DNA of 64,000 nt, taken from Jiangella endophytica. GTDB lineage: Bacteria > Actinomycetota > Actinomycetes > Jiangellales > Jiangellaceae. Position 1 is the first letter of the stretch; every line of letters begins with the position of its first letter. The notes below the pieces were generated by a model. It was not told the origin of the DNA. It made no database searches and worked only from the letters and a program-made list of their open reading frames with translations. Both the position numbers and the translations under genes were made by a program. The stretch is taken from positions 434,001-498,000 of the forward strand of contig NZ_QVAI01000001.1 in the NCBI RefSeq assembly GCF_003427025.1. Reading direction: 5' to 3'. Positions 1 to 64,000 of the stretch are shown piece after piece.

Positions 1-38
1 CCGGTCGCCCCCGGCCATGCGGAGCCGACTGCCCACTC

Positions 39-93
39 CCATGATCATGTTCCCTCGCGGTCGCTGAGGCGCCGCGAGGGAACATGATCATGG
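39..93. terminator. 22-bp perfect inverted repeat at the 3' end of an ABC transporter gene
   Basis: Arms at 39-60 and 72-93 are exact reverse complements with an 11-nt loop. The right arm contains the stop codon (88-90) of the minus-strand ABC transporter gene. Each arm carries a TGATCA core. Position and symmetry suggest a terminator, possibly bidirectional, although no T-run follows, as is common in actinomycetes. It could also be a copy of a dispersed palindromic element, since similar GATC-bearing hairpins occur elsewhere in the window. Confidence 0.6.
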
Positions 94-1890
94 TCGGCGG
101 GCCGCGTCGGCCGAGGAGGGCGACCCGTGCCAGGACTCCCAGAGCGCCGCGTAGGCGCCGCCCTCGGCGACGAGCTCGTCGTGCGAGCCGAGCTCGGCGA
201 TCTGGCCGCCCTCGACGACGGCCACGCGGTCGGCGTCGTGGGCGGTGTGCAGGCGGTGGGCGATCGCGATGACCGTGCGGCCGTGCAGCACCGCCGACAG
301 AGACCGCTCCAGGTGCCGGGCCGCCCGCGGGTCGAGCAGCGACGTCGCCTCGTCGAGGACCAGCGTGTGCGGGTCGGCGAGGACGATGCGGGCCAGCGCG
401 ATCTGCTGCGCGAACGCCGGGCCGACCGGGTGACCGCCGGAGCCGACGACGGTGTCGAGGCCCTCGGGCAGCGCGTCGGTCGCCTCGAGGGCGTCGACGG
501 CGGCCAGCGCGCGGCGCAGGTCGTCGTCGGAGGCGGACGGCGCCGCCAGCGCGAGGTTGTCGCGCAGCGTGCCGACGAAGACGTGGTGCTCCTGGGTGAC
601 CAGCACGACCTCGCGGCGCAGGCGGTCGACGTCGAGGTCGACCAGCGGCACGCCGCCGACGTCGACCCGGCCGGCGCGCGGCGGGTGGATGCCGGCCAGC
701 AACCGCCCGAGCGTCGACTTGCCGGCACCCGACGGCCCGACCATGGCCAGCCGCTCGCCGTGCGCGAGGTCGAGCGACACCCCGTGCAGGACGTCCTGGC
801 CCTCGACGTAGGCGTAGCGCACGTCGGACGCCGCGATGTCCTCGCCCGCGGGCAGCGCGCCGGTGGGCGCGCGGTCGGGCGGCACGTTGGCGATGCCCAC
901 GACCCGCGCGAACGACGTCAGCCCGACCTGCAGTTCGTCGAGCCACGAGACCAGGCGGTCGACGGGGTCGACGATCTGCACCATGTACAGGACCACCGCC
1001 GTCACCTGGCCGACGGTGGCGTGGCCGGCCGACGCCAGCCAGGCGCCCCAGGCCAGCGTGGCCACCACCGGCAGCACGTACGCCATCTCCGCGGTGGGGA
1101 ACCAGACGCTGCGCAGGAACAGCGTGCGCTTCTCGGCCGCGAACGCCTCGCGCAGGTCGTCGTCGGCCCGCGTGACCCGGACGTCGCTGAGGCCGAGCGC
1201 CTCGATGGTGCGGGCACCGTCGACGGTCTCGGTGATGGTGCCGTTGATGGTGGCGTACGCCGCCCGCTCCCACAGGTAGCCGGCCCGCGCGCGGTTGAGG
1301 TACCAGCGGGTGCCGGCGATGAGCAGCGGCGCGCCGACGATGGCGCCCAGCGCCACCAGCGGCCCGGCGAACACCGCGGCCGCCAGCGTGAGCACCGTGG
1401 TGACCACCGCGACCAGGATCTCCGGCACCGCGAACCGCACGGTCCGTGACAGCGCGTCGATGTCGCCGGTGGTGCGCGCGACGAGGTCGCCGGTGCCGGC
1501 CCGCTCGACGGTGGACAGCGGCAGGCTCAGCACCCGGGCGATGAACGTCTCGCGCAGCTCGGCGAAGACCCGTTCGCCCAGGATCAGCGACCGCCGGATG
1601 GCGACGCGGGTCAGCAGTGCCTGGACGACGATGCAGCCGGCCAGCACCGCGGCCAGCACGTCGACCCGGGTCTGCGAGCCGTCGCGGGTGACGGCGTCGA
1701 CCATGCGGCCGAGCAGGAACGGCCCGGCCAGCCCGGCGGCGGCCGCCAGGACGTGCACCACCAGCGCGATGGTCAGCGCGGAACGGTGCCGGCGGAACAG
1801 CCGGCCGGCCTCGTGCCGGACCTCGGCGGGCGTCGCGACGGGCAGCGCGCCCGCGGGCGTGGGGCCGGCCGACGGCGTGCTCGTGCTCAT
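88..1890 (-). CDS. ABC exporter half-transporter (TMD-NBD), subunit with active Walker motifs
   Basis: This is a 600-aa half-transporter: an N-terminal six-helix type IV exporter membrane domain (about residues 30-320) followed by a nucleotide-binding domain. The NBD has a good Walker A (GPSGAGKST), Walker B with catalytic Glu (TLVLDEATS) and H-loop (IAIAHRLH). The signature motif is degenerate: the expected LSGGQ is replaced by VGPAFAQQ. The ATG at 1890 overlaps the upstream partner's TGA (ATGA), so the two are translationally coupled and almost certainly form a heterodimer. The partner shows the opposite defects. The substrate cannot be read from the sequence; lipid, peptide or drug export are typical of the family. 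Confidence 0.9.
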
Positions 1891-3593
1891 TCCGGGTCCT
1901 CCTCTCGGGTGACGGTGCGGCGGTAGGCGGGGGTGGTGCTCATCAGCTGGTCGTGGCTGCCGGTGGCGACCAGCTCGCCGTCGTCGAACCAGACGACGGT
2001 GTCGGCCTTGGCCAGCATGAGCGGGCTGGCGGTGACGACGACGGTGGTGCGCCCGGCGCGGGCGTCGCGCAGCCGGCCGGCGATGGCCGCCTCGGTGTGC
2101 GCGTCGACGGCGCTGGTCGGCTCGACCAGCACCAGCACCTCGGGCTCGCGCACCAGCACACGCGCCAGCGCGACCCGTTGCCGTTGCCCGCCGGACAGCG
2201 ACCGGCCGCGCTCCTCGACGGTGGCGTCGAGGCCCTCGCGCAGCGTCTCGAGGACGTCGCCGGCCGACGCGGCGCGCATGGCCGCGGTCAGCTGGGTGTC
2301 GTCGTGCCGGCCGTAGGGGTCCAGCCCGCCGCGCAGCGAGCCGGTGAACAGCGTCGGCTCGGGGTCGCTCACCACGATGCGGCGGCGGACCTCGTCGACC
2401 GTCAGCCGATCGAGCGGGACGTCGCCGAGCCGCACGCCGTTGCCCGGCACCAGCCGGCCCAGCCGGTCGGCCAGCGCCGCGGTGAACCCGGGCTCGTCGG
2501 CGACCAGCATGGTGAGCGAGCCCGGCTCGACCCGCAGACCGGTGGCGTCGTCGACCAGCACGCCCGGCGGCGCGGACGGTGTGTCGGTGGCGTCGTCGGG
2601 CACCTCGCGCTCGACCGCCAGCACCGCGAGCACCCGGCGCGCGGCGACCACGGCCCGGGTGGCCGCGAACGCCATCTCGCCGGCCGTGCGCACCGGCATG
2701 AGCAGGAAGAACGCGTAGCCGTACAGCGCCACCAGCGCGCCCGGCTCGATGTCGCCCCGCAGCACCAGCCGCGCGCCGACCCAGGTCAGCAGCACCAGGA
2801 ACACCCCCGGCAGCAGCACCAGGACGGCGTCGAGCAGTGCCTGGGTGCCGGCCAGCCGGACGCCCGCCGCGCGCACCGTCTCGGATCGCTCGGCATAGCG
2901 GCGGATGAACACCTTCTCGCCGCCGATGCCGCGCAGGACCCGCAGGCCGGCGACGGTGTCGGCGCCGAGCGCGGTGAGGTCGCCGAGCGCCTCGCGCTGG
3001 CGCCGCTGGCGTTCCTGCAACGGGCGGATCAGCGGGCCCATGGAGACGACCAGCAGCGGCACCCCGATGAGCACCATGAGTCCGATGGACGTGGACGTGT
3101 TCAACACGATGAGGGCCACGACGACGTAGGACACGAGGGCGCCGACGAACCGCGGCACGACCTCCATCATGTGGCCGATGTGCATGGAGTCGCTGGACAC
3201 CGTGGCCACGACCTCGCCGGTGGACATGGACTTCGGCACCGCCGGGCCGCCGCGGGCGGTGTGCCGCGAGACCAGCTGGATGACCCGGAACGCCGAGTAC
3301 AGCCAGTTGGCCACGGACGCGCGGTGGCGCATGACACCGGCCAGCGCCTGCAGCACGCCCAGACCGGCGACGAGCGCCGCCCAGCGGGCGGTGCTGCTGG
3401 AGTCGTCGGCGACGATGCCGTCGATGCCGTGTCCGATGCCCCACGGGATGAGGGCCTGCGAGACCATCCAGACGACGCCGAAGAAGCCGCCGACGAGGAG
3501 GGTGCGCCACTGTGCCCGCGCCAGCCAGGTCAGGAACCTGGCGCGGGAGCGGGTGTCGGGGATGCCGGGGTCGGCGTAGGGAAGATCGCGCAC
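1887..3593 (-). CDS. ABC exporter half-transporter, subunit with degenerate Walker motifs
   Basis: This is the upstream partner of the exporter gene ending at 88. An N-terminal membrane domain (about residues 15-300) precedes an NBD with a canonical signature ([13 protein letters not shown]) but no P-loop lysine: the Walker A site reads VADEPGFTA. Walker B keeps Glu but has lost Asp (VLVLVEPTS), and the H-loop His is absent (VVVTASPL). It therefore contributes its signature to the partner's ATP site, while its own site should bind but not hydrolyse ATP. The GTG at 3593 is my choice of start because the protein there begins [10 protein letters not shown]; the frame stays open to 3722, and I see no strong ribosome-binding site, so the start is uncertain. 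Confidence 0.85.
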
Positions 3594-3669
3594 GACATAC
3601 CACGGTACGAACAGTGAAGGCCTTGTCGCACCTGGTTTTCCGCGCCGGTGAGATCGCTGCCCGCGCTGG

Positions 3670-6018
3670 TCAGCGACCGAACCGCGGCCGGGCCACGAGC
3701 CGCTCGACGACGGCCGCCACATTGCCGGCCCGGTCCGCCGCCCTGACGTCGACGGTGTGCCGCCCGGGCCGTAGCCGGACCGGATCCGTGTACGTGGTCC
3801 ACGGCCCGCCGTCCAGCCGGTACCTGATCTCCGCCACTCCGAGGCCGGCGCCGTCGGACGCGGTCAGTTCCAGGTACGGCCGCCAATCGCCCTCGATGTG
3901 CCCGACACCGAGCTCGACGGAGGGCGGCGCGGTGTCGGCGGCGGGCGGCGTCCAGCGGAACAGCTCCGGTCCGGACGCCATCGCGAGGTCGCCGTCGTCG
4001 AGCACGGTGAACGACGAGTACGCGAACGCGCCCAGGTCCTCGGCGGCGCCGGTCGCGCCGTAGACCCGGTGCAGCCGGCCGCCGACGGACACGTACACCG
4101 CGTCGGCGCCGGGGGTCGTCTCGACGATGCCGGCCTGGTGCGGCCACGTCTTCGCGCCGGGCGGCACCGGGTCGCCGAGCTGGACGGTGCGCAGCGTCGC
4201 CCCCGTGGCCGGGTCCAGCTCCAGCAGTGCCGAGCCGGCCAGCGTCCACAGCCGCCCGGCCGCGTCGACCGTCGTCGCGACGTAGCTCGGCGCGCCCGGC
4301 AGCGGCGAGACCTGCCAGCGCACGTCACCGCCGACCGGGTCGAACGCCAGCACCGTCCCCTCGGTCTGTACGGGCTGCGGGCTGCCGGTGCCGCCGTACA
4401 CCCAGGTGCCCGCGTAGACCGTCGCGCCGTCGGGCGAGGCCGCCAGCGAGGTCAGCGCGCGGTCCGGCGCGAGGTCGTCGAGGAACCGGGTCTGCCCGGT
4501 CGCACGGTCGGACACCGCGACCGCGCCGCCGAACGTCGAGCCCTTGGGCCCGGTCGCCGCCACCACGACGTCGTCCAGCGGCAGCAGCGCGAACACCCGG
4601 TCCTGCGGGTTCGCCGTGTGCTGCCTGAAGTCCCACAGCTTCACCGGGTTGACGGGCGTCCCGGGCGGCCCGGGCGCGTAGTCGGGGTCGTTGAAGGCCG
4701 CGTCGGGGTCGTAGCGGTAGCCGCGCGCGTCCGGATAGGCGCCGACCCACACCGAGTCGCCGTCGTCGTACAGGTACTCCGTCTGGGAGAACCGGTTGAA
4801 CCGGGACTCGCCGGTCGCGGTGTCGACGCGCGCGAACCCCCCGAGGAAGCCGCCGGCCCACACGCCGCCGCCGGACGCCGCCGCCAGCGACACGATCTCG
4901 ATCGGCTCGCCGGGCACCGCCGTCGGCACGACCTCGCCACGGCCGGTCTGTGGGTTGTACCGCCACAGCTCGCCGCGCCAGAAGAAGCCGACGAGGGTCA
5001 GCCCGGGCCACTCCGGGTCGCCGAGGTCGGCCCAGCCCACGGCGCGATAGTTGTAGACCCGCCCCTCGTAGCGCAGCGACGTGGGGGCGACGGCGCCCGT
5101 GGCCGGGTCCCACGCCGTGAGCGCGTTGTTCCGCATGACGTACAGCTCGCCGTCCGGGCCGGGCGTGGGCAGCTCCAGTCCGGCGACGGTGTCCAGCGAC
5201 GCGCCCCAGGTCCCGGTCGCGGGGTCGTAGGCGTAGAGCGGCGCGTACTTGATGTCGGTGCCGATGCGGACGTAGAGCCGGTCGCCGGCGACGTTGATGT
5301 CGAGCACCGAGGTCAGCTCGTTGCCCGGGTCGGACTCCGGTGGCAGTGCGATCTCGCGTTGCGCGCCGGTGACCGGGTCGACCTCGAACAGGTGCGGCCG
5401 GGTCATCGTGCCGACGTAGATCCTGCCGCCGTGGGACCCGATGGTCCTGGCCTGCTGGGTGTCGGTGGCGACCTGGCCGTAGTCCTGGAACGCGCCGGTG
5501 TCCGGGTCGTAGGCGTAGAGGCGGGCGCCGGGGTAGGTGACGCCGTAGATGCGGCCGTCCGGTCCCTCGGTGAGGTCCCACGCGAACGTCTGGCCGGGCG
5601 CGACCTGGCCGAGGTCCTCGACGGCTTCGGCGCCCCACGGCAGCCGGTACAGGTGGCCGTTGCCGTTCCCGCTGATGTACACGTCGCCGCCGTCGAGCGT
5701 GATGACGCTGTACGACGAGCTGGCGCCGGGCAGCGGCGTGGACAGCAGGATCTCGCCGGTGCGCGCGTCGGCGGCGGTCAGCCGGGCCGGCTCGCCGTTG
5801 GTGACGCCGTAGACCGTCGGCACGCCGTCCGGCGTCGTCGCCACGGCGCCGCCGATCAGGTTGACGTCGCTGAGCGGCGCTCCGAGCGGGACGGGGCCGG
5901 CGGCGGGCTCCGCGGCTGGCTCAGCGGCTGGCTCAGCGGCGTCTGCCGCGCCGGCCGGCGGGGCGGAGCCGACGGCGGCAACGGCGATCAGGGCGGCGGC
6001 GAGCAGCGGGCGGCGCAT
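3670..6018 (-). CDS. Secreted beta-propeller protein with C-terminal Ig/OmpL47-like domain
   Basis: A 782-aa protein starting at the ATG at 6018, which is preceded by a GGAGG on the minus strand. A signal peptide with Ala-X-Ala ending (about residues 1-24) is followed by a short AEPA-repeat linker. The body is a long run of propeller-like repeats in which phrases such as [15 protein letters not shown] and WDPATG recur, typical of PQQ/WD-type blades. The last ~90 residues ([11 protein letters not shown] ... ADRAGN) resemble the Ig-like OmpL47 module often attached to extracellular hydrolases and adhesins. No catalytic residues are recognisable. It is divergent from guaA. A role in binding extracellular polymers is only inferred. 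Confidence 0.75.
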
Positions 6019-6112
6019 CGGGACCTCCGAGTTACGGGCTGGGCCGTAAAGATGGCTGGTGACCCTACTGGACGTGCCGCGTCCTGCCAAGGTCTGCACT
6101 ACGCTCGGGCAG

Positions 6113-7684
6113 GTGGCCGAGACCTCCCATGACACCGTTCTCGTCGTCGACTTCGGCGCTCAGTACGCCCAGCTGATCGCCCGGCGCGTCCGTGAGGCGC
6201 GGGTCTACTCCGAGATCGTCCCGCACACCATGCCGGTCGCCGATCTGCTGGCGAAGAACCCCAAGGCGATCATCCTGTCCGGCGGGCCGTCCAGTGTGTA
6301 CGCCGAGGGCGCCCCGGCCGTCGACCCCGCGCTGTTCCAGGCCGGTGTGCCGGCGTTCGGCATCTGCTACGGCTTCCAGGCCATGGCCCGGGCGCTCGGC
6401 GGCACCGTCGCGCACACCGGGAAGTCCGAGTTCGGCCGCACCGACCTCGCCGTCCTGAGCACCGGCACCTTGCTCCAGGGCATCGACACCGGTGCGAAGG
6501 TCTGGATGAGCCACGGCGACTCCGTCACCGAGGCGCCGGCCGGTTTCGAGGTGCTGGCCGGCACACCCGACACCCCGGTCGCGGCGTTCGAGGACACCGC
6601 GCGCGGCCTGGCCGGCGTGCAGTGGCACCCGGAGGTGCTGCACTCCGAGCACGGGCAGGCGGTGCTGCAGCACTTCCTCTACGACATCGCCGGTGCCCGG
6701 CCCACCTGGACCATGGCGAACGTCGTTGATGAAACAGTCGAGACGGTCCGATCGACGGTCGGCGGCAAACGGGTCATCTGCGGGCTGTCCGGCGGCGTCG
6801 ACTCCGCCGTGGCCGCCGCCCTCGTCCAGCGGGCCGTCGGTAGCCAGCTGACCTGCGTCTACGTCGACCACGGGCTGATGCGTCAGGGCGAGTCCGAGCA
6901 GGTCGAGCGCGACTACGTCGCCGCCACCGGCGTCGACCTCCACGTCGTCGAGGCCGCCGACCGCTTCCTGACCCAGCTCAAGGGCGTCGAGAACCCCGAA
7001 GAGAAGCGCAAGATCATCGGCCGCGAGTTCATCCGGGTGTTCGAGGCCGCCGCGCGCGACATCGTCGCCCAGGCCGGCGAACAGGGCGCCGAGGTCGAGT
7101 TTCTCGTCCAGGGCACGCTCTACCCCGACGTCGTCGAGTCCGGCGGCGGCGAGGGCACCGCCAACATCAAGAGCCACCACAATGTCGGCGGCCTGCCCGA
7201 CGACCTCCAGTTCACCCTGATCGAGCCGCTGCGCACACTGTTCAAGGACGAGGTCCGCGCGGTCGGCGAGGAGCTGGGCCTGCCCGCTGAGATGGTCTGG
7301 CGCCAGCCGTTCCCCGGCCCGGGCCTGGCCATCCGCATCGTCGGCGCCGTCGACGCCGAGCGGCTGGCCATCCTGCGCCGGGCCGACGCCATCGCCCGCG
7401 CCGAGCTGACCGCGGCCGGCCTCGACCGCGACGTCTGGCAGTTCCCGGTCGTGCTGCTGGCCGACGTCCGGTCGGTGGGCGTGCAGGGCGACGGCCGCAC
7501 CTACGGCCACCCGATCGTGCTGCGGCCGGTGTCCAGCGAGGACGCCATGACGGCGGACTGGTCTCGGCTGCCGTACGAGGTGATCGAACGCATCTCCACG
7601 CGCATCACCAACGAGGTGCGCGAGGTGAACCGCGTGGTGCTCGACGTCACCAGCAAGCCGCCGGGCACCATCGAGTGGGAGTGA
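6113..7684 (+). CDS. guaA: GMP synthase (glutamine-hydrolysing)
   Basis: Amidates XMP to GMP using glutamine and ATP, the last step of GMP synthesis, in the cytoplasm. The N-terminal class I amidotransferase has the nucleophile Cys in FGICYGFQ (about residue 85) and His/Glu in GVQWHPEV (about 172-174). The ATP pyrophosphatase P-loop is GLSGGVDSA, and the C-terminus ends with the family hallmark KPPGTIEWE. Length is 523 aa from the GTG at 6113, which matches the family. A further in-frame ATG 54 nt upstream would add a non-conserved leader and is less likely. A hairpin follows the stop. Confidence 0.97.
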
Positions 7685-7695
7685 TCCGGGCCACC

Positions 7696-7734
7696 CTCCC
7701 TTGATCATCGGCCGCCGATTGATGATCATGGGAG
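7696..7734. terminator. Hairpin downstream of guaA
   Basis: A 5-bp stem (7696-7700 with 7730-7734) and an 8-bp stem (TGATCATC at 7702-7709 with 7721-7728) are separated by a single T-T mismatch, leaving an 11-nt loop. It starts 12 nt after the guaA stop and is probably its terminator. It belongs to the group of GATC-containing hairpins seen in this window. Confidence 0.6.
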
Positions 7735-7893
7735 TCGGTCCGCACTGAAGTGGTGATGGCCGGCCGCCAGGTCACGCGCCAGCGGGGGAGATTGGGGTGC
7801 GAAGCCCGAATGTGCGCGTGCGTTGGGCAGCGCGTCACGCCCAGTTCGAATCAGTGTGGTCGGCGTGACACGGTCGATCCCTAGCCTGACCAC

Positions 7894-9024
7894 ATGTCGG
7901 ACACCTTCGGGCTCGAGCGGCCCATCGTCGTCGCGCACCGAGGCGCGTGTGGCTATCGTCCGGAGCACACGCTGGCCGGCTACCAGCTCGCCATCGATCT
8001 CGGCGCCGACTTCCTCGACACCGACCTGCAGCTCACCCGCGACGGCGTCCTGGTCGCCCGGCACGACGCCGAGCTGTCCGCGTCGACCGACGTCGCCGAA
8101 CGGCCGGAGTTCGCGCACCGGCGCCGCCGCGGGCTGGTCGACGGCCGCGAGCTGACCGGCTGGTTCGTCGACGACTTCACCCTCGACGAGGTCAAGTCGC
8201 TGTACGCGCGCGAGCGCATCCCGCGGCTGCGCCCGGCCAACCAGGCCTACGAGGGCCGGCTGCGGGTGCCCACGTTCGACGAGATCATCACGCTGGCGGT
8301 CGAGGGCGGCCGCCGCAGGGGACGTCCGGTCGGCCTGTACCCGGAGCTCAGGCACCCGACGTACTACGCCGACCGCGGGATGTCGGCCGACGACGCGCTG
8401 ATGGCGGCGCTGCTCGGGTTCCGGCTGGAGCGCGCCGGGATCCCCGTGTTCGTCCGGTCCTACGAGCCGTCGGTGCTGCGCCGGCTGGCCGCCCGGACGT
8501 CGGTGCCGCTGGTGCAACTGGTCGACAGCACCGGCCGGCCGTTCGACTGGGAGCGGGCCGAGGACGGGCGCCGGTTCGTCGACCTGCTCACCCCGACCGG
8601 CCTGCGCGAGGTGGCGTCGTACGCGACGGTGCTGGGGGCGCACAAGTCGCTGGTGGTGCCGCGCGACCCGGAGGGACGGCTGGGCCACCCCGGCCGGCTG
8701 GTCTCGGACGCGCACCACCTCGGGATGGCGGTGCACGCCTGGACGTTCCGGAACGAGAACTCGTTCCTGCCGGCCGACCGGCGCCGCGGCCCGGAGGCGG
8801 CCGGCCACGGCGACGCGCCGGGGGAGCTGGGGGTGTTCTTCGGTGCCGGGGTGGACGGCGTGTTCACCGACCACCCCGACACCGCCGTGGCCGCCAGGGA
8901 TCAGGCCTTCGGGTCGCGCTCGCGACGCAGCTTGCTCAGCGAGGCCAGCAGCCCGGCCAGGCCGATCGAGACCAGCAGGACCGGCATGGCGACCTCGAGA
9001 CCGGACAGGCCCAGCACGTCGTAG
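7894..9024 (+). CDS. Glycerophosphodiester phosphodiesterase
   Basis: Hydrolyses glycerophosphodiesters to glycerol-3-phosphate and an alcohol. The N-terminus carries the catalytic HRG motif in VVAHRGACGYRPEHT (HRG..ENT in most members), followed by the metal-site region DTDLQLTRDGVLVARHD; the C-terminal barrel ends in GVDGVFTDHPD. At 376 aa it fits the GlpQ-type family. I see no signal peptide, so it is probably cytoplasmic. The upstream DNA has no clear ribosome-binding site, so translation may be leaderless. The last 124 nt run antisense over the 3' end of the small membrane-protein gene at 8901-9107. Confidence 0.88.
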   Translation: MSDTFGLERPIVVAHRGACGYRPEHTLAGYQLAIDLGADFLDTDLQLTRDGVLVARHDAELSASTDVAERPEFAHRRRRGLVDGRELTGWFVDDFTLDEVKSLYARERIPRLRPANQAYEGRLRVPTFDEIITLAVEGGRRRGRPVGLYPELRHPTYYADRGMSADDALMAALLGFRLERAGIPVFVRSYEPSVLRRLAARTSVPLVQLVDSTGRPFDWERAEDGRRFVDLLTPTGLREVASYATVLGAHKSLVVPRDPEGRLGHPGRLVSDAHHLGMAVHAWTFRNENSFLPADRRRGPEAAGHGDAPGELGVFFGAGVDGVFTDHPDTAVAARDQAFGSRSRRSLLSEASSPARPIETSRTGMATSRPDRPSTS

Positions 9025-9107
9025 TGGACGAACGGCCACATGGCGCTCACTCCTAGGAAGAGAAGTCCGAAGACCAGGGAGACGACATCGGTGTCGTGCC
9101 GCTTCAT
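8901..9107 (-). CDS. Small two-helix membrane protein coupled to the LiaF-like gene
   Basis: A 68-aa protein with two hydrophobic segments (about residues 8-28 and 34-56) and a basic, charged tail (KLRRERDPKA). Its ATG overlaps the TGA of the PspC/LiaF-like gene (ATGA), so it is translationally coupled and likely part of the same envelope module. No known family is recognisable. The 3' half lies antisense to the end of the phosphodiesterase gene. Confidence 0.75.
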   Translation of the reverse strand: MKRHDTDVVSLVFGLLFLGVSAMWPFVHYDVLGLSGLEVAMPVLLVSIGLAGLLASLSKLRRERDPKA

Positions 9108-10378
9108 CGGGTCACCTCCAGTTCGCCCAGGCCCAGTTCGACGTCCAGCACGAGGGTGCCGCCGCCGGGCCCGTCCGTCCCGGTGTCGGTGGTGCCCTTG
9201 ACCTCCTGGCCGAGACCGTCCTGACGCTCGCCGAAGACGGTGAGGTTGCCGGCCCCGACGGTGGCCCGCGTGAGCCGGACGTCGACGTCGGGCGGCAGGG
9301 TGATGGTGAGGTTGCCGGCGCCCTGCTCGACGTCGAGGCGCACGGTCTCGGCGTCGGTGAGGGTGAGACCGGACAGGTCGTAGTGGATCTCGCCGGCGCC
9401 GTAGCTCTGCGTCGTCGTGGGTATCTGGTCCGCGGTGGTGTACGTGCGGGTGATGTTGCCCGAGTTGTGGTAGTCCCACTGCGACAGCCAGGTGGCCGGG
9501 ACCAGCGCGATCGCCAGCAGGAAGCCGAGCACGATCAGCCCGCGGGAGCGGCCGTACCAGGCGCCGACGAGCAGGCCGAGCGCGACGATGCCCAGCGGCA
9601 CCGCGACGTAGATGGCCGGCGGGTACTCCGCCCAGGTCGCGTCGTTGACGGCGAGCACGCCCACCGACACCAGCGCGAGGCAGAACGTGATCAGGCCGAG
9701 CACCGAGCGCTGCTTGGCCGGCTTCGCGGGCGGCGGCTCCGGCGCCGGGGCGGGCGGCACGGGCGGCGGGCCCCAGTCGGGACCCTCCGGCCAGCCACTG
9801 GTCGGACCGGCCGGGCCGGTCGGCGTGACGGGGGTGGTCCCGGTCGCCGTGCCGCCCGGCGCCGCCGGTGCGACGCTGGGGTCGTAGACGTAGGAGCCGA
9901 ACCCGGCCTCCTGCGGCACGTCGCTGCCGGAGCGCTCGTCGTCGTCGGCGCGGCGGCGCAGCAGCAGGTACACGCCCATGACCGCGAGGAGCAGCAGTAC
10001 GCCGCCGTCCCAGGTGCCGGCGACGATGCCGATGCCGGAGATCAGGCCGACGCCGGCCAGCAGCAGCGCCAGCGGCACCGTGCCCGGGCGGCGGTTCTCG
10101 CCGCGGCCGATCGCCTGGTCGAGGATCGAGCGTTCCTCGTCCTCGGCGGGCACGACGAGCCAGCCGATCGCGTACAGCAGGACGCCCACGCCGCCGAAGA
10201 TCGCCAGGACGACGGTGGCGACGCGGAGCACGACGGGGTCGATGCCGAGCCGCCGGCCCAGCCCGCCGAGCACCCCGGCGACGACTCGGTCCGACCGGCT
10301 GCGGCGCAGCGAGCGGAACTCGTCCGAGACGCTCGGCCCGGCGCCGGTGGCGGGGGAGGCAGGAGGCTGATCACTCAT
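9104..10378 (-). CDS. PspC-domain membrane protein with LiaF-like C-terminal domain
   Basis: 424 aa. Residues about 15-80 form a PspC domain (RVVAGVLGGLGRRLGIDP, then a hydrophobic helix ending GWLVVPAEDEE). Several membrane helices and a Pro/Ala/Gly-rich linker follow. The C-terminal ~100 residues are a repetitive beta domain (VRLDVEQGAGNLTITLP, GAGNLTVFGE, LGLGELEVT) like that of LiaF-type and DUF4097/toast-rack proteins. It is divergent from a PspC-containing histidine kinase, so it is probably the membrane partner or inhibitor that senses envelope stress, as LiaF does for LiaS. The ATG at 10378 is the start that places PspC near the N-terminus. Confidence 0.85.
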   Translation of the reverse strand: MSDQPPASPATGAGPSVSDEFRSLRRSRSDRVVAGVLGGLGRRLGIDPVVLRVATVVLAIFGGVGVLLYAIGWLVVPAEDEERSILDQAIGRGENRRPGTVPLALLLAGVGLISGIGIVAGTWDGGVLLLLAVMGVYLLLRRRADDDERSGSDVPQEAGFGSYVYDPSVAPAAPGGTATGTTPVTPTGPAGPTSGWPEGPDWGPPPVPPAPAPEPPPAKPAKQRSVLGLITFCLALVSVGVLAVNDATWAEYPPAIYVAVPLGIVALGLLVGAWYGRSRGLIVLGFLLAIALVPATWLSQWDYHNSGNITRTYTTADQIPTTTQSYGAGEIHYDLSGLTLTDAETVRLDVEQGAGNLTITLPPDVDVRLTRATVGAGNLTVFGERQDGLGQEVKGTTDTGTDGPGGGTLVLDVELGLGELEVTR

Positions 10379-10502
10379 GCCATCGATGATGCCCAGGCGG
10401 CGACCCCGAATGCATCGGGGATGACCCGGAACGGCCCCCGAGCCGGGATCTCCGGGAGGTCCCTCATGGCGGCGCGCGCTCGCGCGTGTGACCATCGATG
10501 TC

Positions 10503-12050
10503 ATGAGCACTCTGCCGACGCCGCGTGCCGCCGGTCCGGCGGCACGCGGTCCGGCGCGTCCCGGCGAGGCCGGCGACGAGCCCGTCGAGGACCCGACCTC
10601 GGCGCCCGCCGACGTCGCCGGTGGCCCCCTCGGTGACCCCGGCGGCGATCCCGTCGACGGCGACCCGGACCCGCAGACGGAGGCCGCCGCGGCCACCGAA
10701 CGCGGGCCGCGCGAGCTGCCGCCCGGCGAACCGCCGCAGGCCGGCCGCGGCGGGCGCGCGCCCGACCCCGCCACCGATCCCGGCGCACCGCCGAAGTTCG
10801 TCCGGTACTCCGACGGCCGCATGGTCGCGGGTGTCGCCGTCGCGCTGGCGGCCCAGTTCAAGGTGCAGCCGCTCGCCGTCCGCATCGCGTTCAGCCTGCT
10901 CAGCGCCGTCTCCGGGTTCGGCATCGTGCTCTACCTGGCGTTGTGGATCTTCACCCCGCTCGACCAGACGGTGCAGCGCGAGGCCGAGGAGGCGCGGACA
11001 CCGGCCGGCCTGGCCGCCGCGACCCGCACCGGCAAGCGCCGCCGCCGCACGCTGTCGCAGCGCACCGGCGACCTCGGCCAGCTGGCCGCGCTGGTCGTCC
11101 TCGGCGCCGGCGTCTGGCTGCTGGTCCAGCAGACCCCGCTGGGCGTCAGCCCGGCCGTGTTCTTCCCGCTGCTGCTGGCCGCCGCCGGCCTGACGCTGGT
11201 CTGGCGGGCCGCCGACGAGCAGGAGCGCAGCCGGCTGTCGGCCATCGCGCCCCGGCTGCCCTGGCTGGCGGCGCTGACCGGCAAGGGCGGCTGGATCGCC
11301 GGCATGCGCGTCGTGGCCGGCGCCGGCGTCGTCGTGGCCGGCGTGGTCGTGTTCCTCGTCGGTCAGGGCCAGTTCGACCAGACCATGGACGCTCTCGGCG
11401 GGGTGCTGGTCATCCTCGTGGGCATCGGCCTGATCATCGGGCCGTGGCTGTGGAAGCTGTGGCGCAACCTCGAGACCGAGCGGCGCGCCCGCATCGTCTC
11501 GCAGGAGCGCGCCGACATGGCCTCCCACCTGCACGACTCCGTGCTGCAGACGCTCGCGCTGATCCAGAAGCAGGCCAACGACCCCCGCGCCGTCGTCCGG
11601 CTGGCCCGCAGCCAGGAGCGCGACCTGCGCGCCTGGCTCTACAGCGACCTCGTCGACGACGGGTCCTCGCTGGCCGCCGCGCTGACGAAGATGGCGGCCG
11701 AGGTCGAGGACGCGTTCGGCACGCCGGTCGAGGTGGTCACCGTCGGCGACGCCGAGATCGACGACGTCGCCCGGGCCATCCTCAAGGCCGCCCGCGAGGC
11801 CACCGTCAACGCCGCCAAGCACTCCGGCGCCGACAAGATCGACATCTTCGTCGAGGCCGGCGACGACGGCGTCGAGGTGTTCGTCCGCGACCGGGGCGCC
11901 GGGTTCGACCCGGACTCCGTCCCCGAGGACCGGCTGGGTGTGCGACGCTCGGTCATCGGGCGCATGGAGCGGCACGGGGGCGAGGCCACCATCCGGTCCA
12001 CGCCCGGCGAAGGCACGGAAGTCCGACTGTCGACCAGGAGAAGCTCGTGA
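10503..12050 (+). CDS. PspC-domain sensor histidine kinase (HisKA_3/LiaS-DesK type)
   Basis: About 515 aa. A Pro/Ala-rich N-terminus (about 95 residues) precedes a PspC domain (KFVRYSDGRMVAGVAVALAA), four further membrane helices, and the kinase core. The dimerisation box HLHDSVLQTLALIQK holds the phospho-accepting His (about residue 344). The ATPase lid has AREATVNAAKHSG (N box), DRGAGFDP (G1) and GEGTEVRL (G2). Its stop overlaps the response-regulator start (GTGA). A GTG 15 nt upstream (10488) is an alternative start; neither has a good ribosome-binding site. Inferred role: envelope-stress sensing with the divergent LiaF-like protein. Confidence 0.9.
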   Translation: MSTLPTPRAAGPAARGPARPGEAGDEPVEDPTSAPADVAGGPLGDPGGDPVDGDPDPQTEAAAATERGPRELPPGEPPQAGRGGRAPDPATDPGAPPKFVRYSDGRMVAGVAVALAAQFKVQPLAVRIAFSLLSAVSGFGIVLYLALWIFTPLDQTVQREAEEARTPAGLAAATRTGKRRRRTLSQRTGDLGQLAALVVLGAGVWLLVQQTPLGVSPAVFFPLLLAAAGLTLVWRAADEQERSRLSAIAPRLPWLAALTGKGGWIAGMRVVAGAGVVVAGVVVFLVGQGQFDQTMDALGGVLVILVGIGLIIGPWLWKLWRNLETERRARIVSQERADMASHLHDSVLQTLALIQKQANDPRAVVRLARSQERDLRAWLYSDLVDDGSSLAAALTKMAAEVEDAFGTPVEVVTVGDAEIDDVARAILKAAREATVNAAKHSGADKIDIFVEAGDDGVEVFVRDRGAGFDPDSVPEDRLGVRRSVIGRMERHGGEATIRSTPGEGTEVRLSTRRSS

Positions 12051-12730
12051 GCGAGACCAAGCCAGACGAGACCAGGCCCGCCGACGCCGGCCCGGTCACG
12101 GTCGTCCTCGTCGACGATCACGCGATGTTCCGCACGGGGGTCCGCGCCGAGCTCGCGCAGGCGCCGTCCGTCGACGTCGTCGGCGAGGCGGCCGACACCG
12201 CCGAGGCCGTGGCGGTCGTGCTCCGGGTGAAACCCGAGGTCGTGCTGCTCGACGTCCACCTGCCCGGCGGCGGTGGCGGCGAGGTGATCCGCCAGGTGCA
12301 CCCCAAGGAGCCCGGCGTGCGGTTCCTGGCGCTGTCGGTGTCCGACGCCGCCGAGGACGTCATCGGCACCATCCGGGCCGGTGCGCGCGGCTACGTCACC
12401 AAGTCCATCACCGGCGACGACCTCGTCTCCGCCATCGGCCGGGTCGCCGACGGCGACGCCGTGTTCTCGCCCCGGCTGGCCGGCTTCGTGCTCGACGCGT
12501 TCGCCGGCACCGAGGCGCCGTCCGTCGACGACGACCTCGACCGACTCACCCAGCGCGAGCGCGAGGTGCTGCGGCTGATCGCCCGCGGCTACGCGTACAA
12601 AGAGATCGCCAAGGAGCTGTTCATCTCGGTCAAGACGGTCGAGACGCACGTGTCGGCGGTGCTGCGCAAGCTGCAGCTGTCCAACCGGTACGAGCTGACC
12701 CGCTGGGCCACCGACCGCCGCCTGGTCTGA
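12047..12730 (+). CDS. LuxR/NarL-family response regulator
   Basis: 227 aa, partner of the kinase encoded immediately upstream. The receiver domain has the acidic pocket VLVDDHAMFR, phospho-acceptor Asp in VVLLDVHLPGG, and the conserved Lys in GARGYVTKSI. The C-terminal LuxR-type helix-turn-helix is LTQREREVLRLIARGYAYKE followed by VKTVETHVSAVLRKL. The start is the GTG at 12047, with AGGAG at 12036-12040, overlapping the kinase stop. The target is likely the divergent PspC/LiaF-like operon, but I see no obvious operator. Confidence 0.93.
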   Translation: MSETKPDETRPADAGPVTVVLVDDHAMFRTGVRAELAQAPSVDVVGEAADTAEAVAVVLRVKPEVVLLDVHLPGGGGGEVIRQVHPKEPGVRFLALSVSDAAEDVIGTIRAGARGYVTKSITGDDLVSAIGRVADGDAVFSPRLAGFVLDAFAGTEAPSVDDDLDRLTQREREVLRLIARGYAYKEIAKELFISVKTVETHVSAVLRKLQLSNRYELTRWATDRRLV

Positions 12731-13274
12731 CCCGCGATCCGTGAGGGCGGGGCCGCCTGGTGTTCGGCCGTCGGTCCGGTGTGCTTGGCGTCGTCGGTGT
12801 GGCGTTGCTGCTGGTGGACAGCGATGATCATCGACGATCGCGGACATCACCAGGCGTCCTCCCGCTCTACCAGGCTTGCATGCCTTGTGATGCGGAAGAA
12901 CGCCTGGTGATGTCCCCCGAATCGCCGGGAGAATCTCACCACGTGGGCACTCCGACGCCTGCGCCACGGGCCGACGTGCGTCTGGGCGGGCTGTGCCCGC
13001 TCTTTCGCCGGTCCCCTGATAGCTGCCTGTTCTTAGGTCGCGTGCGCGCGTGCGCGGCCACGAGAATGGGCAGCAGGGGGACGGCCAACCTGCGCCATCT
13101 GGCGAACGCTCACACGGCCGGCGAACCGCAGCATCCTCGCTCACCGCAGCATCCTGGGTGGACCAGACGCGACCAGCCCACGGTCCGGGTCGGAGAGCCC
13201 GAGATGGGCCTGCCGCCCGGTAGTACGACACGGCGTAGTAGGCTGCATCCCGCCTCGACGCGGGAAAGGTGATC
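12731..13274. other. Non-coding stretch of 544 bp with hairpin and short direct repeats
   Basis: No reading frame with convincing coding character. It contains a perfect 12-bp palindrome (CGATGATCATCG at about 12823-12834), the long hairpin listed separately, and a 13-bp direct repeat (ACCGCAGCATCCT) at 13125-13137 and 13143-13155. The 3' part must hold the promoter of the small membrane protein gene at 13275. Confidence 0.5.
12842..12915. terminator. Long hairpin downstream of the response regulator
   Basis: Arms 12842-12857 and 12900-12915 are a perfect 16-bp inverted repeat. The pairing continues inward with a few mismatches to about 12865/12892. It lies 111 nt after the response-regulator stop. 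It could be a terminator or a dispersed stem-loop element. Confidence 0.5.
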
Positions 13275-13631
13275 ATGGAATTCGTCTACGACCTGGTGCT
13301 CGTGCTGCACTTCTTCGGCCTGGCCAGCCTGCTGGGCGGCATCATGGTGCAGTTGAGCGCGCGCGGCGGCCGCGTCGTCAACATGGCGATGCTGCACGGC
13401 GCGCTGACGCAGCTCGTCACCGGCGTCGCGATGGTGGGCATGGCCGAGGGCATCGACTCCCTCGACAAGCACATCGACAACGCGAAGATCGGCGTGAAAC
13501 TGGTCATCGTGCTGATCATCACCGCGCTGTGCTTCGCCAATCGGAAGCGCACCGCCATCGCCGACGGGCTGTTCTTCGCGCTCTTCGGGCTGACCGCGGC
13601 GAACGTCGTGATCGCCGTCTTCTGGACCTGA
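13275..13631 (+). CDS. Small integral membrane protein, four helices
   Basis: 118 aa, almost entirely hydrophobic, with about four membrane helices (around residues 5-27, 34-54, 68-88 and 94-117) separated by short charged loops such as DSLDKHIDNAK. The ATG at 13275 follows GGGAAAGG at 13262-13269; an in-frame GTG two codons upstream is less well placed. It resembles small uncharacterised actinobacterial membrane proteins. No function can be assigned. Confidence 0.8.
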   Translation: MEFVYDLVLVLHFFGLASLLGGIMVQLSARGGRVVNMAMLHGALTQLVTGVAMVGMAEGIDSLDKHIDNAKIGVKLVIVLIITALCFANRKRTAIADGLFFALFGLTAANVVIAVFWT

Positions 13632-13704
13632 TCCCGGCGGTTCACGGATGCCCCGTCGTCGGTTAAGGTGACGGGGCAGCCGAGCCGAACTGGGAGGTCC
13701 GCGA

Positions 13705-14127
13705 GTGACGCCGATCCGGCGCCTGGCCGCCGCCGTGGCCGCGACGATCATGACGAGTGTGCTGGTGGCAGGGGTGTCGCCGCCGGCGTCCGCCGCTGAG
13801 CACGACGGCTCGTGCCAGGGCCTCGAGTTGTGCCTGTACTACAACTCCGGGCAGGCGGGCGCGCTGCACGACTTCCGCTACCGCGTCAGCGACTTCGCGC
13901 CGTACCGTTTCCTCGGCTCAGGCAAGGGTTCGGGCGTCCCGGTGAAGAACAACGCCGCGTCGGCGGCCAATCGCGATGGCTATTTCACCGCGCGCGTCTA
14001 CTTCAATTCTGGTTATGCTGGGCCGGCTGACGACGTGCCGCCGCTGTCCGCGCGCAATCTCGGCGACACGTACAACGACAACGCATCGTTCAACTGGTGC
14101 CACCAGCAGCCCCTGGTGTGCGGCTGA
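13705..14127 (+). CDS. Secreted peptidase-inhibitor I36-like protein
   Basis: 140 aa. A signal peptide (Arg-rich start, hydrophobic core, ASA-A cleavage near residue 31) precedes a ~105-aa mature domain with CLYYNSGQAG, RVYFNSGYAG and a terminal NWC..PLVCG. The paired YxxSGxxG turns and Cys pairs fit the I36/beta-gamma-crystallin-like family, which includes Streptomyces metalloprotease inhibitors. It is exported and probably stabilised by disulfides. The GTG start follows GGGAGGT at 13691-13697. Inhibitory activity is not shown by the sequence. Confidence 0.75.
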   Translation: MTPIRRLAAAVAATIMTSVLVAGVSPPASAAEHDGSCQGLELCLYYNSGQAGALHDFRYRVSDFAPYRFLGSGKGSGVPVKNNAASAANRDGYFTARVYFNSGYAGPADDVPPLSARNLGDTYNDNASFNWCHQQPLVCG

Positions 14128-14152
14128 CCGGTGGCCCACGAAAGGCCGTGGC

Positions 14153-15088
14153 ATGACCGCCCGTGTGCTCGTCCGTACCGCCGTCCTGCTCGCCCTGCCC
14201 GTCGCCGGGTGCGCGGCCGCTCCCGCTGACGTCGCCGTCGAGTCGTCCGGCGGCAGCGCCGTGGGCGGCGTCGTCCAGGCGCGGTCCGGCGCGGCGTCGC
14301 CCGAGGCGGGGCTCACGCTGCCGCTCGACGCGTACGCGTACACGGCCGCCGAGGACCAACTGCTCGGCCAGTCGGCCGCGGCGCGCGTGCGCGACTGCGC
14401 GGCGTCGCTCGGCCTCGACGACGCCACGATCGATCCGCTGCCGTTCGGCACCGCAGCCGAGGCGGCGACGGCCGTTGCCGGCCGCCACGACCGCCGGTAC
14501 GCCGTCGCCGACCCCGAGGTCGCCGCGGCGCACGGCTACCACCCGCCGTCCACCACCGACGTGCGGCGCGAGTTCTACGAGGCGCACACCGACGCCGAGC
14601 TGGAGGTGCTGGTCGGCGTGGCGGCCGACGGCGCGGTCACCATGCGCGACGACGTCCCCGACGGCGGCTGCCTCGGCGCGGCCGCCCGGGCCGGCGCCGT
14701 CGCGTCGGAGCCCGCGCTGCGGGCCGGGCAGGACCTCGTCTCGTCCGTCCAGTCCGACGCCTGGCACGCCGCGCTGGCCGACGCGCGGGTGCTCGACGCG
14801 TTCTCCGCCTGGTCGGCCTGCATGTCCGAAGCCGGCTACCAGTACGCCGCGCCCATGGACGCCAACGACGACCCGCGCTGGTGGACGTCCGACACGGCCG
14901 GCGCCGACGAGATCGCCACCGCCGTCGCCGACGTCGCCTGCAAGGAGTCCACCGGCCTGATCCCGGCCTGGTCCGCCGCCGAGGCCGACTACCAGACCCA
15001 GTTCATCGCGGCCCACCAGGCCGAGCTCGACGCCTACCGAGCGCTGCTCGACCAGCAGGTGTCGGCCGCCCGCACGTCCGTCGAGTAG
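14153..15088 (+). CDS. Putative lipoprotein of unknown function
   Basis: 311 aa starting at the ATG after GAAAGG. The N-terminus TARVLVRTAVLLALPVAGC is a lipoprotein signal with lipobox VAGC (Cys at about residue 20). The mature part is rich in Ala and acidic residues, with scattered Cys and Trp (AWSACMSEAGYQY, DVACKES), a pattern common in actinobacterial surface lipoproteins. No enzyme motif was recognised. It ends in TAG just before a repeat-bearing intergenic region. Confidence 0.75.
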   Translation: MTARVLVRTAVLLALPVAGCAAAPADVAVESSGGSAVGGVVQARSGAASPEAGLTLPLDAYAYTAAEDQLLGQSAAARVRDCAASLGLDDATIDPLPFGTAAEAATAVAGRHDRRYAVADPEVAAAHGYHPPSTTDVRREFYEAHTDAELEVLVGVAADGAVTMRDDVPDGGCLGAAARAGAVASEPALRAGQDLVSSVQSDAWHAALADARVLDAFSAWSACMSEAGYQYAAPMDANDDPRWWTSDTAGADEIATAVADVACKESTGLIPAWSAAEADYQTQFIAAHQAELDAYRALLDQQVSAARTSVE

Positions 15089-15174
15089 CGGTCACCGAGG
15101 GCCGTGCGGCGTCCGTGCCGCCTGGGCCGTTCGGCGCGTTCGCCGTGTCGAGACGTTCGCTGGGTGAGTACGGT

Positions 15175-15222
15175 CCCCGCCCGGCTGGGAGGGTTGCCCA
15201 CCCTACGGGCGGGCACCGACAC
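15175..15222 (+). repeat. 48-bp dispersed repeat, copy A
   Basis: 43 of 48 positions match the reverse complement of 39434-39481, including an uninterrupted 26-nt block (15197-15222). The element is G/C-rich with GGGAGGG and GGGCGGGC blocks. It lies 87 nt after a gene stop and upstream of pcrA. See copy B. Confidence 0.8.
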
Positions 15223-15230
15223 CGTCCGCG

Positions 15231-15275
15231 CGCGAACCCCACGAACCCCGCGAACACCGCGAACACCGCGAACGC
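15231..15275. repeat. Five tandem 9-bp units
   Basis: Units of CGCGAACAC type, with variants CGCGAACCC, CACGAACCC and CGCGAACGC, occur five times head to tail. The two central units are identical. It is intergenic and likely slippage-prone. Confidence 0.8.
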
Positions 15276-15393
15276 CACCGGCCTCCGTCGTGCCGTCCGT
15301 TCGTAAGCGTGTTCGGTCCGAGTCTGTCGGCGGTCGGGCATAGGCTGGGGGCGCCAGCCAAGCGAGTGAGAAGGCGAGTGTGACCCGCCGGCG

Positions 15394-17709
15394 ATGAGTG
15401 CCCTGTTCGACGACCTCACCCTGACCGGCGCGGCCGCGCCGAAGAAGCCGGTCAAGCGGCGGTCACGCGACCCCGAAGCGCTGCTCGACGGCCTCAACGG
15501 GCCGCAGCGCGACGCGGTGACCCACCAGGGGTCGCCGCTGCTCATCGTCGCCGGCGCGGGGTCGGGCAAGACGCGGGTGCTGACGCGGCGCATCGCGTAC
15601 CTGCTGGGCGAGCGCAACGCGCATCCGGGCTCGATCCTCGCCATCACGTTCACCAACAAGGCCGCCGGCGAGATGAAGGAGCGCGTCGCCGACCTCGTCG
15701 GGAAGCGCAGCGACATCATGTGGGTGTCCACGTTCCACTCCGCGTGCGTGCGCATCCTGCGTCGCGAGGCGAAGGTCTTCGGCTACACGTCGTCGTTCTC
15801 CATCTACGACCAGGCCGACTCCCACCGGCTCATGGCCATGGTCTGCCGCGAGCTCGACCTCGACCCGCGCCGCTACCAGCCGCGGCAGTTCAGCTACACC
15901 GTCAGCAACTTCAAGAACGAGCTGATCGACTACGAGACCGCGCTGGCCCGGGCCGACACCCACCACGAGAAGATGGTGGCCGAGGCGTACGAGCTCTACC
16001 AGCGCCGGCTCACCGAGGCCAACGCGTTCGACTTCGACGACCTCATCATGACGACGGTGCACCTGCTGCAGGCGTTCCCCGACGTCGCCGAGAACTACCG
16101 GCGGCGGTTCCGGCACGTCCTGGTCGACGAGTACCAGGACACCAACCACGCCCAGTACGTGCTGGTGCGCGAGCTGGTCGGCACGGGTGTCATCTCCGGC
16201 GAGAACGAGCCCGCGGTGCCGCCGGCCGAGCTGTGCGTGGTGGGCGACGCCGACCAATCCATCTACGCGTTCCGCGGCGCCACCATCCGCAACATCCTGC
16301 AGTTCGAGGAGGACTACCCCGACACCCGGGTCATCCTGCTCGAACAGAACTACCGCTCCACGCAGACCATCCTGTCCGCCGCCAACGCCGTCATCGCCCG
16401 CAACTCCGGCCGCAAGCCGAAGCGGCTGTGGAGCGACAGCGGCGACGGCGCGAAGATCGTCGGCTATGTGGCCGACGACGAGCACGCCGAGGCGCAGTTC
16501 GTCGCCGACGAGATCGACCGCCTCACCGACGAGGGCGAGGCCCGCACCGGCGACGTCGCCGTCTTCTACCGCACCAACGCCCAGTCCCGGGTGCTGGAGG
16601 AGATCTTCGTCCGGGTCGGCCTGCCCTACCGCGTCGTCGGCGGCACCCGGTTCTACGAGCGGCGCGAGATCCGCGACGCGCTGGCCTACCTGCGGTTCCT
16701 GGCCAACCCCGAAGACTCCGTGTCGCTGCGGCGCATCCTCAACGTCCCCAAACGCGGCATCGGCGACCGCGCCGAGGCCATGGTCGAGGCGCTGGCCCAG
16801 CGCGAACGCAGCACGTTCTTCCAGGCGTTGCGGCACGCGGCCGACGCGCCCGGCATCGCGACCCGCTCGGTCAACTCCATCGAGGGATTCGTCCAGCTCA
16901 CCGACGAGCTGCGGGCGCTGGCCGACGACGGCGTCGGGCCGGCCGCCATCCTCGAGGCGACCCTCGACCGCACCGGCTACGTCGCCGAGCTGTCCGAGTC
17001 CGACGACCCCCAGGACGAGACCCGCCTCGACAACCTGCGCGAGCTGGTCGCCGTCGCCGGCGAGTACGAGGCGAGCGAAGACTCCGACGGCTCGCTGCCC
17101 GGGTTCCTCGAGCAGGTCAGCCTGGTCGCCGACGCCGACGAGATCCCCGAGGGCGACGACCACGACGGCATGGTCACGCTGATGACGCTGCACACCGCGA
17201 AGGGCCTGGAGTTCCCGGTGGTGTTCCTCACCGGCCTCGAGGACGGCGTGTTCCCGCACCAGCGCTCGCTCGGCGGCAACGCCCAGGAGCTCGAGGAGGA
17301 GCGCCGGCTGGCCTACGTCGGCATCACCCGGGCGCGCGAGCGGCTCTACCTGTCGCGGGCGCTCCTGCGCAGCGCGTGGGGGTCGCCGGCGCACAACCCG
17401 GCGTCGCGGTTCCTCGCCGAGATCCCCGACGAGTTGATCGACTGGCGCCGTACCGAGGCCGACCAGGTCAAGTGGACCCAGCCGCCGCCACCACGGCGAC
17501 AGCCGGTCAGCGGCCGGTCCGCGGGCGGCGCCGGCAACCGTCCCGTCATCGCGCTGTCGGCCGGCGACCGCGTCACCCACGACGCGTTCGGCCTGGGCAC
17601 CGTCGTCGCCACCAACGGCCAGGGTGAGCACGCCCAGGCCACCGTCGACTTCGGCGAGACGGGCCTCAAGACACTGCTGCTGCGCTACGCGCCGGTCGAG
17701 AAGCTCTGA
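15394..17709 (+). CDS. pcrA: ATP-dependent DNA helicase, PcrA/UvrD type
   Basis: 771-aa SF1A 3'-5' helicase for repair and removal of replication/transcription conflicts. Motif I is AGAGSGKTRVLTRR (about residues 53-66), motif Ia TFTNKAAGEM, motif II VDEYQDTN, motif III VGDADQSIYAFRGA, motif IV LEQNYRST, motif V VTLMTLHTAKGLEFPVVFL, motif VI YVGITRARERL. The C-terminal DRVTHDAFGLGTVV block is the Tudor-like, RNA-polymerase-binding tail of PcrA. Length and motif order match actinobacterial PcrA. Confidence 0.97.
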   Translation: MSALFDDLTLTGAAAPKKPVKRRSRDPEALLDGLNGPQRDAVTHQGSPLLIVAGAGSGKTRVLTRRIAYLLGERNAHPGSILAITFTNKAAGEMKERVADLVGKRSDIMWVSTFHSACVRILRREAKVFGYTSSFSIYDQADSHRLMAMVCRELDLDPRRYQPRQFSYTVSNFKNELIDYETALARADTHHEKMVAEAYELYQRRLTEANAFDFDDLIMTTVHLLQAFPDVAENYRRRFRHVLVDEYQDTNHAQYVLVRELVGTGVISGENEPAVPPAELCVVGDADQSIYAFRGATIRNILQFEEDYPDTRVILLEQNYRSTQTILSAANAVIARNSGRKPKRLWSDSGDGAKIVGYVADDEHAEAQFVADEIDRLTDEGEARTGDVAVFYRTNAQSRVLEEIFVRVGLPYRVVGGTRFYERREIRDALAYLRFLANPEDSVSLRRILNVPKRGIGDRAEAMVEALAQRERSTFFQALRHAADAPGIATRSVNSIEGFVQLTDELRALADDGVGPAAILEATLDRTGYVAELSESDDPQDETRLDNLRELVAVAGEYEASEDSDGSLPGFLEQVSLVADADEIPEGDDHDGMVTLMTLHTAKGLEFPVVFLTGLEDGVFPHQRSLGGNAQELEEERRLAYVGITRARERLYLSRALLRSAWGSPAHNPASRFLAEIPDELIDWRRTEADQVKWTQPPPPRRQPVSGRSAGGAGNRPVIALSAGDRVTHDAFGLGTVVATNGQGEHAQATVDFGETGLKTLLLRYAPVEKL

Positions 17710-17895
17710 GCGCTGCGGCGAGGCAGGTGCGCTCAACCGGCGGCCTGATGCGGTCGAACGTCACCATCCAGCCGCCCCGCGTCAGCGGCCCGTTGGCGTA
17801 GCGGTGGAACGCCTCCAGCCCGGGTCCCGGTCGAGGTGGTGCGCACCCGGTTCAGGAGGCTGCGCAGGTGTGGGCTGATACCTCGGAGCGCCGGC

Positions 17896-18300
17896 TCAGT
17901 CGCTCGCGGTGGTTCGCGTACCCAGAGCCTCGTCGACGGTCAACCGTCCTTCGTGGACCAACTGGCCAACCACCAGGAGCGCGTAGACCGCGGACATGTT
18001 CGGCGGGACGTCCTCGTCGGCGCGCGCCTCGCCCGCAGCCGCACGGATCACCGCCTCCATGAGCGTCACCGCGATGTTCACGGCCCCACCCAGCCGCTCC
18101 GATACCCGCCGCGTGACGGCTGCCGCGAGATTGGGCGTGACCTCCGGGAACGTCCCCACAGCCCGCCTCAGCGCGTCGTGCACGTAGGGCTCCAAGGCAG
18201 GCCACTGGCGCGGCTCATGCGTCTCCAGATGAACGACGAGCTGCGCCGGGCCGCTCGCACAGGCCGCGATGAGCCGCCCCGCGGCGTCAGCGGTCGCCAT
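17896..18300 (-). CDS. Small protein of unknown function, paralogue of the upstream gene product
   Basis: 134 aa, last gene of the J-like/FtsK-like block. From about residue 55 it aligns with the 145-aa product encoded just upstream: AAAVTRRVSERLGG matches AAALTRRVVQRFEG, LMEAVIRAAAGE matches VMEAVIRSAAGE, and VVGQLVHEGRLTVDEAL matches AIGHILHEGHATLDEVL. It is predicted all-helical and soluble. The ATG at 18300 lies 14 nt inside the upstream gene. No known family recognised; the conserved MEAVIR core is the best handle for a search. Confidence 0.8.
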   Translation of the reverse strand: MATADAAGRLIAACASGPAQLVVHLETHEPRQWPALEPYVHDALRRAVGTFPEVTPNLAAAVTRRVSERLGGAVNIAVTLMEAVIRAAAGEARADEDVPPNMSAVYALLVVGQLVHEGRLTVDEALGTRTTASD

Positions 18301-18724
18301 CGAGGTCGTCCTCGTACGACAGGTCGGCCAAGACCTCGTCGAGGGTGGCATGGCCCTCGTGAAGGATGTGCCCGATGGCGATGAGCGAATGGGCTTGCGC
18401 CAGGTCCCGCGGCACGCCCCTGATCGCGTCGTGCTCTCCGGCCGCACTCCTGATCACCGCCTCCATCACCGGTGCGATGACGTTCAGCGAACCTTCGAAG
18501 CGCTGGACGACCCGGCGAGTCAGAGCCGCAGCCGCATCGGCGTCGACCGGCGGTGGGAGGAACTCGACGGCGGAGAGCGTGGCCACGGTGATCTTGAGCG
18601 CACTCGCATCCCAGCCTCGGCGTTCCAGTTCCTGCAAGGCAGCCGTGAACTCTTGCGGCTCGCCCTGCTCGATGGCTTCGGCCGCCCGTCTGATCAGCGA
18701 CGTCACCTGGTCCTGCTCAACCAC
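18287..18724 (-). CDS. Small protein of unknown function, paralogue of the downstream gene product
   Basis: 145 aa, helical and acidic (pattern EAIEQGEPQEFTAALQELER), soluble. It shares a ~75-residue conserved half with the following 134-aa protein, so the pair arose by tandem duplication. The start overlaps the preceding gene's stop by 8 nt, and its own stop overlaps the next start by 14 nt, suggesting coupled translation and fixed stoichiometry. Function unknown. Confidence 0.8.
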   Translation of the reverse strand: MVEQDQVTSLIRRAAEAIEQGEPQEFTAALQELERRGWDASALKITVATLSAVEFLPPPVDADAAAALTRRVVQRFEGSLNVIAPVMEAVIRSAAGEHDAIRGVPRDLAQAHSLIAIGHILHEGHATLDEVLADLSYEDDLDGDR

Positions 18725-19292
18725 CTCTACGTCTCCTTCTCCTCGTCAACCATTGAACAGCACCCTCCCACCCGAGCGTGAGGACGATCAGCACCGCGCT
18801 GACCGGGTTGTCGACTCCGTCGGTCCTGACCTCCGGCGGTGGCCCGATGACCGGTTCGGCGATCTGAGCCGCAACGTCTCCCACGTCGTCGAGCTCACTC
18901 ATGAGGAGCTTGCGAGCTTCTTCGAACTTGTCTGGAGCCGATCGCCTACGTGGCCGTCCCGGGCCGCCGGCGCCTTGGCCGGGTGCCGGACTGCCGGCAG
19001 CTGAGGCGGGCCCGCCGCCGGGCCGGTGGACGAGGTCGTCGGCGTAGTCGTGGCCCGTCTCGGCGGTGGCCGCGAGGTGTGTGACGGCGTCGGTCAACCG
19101 GTCCGCGGCGAGTCGCGCGAGGTGGACGACGCGGATGAGGGCGGTGTCGGCGGGGCCGGCCAGGCGGGCGGCGCGGGCGGCGAGTTGGGTGATGTGCCGT
19201 TGGCGTTCCTGGAGTGAGGGGATGTCGCGTTCGACCTGGCCGGCGAATGCGCGGATCGACTCGGCGAGTCGTTCCAGGTCGGATCGGGGCAT
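18717..19292 (-). CDS. Helical protein with C-terminal membrane anchor, unknown function
   Basis: 191 aa. The N-terminal ~90 residues are helical with heptad character (IRAFAGQVERDIPSLQERQR), followed by a Gly/Pro/Ala-rich linker and a second helical part. Near the C-terminus, VSAVLIVLTLGWEGAVQWL is hydrophobic and is followed by six consecutive arginines, consistent with a tail anchor facing the cytoplasm. It lies 7 nt after the 86-aa gene. No family recognised. Confidence 0.75.
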   Translation of the reverse strand: MPRSDLERLAESIRAFAGQVERDIPSLQERQRHITQLAARAARLAGPADTALIRVVHLARLAADRLTDAVTHLAATAETGHDYADDLVHRPGGGPASAAGSPAPGQGAGGPGRPRRRSAPDKFEEARKLLMSELDDVGDVAAQIAEPVIGPPPEVRTDGVDNPVSAVLIVLTLGWEGAVQWLTRRRRRRGG

Positions 19293-19299
19293 GGGTCGT

Positions 19300-19560
19300 T
19301 CAGAGCCTGGCGGCGTAGTCGTTGGCGGCCCTGGCCGCCTGACGGAGCGCGGCGACGGCCTCGTCGACGCGTCGTTCGGCCGCCTGGAGGGTGTTGATCA
19401 TGTCCTGGTCGACACGTTGGGCCGAGCCGCCGACGGTGGCGCTGACCTGGCTCACCGACTGTGAGAACTTCGTCTTGTAGCCGGCCAGCGATGTCGCGGT
19501 CGCCGAGGCGTCGCGCGACAGTGCGGCGACCTGACTCTTGAGCTGGGCGAGCTGGGACAT
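19300..19560 (-). CDS. 86-aa helical protein of WXG100-like size
   Basis: Two predicted amphipathic helices (about residues 3-40 and 48-85), rich in Ala, Ser and Gln, no membrane segment, no Trp and no WxG motif. Size, helical hairpin pattern and position next to an FtsK/EccC-like ATPase recall WXG100 (ESX) substrates, but the family signature is missing, so this is an analogy only. A strong GGAGGT precedes the ATG, the best ribosome-binding site in this block, as expected for an abundant small protein. Confidence 0.75.
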   Translation of the reverse strand: MSQLAQLKSQVAALSRDASATATSLAGYKTKFSQSVSQVSATVGGSAQRVDQDMINTLQAAERRVDEAVAALRQAARAANDYAARL

Positions 19561-19597
19561 ATGACCTCCAGAGTGGACGGGACGGCTGGGGACACCC

Positions 19598-20059
19598 CTA
19601 GAGCCGAGTTCGCAGAACGACGGCGAGCACGATCAACGCGGCGATGACGCCCACAGTGACGGCGAGACGCCTGCGCCGGCGCGCCGCGCGCCGGGCGGTC
19701 AGTTCGGCCTCCACGGCCCGCTCCACCGCGGCGATCGCGCTCTCGGCGGCCTCGGCCGCCGCGGCGAGGTCGGGCGTCGGCGGCGACATCGGCGGCGTGT
19801 CGATCGGCTGGAGCAGCAGCGGCACCGCGTTGACGCGGTGCAGGGCGTGCCGTACCCGCCGGGTGAAGCGCCGCTCGATGTCGCGCTCCGCGTCCTTGGC
19901 CTGTGCGGTCGTCTCCTCGAATGTCCTCCGGGTCGAGTCGAGCCGCTCCTCCTGGCCGCGACGTCGGCGCTCGCGGTCGGCGTCGGCCTCCTCGGACAAT
20001 GCGGCCAGCCGCTCGACGGCGTCCACGTACTCGTGCCAGGGCTCGCTCAGCTGTCCCAC
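19598..20059 (-). CDS. Coiled-coil protein with C-terminal membrane anchor
   Basis: 153 aa from a GTG (20059) that lies 13 nt inside the preceding frame. Residues about 8-60 form a charged coiled coil (EEADADRERRRRGQEERLDS), then a Pro-rich loop (QPIDTPPMSPPTPD) and a second helix. An Arg-rich stretch (TARRAARRRRRL) sits before the single hydrophobic segment VTVGVIAALIVLAVVL at the extreme C-terminus: a tail-anchored protein with a cytoplasmic coiled coil. Function unknown; it could tether the ATPase to the membrane. Confidence 0.75.
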   Translation of the reverse strand: MGQLSEPWHEYVDAVERLAALSEEADADRERRRRGQEERLDSTRRTFEETTAQAKDAERDIERRFTRRVRHALHRVNAVPLLLQPIDTPPMSPPTPDLAAAAEAAESAIAAVERAVEAELTARRAARRRRRLAVTVGVIAALIVLAVVLRTRL

Positions 20060-20691
20060 GGCTCGTCTCCCAACGTGCGGACATCGGCAGCAGAGAGCGG
20101 CCGGAACGGCACGATGACGTGGGGGTCGGCGGACTCGGTGCGGTCGTGGAGGAGTCCGCGAGGACCCTCCGGCTTCCACACCGTGAACGGCCCGAACAGG
20201 TCCTGGACGTCGCCCGCGGAGATCCGCAGGGCCAGGAGGCCGTCGATCGTGTCGGCGGCGTCGAATCCGAGCTGCTCGCGCATGACGCGGACGCTGGACC
20301 ACCAGGCCAGCAGGTGCGCGCCCACGGGCGGACCGTCGCGCAGCAGCGCCCGCAGGCCGTCCGCCGGCGTCGAGACCGCCCCGCTGGTGAGATCGAGCTC
20401 GGCCAGGCGGCGGGCGCGATCGAGGCCGAAGGCGACGACGTAGAGCGTGGTGTCGTGCTGGGTCTGTCGCGCCTCGACCACGTCGGTCAGCCGCGAGAGG
20501 TACGCGGGCACGTCGCCGCCACGCAGGTGTTCGACAGCGGCGCCCGTGGTGGTGAGGGCACGGACGAAGCCGGCGAGGTTTCCCGCGGCGGCCAGGTCGG
20601 TGGGCAGCAGGTCGAGGACGACGATCTCGGCGTCGGCCTCGGGGTGCTGCAGCGCCAGGCTCAGGGCCGCGGCCTGCAAGGCGCCGACCGC
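20047..20691 (-). pseudogene. 3' part of the FtsK/EccC-like gene, cut off by an in-frame amber codon
   Basis: This frame is exactly in phase with the upstream ATPase reading frame and separated from it only by the TAG at 20692-20694. It encodes about 214 residues that look like the body of a third FtsK-type domain, missing its own Walker A region (LQAAALSLALQHPEADAEIVVLDLLP). A TTG at 20679 is the only nearby start and has no ribosome-binding site. Its stop overlaps the start of the 153-aa gene, so the amber would also uncouple downstream translation. Alternatives are readthrough, a real gene split, or a sequencing error. Confidence 0.75.
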
Positions 20692-22827
20692 CTAGTTCTG
20701 CTGGGCGGCACCGGACCCCGCTCGGGAGGCGCCGGCCCCGACGACGGCGAGGTGGCGGCCGTTGTCGTCGGTCATCGGGATGCCCACCGCCGGCGCGCCG
20801 ACGTCGAGCGCGGTGCCGAGCAGGGCCTGTCGCACCCGGGACCGGTCGCGCTGGGCCTGCCGGAGTGTGTGCAGCACCGCGCGTGAGTCGGCCAGCGCCG
20901 GCGCATGGGCTCCGTCGAAGACCGCGGGCGTCGGCAGGTCCGCGCCGAGAGCGTCGCACATGCGCCGGCGAAGGCTGCGCAGCTGGTCCTCGGCCGCCCA
21001 TGCCACGGTCGCGCGGCGGTTGGCCTCCACAGCGCCGAAGTCGAGGTTGAGGAGGAGCTCGCCGCGGTAGCGCAGCCGGGCGGCCTCGGTGTTGTTCTGG
21101 TCGAGCACGGCCTGCGACTCCGACGCCGAGTTCTTCAGCGCCAGCCGTACCGGGAACTGCGCGAAGATGCCGTCCTGCTTGGCCAGCAGCGGCGTGATGC
21201 CGGACAGCGTCTGGGACGCGAGCAGGAGATGGATGCCGTAGGCGCGACCCTTGCGCGCCAGTCGTTCGAGGTCGGCCAGCGCCCGCTCGGTGATGTCGTC
21301 GTCGGAGTCGAACAGCACCTGGAACTCGTCGACGACCACCAGGATGCGAGCCATCGCGTGCGCCGGGTCGGCGAGCCGGTACTTGGTGATGTCGTCGCCG
21401 TACCCGCGGATGATCGCGGCCCGCCGCTCGAACTCCGCCACGAGGTGCGCCAGTACGGCTGCGCCGTAGGAGCGATCGCTGTTGAGGCCAATACTGCGGG
21501 CGTGCGGCAGCCACGACGGCGACGCGTCGGACATCGCGCCCAGCGGCTCGAGCGTCACGCCCTCCTTGAAATCGAGCAGGTGCATGTCCAACTCGGCCGG
21601 CGGGTAGCGCATGGCGAGGCTGTGGATGATGGCCATGAGCAGGTTGGACTTGCCCTGGCCCACAGCGCCGGAGACGAGGATGTTGTGCCGCTGGTCGACC
21701 TCGTCGCCGAGCGTGACGGCCACCGGCTGGTGGCCGGCCCGCCCGATGGTGGCCACCAGGCGCATCGCCGAGCTGTCCGACATGAGCGGGAGGTCGGGCT
21801 GGCAGGCCAGGAAGTCGATGCGTGGGGCCTCGGCGCCGCGGGACCGCTCGGCGAGGGTGGCGACGGCCTCGGGCAGCCCGGGCTCGGAGCGCGGCCGCGT
21901 CGTCCAGCCGGGCAGCCACGACGCCTGGGCCGACGAGCCGTCGACGGTGATGACCTGGCCGAGCTCGGCCAGGCGGGGCTCCACCTCGACGGGCGCGTGG
22001 TGCAGCACCGTGCTGATGCCGTTGACCGGACCCTGCCGCATGATCGTGACCAGGTCGGACCTCGCCCGTTCGGTGAATCTGGCGGGATAGTCGGCCACGA
22101 CGAGCAACTGGTACGTCCCGATCGGCTGACCCGTCTCGCGGCGCATCCGGCCGAGCGTGGTCCGGCGTCCGTGGAACATCTCCACCGTGGACCGGAGGTC
22201 AGCGACCAGGCCGCGGAGCAGTTCCTCGATCTCCGTGTCCGACCCCGCCGGAGCCGAGAGGAGGTCGTCGTTGGCGGCTTTCAGCGGCGAGAAGACGGCC
22301 AGGGCGGACCGCACCTCCGGGTCGACGGGACGGATGCGGAGTTGTCCGGGCCCGGTGCCGGACAACGCCTGGTAGACGACTGACCGCAGGAGGTCGGCGA
22401 CGCTCTCGGACCATGCTCCGGCGACGACGAGGTTGCCGTGGTCGAGCAGTGGAGCGACGGTCAGAGTGCTCACCGGGCTTGTGCGGCCAGGCAGTTCGGC
22501 GGCGAGGGAAGCTGCACCGAGATCGACGTACTCGGCGGCGGCGAGCGGGTCGGCGGCGCCGCGAGCCGGAGGGATCAGCGCCGCCACCGCCGCGCGCAGC
22601 CTGGAATCCTGTAACTCGGCCTGCTGGATGACCTGGTCGCGTAGCCGCCCCTCAGCGGCGCCCGATTCCTCCGCCAGCGCGGCGATGTGCTCGTCCCGAT
22701 CACGTTCCAGCCGTTCTCGGTCGTTCGCGGCGGCGTGCCGCAGGACGCCCTCCGCGTCGCGGAAGTCACGTACCGCCGCGCTGAGCTCGGCCGATACGGC
22801 GGGTCCGGCCGGCGTCAGATCCCCCAT
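20692..22827 (-). CDS. FtsK/SpoIIIE-EccC-like ATPase, interrupted by in-frame TAG
   Basis: 711 aa up to the TAG; 926 codons if the amber is read through. An N-terminal charged coiled coil (about residues 10-95) is followed by a first, degenerate ATPase-like module without a P-loop. A canonical FtsK module has Walker A SGAVGQGKSN (about residues 386-395) and Walker B ILVVVDEFQVLF (about 495-505), plus a sensor-like LLLASQTLSG. A third module starts at GRHLAVVGAGASRAG and is cut by the stop. Three tandem modules and conserved catalysis in only one recall EccC/EssC of type VII secretion. I see no membrane helix, unlike EccC. The ATG overlaps the J-like gene by 13 nt. Confidence 0.85.
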   Translation of the reverse strand: MGDLTPAGPAVSAELSAAVRDFRDAEGVLRHAAANDRERLERDRDEHIAALAEESGAAEGRLRDQVIQQAELQDSRLRAAVAALIPPARGAADPLAAAEYVDLGAASLAAELPGRTSPVSTLTVAPLLDHGNLVVAGAWSESVADLLRSVVYQALSGTGPGQLRIRPVDPEVRSALAVFSPLKAANDDLLSAPAGSDTEIEELLRGLVADLRSTVEMFHGRRTTLGRMRRETGQPIGTYQLLVVADYPARFTERARSDLVTIMRQGPVNGISTVLHHAPVEVEPRLAELGQVITVDGSSAQASWLPGWTTRPRSEPGLPEAVATLAERSRGAEAPRIDFLACQPDLPLMSDSSAMRLVATIGRAGHQPVAVTLGDEVDQRHNILVSGAVGQGKSNLLMAIIHSLAMRYPPAELDMHLLDFKEGVTLEPLGAMSDASPSWLPHARSIGLNSDRSYGAAVLAHLVAEFERRAAIIRGYGDDITKYRLADPAHAMARILVVVDEFQVLFDSDDDITERALADLERLARKGRAYGIHLLLASQTLSGITPLLAKQDGIFAQFPVRLALKNSASESQAVLDQNNTEAARLRYRGELLLNLDFGAVEANRRATVAWAAEDQLRSLRRRMCDALGADLPTPAVFDGAHAPALADSRAVLHTLRQAQRDRSRVRQALLGTALDVGAPAVGIPMTDDNGRHLAVVGAGASRAGSGAAQQN

Positions 22828-23939
22828 CGAACGACATCCCCTTCTCCGGCCTCCACCGCGAGCTTCTCGGCGCGCCAGCCCGGCAGCCGGTTCCGGACGG
22901 CATAGACGACAGGGACGCCGAGCAACAGGATCCACTGGATGAGACCTGGCAGCTCGCTGCGCCAGGCAAGGAGCAGCACCAGGGTCATGGCGACGACATA
23001 AGGCGTGAGCCTGGTGTGGCGTACGAAGCGACGCTGTTCGGCGAGGAAGCCGTGCACCTCCAGCCAGTGGATCGAGCTGCGTAGCTCCGCGTCGTCATAT
23101 CGCAGGGGCTCGGCCAGCGGCAGGTTCTGCTTGGCGAAGTCCACCTGCGCCGGGCTGGTGAACTTGTAAGTGCCGCCGGGCTCGACCACGGTCAACCGGG
23201 ACAGGACGGCGTCGTGGAGGGCCGCGGCGTACATGCCTGAGACATACCGGTTGTTCGGATGCTTCTGGTGCAAGGCAGCGAGCCTGGCGACGGCGTCGTC
23301 GGGGCGACGCGCGAGGAGGTCGACGAGACCCCAGCTGACCTCCACGTGGACATCGTCAGGGCGCAGTCCGTCCACCTTCCTGAGCGTGGCGTACGCGTCG
23401 TCGAACCGCTCGAGCTGCCCCTGCGCGTCCACGAGGTCGAGCAGGCCGTCGACGTCGTCCGGGTCATGCCGAGCAGCCTCGCACAGCTCGAACTCGGCCT
23501 GGTAGTGGTTGCCGAGCATGAACGATGCTCGGGCGCGCACGCGCCAGGCGGTGCTGTCGTTCTGGTCGGCCGACGTGGCCTCGCGGGCCGCGAGCCGGGC
23601 CCGCTGTGCGTCGCCGGCGGCGAGGTACTCTTCCGCTCGCCGCACCCACTCCTCGGCGTCGTCGGCCTCCGGCGGTGGTGGCGACGACTCCGCCGCGTCG
23701 ACCGTCGTGGAGCCGCGAGAGCTGTCGTAGCGTTGCCTGCCGAGGGGGTCGAGCAGCGTCTGCTCGGCGTCGTCGATCTGCCGCATCCTGGTTTTCGCCT
23801 CGGCCCGCCGCTGTGCGTCGGGGCTGTTCCGCCGGTGAATCCAGAGAATGCGCTGCCTGCGCACCGCCTCGAGAACCTCGCCCTTGGTCGCGGTCGGCGC
23901 GACGTCGAGGATGGCGTAGAAGTCGACGGGCTGGGCCAT
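22815..23939 (-). CDS. J-domain-like, TPR-containing membrane protein
   Basis: 374 aa. The first ~70 residues read like a DnaJ domain (FYAILDVAPTATKGEVLEAV ... IDDAEQTLLDPLGRQRYD), but the HPD tripeptide needed to stimulate Hsp70 is missing: the loop reads HRRNSPD. Residues about 90-230 are TPR-like helical repeats (AEEYLAAGDAQRARLAAREA, AEFELCEAARHDPDD). Two hydrophobic segments lie near the C-terminus (TPYVVAMTLVLLLAW and LIQWILLLGVPVVYAV). It is probably a membrane-anchored scaffold for the ATPase encoded next. The ATG at 23939 starts 1 nt after the stop of a short Hsp70-like frame. Confidence 0.85.
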   Translation of the reverse strand: MAQPVDFYAILDVAPTATKGEVLEAVRRQRILWIHRRNSPDAQRRAEAKTRMRQIDDAEQTLLDPLGRQRYDSSRGSTTVDAAESSPPPPEADDAEEWVRRAEEYLAAGDAQRARLAAREATSADQNDSTAWRVRARASFMLGNHYQAEFELCEAARHDPDDVDGLLDLVDAQGQLERFDDAYATLRKVDGLRPDDVHVEVSWGLVDLLARRPDDAVARLAALHQKHPNNRYVSGMYAAALHDAVLSRLTVVEPGGTYKFTSPAQVDFAKQNLPLAEPLRYDDAELRSSIHWLEVHGFLAEQRRFVRHTRLTPYVVAMTLVLLLAWRSELPGLIQWILLLGVPVVYAVRNRLPGWRAEKLAVEAGEGDVVRWGI

Positions 23940-23940
23940 G

Positions 23941-24084
23941 TCATTCCACCTGGATGACCTGGTCGAGATCGCAGGAGCCGACGACCGTGAACGGCGCACC
24001 GAGTGGATTGAGCTGAGCGATACCTGAGTACCTTGTGCCAAGGCAGATCCCCAGCGCATTCGCCACAGGCACTCCAGGCTTCAC
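23941..24084 (-). pseudogene. Short frame resembling the N-terminus of an Hsp70 (remnant)
   Basis: A 47-codon frame (GTG at 24084, or GTG at 24066) ending 1 nt before the J-like gene. Its product contains LGICLGTRYSGIAQLNPLGA, strikingly like the phosphate-1 loop at the start of Hsp70 proteins (GIDLGTTYS...), with Asp replaced by Cys and Thr by Arg. It stops where an Hsp70 would continue for 500 or more residues. The simplest reading is that an Hsp70-like gene once preceded the J-like gene and was mostly deleted. A functional leader peptide is the alternative. Confidence 0.45.
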
Positions 24085-24173
24085 TCGGTCACAATGGTGA
24101 GTCGAGCAGGATATAACACACCGTCACATCATCCGTACGGGGCGGGAGAGCCGGCGGCGCCCTCGCGGCCGGT

Positions 24174-24926
24174 TCAGACGCGGCGGAAGAGGAGGGCGCG
24201 CTTGACCTCCTGGATGGCCTTCGTCACCTCGATGCCACGCGGGCAGGCGTCCGTGCAGTTGAACGTCGTCCGGCAGCGCCAGACGCCGTCGCGGTCGTTG
24301 AGGATCTCGAGGCGTTCCTCGGCGCCCTCGTCGCGGGAGTCGAAGATGAACCGGTGGGCGCCGACGATGGCCTGCGGGCCGAAGTACTGGCCGTCGGACC
24401 AGTAGACCGGGCAGGACGTCGTGCAGGCGGCGCACATGATGCACTTCGTGGTGTCGTCGTAGCGGGCGCGGTCCTCGGGGGACTGACGGCGCTCGCGGGA
24501 CGGGTCGTTCCCGGACGTGACGAGGAACGGCATGATCGACTTGTACGCCTCGAAGAACGGGTCCATGTCGACCACGAGGTCCTTGAGCACCGCGAGGCCC
24601 TTGATCGGCTCGACGGTGATCGGCTTGTCGAGCGGCAGGTCCTTCAGCAGCGTCTTGCAGGCCAGCCGGTTGCGCCCGTTGATGCGCATCGCGTCGGAGC
24701 CGCAGATGCCGTGGGCGCACGAGCGCCGGAACGTCAGCGACCCGTCGATCTCCCACTTGATCTTGTGCAGCGCGTCGAGCACCCGGTCGGTGCCGTGCAT
24801 GGTGACCGTGTGGTCCTCCCAGCGCGGCTCGGTGTCGTTCTCCGGGTTGAACCGGCGCAGCCGCAGCGTGACCTGGAAGGACGGGATCGCGCCGGCGGCC
24901 GGCGCGTCGGCAACAGCAGCAGTCAT
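24174..24926 (-). CDS. sdhB: Succinate dehydrogenase iron-sulfur subunit
   Basis: 250 aa. Carries electrons from FAD to quinone in complex II. The [2Fe-2S] ligands lie in RRSCAHGICGSDAM and RLACKT. The [4Fe-4S] and [3Fe-4S] ligands lie in CIMCAACTTSCPVYW and CTDACPRGIEV. The ATG shares one base with the sdhA stop (TGATG). It ends the sdhCDAB operon. Confidence 0.96.
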   Translation of the reverse strand: MTAAVADAPAAGAIPSFQVTLRLRRFNPENDTEPRWEDHTVTMHGTDRVLDALHKIKWEIDGSLTFRRSCAHGICGSDAMRINGRNRLACKTLLKDLPLDKPITVEPIKGLAVLKDLVVDMDPFFEAYKSIMPFLVTSGNDPSRERRQSPEDRARYDDTTKCIMCAACTTSCPVYWSDGQYFGPQAIVGAHRFIFDSRDEGAEERLEILNDRDGVWRCRTTFNCTDACPRGIEVTKAIQEVKRALLFRRV

Positions 24927-26677
24927 CAGAACTTGCGCTCCATCGGCTGGTAACGAGTGACCACGACGGGCTTGAAGTCGAGCCGCACCCCGGCGCCGTC
25001 GTCGTCGGAAGAGCGGTACGCCATGGTGTGGCGCATGTAGTTGACGTCGTCGCGGTTCTGGTAGTCCTCGCGGAAGTGGCCGCCGCGCGACTCCTTGCGC
25101 TCCAGGGCGCCGACGACGATGACCTCGGCGAGGTCCAGCAGGAAGCCCAGCTCGACCGCTTCGAGCAGGTCGGTGTTGAACCGGCGGCCCTTGTCCTGGA
25201 CGGAGACGTTGGCGTAGCGCGTCTTCAGGGCCTGGATGTCGGAGAGCGCCTGCTTCAGCGTCGCCTCGGACCGGAACACCTGCGCGTTCGCGTCCATCGT
25301 CTCCTGCAGCTCACGGCGCAGGACGGCGACCCGCTCGCCGTCGGCGCGGTCGCGGATCGCCTCCAGCAGCGCGACGGTGGCGTCGGACGGCGCTTCCGGC
25401 AGCTCCACCAGCGGTGCCTTCTCCGCGAACACGGCCGCGGCGAGGCCGGCCCGCCGCCCGAACACGTTGATGTCCAGCAGCGAGTTGGTGCCCAGCCGGT
25501 TCGCGCCGTGCACGCTGACGCAGGCCACTTCGCCGGCCGCGTAGAGGCCGGGCAGGACGTGCGTGTTGTCGGCCAGCACCTCCGCGTCGATCGTCGTCGG
25601 CATGCCGCCCATCGCGTAGTGCGCGGTCGGGAACACCGGCACCGGCTCGGTGTACGGCTCGACGCCGAGGTAGGTGCGGGCGAACTCGGTGATGTCGGGC
25701 AGCTTCGCGTCGATGTGCGACGGCTCGAGGTGGGTGAGGTCGAGCAGGACGTAGTCCTTGTTCGGGCCGGCGCCACGGCCCTCGCGGACCTCGTTGGCCA
25801 TGGCCCGGGCGACGACGTCACGCGGCGCGAGGTCCTTCAGCGTCGGGGCGTAGCGCTCCATGAACCGCTCGCCCTCGCTGTTGCGCAGGATCGCGCCCTC
25901 ACCGCGCGCGGCCTCGGACAGCAGGATGCCCAGGCCCGCGAGGCCCGTCGGGTGGAACTGGAAGAACTCCATGTCCTCCAGCGGCAGGCCGCGACGGTAC
26001 GCGATGGCCATGCCGTCGCCAGTGAGCGTGTGCGCGTTGGACGTGGTCTTGTACACCTTGCCGGCGCCGCCGGTCGCGAAGATGACGGCCTTGGCGCGGA
26101 AGACGTGGATCTCGCCGGTGGCCAGTTCGTACGCCACCACACCGGCGGTCCGCTTGACGCCGTCGACCTCGGTGAACAGCAGGTCCAGCACGTAGAACTC
26201 GTTGAAGAACTCGACCTCGCGCTTGATGCACTGCTGGTAGAGCGTCTGCAGGATCATGTGGCCGGTGCGGTCGGCGGCGAAGCACGAGCGGCGGACGGCC
26301 GCCTCGCCGTGCTTACGGGTGTGGCCGCCGAAGCGGCGCTGGTCGATCAGGCCGTCGGGGGTGCGGTTGAACGGCAGCCCCATCTTCTCCAGGTCGAGGA
26401 CGGCGTCGATGGCCTCCTTCGCCATCACCTCGGCGGCGTCCTGGTCGACCAGGAAGTCACCGCCCTTGACGGTGTCGAAGGTGTGCCACTCCCAGTTGTC
26501 CTCCTCGACGTTGGCCAGGGCGGCACACATGCCGCCCTGGGCCGCGCCGGTGTGCGACCGGGTCGGGTAGAGCTTGGTCAGCACGGCGGTGCGGACCCGC
26601 TGGCCGGACTCGAGCGCCGCGCGCATCCCGGCGCCGCCGGCGCCGACGATCACCACGTCGTACTGATGGGTCTGCAT
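24926..26677 (-). CDS. sdhA: Succinate dehydrogenase flavoprotein subunit
   Basis: 583 aa. Oxidises succinate to fumarate. The FAD dinucleotide fold is DVVIVGAGGAGMRAAL at the N-terminus, and the covalent-FAD His lies in RSHTGAAQGGM. The substrate and FAD region has HYAMGGMPT, and HGANRLGTNSLLD is typical of the family. The C-terminal helical domain ends in a catalytic-type arrangement (GHFREDYQNRDDVNYMRHT). The gene follows sdhD by 22 nt. Confidence 0.97.
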   Translation of the reverse strand: MQTHQYDVVIVGAGGAGMRAALESGQRVRTAVLTKLYPTRSHTGAAQGGMCAALANVEEDNWEWHTFDTVKGGDFLVDQDAAEVMAKEAIDAVLDLEKMGLPFNRTPDGLIDQRRFGGHTRKHGEAAVRRSCFAADRTGHMILQTLYQQCIKREVEFFNEFYVLDLLFTEVDGVKRTAGVVAYELATGEIHVFRAKAVIFATGGAGKVYKTTSNAHTLTGDGMAIAYRRGLPLEDMEFFQFHPTGLAGLGILLSEAARGEGAILRNSEGERFMERYAPTLKDLAPRDVVARAMANEVREGRGAGPNKDYVLLDLTHLEPSHIDAKLPDITEFARTYLGVEPYTEPVPVFPTAHYAMGGMPTTIDAEVLADNTHVLPGLYAAGEVACVSVHGANRLGTNSLLDINVFGRRAGLAAAVFAEKAPLVELPEAPSDATVALLEAIRDRADGERVAVLRRELQETMDANAQVFRSEATLKQALSDIQALKTRYANVSVQDKGRRFNTDLLEAVELGFLLDLAEVIVVGALERKESRGGHFREDYQNRDDVNYMRHTMAYRSSDDDGAGVRLDFKPVVVTRYQPMERKF

Positions 26678-26699
26678 GGAACTGCCTCTCGAGCGAGAA

Positions 26700-27143
26700 C
26701 TACGGCACCGGGCAGAACGACGGCAGCAGGTCGGCTGCGGCGTCCGGCGGGCACGGGTCGAACGTGAAGATCACCAGCGTTCCGAGCACGATGGTGATGG
26801 TGGTGGCCGTGTAGAGCCCGACCTTCAGCCAGAGCCGCACCTGGTCGCGCTCGGCGTAGTCGTTGATGACGGTGCGCAGGCCGTTGGTGCCGTGCAGCAT
26901 CGCCAGCCACAGCATGAGCAGGTCCCAGACCTGCCAGACCGGGTCGGCCCACTTGCCGGCCACGAAGCCGAAGTCGAGCGCGTTGATGCCGTCGCCGGTC
27001 ATGAGGTTCACGAACAGGTGCGTGAAGACCAGGATGACCAGCAGCACGCCGGACGCGCGCATGAACATCCACGCGTACATCTCGGTGTTGGTGCGGCCGC
27101 GCAGCCGCCGCGGCGACCGCGGGGCGGGAATCGTCGTCGTCAT
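26700..27143 (-). CDS. sdhD: Succinate dehydrogenase membrane anchor subunit
   Basis: 147 aa with three membrane helices (about residues 28-48, 73-93 and 105-128). It contains a likely haem-ligand His in MLHGTNGLRTVINDY and a second His in VFTHLFVN. The Arg-rich cytoplasmic N-terminus (RSPRRLRGR) is typical of actinobacterial SdhD. It starts 5 nt after sdhC. Confidence 0.92.
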   Translation of the reverse strand: MTTTIPAPRSPRRLRGRTNTEMYAWMFMRASGVLLVILVFTHLFVNLMTGDGINALDFGFVAGKWADPVWQVWDLLMLWLAMLHGTNGLRTVINDYAERDQVRLWLKVGLYTATTITIVLGTLVIFTFDPCPPDAAADLLPSFCPVP

Positions 27144-27148
27144 CGGCG

Positions 27149-27589
27149 TCAGCCCCCGAACACGTGGGAGAGGTGGCGGATCGTGAACGGCACCATCAGC
27201 ACCACCCAGAGGACCAGGACGGTGATGAACATCTGCTTCTGGTAGCGCGGGCCCTTCGACCAGAAGTCCACGAGGACGATGCGCAGGCCGTTGAACGCGT
27301 GGAACACCAGGGCGGCGACCAGCCCGACCTCCAGGAGCCCGACGATCGGGTTCTTGTAGGTGGCGATCACCTCGTTGTACGCCTCTGGCGACACGCGGAC
27401 CAACGCGGTGTCGAGAACATGGGCGAAGAGGAAGAAGAAGAGGCCGATGCCGGTGACCCGGTGGGCCACCCACGACCACATGCCTTCACGGCCGCGATAG
27501 AGCGTGCCAGCAGGCGCCTTGGGCACGAACGTGCTGCCTTCCGATTGCGACGGGGGACGGCCGGGCGTCCGCGCTCGGCCGCCGCTCAT
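27149..27589 (-). CDS. sdhC: Succinate dehydrogenase cytochrome b556 subunit
   Basis: 146 aa from the ATG at 27589, preceded by AGGG; the frame is open further upstream but without family-like sequence. Three membrane helices. The conserved HRVTGIGLFFFLFAH segment includes the quinone-site Arg and a haem-ligand His, and FHAFNGLRIVLVDF matches the second-helix signature. First gene of sdhCDAB; its promoter should lie between 27590 and 27701. Confidence 0.92.
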   Translation of the reverse strand: MSGGRARTPGRPPSQSEGSTFVPKAPAGTLYRGREGMWSWVAHRVTGIGLFFFLFAHVLDTALVRVSPEAYNEVIATYKNPIVGLLEVGLVAALVFHAFNGLRIVLVDFWSKGPRYQKQMFITVLVLWVVLMVPFTIRHLSHVFGG

Positions 27590-27701
27590 GCTAGCCCTGT
27601 CGCACGCATCGGGTCCGTGGCTAATCTCACGTCTGGCCTGTTCAGGGCACTGTTCGGACCGTGACATCCCTCACTGAGGCTACCCTAACCAACCGAAGAT
27701 C

Positions 27702-28832
27702 CTACGCCGCGGGGGCCGCCTGGCGCTTGCGTGCGATCGCCGTCGCGTAGTGCTCGAGGAGCTGGTCACAGATCGCCTCCCACGACCGCCCGTACACCGA
27801 CTCGCGGGCGGCGGCGGCCATCCGGACGCGGCGGACCGGGTCGGCGGCGATCCGTCCCACCGCGGCGCGCAGCTGCTCGCCGTCGCCGGTGTCGACGAGG
27901 TACCCGGACCAGCCGTGATCGACGAGGTCGATCGGGCCGCCGGCGTTCGGCGCGACGACGGGAACGCCTGAGGCCAGTGCCTCCTGGACCGCCTGGCAGA
28001 ACGTCTCGGCCGGGCCGGTGTGCACGAACACGTCCAGGCTGGCGTACGCCCTCGAGAGTGCCTGACCGGTGCGGAAGCCGAGGAACGCGGCGTCGGGCAG
28101 CGCGGCCCGCAGCGCCTGTTCGCTCGGCCCGCCGCCGACGACGGCCAGTTTGACGCCGGGCAGCCCGGCCAGCGCGGCCAGCGAGGCGACGTGCTTCTCC
28201 GGTGCCAGCCGGCCGATGTAGCCGACGATGACCTCGCCGTTCGGGGCCAGCTCGCGGCGCAGTTCCTCGTCGCGGTGCGCCGGGTGGAAGCGGACGAGGT
28301 CGACGCCGCGGCCCCAGCGGGCCAGCCGCGGGAAGCCGTGCGCGGCCAGCTGCCGCAGACTCGCCGTCGACGGCGCCAGAGTGAGGTCGGCCTGGTCGTG
28401 GACGCGGCGCATCCAGGACCAGATGGCGTCGTCGCCGATCGTGCGCCAGAGCCGGTAGCCACGGGCGAAACCGGCGAGGTCGGTCTGGTAGACGGCGACC
28501 GTCGGCAGCCCCAGCCGGGTCGCCGCGTTCATGCCGGCCCGGCCCAGCCAGACGGGCGCCGCCAGGTGCACGACGTCGGGGTCGAAGTCGCGCAGGATCC
28601 GGCTGATGCGCCGCCGGGTGGAGATCCCGACGAGGCTGTCGTCGTTGCCCGGCAGCGCGAACGACGGCACTCGCAGCACCTGATGCCCGTCGTACTCCGA
28701 CACGCCTTCGCCGGGGGCGATCACGAGCCCGGTGTGGCCGCGTCGCGTGAGATGCTCCACCACGCGGCAGACCGAGTTCGTGACACCGTTGATCTGGGGG
28801 AGGAACGACTCCGCGACGATCGCTACCCTCAT
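27702..28832 (-). CDS. GT4-family glycosyltransferase, MgtA/PimB-like
   Basis: 376 aa, GT-B fold. The N-terminal acceptor domain begins MRVAIVAESFLPQINGVTNS. The donor domain has VGYIGRLAPEKHV and the EX7E motif in GPAETFCQAVQEALASGVP followed by VVAPNAGGP. The sequence is closest in style to GDP-mannose-dependent alpha-mannosyltransferases MgtA/PimB that build glycolipids, but the sugar donor is not certain. No signal peptide; it likely acts on the inner face of the membrane. Confidence 0.85.
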   Translation of the reverse strand: MRVAIVAESFLPQINGVTNSVCRVVEHLTRRGHTGLVIAPGEGVSEYDGHQVLRVPSFALPGNDDSLVGISTRRRISRILRDFDPDVVHLAAPVWLGRAGMNAATRLGLPTVAVYQTDLAGFARGYRLWRTIGDDAIWSWMRRVHDQADLTLAPSTASLRQLAAHGFPRLARWGRGVDLVRFHPAHRDEELRRELAPNGEVIVGYIGRLAPEKHVASLAALAGLPGVKLAVVGGGPSEQALRAALPDAAFLGFRTGQALSRAYASLDVFVHTGPAETFCQAVQEALASGVPVVAPNAGGPIDLVDHGWSGYLVDTGDGEQLRAAVGRIAADPVRRVRMAAAARESVYGRSWEAICDQLLEHYATAIARKRQAAPAA

Positions 28833-28939
28833 GCCCGCAACGATGCTGTCGCGCGGTGGCGCGACGGAGATGGCCGCATGAACGGCGGTCGACGCGCTGG
28901 CGTCGGCTGAGCCGTGTTCGACGCTTCGAGACGCAAGGT

Positions 28940-28952
28940 TCTCACTATGAGA
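28940..28952. promoter_or_regulatory. Short dyad in a divergent promoter region
   Basis: TCTCA-CTA-TGAGA is a 5-bp inverted repeat with a 3-bp centre, between the divergent glycosyltransferase and 29068 genes. It could be a regulator-binding site; it is short enough to be chance. Confidence 0.25.
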
Positions 28953-29067
28953 GACGCACAGTGACGCTGAGTGATCGCGACCCGCAAGATCGATACTACG
29001 AGTGCGCCTGCCGGCTCGCGTCGGGCACGGGCGTCTCGGCCGTGACAGGGCGACCTGGGGGTAGCGA

Positions 29068-29643
29068 GTGACGACCGAGATCGGGACTCCAGCACGCGTG
29101 CTGCTCGTCGGAAAGCGGGTGCGCGTTCTCGACGAACTGGGCCGGGCGTTACGCGAGGCCGGCATGGTCGTGCGCGAGGAGACCGATGCCGATGCCGTCC
29201 GCTACGGCGTCGACGGCGCCACCATCGACATCCTGGCGCTGGGCCGGGCGGTCACCGGCCCGAAGCGCGACCGGATGATCTCGTCGCTGAAGGCGCAGAA
29301 CCCCACGCTGCGGGTCGTCGACGGTCTGGCGCCCATTCCGTCGATCATCGTGGCGCAGATCCGCGAGGTCGTCACGGCGCCCAACCGCGACACCCGCATC
29401 GTCGGCGCCGCGGCCTACGAGTCCGGCGACAACAGCATCGTGCTGGTGCTGCGCCGGCCCGCCCACCTCGACGTCACGCTGCACCGGCTCGACCCGCTCT
29501 ACCGGGTGCACGAGACCGACGTCTACACCGGCCCGCTCGACCGCGGCCGCCAGCGGCTGCCGCTGGGGCGGCGGGTCGGCCGGGGCGAGCGGTTCCTCGT
29601 CGTCGAGGCCGACCACGAGACGACGGTCCATCCGCTCGGCTGA
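29068..29643 (+). CDS. Unknown protein with receiver-like N-terminal fold
   Basis: 191 aa from the GTG after a GGGGG stretch at 29057-29061. Residues about 9-90 (ARVLLVGKRVRVLDELGRAL) alternate beta/alpha like a response-regulator receiver, but the catalytic acidic pair and phospho-Asp are not apparent. The C-terminal ~90 residues are beta-rich. No DNA-binding motif seen. Function unknown. Confidence 0.65.
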   Translation: MTTEIGTPARVLLVGKRVRVLDELGRALREAGMVVREETDADAVRYGVDGATIDILALGRAVTGPKRDRMISSLKAQNPTLRVVDGLAPIPSIIVAQIREVVTAPNRDTRIVGAAAYESGDNSIVLVLRRPAHLDVTLHRLDPLYRVHETDVYTGPLDRGRQRLPLGRRVGRGERFLVVEADHETTVHPLG

Positions 29644-29685
29644 GCCCGGTCGCCGGTCGCGTGGCTGCGCCGGGCGGGATGTTGG

Positions 29686-29742
29686 GTTCGCGGGTGTAGA
29701 CACGGAGGCCAACGGTTGGCGTCTGCGTCTACACGCCCGAAC
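29686..29742. repeat. Long imperfect inverted repeat between 29068 gene and acyl-CoA mutase
   Basis: Arms 29686-29713 and 29715-29742 pair at 23 of 28 positions, including GTGTAGAC/GTCTACAC. The two arms are nearly contiguous. It follows the upstream gene's stop by 43 nt, so it is a likely terminator, of the same long-armed type as other hairpins here. Confidence 0.5.
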
Positions 29743-29861
29743 GGAAGTCCCAGCGCGGGCGAGCCGACACCGTCGCACGGACCGCGTGTGGACAAAGTCA
29801 CCACCCATACCTCCCGCTGGGTCACTACCGTGAAGGGATCCAGCGGACGGAGGTGACAGGC

Positions 29862-31445
<1,584 letters not shown>

Positions 31446-31535
31446 CCGGCCGGCGCCAACCCCGCGGCCGGTTCCGTCGCCCTTGTCCGAGGTGGAACGT
31501 ACGATGTGGCCGTCCACACACCGACGGAGGGACAC

Positions 31536-32228
31536 ATGAGCCGACGCGCGCTGGTGCTGGGCGCCACCGTGTTCGTGTTCCTGCTGCCCGCGTCGTGCTC
31601 GTCGGCGGGCGAGGAGCCGGCCGGTCTCAGCGACGGCACGACCACCGTGCCGGCCACGGAGTCCGCGTCCGCCGCCCCCACCGACCAGCCCACCGAGACC
31701 ACCGTGCCCGGCGACGAGCCGGCCGAGCCCGCGCCGGAGCCCGGCCCCACGTTCACCCCGCCGTACCTGCCGCCCGGTGAGGAACGCACCGTCGAGCTGC
31801 TCACCGAGCTGCCCATCGAGGCGCCCGGCGACGCCACCGACGAGGAGCTCGCGGTGCTGCAGGGCGCCGGCCGGTTCATGGCCAGCTGGGACGCCGTCCT
31901 GTTCGGCGCCGGCGACGAACAGTCCGGCATCCTCCGCACGGCCGTCGACCCCCAGCTGGGCCGGCTGCTCAACTACATGATCGAGTCGGTCTCGAAGCAG
32001 CGGGTCGTCGTCGGCGAACCGACGCAGCTCGTGCTGCGCGGCGTCTCCGTCGACGGAGACGCCGCCGAGGTCGACGTCTGCACCATCATGCGCGACTGGG
32101 TGCAGTACATCGGCGGCACGCCCGAGCCACAGCCCGAGGTCGAGCGGCTGGTGCTGACGATGACGCTCGTCGACGGGGCCTGGCTGGCGTCCGACACCGA
32201 GCAGGCCGACCCCGCTCCGTGCGAGTGA
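31536..32228 (+). CDS. Putative lipoprotein of unknown function
   Basis: 230 aa. Lipoprotein signal with a hydrophobic core and lipobox PASC (VFVFLLPASCSSAGEE). A Thr/Pro/Ala/Glu-rich spacer (about residues 25-80) precedes an alpha/beta domain (LQGAGRFMASWDAVLF ... VDVCTIMRDWVQYIGG), which resembles the NTF2-like/Mce-associated fold of many actinobacterial lipoproteins. The ATG at 31536 follows GGAGGG. Probably paired with the next gene. Confidence 0.75.
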   Translation: MSRRALVLGATVFVFLLPASCSSAGEEPAGLSDGTTTVPATESASAAPTDQPTETTVPGDEPAEPAPEPGPTFTPPYLPPGEERTVELLTELPIEAPGDATDEELAVLQGAGRFMASWDAVLFGAGDEQSGILRTAVDPQLGRLLNYMIESVSKQRVVVGEPTQLVLRGVSVDGDAAEVDVCTIMRDWVQYIGGTPEPQPEVERLVLTMTLVDGAWLASDTEQADPAPCE

Positions 32229-32310
32229 GACGGTCTCCTGACGCCGTCCGTCGCCGGTGATAAGGTCCGGGTTCCACCGTTGTGACCATGTATGCCACCG
32301 GATGTGAGTC

Positions 32311-33381
32311 ATGAGGCGAGTCGTGCGAGCCCTGTCCACCGTCGTCGCCTGCGCGTCCCTGGTGCTGGCCGGGCCGAGCCTGGCCGCAGCGCGCGACGGC
32401 GTGGGCGGCGACGACACCGGTGACGGCTACGAGGTCGGCGTTGAGGTCACGCTGACCGGCGACGGCGCTCCCGGCGACGGCGGCAGCTACTCCATCTCGC
32501 TCCCGCCGGTCTGCTGGTGGGAGCGGCTCGACGGCCGCATGCTGGGCGACGGCGCCAGCGTCGATGCAGGCGACCCCGAGGCCGTGCTCAAGTGGTACGA
32601 AGAGACCTACCCGACCCTCGACGGGTCGTTCTCGTTCGCTCGCGGGATGTTCCCCGACCGGTCGGTGTTCGAGGAGGCCATCGCGCGGGAGGCCGCCGGT
32701 ACCGACCTGACCTGGTACCAGGTCAGGGCCGGCGACGCCGGCAGCGTGGACGACATGATGAAGTGCGCCCAGGGGTCCAACAACGGCGGGGTGAACGGCG
32801 ACATCCCGATCATCTACTGGCCGTGGGTCGACGGCGAGCCGCCGGCGCCGGCCGTCGACCCCGAGACGCTGGCCATCGAGGCCCGCGAGGTCATGGTCAT
32901 CGACGAACCCGAGGTCGAGCGCAACCCGCGGCTGGCCGGCGGCCTCGACGGCGCCACGTTCGTCCACGTGAACACCTGGTTCTGGGTCGTCGACCCCGAG
33001 ATGGTCGGCGGCAACGGCGGCACCCGCACCATCCGCGCCGACGTCGTGGGCGCGAACGTGTGGGCCGAGGTCACCGCGACCACCGACGGCCTCTCCATCG
33101 CCTCGCCCAACGGCTCGCAGCAGTGCGACCCCGAGCGCGCGCAGCGGGTCTGGGCGCCCGACTCCGCCGACGCCGACGGCTGCACCGTCGAGTTCACCCG
33201 CGCCTCCGTCGCCTACCCGGGCGGCTACCCGGTCACCGCCGCCACCGAGTGGACGGCGTCGTGGGAGGGCCAGGAGGAGGACGGCACCACCGTCGGCGGC
33301 GACCTCGACCCGCTGCGACGTGAAGCGACGGTCGACGTCCCGGTCGCCGAGGTGCAGACCATCGTCAAACGGGTCGGCTGA
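32311..33381 (+). CDS. Secreted protein of unknown function
   Basis: 356 aa with a Sec signal peptide (RRVVRALSTVVACASLVLAG, cleavage near residue 27). The mature protein is acidic and Trp-rich (PPVCWWERLDG, TWYQVRAGDAGS, IIYWPWVDG), with two conserved-looking Cys, and ends in a beta domain with EWTASWEGQEE. This pattern is common in uncharacterised actinobacterial exported proteins encoded next to small lipoproteins. No enzymatic motif. Confidence 0.7.
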   Translation: MRRVVRALSTVVACASLVLAGPSLAAARDGVGGDDTGDGYEVGVEVTLTGDGAPGDGGSYSISLPPVCWWERLDGRMLGDGASVDAGDPEAVLKWYEETYPTLDGSFSFARGMFPDRSVFEEAIAREAAGTDLTWYQVRAGDAGSVDDMMKCAQGSNNGGVNGDIPIIYWPWVDGEPPAPAVDPETLAIEAREVMVIDEPEVERNPRLAGGLDGATFVHVNTWFWVVDPEMVGGNGGTRTIRADVVGANVWAEVTATTDGLSIASPNGSQQCDPERAQRVWAPDSADADGCTVEFTRASVAYPGGYPVTAATEWTASWEGQEEDGTTVGGDLDPLRREATVDVPVAEVQTIVKRVG

Positions 33382-33566
33382 GGGCACCCCCCGGCGCTTT
33401 CGCTGTGCGGCGGTTCGACAGCGACTTGGTCACGGATGCATTTCGGCCGTTCAGCGGGCGTTCAAATGGCGAGATAGGCGGTTAGCCTACGCCTTGGATT
33501 CGTAGCGATTTCGGCCCACCGCATACGAGGCATGGCCGATCGACCATCTGGGGCCTGGAGGGGCAG

Positions 33567-34679
33567 ATGAACAAGAGGTTTCGGCTCGCCGCCGCGGTGA
33601 GCGCGGTCGCGCTCGCGGTGGCCGCCTGTGGCGAGGCTCCGGACGAGAGCGGCGACGGCACCGCGACCGGCGGCAGCACCGGCACCGGCGGCACCGGCGA
33701 CTTCACCGCCTGCATGGTCTCCGACCAGGGCGGCATCAACGACAAGTCGTTCAACGAGACGTCGTACAACGGCCTGGTGCTCGCCCAGGAAGAGGGCATC
33801 ATCCCGGAGCCGAAGTTCGCCGAGTCGCAGACCGACGCGGACTACGGCCCGAACGTCACCGCGATGGTGCAGGACGACTGCGGCATCATCGTCACGGTCG
33901 GCTTCCTGCTCGCCGACGCCACGCGCGAGGCGGCCGAGTCCAACCCCGAGGAACACTTCGCGATCGTCGACTACCAGTACACCGACGAGACCGGCACGCC
34001 GACGCCCATCGACAACGTCAAGCCGCTGGTGTTCAACACCCAGGAGGCGGCGTTCATGGCCGGCTACGCGTCGGCCGCCTACTCCAAGACCGGCATCGTC
34101 GGCACCTGGGGCGGCGCGCCGATCCCGACCGTCACCATCTTCATGGACGGCTTCTACGACGGCGTCCAGTACTACAACGAGCAGAAGGGCGCCGACGTCC
34201 AGGTGCTCGGCTGGGACAAGGCGACGCAGGACGGCCAGTTCGTCGGCGACTTCGCCAACACCGGCCTGGCCCGCCAGATCAGCGACAACCTGATCAGCCA
34301 GGGCGCCGACGTCCTGCACCCGGTCGCCGGCCCGCTGGCCGAGAGCGCGGCCATCGCGGCGCAGGCGGCGGGCAACGTCGCAGTCGTGTGGGCCGACTCC
34401 GACGGCTTCGAGTCCGCGCCCGACTACGGCGACGTCATCCTGACGTCGGTGCTCAAGGGCATGGACCAGGCCGTCCTCGCGGCGACGCAGGAGGCGGCGG
34501 ACGACGCGTTCAACAACGAGCCGTACGTCGGCACGCTCGAGAACGGCGGCGTCGGCCTCGCGCCGTTCCACGACTTCGACGCTGAGGTCACGCAGGAGAC
34601 GAAGGACGAGCTCTCGCAGATCCAGGAGCAGATCATCTCCGGCGACCTCGTCGTCCAGTCGGACGCGGCGTTCTCCTGA
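33567..34679 (+). CDS. BMP-family nucleoside-binding lipoprotein of an ABC transporter
   Basis: 370 aa. Lipoprotein signal with lipobox VAAC (Cys21). The PnrA/Bmp-like purine-nucleoside-binding fold is recognisable from ACMVSDQGGINDKSFNETSY near the N-terminus and the segments NPEEHFAIVDYQY, FNTQEAAFMAGY and GADVLHPVAGP. It should deliver nucleosides to the permease/ATPase encoded downstream. It is separated from the ATPase gene by a strong 15-bp hairpin, which fits higher expression of the binding protein. Confidence 0.92.
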   Translation: MNKRFRLAAAVSAVALAVAACGEAPDESGDGTATGGSTGTGGTGDFTACMVSDQGGINDKSFNETSYNGLVLAQEEGIIPEPKFAESQTDADYGPNVTAMVQDDCGIIVTVGFLLADATREAAESNPEEHFAIVDYQYTDETGTPTPIDNVKPLVFNTQEAAFMAGYASAAYSKTGIVGTWGGAPIPTVTIFMDGFYDGVQYYNEQKGADVQVLGWDKATQDGQFVGDFANTGLARQISDNLISQGADVLHPVAGPLAESAAIAAQAAGNVAVVWADSDGFESAPDYGDVILTSVLKGMDQAVLAATQEAADDAFNNEPYVGTLENGGVGLAPFHDFDAEVTQETKDELSQIQEQIISGDLVVQSDAAFS

Positions 34680-34694
34680 CAGTCGGTCACGGCC

Positions 34695-34729
34695 ACCCCG
34701 AACGGCCCGGTCAACGGGCCGTTCGGGGT
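34695..34729. terminator. Perfect 15-bp hairpin between binding protein and ATPase genes
   Basis: Arms 34695-34709 and 34715-34729 are exact reverse complements with loop GTCAA, starting 15 nt after the binding-protein stop. It is probably a partial terminator or mRNA-stabilising stem within the nucleoside-uptake operon. Confidence 0.8.
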
Positions 34730-34779
34730 ACCGTCGTGCTCACTTCATCGCTCGCACCACGAGGAGGGCGGTCCGGCCG

Positions 34780-36386
<1,607 letters not shown>

Positions 36387-36390
<4 letters not shown>

Positions 36391-37640
36391 CCGACACCTT
36401 GCCCCCCGCGTCCGCGCCCGAGGAGGAGCGGCCGGAGGTGCCCGCCGAGGAGACGTTCTTCCAGCGGTTCATGCGCGAGCTGACCAGCGGCAGCATCCTG
36501 GTGACGATCCTCTCGGTGGTGCTGGCGCTGTTCATCGGCGCGCTGCTGATCGCCGCGTCGGACCCGGACGTCCAGGACCGCGCGAGCTACTTCTTCTCCC
36601 GGCCCGGTGACACCCTCGAGGCCGCCTGGAGCGCCGTCAGCAACGCCTACAGCGCGCTGTTCACCGGCTCGATCATCGACATCAACGAGTACACCGTCGG
36701 CCGGGCGCTGCGTCCGCTGGCGGAGACCGCGACCAACGCCGCGCCGCTGATCGCCGCCGGCCTCGGCGTCGCGCTGGCCTTCCGCGCCGGCCTGTTCAAC
36801 ATCGGCGCCGAGGGCCAGATCATCCTGGGCGCCATCCTGGCCGGCTACGTCGGTTTCGGGATGCACCTGCCGACCGGCCTGCACCTGATCGTCGGCGTGC
36901 TGGCCGGCATCGTCGGCGGCGCCATCTGGGGCGGCATCGTCGGCCTGCTGAAGGCACGCACCGGCGCCCACGAGGTCATCGTCACGATCATGCTCAACTA
37001 TGTGGCGCGGTTCCTCATCGCCTACCTGCTGACGACGTCGGCGTTCCAGCGGCCCGGGGCGTCGAACCCGGTCAGCCCGATCGTCGACGAGAACGCGCAA
37101 CTGACGCGGTTCTTCTCCGACTCCCGGCTGCACCTCGGGTTCGTGCTGGTCATCCTCGCCGCGTTCGGGGTCTGGTGGCTGCTCGAGCGCAGCACGATGG
37201 GCTTCGAGTTCCGCGCCGTCGGCGCCAACCCGAACGCCGCCCGCACCGCGGGCATGTCCGTCAGCCGCACCTACATCTGGGTGATGCTGCTGGCCGGTGG
37301 GCTGGCCGGGCTCGCGGGTGTCATGCAGGTGCTCGGCACCGAGCGGTACCTCACCGCCGGCATCTCCGCCGGCATCGGGTTCGACGCGATCACCGTCGCG
37401 CTGCTCGGCCGGGCCAGTCCCTGGGGGACGGTGGCCGCGGGCCTGCTGTTCGGCGCGCTGCGCGCCGGCGGCGTGCCCATGCAGGCCAGCACCGGCACGC
37501 CCATCGACATCATCGTCGTCATCCAGTCGCTCATCGTGCTGTTCATCGCGGCACCGCCGCTGGTCCGGGCGATCTTCCGGGTGCCCGTCCGCTCGGCCGG
37601 GCAACCCGTCGCCGGGCTGCAGAGGGGGTGGGGCGCGTGA
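36387..37640 (+). CDS. Nucleoside ABC transporter permease 1
   Basis: 417 aa, BPD_transp_2 (ribose/nucleoside/branched-chain amino acid) permease. The acidic N-terminal tail is followed by about 8-9 helices. Family segments are AGLFNIGAEGQIILGAILAG, VIVTIMLNYVARFLIAYLL and FRAVGANPNAARTAGMSV. It forms the channel with the product of the next gene. GTG start overlaps the ATPase stop. Confidence 0.93.
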
Positions 37641-38923
37641 GCGCGCAGACCGTCGTGGCACCGCCCACTCCGACCGGCCAGGACCTCGCCGTCCGGCCGA
37701 GCTGGAAGGCGCCCATCGCGTTCGCCGTCCTCGCACTGGTCGCGCTGATCACCTTCGGCATCCTCGGCGAGTCCGGCCAGACCAGCACGTTCGGCATCTC
37801 CACCAGCTCCGACGCGTGGCAGATCGACCCGCTGGCGCTGTCGTCGCAGCCGGTCGCGCTCGGGCTGTCGCTGGTCTGCGTCGTCATCGCGGCGTACTCC
37901 GCCTGGCTGGTCCGGCAGGGGCAGTCGGTGCCGGTCTGGCTGACGGTGCTGTTCGCGATCGCGTTCGTGCTGGCGTTCCTCGTCTGGGCCGTGGCCGGCG
38001 AGCAGATCTCGTTCACGTCGCTGCTGCAGGGCGCGCTGGCGCTGTCGGTGCCGCTCGTCTTCGGTGCGTTGTCCGGTGTGCTGTGCGAGCGGGCCGGCGT
38101 CATCAACATCGCCATCGAGGGCCAGTTGCTGGCGGGCGCGTTCCTGTCCGCCGTCGTCGCCACGCTGACCGGCAGTCTCTACGTCGGCCTTCTCGCCGCG
38201 ATCGTGGCCGGCCTGCTGGTGGCGTTCGTGCTGGCGGTCTTCGCGATCAAGTACATCGTCAACCAGATCATCGTCGGCGTCGTGCTGAACGTGCTGGTGC
38301 TGGGCGTGACGAACTTCCTCTACGGCCAGTTGCTGGCGCCCGAGGCGTCGACCTGGAACAGCCCCGGCACGCTGCCTCGGGTGGAGATCCCGCTGCTCAG
38401 CGAGATCCCGGTGATCGGGCCCGTGGTGTTCGAGCAGACGATCATCGTCTACGCCATGTACGTCACCGTGATCCTCGTGCAGATCGCGCTGTTCCGCACC
38501 CGTTGGGGGCTGCGCGTCCGCTCCGTCGGTGAGCACCCCAAGGCCGCCGACACTCTGGGCATCAAGGTCAACACGGTGCGCTTCCGCAACGTCCTGCTGG
38601 GCGGCGCGGTCGCCGGCCTCGGTGGCGCGTTCTTCACGCTCGGCAACGTCGGCGCGTTCAGCCGGGAGATGTCGGCCGGCCAGGGCTTCATCGCGCTCGC
38701 CGCGATGATCTTCGGCCGGTGGAGCCCGCTGGGGGCGCTGGGTGCCGCGTTGCTGTTCGGGTTCGCGAACAACCTGCAGAGCGTGCTGGGGATCATCGGC
38801 ACGCCGATCCCCAGCGAGTTCATGCTCATGCTGCCGTACATCCTGACGATCTTCGCGGTCGCCGGGCTGGTCGGCCGGGTTCGGGCGCCGGCCGCCGACG
38901 GCGAGCCGTACGTGAAGTCGTGA
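37637..38923 (+). CDS. Nucleoside ABC transporter permease 2
   Basis: 428 aa, second BPD_transp_2 permease. It carries CERAGVINIAIEGQLLAGAF, IVNQIIVGVVLNVLVLGV and RSVGEHPKAADTLGI, and about 10 helices, longer at the N-terminus than its partner. The GTG start overlaps the first permease's stop, and its own stop overlaps the cdd start, giving one continuous operon. Confidence 0.93.
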   Translation: MSAQTVVAPPTPTGQDLAVRPSWKAPIAFAVLALVALITFGILGESGQTSTFGISTSSDAWQIDPLALSSQPVALGLSLVCVVIAAYSAWLVRQGQSVPVWLTVLFAIAFVLAFLVWAVAGEQISFTSLLQGALALSVPLVFGALSGVLCERAGVINIAIEGQLLAGAFLSAVVATLTGSLYVGLLAAIVAGLLVAFVLAVFAIKYIVNQIIVGVVLNVLVLGVTNFLYGQLLAPEASTWNSPGTLPRVEIPLLSEIPVIGPVVFEQTIIVYAMYVTVILVQIALFRTRWGLRVRSVGEHPKAADTLGIKVNTVRFRNVLLGGAVAGLGGAFFTLGNVGAFSREMSAGQGFIALAAMIFGRWSPLGALGAALLFGFANNLQSVLGIIGTPIPSEFMLMLPYILTIFAVAGLVGRVRAPAADGEPYVKS

Positions 38924-39327
38924 CCGCTCCCGTCGTCGACTGGGACGCCTTGCGCGCGGCCGCCGTCGAGGTGGCCGCACGCGCGTACGCGCCGTACTCC
39001 GGCTTCCCGGTCGGCGCGGCGGCCCTGGTCGACGACGGCCGCGTCGTCACCGGCTGCAACGTCGAGAACGCCGCCTACGGCGTCACGCTGTGCGCCGAGT
39101 GCGGGCTGGTGTCGTCGCTGGTCGCCGGTGGCGGCGGCCGGCTGGTCGCGTTCACCTGCGTCGGCGGGACCGACCGCCGGCTCACCATGCCGTGCGGCCG
39201 CTGCCGGCAGCTGCTCTGGGAGCATGGCGGCGCGTCGTTGCTGGTCGAGACGCCGCTCGGCATCCAGACGATGGACCAGGTGCTGCCGCAGGCGTTCGGT
39301 CCGGAGGAACTGCCGAAGCGCCCCTAG
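38920..39327 (+). CDS. cdd: Cytidine deaminase
   Basis: 135 aa. Deaminates cytidine/deoxycytidine to uridine/deoxyuridine. Zinc site and catalytic Glu: CNVENAAYGVTLCAE and PCGRCRQLLWE, the latter with two Cys ligands. It starts at a GTG that overlaps the permease stop, so uptake and first catabolic step are coupled. Stop codon is TAG. Confidence 0.96.
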   Translation: MTAPVVDWDALRAAAVEVAARAYAPYSGFPVGAAALVDDGRVVTGCNVENAAYGVTLCAECGLVSSLVAGGGGRLVAFTCVGGTDRRLTMPCGRCRQLLWEHGGASLLVETPLGIQTMDQVLPQAFGPEELPKRP

Positions 39328-39433
39328 CGGCGGCCGGCGCTGGTGGGCGCCCGCAGCAACGCCCGCCGAGCGCTTCGTCGATCGACGGACGTGTGCGGGC
39401 GGGCGAGCGCCGGCCGGGCTGCGTCGACGGCAA

Positions 39434-39481
39434 GTGTCGGTGCCCGCCCGTAGGGTGGGAATCCCTCCCGTCGGGGCGGGG
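39434..39481 (-). repeat. 48-bp dispersed repeat, copy B (inverted relative to copy A)
   Basis: The reverse complement matches 15175-15222 at 43 of 48 positions. It lies 107 nt after the cdd stop and 67 nt before the trypsin-fold gene. It has internal GGGTGGGA/TCCCTCCC symmetry, so it can fold. An intergenic repeat family is the best description. Confidence 0.8.
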
Positions 39482-39547
39482 CCCGCCCACGGGCGCGAGA
39501 CCCACCGGTCCGGCGGGGCCTGTCCGCGACCGTCCCCGGGAGTCGCC

Positions 39548-40492
39548 ATGGAGCTGCAGACCGCACGCGAGATCAAGGCCGAACTTCGCCGGCGGACGAC
39601 GGTGCTGGCCGCGCCGCCCCGTCCGCACACCCCCACCGGCGGCGTCGCCGTCGGCGTGTGCGTCGTCGGGCCGGCCACCTACGGCATCGCCGTCCGCACG
39701 TTCGGGTCGTCCCCGCTCGCCGACGAGGTGGTCGCCGCCGGTCGCGAACTGGCCGGCGACGAGTGCGACATCCGCGACGTCGGCGTCGTCCGAGCGTTCC
39801 AGTGGGACGCCGCCGAGCTGCGCAAACGGCAGCGGCCGCTGCGGCCCGGACTGTCCGTGTCGCACGTCGACGTCACGGCAGGGACCATCGGCGCGTTCGT
39901 CACCGACGAGTCCGGCGCCTTGCTCGTGCTGTCGAACAACCACGTCCTGGCCGACTCCGACCGCGGCGCTGCCGGCGACATCGTCGTCCAGCCCGGGGTG
40001 GCCGACGGCGGCACGGCGGCCGGCGACCGCATCGGCGTCCTCGACGGCGTCGTGGCCCTCGACCCCGTGGCGCCCAACCTCGTCGACGCCGCCACCGCCC
40101 GCCTCGACGACGGCATCGAGGTGTCGGCCGAGTACCCGGCCGGCGCGCTGGCAGGCTGGGTCGCCGTCACCGACGACATCGAGGTCGAGAAGGCCGGCCG
40201 CACCACCGGCGTCACACGGGGCCGCGTCAGCGCCATCGAGATCGACGGCATCAGCGTCCAGTACCCGGCCGGCGTCATGGACTTCGACGACCAGATCGAG
40301 GTCACCGGCGCCGGGTCCACCGACTTCTCCGCCGGCGGCGACAGCGGATCGCTGGTCTACCGGCCCGACACCCGCGAGGCGGTCGGCCTGCTGTTCGCCG
40401 GCAGCGACACCGGCGGTCCGAACGGCCAGGGGCTCACCTACTGCAATCCGATCGGCGTCGTACTCGACCGCCTCGGCGTTCACCTCGCCTGA
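39548..40492 (+). CDS. Trypsin-fold serine protease-like protein without signal peptide
   Basis: 314 aa from the ATG at 39548 (CCGGGAG upstream). The first ~100 residues form an alpha/beta region without any hydrophobic leader. The protease-like domain has SNNHVLADS (catalytic His), a candidate Asp in ATARLDDGIE and GGDSGSLVY (nucleophile Ser), all three triad positions being present. The order is chymotrypsin-like, and sequence style recalls the Nal1/'S1-like' intracellular group. Cellular substrate unknown. It separates cdd from the MDMPI-fold gene. Confidence 0.78.
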   Translation: MELQTAREIKAELRRRTTVLAAPPRPHTPTGGVAVGVCVVGPATYGIAVRTFGSSPLADEVVAAGRELAGDECDIRDVGVVRAFQWDAAELRKRQRPLRPGLSVSHVDVTAGTIGAFVTDESGALLVLSNNHVLADSDRGAAGDIVVQPGVADGGTAAGDRIGVLDGVVALDPVAPNLVDAATARLDDGIEVSAEYPAGALAGWVAVTDDIEVEKAGRTTGVTRGRVSAIEIDGISVQYPAGVMDFDDQIEVTGAGSTDFSAGGDSGSLVYRPDTREAVGLLFAGSDTGGPNGQGLTYCNPIGVVLDRLGVHLA

Positions 40493-40562
40493 GACCGGCC
40501 GGCCCCACGGAACCCGCGGAGGGTCTGGATCCCGGGACCCGACCTCCTGCCGCGCCTCGCGC

Positions 40563-40641
40563 GCCGGATCGGTGTGTCGGACTGGCGTTGGCCTGACGAC
40601 CTGCCGGATCGGTGTGTCGGACTGGCGTTGGCCTGACGACC
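40563..40641. repeat. Tandem duplication of a 40-bp unit
   Basis: 39 nt at 40563-40601 recur exactly at 40603-40641 (period 40). It lies between the convergent ends of the trypsin-fold gene and the MDMPI-fold gene, so it may overlap their terminators. Perfect identity indicates a recent duplication. Confidence 0.9.
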
Positions 40642-40684
40642 GGAGCATCCGTGGCCGCCACCGGAACCGGCGCGGCGCCGTACC

Positions 40685-41320
40685 TCAGATCGCTGTGACG
40701 TCCGACGGCGCACGCTCGGCCCGCGCCAATGCCCGCAGCACCGCCGGAGCACCGTGCTTGCGCGCCGACAGCGTCGTCAGCAGTGCGAACACCGGGTTCA
40801 GTGCGGCGTCAGGCAGGTCCGGGGTGTCGACGCCGACGCTGACGGCGAGGTCGTCGTCGTGGACGGCGATCTCCAGGAGCCGCGTCGTCAGGTAGTCGTC
40901 GAGGGTCAGCGACCAGCGGCCGGCCAGATGAACCACCCGGTCGGCCGGCTCGGCGGACAGGGCGGCGCGGAGCGTGGCGAGGGCGGCCGCCGTCCGCTCG
41001 ACCAGGACAGCGGGGCCGTCAGCCGCGTTCGCGTCGCCGCCCGCTCGGATCGCGACGTTCGTCTCGGCGTCGACGCCGGTGCCGATCCAGGGGGCCCGCG
41101 TGTAGTGGTCGAGCAGAGCGGCCGGCGGCTCCTCCGGCACCAGAGTGGCCAGCACGCCCGGCACCGCGAGCACCTGGCCGGCGAGGTGCCCGGCCAGCCC
41201 GCCGACGGTGAACGCCTCGAGCGCGCTCGGCTCGTCCCAGCGCGCCTCGACCGCAGGGTCGCCGAGCAGCGTGAGCGCCGCCCCGGCCGCGTCGAGATAG
41301 GCCTGCCGCACCGTCGTCAT
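40685..41320 (-). CDS. Maleylpyruvate isomerase N-terminal-fold (DinB-like) protein
   Basis: 211 aa. Four-helix DinB/MDMPI fold with His at metal-binding positions (FTVGGLAGHLAGQVL and LLEIAVHDDDLAVS). The family contains mycothiol-dependent maleylpyruvate isomerase and many uncharacterised actinobacterial thiol-transferase-like proteins. The substrate is unknown. Divergent from deoA with only 42 bp between starts. Confidence 0.82.
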   Translation of the reverse strand: MTTVRQAYLDAAGAALTLLGDPAVEARWDEPSALEAFTVGGLAGHLAGQVLAVPGVLATLVPEEPPAALLDHYTRAPWIGTGVDAETNVAIRAGGDANAADGPAVLVERTAAALATLRAALSAEPADRVVHLAGRWSLTLDDYLTTRLLEIAVHDDDLAVSVGVDTPDLPDAALNPVFALLTTLSARKHGAPAVLRALARAERAPSDVTAI

Positions 41321-41362
41321 GCCGCCAGCCTATGGGCGTGCCGGAAATGCGATGATCCCACC

Positions 41363-42661
41363 ATGGCAGCACCCGAACCCTTCGACGCCGTCGACGTCAT
41401 CCGGACCAAGCGCGATCGCGGCGAGCTGTTCGACGGACAGATCGACTGGGTCGTCGACGCGTACACGCGCGGCGTCGTCGCCGACGAGCAGATGTCGGCG
41501 CTGGCGATGGCGATCCTGCTCAACGGCATGGCGCGGCGCGAGATCGCCCGCTGGACCGACGCGATGATCCGCACCGGCCGGCGCATGGACTGGTCCGCCG
41601 TCGAGCGGCCGACCACCGACAAGCACTCCACAGGCGGCGTCGGCGACAAGATCACCCTGCCGCTGGCGCCGACGGTGGCGGCCTGCGGCGCCGCTGTGCC
41701 GCAGCTGTCCGGCCGTGGGCTCGGCCACACCGGCGGCACGCTGGACAAGTTGGAGTCGATCCCGGGCTGGCGGGCGTCGCTGTCGGCCGACGAGATGCTC
41801 GGTGTGCTGCGGTCGACCGGCGCGGTCGTCTGCGCCGCCGGCGACGACCTCGCCCCGGCCGACAAGAAGCTGTATGCGCTGCGCGACGTCACCGGCACCG
41901 TCGAGGCGATCCCGCTGATCGCGTCGTCGATCATGAGCAAGAAGATCGCCGAGGGCACCGGCGCGCTCGTCCTCGACGTCAAGGTCGGCTCGGGCGCCTT
42001 CATGAAGGACGTCGATTCCGCGCGGGAACTGGCGTCGACGATGGTCGCGCTCGGCTCCGACGCCGGCGTCCGGACGGTCGCGCTGCTCACGAACATGGAG
42101 ACGCCCCTCGGGCTGACGGCCGGCAACGCGCTCGAGGTGCGCGAATCGGTCGAGGTCCTCGACGGCGGCGGCCCCGACGACGTCGTCGAGCTGACCGTCA
42201 CCCTGGCGCGCGAGATGCTGGCCGCAGCGGGCCTGTCGGGCGGCAAGGATCCGGCCGACGCGCTGAAGGACGGGTCGGCGATGGACGTGTGGCGGCGGAT
42301 GATCGCGGCGCAGGGCGGCGATCCGTCCGCGCCGCTGCCTACCGCGCGCGAGACGCAGACTGTTCTCGCGCCGGCGTCCGGTGTGCTGGCACAGTTGGAC
42401 GCGTACCAGGTGGGCGTCGCGGCGTGGCGGCTCGGCGCCGGCCGGGCCCGCAAGGACGAGTCCGTGCAGGCCGGCGCCGGGGTGGAGCTGCACGCCAAGC
42501 CGGGCGCCGTCGTGCGGGCGGGCGAGCCGCTGCTCACGCTGCACACCGACGAGCCGGCCCGGTTCGACCGCGCCCTCGAGGCCCTCGACGGCGGTTACCT
42601 GATCGCGCCGGAGGGCAGCCGGCCGGACCTGCCCGCGCTGGTCATCGACCGCATCGGCTGA
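41363..42661 (+). CDS. deoA: Thymidine phosphorylase (pyrimidine-nucleoside phosphorylase)
   Basis: 432 aa. Phosphorolyses thymidine/deoxyuridine to base and deoxyribose-1-phosphate. It starts with a helical domain (VIRTKRDRGELFDGQIDWVV), then the family signature region KHSTGGVGDKITLPLAP, the phosphate loop SGRGLGHTGGTLDKLESIPG and IMSKKIAEGTGALVLDVKVG. The alpha/beta domain closes with a C-terminal PYNP domain (GAVVRAGEPLLTLHTDE). Together with the transporter and cdd upstream it completes pyrimidine-nucleoside salvage. Confidence 0.95.
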   Translation: MAAPEPFDAVDVIRTKRDRGELFDGQIDWVVDAYTRGVVADEQMSALAMAILLNGMARREIARWTDAMIRTGRRMDWSAVERPTTDKHSTGGVGDKITLPLAPTVAACGAAVPQLSGRGLGHTGGTLDKLESIPGWRASLSADEMLGVLRSTGAVVCAAGDDLAPADKKLYALRDVTGTVEAIPLIASSIMSKKIAEGTGALVLDVKVGSGAFMKDVDSARELASTMVALGSDAGVRTVALLTNMETPLGLTAGNALEVRESVEVLDGGGPDDVVELTVTLAREMLAAAGLSGGKDPADALKDGSAMDVWRRMIAAQGGDPSAPLPTARETQTVLAPASGVLAQLDAYQVGVAAWRLGAGRARKDESVQAGAGVELHAKPGAVVRAGEPLLTLHTDEPARFDRALEALDGGYLIAPEGSRPDLPALVIDRIG

Positions 42662-42678
42662 CCGTCTACGCTCGCGCC

Positions 42679-43032
42679 ATGGTGAGACTGATCGACGCGC
42701 CCGCCCGCATCCCGGTGCCCGGCGGCAAGGTCATCGACGAGTACGTCGGCCGCGTCGCCACCCGGAGCGACGCGGTGTCGGTGGCGCGCATGCAGGCGCC
42801 GCCTGGATGGGACGAACCCGCGCAGACTCCGGAGTTCGACGAGATCACGCTGGTGCTCGCCGGCAGCGTCGTCGTCGAGCACGACGGCGGCAGCACCACG
42901 GTCGCCGCCGGGCAGGCCCTGTACACGCCGGCCGGTGAGCGGGTGCGCTACACCGCCGGTCCCGACGGCGCGGAGTACTTCGCGGTCTGCCTGCCGGCGT
43001 TCGCTCCCGACCTCGCCCGCCGCGAGGGCTGA
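42679..43032 (+). CDS. Small cupin-domain protein
   Basis: 117 aa, single cupin barrel. Motif 1 is the weak EFDEITLVLAGSVVVEHDGG and motif 2 is GQALYTPAGERVRYTAGP; metal-binding His residues are mostly lost. Resembles EutQ-like/ethanolamine-utilisation cupins. It starts 18 nt after deoA, so it is probably in the same transcript. Function unknown. Confidence 0.78.
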   Translation: MVRLIDAPARIPVPGGKVIDEYVGRVATRSDAVSVARMQAPPGWDEPAQTPEFDEITLVLAGSVVVEHDGGSTTVAAGQALYTPAGERVRYTAGPDGAEYFAVCLPAFAPDLARREG

Positions 43033-43061
43033 CGCGTCCGCACGGCCAGATACGTCCCACA

Positions 43062-43077
43062 GCTGTACCAGTACAGT
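43062..43077. promoter_or_regulatory. Dyad operator in front of the MocR/PtsJ-like gene (site 1)
   Basis: CTGTAC-CA-GTACAG (43063-43076) is a perfect 6-bp dyad that ends 8 nt before the regulator's ATG, so it overlaps the promoter or start region. A near-copy lies at 45293-45306. GTAC-centred dyads of this sort are typical of GntR/MocR operators; autorepression or activation by the adjacent regulator is inferred. Confidence 0.6.
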
Positions 43078-43084
43078 TGCGGGC

Positions 43085-44416
43085 ATGGCAGCCGAGCACG
43101 TGATCGCCGGTCGCACGTCGCGGGCCATCGCCGACAGCGTCGAGGCGGCGATCGAGTCCGGCCGGCTGGCCGAGACCGAGGCGCTGCCGTCGGTGCGTGG
43201 TCTTGCGGCGCGCCTCGGCGTCAGCCCGACGACGGTGTCCACCGCGTACCGCGACCTGCGGTTGCGTGGTGTCGTCACGAGCGAGGCGGGCCGGGTCACG
43301 AGGGTCGGCGTCCGTCCGGTCAGCCGGGCGCAGCAGTACGGCCCGGTGGGCCCCGGCGTCCGTGACCTCAGCGACGGCAACCCCGACCCCGAGCTGTTGC
43401 CCGACGTCGCCGCGGCGGTGCGCCGGCTGGAGCTGCCGCGGTTCCTGTACGGGGCGCCGGCGGTGCTGCCGGAGCTCGCCGAGATCGGGCTCGCGCAGTT
43501 CGGCGACCTCCCCGCTTGGCTGCGCTCGAACGCCGGGCCGCTCGCCGTCGTCGGTGGAGCGATGGACGGGGTCGAGCGGGTGCTGGCCAGCCGGGCCCGG
43601 CCGAACGACCGCGTCGCCGTCGAGGATCCCGGCTACCCGGGCGTGCTCGAGCTGGTCCGGTCGATGGGCATGGTGCCGGTCGGTGTCGCCGTCGACGACG
43701 CGGGGCCGGTGCCGTCGTCGCTGGCGGAGGCGCTGGGCGGCGGGCCGGTCGCGTTCGTCGTCACGCCGCGGGCGCAGAACCCCACCGGCGCCGCCGTCGA
43801 CGCGGCCCGGGCGCGCGAGTTGCGCGTCGTCCTCGACGACCACCCGGACGTCCTGGTCGTCGAGGACGACCACGCGTCGCTGATCGCCGGCGCGCCGTAC
43901 GCCTCCACCTGCGTCGGCCGCCGGTCGTGGGCGATCGTGCGCACGACCAGCAAGGTGCTGGGGCCGGACCTTCGCACCGGCTTCCTGCTCGCCGATCCGC
44001 GCACCGCCCGCCGGGTCGCCGAACGGCAGCTGGTCGGCGCGGGGTGGGTGAGCCACGTGCTGCAACACCTGGTGGTGCGGCTGTGGTCGGACGACGACGT
44101 CCGCAACGGCATGCGCCTGGCCGGCGACCTCTATCGGAAACGGCGGCAGGCCCTGCTGAACCGGCTGGCCGAGCGCGGCATCGCGGCGCACGGCCGCTCC
44201 GGGCTCAACGTCTGGGTGCCGGTGCCGCACGAGGTCCCGGTCGTGCAGGCGCTGCATGGCCGCGGCTGGGCGGTCCGCGCCGGCGAGCCGCATCGCACCC
44301 ACAGCGAACCGTTCATCCGCATCACGACGGCGACCCTGACGACTGACGACGCGGACCGGCTCGCCGCGGACGTCGCCGCGGTGCTCGGCCGGTCCCGGCG
44401 AACGCGGCTGGCGTGA
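43085..44416 (+). CDS. MocR/PtsJ-like GntR-family regulator with aminotransferase domain
   Basis: 443 aa. N-terminal winged helix (residues ~5-75: GLAARLGVSPTTVSTAYRDL) fused to a fold-type I aminotransferase domain. PLP-site features are EDPGYPG, PRAQNPTG, VLVVEDDHAS and the Schiff-base Lys in VRTTSKVLGPDLRTG. Such proteins use pyridoxal phosphate as an effector and regulate vitamin B6 or amine metabolism. A perfect dyad precedes the gene, and a near copy precedes the PaiB-like and amidohydrolase genes. Confidence 0.9.
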   Translation: MAAEHVIAGRTSRAIADSVEAAIESGRLAETEALPSVRGLAARLGVSPTTVSTAYRDLRLRGVVTSEAGRVTRVGVRPVSRAQQYGPVGPGVRDLSDGNPDPELLPDVAAAVRRLELPRFLYGAPAVLPELAEIGLAQFGDLPAWLRSNAGPLAVVGGAMDGVERVLASRARPNDRVAVEDPGYPGVLELVRSMGMVPVGVAVDDAGPVPSSLAEALGGGPVAFVVTPRAQNPTGAAVDAARARELRVVLDDHPDVLVVEDDHASLIAGAPYASTCVGRRSWAIVRTTSKVLGPDLRTGFLLADPRTARRVAERQLVGAGWVSHVLQHLVVRLWSDDDVRNGMRLAGDLYRKRRQALLNRLAERGIAAHGRSGLNVWVPVPHEVPVVQALHGRGWAVRAGEPHRTHSEPFIRITTATLTTDDADRLAADVAAVLGRSRRTRLA

Positions 44417-44476
44417 CGGCTGCGGCGGCGTCGCCGCGGCCGGGGAGGGCAGGCGGGTCTGCTGGAGAACGCGGTA

Positions 44477-44534
44477 TGGCGGCGCTGTGGTGGGCCGTCG
44501 GGCGGGCTGGTCGCCGTGGCGGCGCTGTGGTGGG
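44477..44534. repeat. 18-bp direct repeat with 40-bp period
   Basis: TGGCGGCGCTGTGGTGGG occurs at 44477-44494 and 44517-44534 in the intergenic gap between the MocR-like and PaiB-like genes. It is probably a decayed duplication. Confidence 0.6.
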
Positions 44535-44593
44535 GGTCCAACCGGGTCAGCTTGTCGGCGCGTCGTCGGTGCGGCCGCCGTGACCGCGCTGCG

Positions 44594-45280
44594 TCAGGTG
44601 GTGTCGTCGCCGCCGAGGCGGAGGACGTCGGCCATGAGGGCCGCCACTTCGCGGTCGCGGCCGTGCGTGCTGACGGCCAGGGTCGTCTGCACCCGGCGCT
44701 GGGTCTCGACCGGCTTGTTCTGGCTGAGCTTGAACGTGCTGCGGACGTCGTCGGCGGTGAGCTCGAACGCGACGATGCCGGCCAGCAACTGGTCGACGTA
44801 GGCCAGTGACGGAGCCGGGTCCCAGCCGGTGCCGGCGTAGGCCTCCGTCGCATCGATGCTGGCCCTGATGATCGCCAGCGCCTCGTCCCGATCGTCGACG
44901 ACGCGGAGCGGGCCGCTCACGTGCACGGCGGCGTAGTTCCACGTCGGGACGCTCGGACGCCCGCCGTCGTACCAGGTGGGTGACACGTAGCCGTCCGGGC
45001 CGAGGAACACCGCCAGCGCCGACCCCGCCGTCCGCAGCGCCGCGCTCTGCGGATTCACCTTCGCCAGATGTCCCACGATCGCCCCGCCGAGCAGCGGCTC
45101 GCCGTCCGCCGGCGGACGGCCGTCGGGGCCGGGCCTGCGCAGCATCGGGACGTGCGTCGCCACGGGAGCAGCTGGCGTCGCACCGGCATCGCCGCAGATG
45201 ATCAGGCCGAACGGGTTCTCGCGGACGAGCCGGCCCTCACGGTCCGGCGAGTCGGCACGGAAGTGCCGAGGCGTGTGCAT
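44594..45280 (-). CDS. PaiB-family FMN-binding protein
   Basis: 228 aa. Split-barrel flavin-reductase-like fold. The family hallmarks are HLAKVNPQ, SPTWYD, VPTWNYAAVHVSG and STFKLSQNK, as in PaiB, reported in Bacillus as a negative regulator. It probably binds FMN and acts on amines or as an oxidase-type enzyme. ATG at 45280 directly follows the MocR-type dyad, so it is likely regulated together with the divergent amidohydrolase. Confidence 0.88.
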   Translation of the reverse strand: MHTPRHFRADSPDREGRLVRENPFGLIICGDAGATPAAPVATHVPMLRRPGPDGRPPADGEPLLGGAIVGHLAKVNPQSAALRTAGSALAVFLGPDGYVSPTWYDGGRPSVPTWNYAAVHVSGPLRVVDDRDEALAIIRASIDATEAYAGTGWDPAPSLAYVDQLLAGIVAFELTADDVRSTFKLSQNKPVETQRRVQTTLAVSTHGRDREVAALMADVLRLGGDDTT

Positions 45281-45292
45281 CGCGGCTCCCAA

Positions 45293-45306
45293 CTGTACTG
45301 GTACGG
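45293..45306. promoter_or_regulatory. Dyad operator in the divergent PaiB/amidohydrolase promoter (site 2)
   Basis: CTGTAC-TG-GTACGG matches the reverse complement of site 1 apart from one base, and the flanking CAA on the left is shared too. It lies 13 nt upstream of the PaiB-like ATG. The adjacent MocR-like protein is the obvious candidate binder. Confidence 0.6.
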
Positions 45307-45379
45307 TTGCTGCGACCGTAACGCAACAGTCGGGGAACTGCCAGACTGTGCCAGCGACGGCGGACGACGTGGAGGTGCG

Positions 45380-47005
45380 GTGGAGCTCGACCTGCTGCTG
45401 ACCGGCGCCCGGATCGCGACCATGGACCCCGCCCGGCCGAGCGCCTCGCGGCTCGGCGTCTGGCACGGTCGCATCGCCGGCCTGGACGAGGAGGTCGACG
45501 GGCTGCGGGCGCGGCGGACCGTCGACCTCGGCGGCGCCACCGTGCTGCCAGGGTTCGTCGACGCGCACAGCCATCTCGCGTGGACCGGCATGGCCGCCAC
45601 CCTCGTCGACCTGTCCGAGTGCCGCACCCGCGACGCCGTGCTCGACGCCGTCCGCCGGGCCGCCGACGCCGTGCCGGGCGACGGCTGGGTCGATCTCGCC
45701 GGCTACGACCAGCGCCCGCTCGGCGCCCACCTGACCCGCGACGATCTCGAGTCGGCCGCGCCGGGCCGCAGGCTCTACATCCGGCACACGTCCGGGCACG
45801 CCTGCCTGGTCTCCGACGCCGTTCTGGCCGCCGTCACCGACGACGAGTTCGCGGCGCACACTGCCGGCGTCGTTCGCGACCCGAGCGGCCGGCCGACCGG
45901 CCTGCTGGAGGAGGGCGCGATGGCGATCGCCCGCGCCCGCCGGCTCCCGTACACGCTGGACGAGATCGTCACCGCCGTCGAGACCGCCGGGCGTGAATGC
46001 CTGGCGCAGGGCATCACGACGGTCGCCGAGGCGGGCATCGTCACCGACCTCGCCGGGTCGTCGCCGGTCGAGCTGGCCGCGTATCAGGTCGCCCGCGAAC
46101 AGGGCCGGCTGCCGGTCCGCGTCCAGACGATGGTGCCGGCGGCCATGCTGCGGCCGTCGGGCGCCGCGGACGGCGACGGCATCGCGCGCGCGATCGACCT
46201 CGGGCTGCGCACCGGACTCGGTGACGACATGCTGTCGATCGGCGCGCTGAAGCTCTGGCTGGACGGCGGCATGATGGCCCGCACCGCGGCGCTGACGGCG
46301 CCGTACGTCACACCCGACGGCTCCGACGGCGGCAGCGGCCAGCTCGCTTTCGGCGACGACGAACTCGCGGCGCTGATCCTCGACGCGCACCGGGCCGGCT
46401 GGCAACTGGCCATCCACGCCATCGGCGACGCCGCGGTCGACCAGGCGATCGCCGTCGTCGCCGCGGCGCAGTCGGCGCACCCGCGGCCCGGCGCCCGGCA
46501 CCGGGTCGAGCACTGTGGGTTGGTCCGGCCCGAGCAGCTGCCGCAGCTGGCGGCGGCCGGGCTGACCGCCGTCGTGCAGCCGACGTTCCTCCATGCTTTC
46601 GGCGACGACTACTCGACGATCATGGGGCCGGAACGCAGCGGCTGGATGTACCGCGGCCGGTCGTTCCTCGATCACGGTGTCCCCGTCGCGGGCAGCTCCG
46701 ACCGCCCGGTGGCCGACGGCGCGCCACTGCGGGCCGTGCAGTTCATGGTCGAACGGACCAGCTCCGCCGGCGCCCCCGTCGGCCCCGACGAGGCCGTCAC
46801 CGTCGACGAGGCACTGGCCGCCTACACCACCGGCAGCGCCTACGCCTGCCGCGTCGACGACGTCGCCGGCAGCTTGGCGCCGGGGAAGCTCGCCGACCTC
46901 GTCGTGCTCGGCGCCGACCCGCGCGCCGTCGAGCCGTCGTCCATCGCCGCCATTCCGGTCGTCGCGACGGTGCTCGGCGGCGAGGTCGTCCACGGGTCGA
47001 TCTGA
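45380..47005 (+). CDS. Amidohydrolase family protein (YtcJ-like, Amidohydro_3)
   Basis: 541 aa from the GTG at 45380 (GGAGG at 45371-45375). Metal-dependent hydrolase barrel. Metal site 1 is FVDAHSHLAWTG; later ligands are in LAIHAIGDAAVDQ, HRVEHCGLVRPEQ and PVAGSSDRPVADG. The end-cap motif GKLADLVVLGADP is typical of the superfamily. Substrate unknown: amides, deaminated amines or imides are possible. Shares a promoter region with the PaiB-like gene, so a nitrogenous substrate and MocR control are plausible. Confidence 0.87.
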   Translation: MELDLLLTGARIATMDPARPSASRLGVWHGRIAGLDEEVDGLRARRTVDLGGATVLPGFVDAHSHLAWTGMAATLVDLSECRTRDAVLDAVRRAADAVPGDGWVDLAGYDQRPLGAHLTRDDLESAAPGRRLYIRHTSGHACLVSDAVLAAVTDDEFAAHTAGVVRDPSGRPTGLLEEGAMAIARARRLPYTLDEIVTAVETAGRECLAQGITTVAEAGIVTDLAGSSPVELAAYQVAREQGRLPVRVQTMVPAAMLRPSGAADGDGIARAIDLGLRTGLGDDMLSIGALKLWLDGGMMARTAALTAPYVTPDGSDGGSGQLAFGDDELAALILDAHRAGWQLAIHAIGDAAVDQAIAVVAAAQSAHPRPGARHRVEHCGLVRPEQLPQLAAAGLTAVVQPTFLHAFGDDYSTIMGPERSGWMYRGRSFLDHGVPVAGSSDRPVADGAPLRAVQFMVERTSSAGAPVGPDEAVTVDEALAAYTTGSAYACRVDDVAGSLAPGKLADLVVLGADPRAVEPSSIAAIPVVATVLGGEVVHGSI

Positions 47006-47114
47006 GGTCCGCTCCGGGTACCCCTTACGGGAGAGCCCCTACGCCCAGCGACGTAGACGACGGTTCGCCACCAGGACCGATGTGCGGGCTCCGTCGGGCT
47101 GAGACCGTGGAGTC

Positions 47115-47273
47115 ATGGTGTTCAGGACACTGGCGACGGGCGCGTTCCTCGTCGGCACACCGGCGCCGGGCGAACCCGGCGCGGAGCCGGCGGAGTCGCC
47201 GTCGTCGCCGGGTGCGGCCGACGGCGAACGCGAGCCGGACGCCGTCGCGGGAAACAGGCCGACCAGCAGGTAA
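47115..47273 (+). CDS. Possible small peptide gene, low support
   Basis: A 52-codon frame MVFRTLATGAFLVGTPAPGE... rich in Pro, Glu and Gly, ending just before a strong hairpin (47284-47321). There is no good ribosome-binding site, and the composition could be chance in high-GC DNA. The hairpin directly behind it is the main reason to list it. Confidence 0.3.
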   Translation: MVFRTLATGAFLVGTPAPGEPGAEPAESPSSPGAADGEREPDAVAGNRPTSR

Positions 47274-47283
47274 CGGGGACGAC

Positions 47284-47321
47284 GAGAGCGCCGGGCTCGC
47301 GGGGGCGAGTCCGGCGCTCTC
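47284..47321. terminator. 17-bp hairpin between convergent genes
   Basis: Arms 47284-47300 and 47305-47321 pair over 17 positions with one G-T type mismatch and loop GGGG. It lies between the plus-strand end of the amidohydrolase region and the minus-strand DoxX-family gene, 19 nt past the latter's stop. A bidirectional terminator is the natural reading. Confidence 0.75.
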
Positions 47322-47339
47322 GCCGGTTTCCGGGATGGG

Positions 47340-47837
47340 TCAGCGTGCGGTCGGCTCCAGCCGGGCACCGAGGGCCTTGGCGCCGATCACCAGCACCGCC
47401 GCGGCCAGGATGATGTCCTTGAAGACGTACTGCGCCTCCAGCGTCGGCGTGCCGTCCGGGAACATGTCGCCGAAGAAGAGCACCAGCGGCGACATCATCC
47501 CCAGCAACGACCCGGCCAGCACCACCAGGCCGGTCCGCAGGAACACGCCGGTGATCAGCGTGAGCCCGATGAACGTCTCGATGACGGCCGTCAGCGTGAC
47601 GGCGGTCTGCCCGTGCACCAGCCCCAGCGTCAGCGCGTCGACGGTCCGCATGACCAGCGGCTCCGCCGGACTCGCGCCGGGGAAGAACTTCAACGCGCCG
47701 AACGCCAGGACCACGATGCCGAGGCTGACCTGAAGCGCCTGGATCCCATGCGCCGAGAGCCACCGAGCGGCGACGGCGACCGGGTCACGGCGAGCGGGAA
47801 CGCCGGTGCTCTGACGGGCGGGGGCTGTGGTGGACAT
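47340..47837 (-). CDS. DoxX/DoxD-family membrane protein
   Basis: 165 aa with four membrane helices (around residues 35-52, 75-97, 103-123 and 138-157). The segment FGALKFFPGASPAEPLV is typical of the DoxX-like family, often linked to thiosulfate or redox stress. Ends after a terminator-like hairpin. Long 5' leader with two inverted repeats (see below). Function not proven. Confidence 0.82.
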   Translation of the reverse strand: MSTTAPARQSTGVPARRDPVAVAARWLSAHGIQALQVSLGIVVLAFGALKFFPGASPAEPLVMRTVDALTLGLVHGQTAVTLTAVIETFIGLTLITGVFLRTGLVVLAGSLLGMMSPLVLFFGDMFPDGTPTLEAQYVFKDIILAAAVLVIGAKALGARLEPTAR

Positions 47838-47847
47838 GATCTACCAT

Positions 47848-47960
47848 CCTTCGTAGAGAGGGGTCCGCGGCTTGGACTGTCCTTCTCGGCGGACCGCCGG
47901 AGTTGCCGCTCCGGCGGTCCTTCACCGACTCCGTTCGGGAGTGGGTTCACGCTACGAAGG
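47848..47960 (-). promoter_or_regulatory. Leader of the DoxX-family gene with hairpin and inverted repeat
   Basis: The 12-bp perfect hairpin 47891-47902/47909-47920 (loop TTGCCG) lies in the minus-strand leader. A 9-bp inverted repeat CCTTCGTAG (47848-47856) / CTACGAAGG (47952-47960) frames it. It could be an attenuator, riboregulator or operator pair; I do not recognise a known riboswitch. Confidence 0.4.
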
Positions 47961-48330
47961 GCCCACCTGCTCGCACGTCGGCTTGCGGGCGTATCTCGCG
48001 CCTACGATCCGCGACGTACGGGGGAGCGGTGATCCCCCAGGGGAGTGCCGCCAGGTGGGCATCGGCGGCTGCGGGGCCAGGGTGCGTGCGACGCGCGGCG
48101 GGCTCGGGTCGACGGCGTGCGTGGTCGGCTCGGGCGGGTGGGTCCGCGTGGGATGGGCGCGCGTGGCCGGCTGGCGACCTGGGCTGCGGGGACCTCGGGC
48201 GGCTCGGCCACGCGACGCTGATCGGTCGTCGAGGGCAGGTCTGAGCCGGCCGATGCGCCGTCAGGCGATGCTGCGCTCTCATGCACGGCGTGGTTGCCCG
48301 GGGCCGACCTGACGCACGCCACGTCCATGA

Positions 48331-48374
48331 TCGTCCAGGATCTGTGGCGTCCCAGCACCACCGATCCTGGACGA
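48331..48374. repeat. Inverted repeat with 12-bp arms ending in GATC
   Basis: Arms 48331-48342 (TCGTCCAGGATC) and 48363-48374 are perfect reverse complements with a 20-nt loop. Similar to the other GATC-carrying hairpins of the window. No adjacent coding gene explains it as a terminator. Confidence 0.6.
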
Positions 48375-48488
48375 CTCCGGGCGGTGAGGTGGTCCGGAAC
48401 GAAGGCGGGTCACGGCGGGCGCCGGGCTGTGCGGCGTGACGCCGGGCCCGTCGGCGCACCGCGCGGCAAGGAGCCCTCGGCACACGGA

Positions 48489-48531
48489 GGCCGGGGGATC
48501 CGGGCGCTGCCTTCGCCCGGATCCCCCGGCC
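48489..48531. terminator. Perfect 18-bp hairpin with 7-nt loop
   Basis: Arms 48489-48506 and 48514-48531 are perfectly complementary and contain a GGATCC core. On the plus strand it is followed by ATTTCCCC. It is very stable. It may end a transcript starting in the poorly annotated region, or be part of a small RNA. Confidence 0.7.
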
Positions 48532-48754
48532 ATTTCCCCGTGATCCCCGTCGTGCGGGTCGAGAGGGTGTTCACCGGACTCCGGCGGCACACCCGAACGC
48601 ACTAACGCCGCATCATCCGAACGGCCGACTGGACTTTCGGCCATTCGCCACTTGTTCGCCGAATCGCACCCGTGTCATTCTCCACTGGAGCCTCGACTGC
48701 CGGAACAATTCGGACGAATCACACTATTGCCCGGCTGGCGCCGCCACCGTCATT

Positions 48755-48916
48755 TCAGTCGCCGGCCGCGTCGGGGAAGACCGCCGGCAGTCGCCCGGCC
48801 GAGCCGTCCGGGGCGAGCGGGACAATGCGCCGTCCCTCGCGGCGGATTGGGCGCGCCTCCCAGGCGTGGTCGGCGACGTTCCAGGTCAGGACGTACTCCG
48901 TGTCGCGGTGCAGCAT
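48755..48916 (-). CDS. Small protein of 53 aa, unknown function
   Basis: A 53-codon frame with actinobacterial codon use. Its ATG is preceded by GGAGGG with 9-nt spacing. The product is mixed polar and charged: MLHRDTEYVLTWNVADHAWE, then EARPIRREGRRIVPLAPDG and an acidic end. I recognise no family. Small conserved proteins next to XRE/TPR regulators are common in actinomycetes, so co-function with the gene at 49221 is possible, but the genes are on opposite strands. Confidence 0.55.
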   Translation of the reverse strand: MLHRDTEYVLTWNVADHAWEARPIRREGRRIVPLAPDGSAGRLPAVFPDAAGD

Positions 48917-49220
48917 CGGCCTCAACCCTCCGAGTCCCCCTTGCGGTCCCCCGGGCGTTCGCGGCGGGTTGCCGGGTTCGGGGTGGTCTCCCCGGCAACC
49001 CGCCTCGAGTCACGGCATCCATGAGCGGTGTCGAATCGGGAGAAAAGGCACCGGCCATGACTCGTGTTTCGATCATTTCGCCGGAATTGGGTGATCAGTA
49101 GGGTATCGAGGTGGGATCATATGGGGGAGGCGAGTAGGGAGGGTTCGGGAATCTCCGGATCACCTGACAGCAATACGCCGAGAATGTCATTATGTTCCTC
49201 CTCACGTACGTGGAGACATC
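48917..49220. other. Divergent intergenic region with 14-bp hairpin and possible peptide frame
   Basis: Holds a perfect 14-bp stem (48963-48976/48991-49004), a short possible peptide frame (49021-49101), and an A/T-richer stretch (about 49100-49210) that likely contains the promoter of the XRE/TPR gene. Confidence 0.5.
49021..49101 (+). CDS. Possible 26-aa peptide, low support
   Basis: Frame MSGVESGEKAPAMTRVSIIS followed by PELGDQ and TAG. A purine-rich GGGAGAAAAGG precedes an internal ATG (49057), which would give a 14-aa peptide. The codons are less GC-biased than those of neighbours. It could be a leader or a peptide; no modifying enzyme is nearby. Confidence 0.25.
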   Translation: MSGVESGEKAPAMTRVSIISPELGDQ

Positions 49221-50603
49221 GTGCGCGAACCCAACGAGCACCTGCGACTGGCCCGCGAGAGCACGCCGTCGGCCGACGTGCCGGGGGTGGCGATGTCTCG
49301 TCAGGAGCTGGCCGACCGCGTCAACGCCTACCTCTTCGACCACACCGGCCGGCTGCACGAGCTGGACGACAACTACGTCGGCAAGCTCGAACGCGGCATC
49401 ATCCGCTGGCCCCAGGCCGCTTACCGTGAGGCCCTGCGCGTCGTCCTGGGCGCGGCGGCCGACGGCGACCTCGGCTTCGTCAACACCCGCCGGCTGCAGG
49501 TCGCCCCGGCCGTCCGGCAGGAAGCACCACTCGCCGACCCGCATCCCGCGCCCGCCCTCGAACCGGTGGGCGGTGAGCCGGACGTGAGGCGGCAGGAGTT
49601 CCTTCGCGCGGCCTTCGTCGGTGTCGGCGGCCTGCTGGCATCGCCGTCCACGCTGCTGGACCTGCTGGCGCCGCTGCGGCCGAGCGATGCGCCGAAGCGG
49701 GTCGGTCGCGGCGAGATCGAGCAGGTCCGCGGCGCCGCCGACCTGCTGGTCAGCTGGGGGCACAGCCACGGCGGGGCGGGCGTGCGCGAGGCGGCGAACG
49801 CCCAGCTGCGCTGGTTCGGCCAGCTGCTGAACGCGCAGGCGACGCCCGAGGTGCGGGTCGAGCTGCACGAGGCGGTCGGGCTGCTCGGCCACGCCACGGC
49901 GCACATGGCCTTCGACGCGTGCGCCTACGACGACGCGCGGCAGATCTTCAAGTTCGCGCTGGCCTGCTCCGAAGAGGTCGGCAGCTGGCACCTGCGGGCG
50001 AAGGTGCTGTCGTCGCTGGCGCGGCAGGAGATCTGGCGCGGCGAACCCGACGCCGGCCTGACGTACGCGGAGCTGGCGCTGGTCCGGTCCGACCGCCTGA
50101 CCGCCACGGAACAGGCCATGCTGCACACGGCGAGGGCCCGCGCGCTGGCGAAGCTCGGCCGCCACCAGGACACCCTGCGCGCCGTCGGGCAGGCCGACGA
50201 GGCGTTCGCGCACACCGACCCGGCCGGCGACCCGCCGTGGATGGGTTACTACGACGCCGCCCAGCACGCCGGCGACACCGGGCACGCGCTGTTCGACCTG
50301 ACGGTGCAGGGCCACGGCACCGAGGCCGCGGCCCGCCTGCTCACCGCCGTCGACGGTCACACCGCCGGCTACGCGCGCTCCCGGGCGATGTCGCAGACCA
50401 AGCTCGCGTCGTTGACGATGGCCGTCGGCGACCCGGGCGAGGCGGCCCGCATCGGGCTGGCCGCCGTCGCCGACGCCGGACGGCTGCGCTCGCGCCGGGC
50501 CGCGATGGACCTCGCCGAACTGCGCACGTACGCCGGCCGGCACGCCGGCGTCCCTGAGGTGGCCGAGCTGCGGCATCGGCTCACCACCGCACTGGCGTCG
50601 TGA
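49221..50603 (+). CDS. XRE/TPR transcriptional regulator
   Basis: 460 aa from the GTG at 49221. N-terminal region carries a helix-turn-helix of XRE type (SRQELADRVNAYLFDHTGRL ... NYVGKLERGIIRWP). The rest (about residues 130-455) is a long array of TPR-like helices (YDDARQIFKFALACSEEVGS, GLTYAELALVRSDRLTATEQ). A hydrophobic FLRAAFVGVGGLLASPS patch sits between them. Such HTH-TPR proteins regulate morphology or secondary metabolism in streptomycetes. The stop overlaps the next start (GTGA), tying it to a kinase-like protein. Confidence 0.82.
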   Translation: MREPNEHLRLARESTPSADVPGVAMSRQELADRVNAYLFDHTGRLHELDDNYVGKLERGIIRWPQAAYREALRVVLGAAADGDLGFVNTRRLQVAPAVRQEAPLADPHPAPALEPVGGEPDVRRQEFLRAAFVGVGGLLASPSTLLDLLAPLRPSDAPKRVGRGEIEQVRGAADLLVSWGHSHGGAGVREAANAQLRWFGQLLNAQATPEVRVELHEAVGLLGHATAHMAFDACAYDDARQIFKFALACSEEVGSWHLRAKVLSSLARQEIWRGEPDAGLTYAELALVRSDRLTATEQAMLHTARARALAKLGRHQDTLRAVGQADEAFAHTDPAGDPPWMGYYDAAQHAGDTGHALFDLTVQGHGTEAAARLLTAVDGHTAGYARSRAMSQTKLASLTMAVGDPGEAARIGLAAVADAGRLRSRRAAMDLAELRTYAGRHAGVPEVAELRHRLTTALAS

Positions 50604-51484
50604 CGGCCGACGACACCCACCGCGTTCTGCACCACGCCTGCCGCCGCGCCGGACTCGACCCGGCGCGGGCCGAGCTGATCCGTCGCGCCGAGAACTCCGT
50701 CTACCGGCTGCCGGGCGCTGTCATCGCCCGCGTCGGACGATCCGGCCAGACCGCCGCCGCCGGCAAGGAGGTCCGCGTCGCCCGCTGGCTGGAGCGGTCC
50801 GGGCTGGCCGCGGTCCGCGCCCTTCCCGACGTCGAGCAGCCGGTCGACGTCGAGGGCGTCCCGGTCACGTTCTGGCGGGCGCTCCCGCCGCACCAGGAGG
50901 CCGCGGAGCGTCAGCTGGCCGGCGTCCTGCGGCGGCTGCACGAGCTGGATCCGCCGGGCGAGTTCGCTCTGCCGGAGCTGGCGCCGTTCGTGCGGATCCG
51001 CGACCGGATCGAGGCGGCGCCGACGACGTCCGCGGCGGACCGCGCGTGGCTGCTCGGGTACCTCACCGAGCTCGAGGCGCGCCATGCCGAACTGCCGGTC
51101 GGCCGCACCGCCGGCGTCGTGCACGGCGACGCGTGGGCGGGGAACGTGGTGGCCGACGACGACGGCACGGTCTGGCTGCTGGACCTGGAGCGGTTCTCCG
51201 TCGGCCCGCCGGAGTGGGACCTCGTGTCGACGGCGGTCCGGCTGACGTCGTTCGGGACGCTCGACACCGCCGGGTACGGCGAGTTCTGCGCCGCCTACGG
51301 CTACGACGTCATCGGCTGGGCGGGCTACGAGACGCTGCGCGACATCCGCGAGCTGCGCGCCTGCTCGTACATGTTGCAGCACGCCGGCCGCAGCGGGGCG
51401 GCGCAGGCCGAGGCCGCGCGGCGGGTCGCCTGCCTGCGCGGCCGGTCCGGCGACCGGCCATGGCGCTGGCGCCGCATCGTCTGA
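50600..51484 (+). CDS. Aminoglycoside phosphotransferase/choline kinase-family protein
   Basis: 294 aa, GTG start coupled to the upstream regulator. APH-fold kinase with the catalytic loop VVHGDAWAGNVV and the metal-binding LLDLERFSVGPPEWDLV. The N-lobe has only weak nucleotide-binding glycines (RRAENSVYRLPGAVIARVG). Substrate unknown; the gene pairing (HTH-TPR + APH) recurs in actinomycetes, so phosphorylation of a small metabolite is more likely than antibiotic resistance. Confidence 0.85.
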   Translation: MTADDTHRVLHHACRRAGLDPARAELIRRAENSVYRLPGAVIARVGRSGQTAAAGKEVRVARWLERSGLAAVRALPDVEQPVDVEGVPVTFWRALPPHQEAAERQLAGVLRRLHELDPPGEFALPELAPFVRIRDRIEAAPTTSAADRAWLLGYLTELEARHAELPVGRTAGVVHGDAWAGNVVADDDGTVWLLDLERFSVGPPEWDLVSTAVRLTSFGTLDTAGYGEFCAAYGYDVIGWAGYETLRDIRELRACSYMLQHAGRSGAAQAEAARRVACLRGRSGDRPWRWRRIV

Positions 51485-51510
51485 CTCGCCGCCCCGCCGC
51501 GCCCTCCCTC

Positions 51511-51589
51511 CAAAGTTGATCTTGGAGTTGTTCGGCCTTCGCGGGGGATATGTCCGATAGATGGCCGAAGAACTCCAAGATCAACTTGG
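51511..51589. terminator. 27-bp inverted repeat between convergent genes
   Basis: Arms 51511-51537 and 51563-51589 pair at 25 of 27 positions and contain TTGATCTTGG-type cores; the loop is 25 nt. It starts 26 nt after the APH-like gene's stop, so it could be a terminator or an element copy. The rest of the gap (to 51779) shows nothing else. Confidence 0.65.
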
Positions 51590-51779
51590 TGGCGGTGACG
51601 GGGGAATGCTGTGGGATTGCTGCGCCGACGATGTGAGCTCACGTTGCCAGGGCGACAGTGGTGCCACGCGGATCCTGCAGCGAACTCACACCGTCCCTAC
51701 GCGCCCTTACCCGGGCGCGGGTCGCGGTACTTCATCGAGGCGTGCGCGGCGGCACTCGGAGGCGGCGCGACCGCGACGC

Positions 51780-52613
51780 TCAGGACCACGGCGACACCGG
51801 CCGGGGCCGTGGCTTGCCGTCGACGGTGACGTCGACCCTCTCGTCGAAGAACGCGATGCGGTCCGTCACCTCGACGCCGTCGGACAGCGGCTGCTCGATG
51901 CTCCATGCGAGGTTCCGGAGCAGCTGGTCGTCGACGTGCGCCGACCAGTACCGCGCGGGTCCCTTGTACGCGCACGTGCTGGTGGTGTCGCTCGGCACCA
52001 GCGCGTCCTGGCGCACGTCCTCGCGCGGGAAGTAGGTCCGCGTCGGCAGGTGGGTCTCGAACAGGAGCCTCGCCCGCGTCGAGTCGGCCAGCACGACGCC
52101 GTCGACGGCGACCGTGACGCGCCGGCTGGTGGAGCGCACATCGATGCGCTTGAACGGGTCGCGGGTGTGGCCGAAGACCTGGTCGTCCTCCTCGAACCAC
52201 TGGTCGAACGCCCCGAAATCGAGGACGACGTAGCCGGCGAGGTCGGGGTCGTCGGGCCGGAAGCCGGCGCCGTCGAGCACGCGTGACCCACGGCGCAGCG
52301 ACAGCGACTCGCCCGGGGTCGTGCGCACGGAGAACGGCGAGCGCGGGTCGAGCGCCGTCGGCCCACCGGCGTCCACGCGGACGGGGTGCGCCGTCGCCGC
52401 CGGCGCGGGTCCGGCAGGCAGCAGCGCGGCGTCGAGGTCGGACTCGGGGACGGCGTATCCCGGCACGATGCGGCCCGGCTCCCACACCACCATGGCGGCG
52501 TTGGTGTCGGCCCAGGTCTCGCCGCCGGCGACGGCCCGCACGCGCTTCGGGGACGGCTCGAACCGCAGCTCCGGCAGCGCCCCCATGACCAGTGCACTCA
52601 TCCTGACGGCCAT
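51780..52613 (-). CDS. DUF427 domain protein (two repeats)
   Basis: 277 aa with two DUF427-like modules (residues about 15-110 and 145-250). Hallmarks are [17 protein letters not shown] in the first and [19 protein letters not shown] in the second, with KGPARYWS and [16 protein letters not shown] at the end. The family is small, beta-rich and of unknown biochemical role. I keep the ATG at 52613; an in-frame ATG four codons later is possible. Confidence 0.82.
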
Positions 52614-52666
52614 GCCTCACTATCGGCGCGCGAGAATGGCTGCGTCAACGAGGGAGGGGATCGGGC

Positions 52667-53917
52667 GTGGCGGAGAAGCTGACCGAGCAGGTGTCGACGG
52701 CGGCGGGGCTGGGCGCGCTGGCGGGCGCGGCGCTGGAGGCCGGACGGGGGAAGCGCGCGGTCGCGTTCGGCGCGGTGGCAGGCGCCGCCGTGCTCGCCGC
52801 GTCGGAGTACGTGGCACGACGGCGGCAGCGGCCGGACGAGATCCCCGCGCTGCCGCACCGCATCCTGGCCAGCGGCGCCGTCGCCGCGCCCCTGGGCTGG
52901 GCGGCCGGTGCGCTGACCCGGCAGCCGGCGACCCGGGTCGCGGTGGCGGCCGGCGGGGTGGCCGGTGGGCTGGGGGTGCGGCCGCAGAAGGTCGCGCTCG
53001 GCCCGGCGGTCGGTCTCGCGGTGCGCCCGGTCGTCGCGGGGAGCACACCGGCGCGGGCCGCCGCCGTCGCCGTCGTCGCCTACCGCATGGCCGCGGCCGC
53101 GTTGTTCCGCGACCCGCAGGTGTCGCTGCTGGCCGAGCGGGCCGCGCCCGAGGACCTCCCGTACGTGGTGCCGCTGGCGGCCCAGGGCGGCTACGTCGGC
53201 ACCGATTTCGTCCGCACGCTGGCCACCGAGCTCGACGGCGAGTACATCCGCGACGCCGCCGACGTCGGCATCGTCGCGTCGCTGGACGAGCTGGTCGGCG
53301 GCGACTTCTACCCCGCCGCCGTCGATCCGCTGGTGCGTGAGTTCTACGAGCACACGACCCGGTTCGCGCTCGACATCGTGCCGGAGTGGCGCGCCTGGGT
53401 GCGGCCGGGCTATCTGCTGTACCGGACGGCCCTGGCGCGGCCGCTCGGCCAGGCCAACGTGCCGATGAACCAGCGCCAGGCCCAGCGCGGCGTCGTCAGC
53501 CGCATCGACACCGTCGACCAGCCCGACGGCACCCGGGTGCGCGGCTGGATCCGTTCCTACGCCGACGACGACGAGCCGATCTACGTCGGCATCTACACGA
53601 CCTACCGCCGCGACGGCCGCGGCTACGTCAGCGTCGGCTTCCCGCTGCCCGGCGGCAGCTTCACCGCGACGCTGGAGCCGCGGCTGCGCCCGGGCGGCGG
53701 GCTGACGCTGACCAGCCGCGGCACCCACGCCGACGCGGGCCACTATCTCTCCTTCGTCGACCCCGGCACCGGCGAGCTGACGACGCTCGCGGTGCCCGGG
53801 TTCGGCGAGGAGCTGCAGGTCTGGTCCGACGGCGGCGAACTGCGCGCCGACCACGCGTTCTCGCTGTTCGGGCTGCCGTTCCTGGTGCTGCGCTACCGCA
53901 TCCGCCGCAAGCCCTGA
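52667..53917 (+). CDS. Conserved hypothetical protein with hydrophobic N-terminal half
   Basis: 416 aa from a GTG behind GGAGGGG. Residues 10-145 are Ala/Gly/Val-rich with several membrane-spanning or hydrophobic helices ([42 protein letters not shown]). The second half is soluble ([38 protein letters not shown]), with beta-strand character. No catalytic motif recognised. Probably a membrane-associated actinobacterial protein. Confidence 0.7.
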
Positions 53918-53938
53918 TGATGGCGGGCTGGGGCCGCC

Positions 53939-55027
53939 TCAGCGGGTGAAGCGGAGCTTCGCGACCAGGCCGGCGTGGTCGGACGGCCAGAAGCCGGTCG
54001 GTGCGGAGCGGTCGGCCTCCTCGTCGCCGATGATCTCGGTGGCGACGGCGCGGACCCCGGCGCCGGCGAGGACGTAGTCGATGCGGCTGCGCAGCCGGTT
54101 CTCGTCCAGCAGCGTCGCGGACTGACCGGCCGTGAAGCCGGTCGCCGGGTCGCCGCCGGTGGCGAGCCAGGCGTCGGTGAGGCCCGTGCCGGTGAGGATG
54201 CCGTACGCGCCCGCGGTGTCGTTCGGCCGCGAGTTCAGGTCACCCACCAGTACGGTGCGCAGCGGCGACGCGTCGAGCCGGCCGGCCAGCTCGGTGGCCT
54301 GCGCGTTGCGGATGACGGCCGGGCCGGACGCCTCCAGGTGCGTGTTCGCGAACCGGAACGACGCGCCGAGCAGCCGGACGTCGACGGTGGACCAGCCGCG
54401 CGGCGACTGGAACGTCAGCCCCGGGATGGCCGTCGGGATCTCCAGGACGGCGTTGTACGTGCCGGACTGCGGGTTCGTCACCCGCAGCAGCGCCCGCGGC
54501 AGGTCGGCGCGGACGATGATGACGTCGCGGTCGCGGAACCGGGCCTGCTCCGTCGCCGAGATCGGCAGCGTGCCGTCGAAGTTCCAGTTCGTCGCGACGG
54601 CGCGGTACGGGTGGCCGCGCTCGGCCAGCTCGTCCAGCAGGAGGTCGAGGAAGTCGTACGTGACCTGCAGCTGGCCGCCGAGCGGGCCCTTCTCCCACAG
54701 CGCGACCTCCTGCAGGCCGATCACCTCGGGCTCGTGGCCGGCGATCTGGTCGGCGATCGCGCCGGCCCGCTCCGTGAAGTCCGTGGCCTCGACGCCGGCG
54801 TAGACCTCGCCGGCCAGCCGGACCAGCTCCTGCGGGTTGGTCGCGGTGAACAGCGGGTCCAGCGTGGCGCCCAGGTAGACGTTGTAGGTGGCGACGTCGG
54901 CGGAGAGCAGCGGTGGCAGGTCGCCGTCGGCGCCGGCCGAGGCCGACGCGCCCGAGGCCGGGGCGAGCGAGAGCGCGGTGGCCGCGAGCGCGGTGGCGAG
55001 CGCGGCGCGGCGGGTGATCCGGGGCAT
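53939..55027 (-). CDS. Exported endonuclease/exonuclease/phosphatase-family protein
   Basis: 362 aa. Signal sequence with an Arg pair before the hydrophobic core (RITRRAALATALAATALSLA), compatible with Tat or Sec export, cleaved near residue 30. EEP catalytic motifs: VIGLQEVALWEKG (metal Glu), FANTHLEASG (His), VGDLNSRPND (Asp, Asn) and FWPSDHAGLVA (Asp-His). Likely phosphodiesterase or nuclease acting outside the cell; sphingomyelinase-like activity is also possible in this fold. Confidence 0.88.
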   Translation of the reverse strand: MPRITRRAALATALAATALSLAPASGASASAGADGDLPPLLSADVATYNVYLGATLDPLFTATNPQELVRLAGEVYAGVEATDFTERAGAIADQIAGHEPEVIGLQEVALWEKGPLGGQLQVTYDFLDLLLDELAERGHPYRAVATNWNFDGTLPISATEQARFRDRDVIIVRADLPRALLRVTNPQSGTYNAVLEIPTAIPGLTFQSPRGWSTVDVRLLGASFRFANTHLEASGPAVIRNAQATELAGRLDASPLRTVLVGDLNSRPNDTAGAYGILTGTGLTDAWLATGGDPATGFTAGQSATLLDENRLRSRIDYVLAGAGVRAVATEIIGDEEADRSAPTGFWPSDHAGLVAKLRFTR

Positions 55028-55143
55028 GGTGGTCCTTCCGTGTCACGGGTGGTCACCGATGATGACGCGCCATGCCGCCGATACGTTGCCTGGATCCAGG
55101 TGAGATCGTCAGATTCCCGGCACCCGGCCCGGGAGGCGCCGCT

Positions 55144-56292
<1,149 letters not shown>

Positions 56293-56336
56293 CGGGAGAG
56301 TCCGTTCCTGTCGGAGGGTGCCGTTACTGTGCGGCC

Positions 56337-57302
56337 ATGACCAACCGCCTGCAGGTCGGAATGAGCTTCGACCGATCCTTCCCGCCCGCCTTCGTCACCG
56401 AGGCCGCCCGTGCGCTCGAAGCCGGCGGCGCCCAGCAGCTCTGGGTCATCGAAGACTGCTTCTTCACCGCAGGCCCGAGCCTGGCGGCCGCCGCGCTGTC
56501 GGTCACCGAGCAGCTGACGGTGGGGGTGGGCATCCTGCCTGCGGTCGCCCGCACCGCTGCGGTCACGGCCATGGAGATCGCGACGCTGTGCGGGCTCGGA
56601 CCCGGCCGGGTGCTGCCCGGCATCGGGCACGGGGTGCAGTCGTGGATGGCGCAGATGGGCGTGCGGCCGGTGTCGCCGCTCACCGCACTGGACGAGGTCA
56701 TGGTCGCGGTCACGCGTCTGCTGGCGGGTGAAGAGGTCACCAGCCACGGCCACTACGTCGACCTCGACGCCGTCCGGCTCGAGCACCCTCCGGCCGACCC
56801 TCCGCCGCTGCTGGCCGGCGTGTTCGGACCGAAGTCGCTGGCGCTGGCCGGTCGCGTCGCGGGCGGGCTGGTGCTGGCCGAGCCGGCCAGCCCGTCCTAC
56901 GTGCGATGGTCGCTCGAGCAGGCCGGCCGCCGTCCCGGCGATCCCGGCTTCCACGTCGCGGTCTTCGGCATCCTCTGCGTGAAGAACGACCGCGCCGAGG
57001 CCTACCGCACCATGGCGCCGTGGCTGGGCCGCCAGCTCGACGAGCCGCGCACCACGCTCACCACGCTGCCGTTCTTCGACGACCTCGCCGCCCGCTACGC
57101 CCAGAAGGGGCTCGACGGCCTGGCCACCATGCCGGCGCAGTGGTGGACGGAGCTCGCGCCGGTCGGCACGCTCGACGACGCCGCCGCGCACCTGAAGGCG
57201 CTCGAGGACGCCGGCGTGCAGAGCCTCGGCATGTTCACCGTGCCCGACGTCGAGGTCGCGCGGACCCAGCTGGCCGACGTCGTCGAGCTGGCCCGGCGCT
57301 AG
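56337..57302 (+). CDS. LLM-class flavin-dependent oxidoreductase
   Basis: 321 aa, luciferase-like monooxygenase barrel. Residues LQVGMSFDRSFPPAFVTEAA, LWVIEDCFFTAGPSLAAAAL and GRVLPGIGHGVQSWMAQMG follow the F420/FMN-binding pattern of actinobacterial LLM proteins. Substrate unknown. It sits antisense between pta and ackA, 44 nt from the ackA start and 26 nt before the pta stop. TAG stop. Confidence 0.88.
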   Translation: MTNRLQVGMSFDRSFPPAFVTEAARALEAGGAQQLWVIEDCFFTAGPSLAAAALSVTEQLTVGVGILPAVARTAAVTAMEIATLCGLGPGRVLPGIGHGVQSWMAQMGVRPVSPLTALDEVMVAVTRLLAGEEVTSHGHYVDLDAVRLEHPPADPPPLLAGVFGPKSLALAGRVAGGLVLAEPASPSYVRWSLEQAGRRPGDPGFHVAVFGILCVKNDRAEAYRTMAPWLGRQLDEPRTTLTTLPFFDDLAARYAQKGLDGLATMPAQWWTELAPVGTLDDAAAHLKALEDAGVQSLGMFTVPDVEVARTQLADVVELARR

Positions 57303-57328
57303 TCCGGCCGCCCACCCACCGGGCGCGC

Positions 57329-59395
57329 TCACGAGGCCTCCGCCGACTGCGCCTGGATCGCGGTGATCGCGATCGTGTTGACGATGTCGCGGACCAGCGC
57401 GCCGCGCGACAGGTCGTTCACCGGTTTGCGCAGGCCCTGCAGCACCGGGCCGACCGCCACGGCGCCGGCGCTGCGCTGCACGGCCTTGTAGGTGTTGTTG
57501 CCGGTGTTGAGGTCGGGGAAGACGAACACCGTGGCCCGGCCGGCCACCTCGCTGCCGGGCAGCTTGGCCCGGGCCACGCTGGCGTCGACGGCGGCGTCGT
57601 ACTGAATCGGTCCCTCGACCTCGAGGTCGGGCCGGCGATCACGGACCAGCGACGTCGCGGTGCGCACCTTGTCGACGTCGGAGCCGGTGCCGGACTCGCC
57701 GGTCGAGTACGACAGCATCGCGATCCGCGGCGCCACGCCGAAGCGCGCCGCCGTCTCCGCCGACGAGATCGCGATGTCGGCCAGCTGTTCGGCGGTCGGG
57801 TCGGGATTGACGGCGCAGTCGCCGTAGACGAGCACGCGGTCGCGCAGGCACATGAAGAACACGCTGGACACGATCGAGACCCCTGGCAGCGTCTTGATCA
57901 CCTCGAACGCCGGCCTGATGGTGTGCGCCGTCGTGTGCGCCGCGCCCGACACCATGCCGTCGGCGAGGCCGAGCTGCACCATCATCGTGCCGAAGTAGGA
58001 GACGTCGGCGACCTGGTCCCAGGCGGCCTCCTGGGTGACGCCGCGGTGGGCGCGCAGCCGGGCGTACTCGTGGGCGAACCGGCCGCGCAGCTCGCTCTCA
58101 CGCGGGTCGACGATCTGGGCGGCGCCGATGTCGACGCCGACGCGGTCGGCCGCGGCGGCGACCTCGGCCGGCGAGCCGAGCAGGGTGAGGTCGGCGATGC
58201 CTCGGCGCAGGACGGTGTCGGCGGCGCGCAGGATGCGCTCCTCGGTGCCCTCGGGTAGCACGATGTGCCGCATCGACGAGCGGGCGCGGTCGACGAGGTC
58301 GTGCTCGAACATCAGCGGCGTGACGGCGCCGCTGCGGGTGACGTCGAGGCGGTCGAGCAGGTCGCCGGCGTCGACGTGGCGGTCGAACAGCGCCAGCGCG
58401 GTCTGCACCTTGCGGGTCGCGTCGTAGGTCAGCCGGCCCCGGACGGCGGCCAGCGCCGTCGCGGTGCCGAACGTGTCGCCGGGCGCGGTCACGATCGGCA
58501 GCCCGACGTCGAGGCCGTCGATCAGCTGGACGATCTGCGACGGCAGCTCGAACCCGCCGTTCAGGACCACGCCGGCGAGCGTCGGGAACGTCTTCGCCGC
58601 ATGGGCCGCCACCACGCCGAGCAGCACGTCGGTGCGGTCGCCGGGGGTGATGACGACGGCGTCGTCGAACAGCCGGTCCAGCACGTGCGGCAGCGTCATG
58701 CCGGCGACGACCAGCCCGCCGACCTCGCGGCCCAGCCGGGTCGCGTCGCCGCGGAACAGCTCGCCGCCGGCCGCGGCGACGAGGTCGCCCATCGTCGGCG
58801 CCGACAGCAGCGGCTCCTCGGGCAGTGCGTACGCCGGCCCGAGCTCGCTGAGCGCCTCGCGCGCGTCGTCGAGAGCATCGGGCAGGACGCGGTTGGCCAC
58901 CAGCGCGGCCAGCGCGCCGTAGTTCGCGGTCAGCTCGGCGGTGGCCAGCTCGGCCACGGCGCGCAGATCGGCCGGCGAGCGGTCGTGCCCGTTGAGCACC
59001 AGCACGACCGGAGCGCCGAGGTTCGCCGCCACCCGCGCGTTGAACGAGAACTCCGTCGGGCTGTCGACGTCGGTGTAGTCGCTGCCGACCACCACGACCG
59101 CCTCGCACTGCGCGGCGACCTCGCGGTACCGGCCGAGGATGATGCTCATGGCGGCGTCGGGGTCGGCGTGGACGTCCTCGTAGGTGACGCCGGCGCACAC
59201 GTCGTACGGCAGGTCGACGCCGTCGTGCTCGAGTAGCAGCTCCAGGACGTAGTCGGGCTGGGCGCCGGAGCGGACGACCGGGCGGAACACGCCGACCCGG
59301 CCCAGCCGGCGGGTGAGCGCCTCCAGCGCGCCGAGCGCGACCGTCGACTTCCCGGTCTCGCCCGTCACCGATGCCACGTAGACGCTGCGAGCCAC
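57329..59395 (-). CDS. pta: Phosphate acetyltransferase, long form
   Basis: 688 aa. Interconverts acetyl-CoA and acetyl phosphate. The N-terminus has a dethiobiotin-synthetase-like P-loop fold (VTGETGKSTVALG), a central DRTGG domain (DDAVVITPGDRTDVLLG) and the C-terminal PTA catalytic domain (about residues 365-688: LPEGTEERILRAAD, DGMVSGAAHTTAHTIRPAF, ATVFVFPDLNTGNNTYKAVQ). This is the long Pta architecture found in E. coli and many actinobacteria. Confidence 0.96.
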   Translation of the reverse strand: MARSVYVASVTGETGKSTVALGALEALTRRLGRVGVFRPVVRSGAQPDYVLELLLEHDGVDLPYDVCAGVTYEDVHADPDAAMSIILGRYREVAAQCEAVVVVGSDYTDVDSPTEFSFNARVAANLGAPVVLVLNGHDRSPADLRAVAELATAELTANYGALAALVANRVLPDALDDAREALSELGPAYALPEEPLLSAPTMGDLVAAAGGELFRGDATRLGREVGGLVVAGMTLPHVLDRLFDDAVVITPGDRTDVLLGVVAAHAAKTFPTLAGVVLNGGFELPSQIVQLIDGLDVGLPIVTAPGDTFGTATALAAVRGRLTYDATRKVQTALALFDRHVDAGDLLDRLDVTRSGAVTPLMFEHDLVDRARSSMRHIVLPEGTEERILRAADTVLRRGIADLTLLGSPAEVAAAADRVGVDIGAAQIVDPRESELRGRFAHEYARLRAHRGVTQEAAWDQVADVSYFGTMMVQLGLADGMVSGAAHTTAHTIRPAFEVIKTLPGVSIVSSVFFMCLRDRVLVYGDCAVNPDPTAEQLADIAISSAETAARFGVAPRIAMLSYSTGESGTGSDVDKVRTATSLVRDRRPDLEVEGPIQYDAAVDASVARAKLPGSEVAGRATVFVFPDLNTGNNTYKAVQRSAGAVAVGPVLQGLRKPVNDLSRGALVRDIVNTIAITAIQAQSAEAS

Positions 59396-59475
59396 TCCGT
59401 GAGGCTATATCCCCTCGGTGCACGGCGTGCGGCGCTCGGCCCGGCGAGTCACGACCCGCGGGGTAGGTTCGGAGC

Positions 59476-60630
59476 ATGCGACCGACCGACGCCGAGATCC
59501 TGGCCGCGCCGAAGGTGCTGCTGCACGACCACCTCGACGGCGGGCTACGACCGGGCACCGTCCTCGAACTCGCGGCGGGCATCGGGCACGACCTGCCGGC
59601 CGGCGACGAGGACGCCCTGGGGCAGTGGTTCACCGACGCCGCCGACTCCGGGTCGCTGGAGCGGTACCTGGCGACGTTCGAGCACACGGTCGCGGTCATG
59701 CAGACGCACGACGCGCTGGTGCGGGTGGCCGCCGAGTGCGCCGAGGACCTCGCCGCCGACGGCGTCGTCTACGCCGAGGTGCGCTACGCGCCCGAACAGC
59801 ACCTCGGCGGCGGCCTGTCGCTGGACGACGTCGTCGCGGCCGTCGAGGAGGGGTTCCGGCTGGGCGAGTCGCGGGCGGCCGCGGCGGGCCGGCCGATCCG
59901 CATCGCGACGCTGCTGACGGCCATGCGCCATGCCGCCCGGTCGCGCGAGATCGCCGACCTGGCGGTCAAGAACCGCGAGGCCGGCGTCGTCGGCTTCGAC
60001 ATCGCCGGCGCCGAGGCGGGCTTCCCGCCCACCCGCCACCTCGACGCGTTCGAGTACCTGCGCCGCGAGAACGCGCACTTCACCATCCACGCCGGTGAGG
60101 CGTTCGGGCTGCCGTCCATCTGGGAGGCGCTGCAGTGGTGCGGCGCCGACCGCCTCGGTCACGGCGTGCGCATCATCGACGACGTCGAGGTGCGGCCCGA
60201 CGGCACGGTCGCGCTGGGCCGGCTGGCGGCGTACGTCCGCGACAAGCGGATCCCGCTGGAGCTGTGCCCGTCGTCGAACATCCAGACCGGGGCCGCCGGC
60301 TCCATCGCCGAGCATCCGATCGGACTGCTGGCGCGGCTGCGGTTCCGGGTCACCGTCAACACCGACAACCGGCTGATGAGCGGGACCTCGATGTCCCGCG
60401 AGTTCGCCCTGCTGGCCGACGCGTTCGGCTACGACCTGCCGGACTTCGAGTGGTTCACGGTCAATGCGCTGAAGAGCGCCTTCATCCCGTTCGACCAGCG
60501 GCTCGCGCTGATCAACGACGTCGTCAAGCCCGGCTACTCCGCACTGGGCGCCCAGCGGGCGTTCGACCGCGTCCGGACAGCGGGCACGGCCGCGGCGACG
60601 ACGGAACGGCTCAGCCCTCGCTCGGCATGA
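59476..60630 (+). CDS. add: Adenosine deaminase
   Basis: 384 aa. Deaminates (deoxy)adenosine to (deoxy)inosine. Zn site HDH in [28 protein letters not shown] (His + Glu catalysis), [11 protein letters not shown] and the Asp-containing [16 protein letters not shown] are the usual late motifs. It complements the nucleoside uptake and pyrimidine salvage genes at 33-43 kb, though not in the same operon. The 3' end overlaps the mini-PspC gene by 20 nt on the other strand. Confidence 0.95.
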
Positions 60631-60823
60631 TGATCCACAGCGCCAGGTAGACCAGCACCTGCGGGCCGGGCAGCAGGCAGGACAGCAGGAAGAGGATCCG
60701 CACGGTGCGGGTCTTCATGCCGAACCGCCGGGCCAGTCCGGCGCACACGCCGGCGATCATGCGGTTGCCGGTCGGGCGGACCAGGCCGCCGCGGGCCTCG
60801 GAGTAATAGCTGCTTGTGCTCAT
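60611..60823 (-). CDS. Small PspC-domain membrane protein
   Basis: 70 aa: a complete minimal PspC domain ([20 protein letters not shown]) followed by one hydrophobic helix ([20 protein letters not shown]) that ends IIMPSEG. It is a third PspC module in this window after the two at 9.1-12.0 kb. Likely a regulator-like membrane protein; no partner genes adjacent. Convergent with add. Confidence 0.85.
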
Positions 60824-60894
60824 ACCTCAACGGTAGGTGCGCGGGACCCTCCGCGGCGTCCGTCTCGCGGATGGTCCGACCCGGAGGTCGCAGG

Positions 60895-61515
60895 TCAGGG
60901 CATCCCGGAGGGCGCCTCGGCGGCACCCCGGAGAGCGTCCCGGACCTGCTGTGCATCGGCCGGCCGGGCGCCGAGTCCGCGCTGCCGGTCGACGATGGCC
61001 CGCTCGGTGCGCATGAGCGTGCGGCCGCGGCGCAGCAGCGTCAGCGGCGGCTTGCGGTGCTCGGCGAGGTCGCGGGCGAGCCGGCGCAGGAAGTTCTTCC
61101 ACGGCTTGCGGTGCAGCACGATGGCGTCGGCCAGGACTCCCCGGGCCCGGCACTCGTCGACGATCTCGGCCGCGAACAGCCCTTCGGCGACGAACACCGG
61201 CGCGGCGCCGACGGTGAACAGTTCGGTGCCGACGGTGCGGTCGTGCGCGATGTCGTAGACCGGGATCTGCGCGCTGCCGGTGCGGCACAGCTGGACCAGC
61301 GTGTCGACGGCGCGCTCGGCGTCCCAGGAGCGCGGGTCGTCCCAGTCGACGATGCCCAGGTCCGGGTCGCGTGGCATGCCGGGATCGTCGCCGTCGCGGT
61401 AGAAGTGGTCGAGGTTGAGCACCGGCAGGCCGCTCTCGTGGGCCAGCCGGGACTTGCCGCTGCCCGACGGGCCGGCGAGGAGAACGACACGGTGCACGGA
61501 CGCACAGTCTGTCAC
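60895..61515 (-). CDS. Uridine kinase-like P-loop protein
   Basis: 206 aa from the GTG at 61515. P-loop GPSGSGKSRLAH near the N-terminus, then LDHFYRDGDDPGMPRD, DWDDPRSWDAERAV, PVYDIAHDRTVG and VFVAEGLFAAEIV, the order found in uridine kinase/phosphoribulokinase family proteins. It probably phosphorylates uridine or another small nucleoside, fitting the salvage theme; exact substrate not certain. Divergent from csoR. Confidence 0.85.
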   Translation of the reverse strand: MTDCASVHRVVLLAGPSGSGKSRLAHESGLPVLNLDHFYRDGDDPGMPRDPDLGIVDWDDPRSWDAERAVDTLVQLCRTGSAQIPVYDIAHDRTVGTELFTVGAAPVFVAEGLFAAEIVDECRARGVLADAIVLHRKPWKNFLRRLARDLAEHRKPPLTLLRRGRTLMRTERAIVDRQRGLGARPADAQQVRDALRGAAEAPSGMP

Positions 61516-61556
61516 GGCCGCGTCGGCCGGCCGCCGTCCCGGCGTCGCCGGTGGAC

Positions 61557-61578
61557 ATACCCTAGGGGGGTAGTGTAT
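61557..61578 (+). promoter_or_regulatory. CsoR-type copper operator
   Basis: ATACCCTA-GGGGGGTAGTGTAT contains TACCC and GGGTA half-sites with a G-tract between, matching the pseudopalindrome bound by CsoR repressors. It lies 74 nt upstream of the csoR ATG, consistent with autorepression of the copper operon that is relieved by Cu(I). Confidence 0.75.
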
Positions 61579-61651
61579 GAATGTGTCAGACGTCGATACG
61601 GCACCTGGGTACCGTGTACGGGACGGATCGGCGTCGACGCGAGGAGGACAC

Positions 61652-61963
61652 ATGACCGAGACACCCGACGAGGGCCACGGCCACCACGGCTACATCCACC
61701 GCAAGGACGACTACCTCAAGCGGCTCACCCGCATCGAGGGTCAGGCGCGGGGGCTGCAGCGCATGGTCGCCGAGGAGAAGTACTGCATCGACATCCTCAC
61801 GCAGGTCTCGGCCATGACGAAGGCGCTGGAGTCGGTCGCTCTCGGGCTGCTCGAGGAGCACCTGGCCCACTGCGTCGTCGAGGCCGCCCGCCAGGGCGGT
61901 CCGGAGGCCGACGCCAAGGTCAAGGAGGCGTCCGACGCCATCGCCCGGCTGGTCCGGTCCTGA
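61652..61963 (+). CDS. csoR: Copper-sensing repressor CsoR
   Basis: 103 aa, all-helical DUF156 repressor. Cu(I) ligands Cys in EKYCIDILTQ and His/Cys in EEHLAHCVVEA (HxxxC). A helix-rich start (GYIHRKDDYLKRLTRIEGQA) is typical. N-terminal HGHHGYIH may add metal sites. ATG at 61652 after GAGGAGGA. First gene of csoR-copZ-X-copA. Confidence 0.95.
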   Translation: MTETPDEGHGHHGYIHRKDDYLKRLTRIEGQARGLQRMVAEEKYCIDILTQVSAMTKALESVALGLLEEHLAHCVVEAARQGGPEADAKVKEASDAIARLVRS

Positions 61964-62012
61964 CTCGCGCCGTCCACGCCCCACCGTTCTAGGCACCAGG
62001 GAAGGCATCGCC

Positions 62013-62222
62013 ATGACCACGTCCACTTTCACCGTCGTCGGCATGACCTGCGATCACTGCGCCGGCTCGGTCCGCGAGGAGCTGGGCCGTCTCGACGGCG
62101 TCAGCGAGGTGAGCGTCGACCTCGCCACCGGCAGTGTCGACGTCACCAGCGCCACGCCGCTGAGCTCCGACGACGTCAAGGTCGCGGTCGAAGAGGCCGG
62201 CTACGAGCTCGCCGGTTCCTGA
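62013..62222 (+). CDS. copZ: Copper chaperone CopZ (HMA domain)
   Basis: 69 aa, single heavy-metal-associated domain with the metal-binding motif GMTCDHCAGSV and the usual YELAG end. Cytoplasmic Cu(I) carrier to CopA. 49 nt downstream of csoR, same operon. Confidence 0.93.
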   Translation: MTTSTFTVVGMTCDHCAGSVREELGRLDGVSEVSVDLATGSVDVTSATPLSSDDVKVAVEEAGYELAGS

Positions 62223-62246
62223 TCCCCTTCCCACGGAGGTAGTGCC

Positions 62247-63179
62247 ATGAACGCGCCGGCCAAACTCGGCGTCTACGCGCTGTGCCTCGCCGGCGCGTTC
62301 GGCCTGGCGGCCGGGGTCGGCAGCATCGTCGGCCCGATCGGCGAGGACGAGACGGCGCCCGCCGCCGCCGAGTCGGAGGAGTCCGGCATGGCCGGGCACG
62401 GCGACGAGGGCGAGGCGGACGGCGGTGACGAGGGCGGCCACGCGGAGTCCGCCGAGGGTGCGGAGCACCTGCCCGGCGGCCTGATGGTCTCCGACCACGG
62501 CTACACGTTCGCGCTGACGACCGGCACGTTGCCGGCCGGGCCGGCCCGCCCGATCTCGTTCCGCATCGACGGCCCCGACGGCGTCGTCACCGAGTTCGAC
62601 GTCGAGCACGAGCAGGAGCTGCACCTCATCGCCGTCCGCCGCGACCTCAGCGGCTACCAGCACGTCCACCCGGTCCGGGCCGCCGACGGCACCTGGTCCG
62701 CCCCGCTGGACCTCACGTCCGGCGAGTGGAAGCTGTTCGCCGACTTCTCCACCCACGGCGAGGCGGTGACGCTCGGCACCGACCTGTCCGTCCCGGGCGA
62801 CTACCAGCCGGTGGCGCTGCCCGCGCCCAGCACGACCGCCGAGGTCGACGGCTACACCGTCACGCTCGACGGGCACATGGACACCGGGGTCGAGTCGAAG
62901 CTCACGCTGTCGGTGAGCCGCGACGGCGTCCCGGTCACCGACCTCGAGCCGTACCTCGGCGCCTACGGCCACCTGGTCGCGCTGCGCGACGGCGACCTCG
63001 CCTACCTGCACGTCCACCCCGAGGGCGAGCCCGGCGACGGCGTCACCCCGCCCGGCCCGGACGTCTCGTTCTTCGCCACCGCCGCGTCCGCTGCCGACTA
63101 CCGGCTGTTCTTCGACTTCGAACACGACGGTGTCGTGCGCACCGCCGAGTTCACCATCGCCGCGGAGGACCACCCATGA
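62247..63179 (+). CDS. Copper-operon membrane protein, acidic and His-rich, unknown role
   Basis: 310 aa. One N-terminal hydrophobic segment (KLGVYALCLAGAFGLAAGVG) anchors or exports the protein. An acidic stretch with dispersed His (GHGDEGEADGGDEGGHAE) follows, then two beta-sandwich-like repeats, one with YQHVHPVRA and one with LAYLHVHPEGE, whose paired HVHP motifs could bind copper. Placed between copZ and copA with an ATGA overlap to copA. It is probably an extracytoplasmic copper-binding protein; not a known Cop family I can name. Confidence 0.75.
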   Translation: MNAPAKLGVYALCLAGAFGLAAGVGSIVGPIGEDETAPAAAESEESGMAGHGDEGEADGGDEGGHAESAEGAEHLPGGLMVSDHGYTFALTTGTLPAGPARPISFRIDGPDGVVTEFDVEHEQELHLIAVRRDLSGYQHVHPVRAADGTWSAPLDLTSGEWKLFADFSTHGEAVTLGTDLSVPGDYQPVALPAPSTTAEVDGYTVTLDGHMDTGVESKLTLSVSRDGVPVTDLEPYLGAYGHLVALRDGDLAYLHVHPEGEPGDGVTPPGPDVSFFATAASAADYRLFFDFEHDGVVRTAEFTIAAEDHP

Positions 63180-64000
63180 GCACCGTCGACCTCGAGATCG
63201 GCGGCATGACCTGCGCCTCCTGCGCCATGCGCGTCGAGAAGAAGCTGAACAAGCTCGACGGCGTCACCGCCACCGTCAACTACGCGACGGAGAAGGCGCG
63301 AGTCACCTACGCCGGCGATGTCGGCACCACCCAGCTGATCGCCGCGGTCGAGTCCGCCGGCTACACCGCGCGGGTGCCGCAGCCCGACCCGGTCGCCGAG
63401 GCGGCCGAGGCCGACCCCGTCCGCCCGCTGCGCGACCGGCTGATCCTGTCCGCCGTGCTCAGCGTGCCGGTCGTCGTGCTGGCCATGGTGCCGGCCTGGC
63501 AGTTCGACTACTGGCAGTGGCTGTCGCTGACGCTGGCCGCGCCGGTGGTGCTGGGCGCCGGGTTCCCCTTCCACAAGGCGGCCTGGACCAACCTGCGGCA
63601 CGGCGCCGCCACCATGGACACGCTCATCTCGATGGGCACGCTGGCCGCGCTCGGCTGGTCGGTCTACGCGCTGTTCTGGGGCACGGCGGGCATGCCGGGC
63701 ATGACGCACCCGTTCGAGTTCACCATCTCGCGCGGCGGCGGGGCCGGCGACATCTACCTCGAGGTCGCCGCGGGCGTCACGACGTTCATCCTGGCCGGGC
63801 GGTACTTCGAGGCCCGGTCGAAGCGACGGGCCGGCGCGGCGCTGCGGGCCCTGCTCGAGCTGGGCGCCAAGGAGGTCTCGGTCCTCAGCGACGGCGTCGA
63901 GCGCCGCATCCCGGCCGGTGACCTCGCGAGCGGCGACCTGTTCGTCGTCCGGCCGGGGGAGAAGATCGCCACCGACGGCGTCGTCACCGAGGGCGCGTCG
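63176..64000 (+). CDS. copA: Copper-transporting P-type ATPase, N-terminal part (truncated by window end)
   Basis: First 275 residues. HMA domain with GGMTCASCAMRVEKKLNKLD, then membrane helices (about residues 90-185; LSVPVVVLAMVPAW, LAAPVVLGAGFPFHKAAWTN) and the start of the actuator domain (EVAAGVTTFILAGRYFEARS, DLFVVRPGEKIATDG). The TGE, CPC and DKTGT motifs lie past the end of the window. Exports Cu(I) using ATP. ATG overlaps the upstream stop. Copper rather than other metals is inferred from the csoR/copZ neighbours. Confidence 0.95.
   Translation, partial: MSTVDLEIGGMTCASCAMRVEKKLNKLDGVTATVNYATEKARVTYAGDVGTTQLIAAVESAGYTARVPQPDPVAEAAEADPVRPLRDRLILSAVLSVPVVVLAMVPAWQFDYWQWLSLTLAAPVVLGAGFPFHKAAWTNLRHGAATMDTLISMGTLAALGWSVYALFWGTAGMPGMTHPFEFTISRGGGAGDIYLEVAAGVTTFILAGRYFEARSKRRAGAALRALLELGAKEVSVLSDGVERRIPAGDLASGDLFVVRPGEKIATDGVVTEGAS

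Follow-up and report, generated by a model that had tools for sequence, protein, structure and literature searches.

A probable reduced copy of a type VII-like toxin export operon, with a chaperone set in intact relatives, in Jiangella endophytica

Described type VII and conflict systems

In the classification of type VII secretion systems into T7SSa (ESX) and T7SSb to T7SSj by Garrett, Higginson and Palmer (2024; PMC11217815), the ATPase is a membrane-bound protein predicted to contain four NTPase domains; in the part of this text available to us, Hsp70, DnaK, DnaJ and GrpE have 0 occurrences. A "mobile T7SS" ATPase without transmembrane (TM) helices has been described with three FtsK/HerA modules, of which only the middle one is active (PMC3482391, 2012), and the available part of that paper has 0 occurrences of dnak, dnaj, grpe and chaperone. 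The EssC-like ATPases associated with CoCoNuT likewise consist of an N-terminal coiled coil and three modules, of which the middle one alone is active; they lack membrane helices, and WXG100(-like) proteins accompany the TM-less ATPase (PMC11090510, 2024, citing Anantharaman 2012). Hsp70, GrpE and DnaJ/TPR proteins have been described in conflict systems of actinobacteria and firmicutes, namely theme 2 of the GAP1-N2 GTPase systems (PMC7159879, 2020), with 0 occurrences of WXG, type VII, T7SS and ESX in the part available.

The locus that we describe here lies in the window, the whole 64,000-nucleotide stretch of Jiangella endophytica DNA that was analyzed. As far as the available parts of these papers describe them, T7SSa to T7SSj share with this locus and its relatives an EccC/EssC-type ATPase, small hairpins, and toxin cargo that begins with a helical domain and is accompanied by small partners, whereas the ATPase here has three modules and no membrane helices instead of four NTPase domains in a membrane-bound protein. 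A set of three FtsK/HerA modules whose middle member alone is active recurs in the "mobile T7SS" and CoCoNuT-associated operons, but in the same partial descriptions those stand in vWA, restriction or solo-WXG contexts, and here the context is Hsp70, J and GrpE with a tail-anchored protein. The combination of Hsp70, GrpE and J/TPR proteins resembles GAP1-N2 theme 2, which, in the text available, is however centred on GTPases and FNIII proteins; we dismissed this assignment because no GTPase or GAP1 family was found in the ten accessory proteins scanned. LXG/WXG polymorphic toxins also combine a helical N-terminal domain, a variable toxin and small neighbouring genes, although the N-terminal domain here is ~95 aa long and related to the 86-aa family of the locus. 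Of the proteins given to Pfam, none matched EccB/D/E, mycosin, EssA/B, EsaA or YukD; for this locus a canonical ESX cluster was dismissed, since neither EccB/D/E nor mycosin nor WxG gave a match. A three-module ATPase of the "mobile T7SS" kind is already in print, but a type VII-like toxin exporter combined with a dedicated HPD-less J/Hsp70/GrpE set was found in no description in the literature that was available, in part, to us.

The insert and its interrupted ATPase

The locus is an insert of 6464 nt (6.46 kb; 17710..24173, no strand assigned) between pcrA (15394-17709) and sdhB (24174-24926). In another genome of the genus (G006), sdhB ends ~34 nt behind pcrA at the insert site, and a profile of the 86-aa protein had no match in 11 other same-genus genomes searched. 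GC3 is 0.78-0.92 in the island genes versus ~0.97 in pcrA, sdhA and sdhB. The locus looks like a horizontally acquired or mobile gene block. Its gene set (17896-23939) lies on the minus strand with spacings of -14 to +37 nt, consistent with the initial annotation, which described seven same-strand genes that overlap or lie close together; this arrangement was confirmed, and a 41-aa ORF directly upstream of the J gene (24066-23941) had been overlooked. The five accessory proteins, for which no family had been recognised, indeed have no Pfam or NCBIfam family above the cut-off.

The ATPase gene is interrupted in the window. According to domain searches, its N-terminal part (20692..22827, minus strand, 711 aa) holds a coiled coil, module 1, a middle module with the motif GAVGQGKS and the start of module 3. 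An in-frame amber codon, TAG (20692-20694, minus strand), falls inside this third module, and behind it the same frame runs open to 20047 and encodes the rest of module 3 (20047..20691, minus strand), with a possible TTG start at 20679. The part before the TAG is identical to the Haloactinopolyspora ATPase at 430 of 699 aligned residues, and the part behind it to the intact relative at 125 of 213, so that both are conserved to a similar degree; the relative's protein is 922 aa and uninterrupted, and in each of 28 hand-picked aligned relatives the ATPase is one ORF. The earlier description of a multi-module FtsK-like ATPase without membrane helices agrees with the FtsK_SpoIIIE domain (E 2.8e-20) and with a coiled coil in place of any hydrophobic segment above the hydropathy cut, but the gene is not one open frame, being broken by the TAG.

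All 28 of the aligned ATPases have one Walker A motif, with the P-loop in the middle module only, and the AF2 model of the intact relative's protein has a coiled coil followed by three modules. A profile search against the PDB gave EccC (2.9e-42), YukB (2.6e-29) and FtsK (3.8e-16), and Foldseek ranked EccC/EssC first. The NCBIfam EccCa score (92.5 bits) is far under its 509-bit cut-off, and the structural match to EccC over 715 residues has an rmsd of 14, indicating that the module arrangement differs; for the isolated middle module the best fit is FtsK. Judged by sequence and model, the ATPase is of the EccC/EssC kind, with three modules and predicted to be soluble. That it would instead be a DNA-pumping FtsK or conjugation ATPase with unrelated neighbours is hardly credible, given that both the sequence profile and Foldseek favour EccC/EssC and that hairpins, chaperones and toxin-like proteins recur beside it. 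PADLOC assigned only mad8 (2.6e-18), SspH (2.4e-17), HerA and mad3 to the ATPase and nothing to the other seven proteins of the window locus, and a known defence system was dismissed on this result.

Chaperone genes and the neighbourhood in relatives

Because a single-protein search with the J/TPR protein recovered only itself and one further relative, the ATPase was used as the query instead, and the relatives are the best 80 of 519 stretches matching it; genes were called by our own codon-usage script, and 23 of the 80 loci have less than 4 kb on one side. Within these best 80 of 519, at least one small helical hairpin stands beside the ATPase in 75 loci, J-like proteins occur in 40, Hsp70 in 26 (broken in L033, two ORFs in L040), GrpE in 24, and Hsp70, J and GrpE together in 21. 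Among the 31 loci of the window's ATPase clade with at least 4 kb on both sides, J is found in 30, Hsp70 in 17, GrpE in 16 and a hairpin in 30. The operon is present in many distant genera among the best 80 of 519, and its hosts belong to Actinomycetota, Clostridia and, on the evidence of two assemblies, Saccharibacteria; the prevalence among genomes is a minimum estimate, with up to 13 candidates per genome scored in one survey and three in another. When plasmids were searched with the L042 ATPase, one record was returned. On a Rhodococcus plasmid, the annotation of others reads Hsp70, TPR, GrpE, FtsK/SpoIIIE, a hypothetical protein, an 86-aa and a 272-aa protein. The initial annotation had suggested looking for co-occurrence in relatives, and J, Hsp70, GrpE and hairpins do recur beside the ATPase: the neighbourhood is conserved beyond chance, with ATPase homologues keeping a similar one across phyla. 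With an ATPase closest to EccC/EssC, a predicted 86-aa hairpin and this conserved neighbourhood, the view of the locus as a conserved set stands, and nothing that was found assigns its homologues to an already described secretion or defence system.

The chaperones are no general requirement of the family: no Hsp70 lies nearby in 17 of the 40 J-bearing loci, and the same holds outside the clade for 31 of 36, some of them on short contigs (both among the best 80 of 519). In at least one locus another AAA+ ATPase replaces the Hsp70 set, and Haloactinopolyspora has an intact ATPase with no Hsp70, J or GrpE nearby. A quick ATPase tree, which gave long-branch warnings and left out 13 near-identical Kribbella loci, places the window and Haloactinopolyspora as sister to two Hsp70-bearing loci (99). 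The Hsp70 proteins of these loci were identified by a profile built from the locus set (23 of 28 Hsp70 matches, picked by length); that of L034 matches PF00012 at 2.3e-127 over profile positions 1-514 of 599, and the Hsp70 of intact relatives is without the full lid region. Pfam also identifies GrpE (1.6e-17 in L034, 3.8e-14 in L029 and 4.6e-18 in L044).

In the window, the chaperone set is represented by a J-like/TPR protein of 374 aa (22815..23939, minus strand). The earlier reading of a membrane protein without HPD is borne out by matches to Pfam DnaJ (28.4 bits, cut-off 27.8) and TPR_19 (37.3, cut-off 25), by a C-terminal hydrophobic segment near residue 330 and by the absence of the motif. 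HPD is the usual contact of DnaJ to Hsp70; it was found in 0 of 51 J-like regions across the best 80 of 519 loci, a count possibly biased by HPD-less profile seeds. Directly upstream, the 41-aa ORF (23941..24066, minus strand) is the top match of the 1010 window ORFs to the Hsp70 profile (8.5 bits, E 0.032; runner-up 2.9; best of 20 shuffled ORF sets 5.8). Its alignment to Hsp70 jumps from positions 3-20 to positions 458-478; the ORF occupies the place of Hsp70 in relatives such as L034-L037 and has no Pfam match. At 8.5 bits, it looks like the internal-deletion remnant of a dedicated Hsp70 gene. GrpE is gone from the window locus, PF00012 occurs in the window genome in one place only, on another contig, and housekeeping DnaK and GrpE are present. 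With Hsp70 cut to a 41-aa ORF, GrpE absent and the ATPase carrying a TAG, the copy in the window is most likely impaired, or has recently begun to decay. Alternatively, it may be a streamlined working copy in which the 41-aa ORF is a translational leader, the J-like protein relies on housekeeping DnaK and GrpE, and the ATPase works as two chains. This would accommodate the similar conservation on both sides of the TAG, the other genes, which are open, the housekeeping chaperones and the chaperone-free neighbourhood of the intact Haloactinopolyspora ATPase, but it fits poorly with the lack of HPD in all J-like regions, with a TAG inside the third module and with the single ORF in every aligned relative, and we consider it somewhat unlikely.

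Small hairpins, candidate cargo and the proposed machine

Proteins of the WXG100 superfamily are about 100 aa long and form a two-helix hairpin with WxG in the turn and a C-terminal YxxxD/E. The 86-aa protein of the locus (19300..19560, minus strand), 79% identical to its Haloactinopolyspora and 65% to its L034 counterpart, has this size and, in the structure prediction that the initial annotation had called for, a WXG100-like mid-turn hairpin (AF2, pLDDT 92; helices 3-43 and 49-85); it lacks WxG, as had been stated, and YxxxD/E. WxG occurs in 1 of 140 small proteins, the turn having G and then mostly S or T. In 33 of 46 alignment rows an aromatic residue lies near the C-terminal end, and the fourth residue after it is L, I, M or A and never D or E. 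Membership in WXG100 was not reached by sequence: the family was matched by 2 of 46 small hairpins (best E 0.0022), and in a further search ESAT-6 ranked after unrelated coiled coils, with an E of no better than 0.37. Among the 25 of 44 families listed, the best match of the small hairpins (E 6.1e-5) was to another family, and weak matches led to DUF6244, for which no paper was found in the literature. In the structure search, EsxEF came first among tied matches in which non-Esx chains equal Esx, and the predicted fold is a generic hairpin. The profile models comprised 46 small proteins and 28 ATPases picked by hand. Another contig of the window genome encodes an EccC-like protein of ~1560 aa beside an 89-aa WXG protein (L025), and the locus could be an orphan cluster that borrows the membrane core of this canonical T7SS. 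It has, however, its own ATPase of different architecture, WxG is confined to one small protein, and the operon occurs on a plasmid and in distant genera, which makes such borrowing very improbable.

A coiled-coil protein of 153 aa (19598..20059, minus strand) has a predicted C-terminal membrane anchor. The initial annotation had proposed two tail-anchored proteins; the membrane segment is clear in this one, but the 191-aa protein falls below the hydropathy cut. Single-sequence searches found a homologue of the 153-aa protein in Haloactinopolyspora (E 8.9e-8) and no further one among the best 80 of 519 loci, and proteins of similar size and layout sit in its place elsewhere.

LXG proteins have an N-terminal hairpin followed by a toxin. 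A comparable polymorphic-toxin layout is seen in relatives, where Pfam identified toxin C termini behind one N-terminal domain in 5 of 9 long hairpin proteins (ADPrib_exo_Tox, 1.8e-8 and 1.3e-5; calpain, 4e-13; Gln_amidase, 9e-13; CdiA_C, 4.2e-7) and no toxin family over the cut-off in the other four (L036, L037, L040 and L091). By these matches, some of the relatives' downstream proteins join a hairpin akin to the 86-aa protein to an ADP-ribosyltransferase, papain-fold deamidase, CdiA nuclease or calpain domain. The N-terminal domain (~95 aa) has no Pfam family over the cut-off in the nine scanned. Its profile, made from seven hand-picked seeds, also matches 86-aa proteins (best 1.2e-9) and hit 79 of 1335 genes of the best 80 of 519 loci, six of them seeds (controls: reversed 3, shuffled 0); 72 of these lie on the ATPase strand within 12 genes, and the remaining 7 at other places, in four of the loci with such hits. 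Long hairpin proteins occur in 35 of the best 80 of 519 loci and in 12 of 44 clade loci, the gene caller having missed at least that of L035. In the window, the candidate cargo is a 191-aa protein (18717..19292, minus strand) in the cargo place of relatives, with a hairpin-like N-terminal domain, a Gly/Pro linker and a variable C-terminal domain. Against the toxin N-terminal profile, built without the window, it reaches E 4.9e-5 where the strongest reversed control has 6.1e-5, and with the iterated profile 8.9e-7 where the reversed control has 8.4e-7, so that in neither case does it stand out from the controls. Next to it lie candidate immunity proteins of 145 aa (18287..18724, minus strand; no Pfam family over the cut-off) and 134 aa (17896..18300, minus strand), which are paralogous as noted earlier (48 of 134 aligned residues identical) and have homologues only in Haloactinopolyspora (L032; E 3.8e-32 and 8.7e-13) among the best 80 of 519 loci. 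These sequences weakly fit the assignment of the 191-aa protein as cargo and of the two paralogues as its immunity pair.

Overall, we regard it as probable that the locus is a reduced, horizontally acquired copy of a type VII-like export operon for antibacterial polymorphic toxins with dedicated chaperones. The initial annotation, a stripped-down type VII or membrane-associated ATPase machine, pointed in the right direction with regard to the EccC/EssC-like ATPase, the predicted hairpin and the conserved neighbourhood, and it missed the reduced state as well as Hsp70/GrpE in many relatives and the toxin cargo in some. In intact relatives, Hsp70, GrpE and the membrane-anchored, HPD-less J-like/TPR protein would form a private chaperone set. 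The J/TPR protein and the tail-anchored coiled-coil protein would hold the soluble three-module ATPase at the membrane, and the 86-aa hairpin would pair with the N-terminal hairpin domain of the toxin. The chaperones would keep or hand over this cargo, the ATPase would drive it out, and one or two small immunity proteins would protect the producer. No pore subunit (EccB/D/E-like) was recognised, which leaves the route through the membrane unexplained. The missing pore would suit an intracellular, abortive-infection-like conflict machine, in which Hsp70, J and GrpE sense damage and the ATPase releases or remodels a toxin-hairpin complex with no export; the chaperone-bearing conflict systems noted above, as far as their description is available (PMC7159879), and the ATPase matches to mad8 and SspH point the same way. 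Such a machine is unlikely, given an ATPase closest to EccC/EssC among solved structures, hairpins in nearly all of the best 80 of 519 loci, no GTPase or GAP1 family in the accessory proteins scanned and, in some cargo, an LXG-like hairpin-toxin layout.

Under the preferred reading of a toxin export operon, we tentatively suggest, with some doubt, a distinct class of secretion machine with Hsp70-GrpE and J/TPR as motor parts, in which Hsp70 cycling on toxin-hairpin complexes would be coupled to a soluble EccC-like hexamer docking via coiled coils, with no EccB/D/E pore, and which would spread on mobile DNA. We know of no type VII secretion that uses a dedicated Hsp70 system. The means by which toxins with a hairpin tag stay ready for export and are passed on to an EccC-like motor have long been an open question; for this the operon, if intact relatives do export toxins in such a manner, would offer a small model of about seven genes, and new antibacterial toxin-immunity pairs could be drawn from it. 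Which components can be lost first would be seen from the window copy together with the related Haloactinopolyspora locus.

A tightly spaced gene set at a variable site

The genes between pcrA and sdhB all lie on the minus strand, with gaps of -14 to +37 nt. They encode a J-like/TPR protein (22815-23939), an ATPase up to a TAG (20692-22827), a tail-anchored 153-aa protein (19598-20059), an 86-aa protein (19300-19560), a 191-aa protein (18717-19292), and two proteins related to each other (18287-18724 and 17896-18300). In a search of 60 relatives, the nearest ATPase was 62% identical and came from a same-family genome, Haloactinopolyspora alba (L032). The window ATPase stops at the TAG (20692-20694), and the same frame stays open on to 20047; identity to the intact relative is 430/699 before the TAG and 125/213 behind it.

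In one same-genus genome (G006), the sdhB end lies about 34 nt behind pcrA, whereas the window has 6464 nt in between, and the other genus members with flanks read carry different genes behind pcrA. GC3 is 0.78-0.92 in the island genes versus about 0.97 in pcrA, sdhA, and sdhB. In the phylum, a profile of the 86-aa protein matched at least 3 of 396 genomes, and in the family at least 2 of 22; both counts include the window's genome and are lower bounds, as a limited number of candidates was scored per genome. Within the genus, the profile matched the window's genome only (1/12). What follows pcrA (17710-24173 in the window) varies across the genus: most of the genomes read have a pair judged PadR-like by eye, one has sdhB directly, and one has another gene.

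The same genome holds a second ATPase cluster (L024:8823-13786; ATPase of 933 aa) with a protein of three hydrophobic segments and 201-aa and 126-aa helical proteins as neighbors; similar clusters are present in same-genus records L022 and L023. A canonical-looking EccC of about 1560 aa adjoins an 89-aa WXG protein elsewhere (L025:6921-12052), with upstream genes that look Tad-pilus-like by eye.

Chaperone genes and a likely Hsp70 remnant

The window J domain is barely above the Pfam cut-off and lacks HPD, a motif absent from all 51 J-like regions (the profile seeds are themselves HPD-less); by eye, a W-x-x-R pattern is common at its place. A 41-aa ORF lies a single base upstream of the J gene and has the top Hsp70-profile score among 1010 stop-to-stop window ORFs (8.5 bits, E 0.032; the runner-up has 2.9 bits, the best of 20 shuffled sets 5.8). 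It aligns collinearly to Hsp70 positions 3-20 and then 458-478. Because the best of the 1010 ORFs is the one at the syntenic place, it is likely an internal-deletion remnant of Hsp70. Relatives' Hsp70s measure 500-542 aa (n=23, picked by length), and that of L034 covers profile positions 1-514 of 599. In the window's genome, PF00012 and PF01025 match only on contig C56, near each other, as a housekeeping DnaK-GrpE pair would. At L033:5580-6797, an inversion splits an Hsp70 gene, leaving 76 aa on the plus strand and the remainder on the minus strand; this being a metagenome assembly, the inversion is either an artefact or an invertible segment.

Operon layout among relatives

Scanning genome contigs with three ATPases yielded at least 519 relatives. 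Judged by record titles, the best 80 of the 519 loci span many Actinomycetota genera (including Bifidobacterium and Coriobacteriia), Clostridia, and two Saccharibacteria-labelled assemblies, both of which could be explained by transfer or binning; in one (L034), a gene adjoining the operon has a sub-cut-off phage-integrase match. The recurrent order (e.g., L034-L037, L041, L042) is Hsp70, J-like/TPR protein with a membrane segment, GrpE, ATPase, coiled-coil protein with a C-terminal membrane segment, 86-aa hairpin, long hairpin protein, and small protein(s). Clostridial loci (e.g., L044, L048, L052) run ATPase, 3-4 small hairpins, Hsp70, GrpE, and J-like proteins. Pfam confirmed HSP70 in the one relative's protein given and GrpE in all three given, and third-party annotation of a Rhodococcus plasmid names Hsp70, TPR, GrpE, and FtsK/SpoIIIE in the same gene order.

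Among the best 80 of 519 loci, Hsp70 occurs in 26, J in 40, GrpE in 24, all three in 21, and none in 37, at least one hairpin in 75, and a long hairpin protein in 35. With full context (at least 4 kb on both sides; 57/80 loci), the counts are 20, 32, 17, 17, 24, 56, and 27, respectively. The supported ATPase clade holding the window (n=44) has Hsp70 in 21, J in 37, GrpE in 21, hairpins in 42, and long hairpin proteins in 12 (17, 30, 16, 30, and 9 of 31 with full context); loci outside it (n=36) have 5, 3, 3, 33, and 23. The sole J-less locus among the 31 is Haloactinopolyspora. Downstream in L018, a Haloactinopolyspora record with no J-like protein found nearby, lies a DnaJ-related DJC28_CD protein (14455-14961, E 1.3e-23). 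One operon (L036:9649-12420) has three additional J-like proteins, one with a DUF4190 fusion. Neither Hsp70 nor J turned up near the ATPases of the branch that holds Mycobacterium, Actinomyces dentalis, and Gardnerella; the one locus of this branch that was scanned carries an AAA+ ATPase (L070:15138-16703, Pfam AAA 1.4e-30), perhaps a replacement.

A probable type VII-like toxin exporter

ATPases of this type have already been described in print, as has the idea of mobile T7SS relatives. In open-licence PMC texts, we found no account of a system that combines an Hsp70/J/GrpE set, an EccC-like ATPase, and hairpin toxins. Sequence comparison establishes operon conservation, family identities, and toxin architecture in the relatives; hand-over by the chaperones, docking at the membrane, export itself, and immunity are putative. 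Our confidence in the exporter explanation is slightly lowered because no toxin family was found in four of the scanned long proteins. On balance, the locus is probably best explained as a type VII-like toxin exporter with a chaperone set, of which the window would hold a reduced copy.
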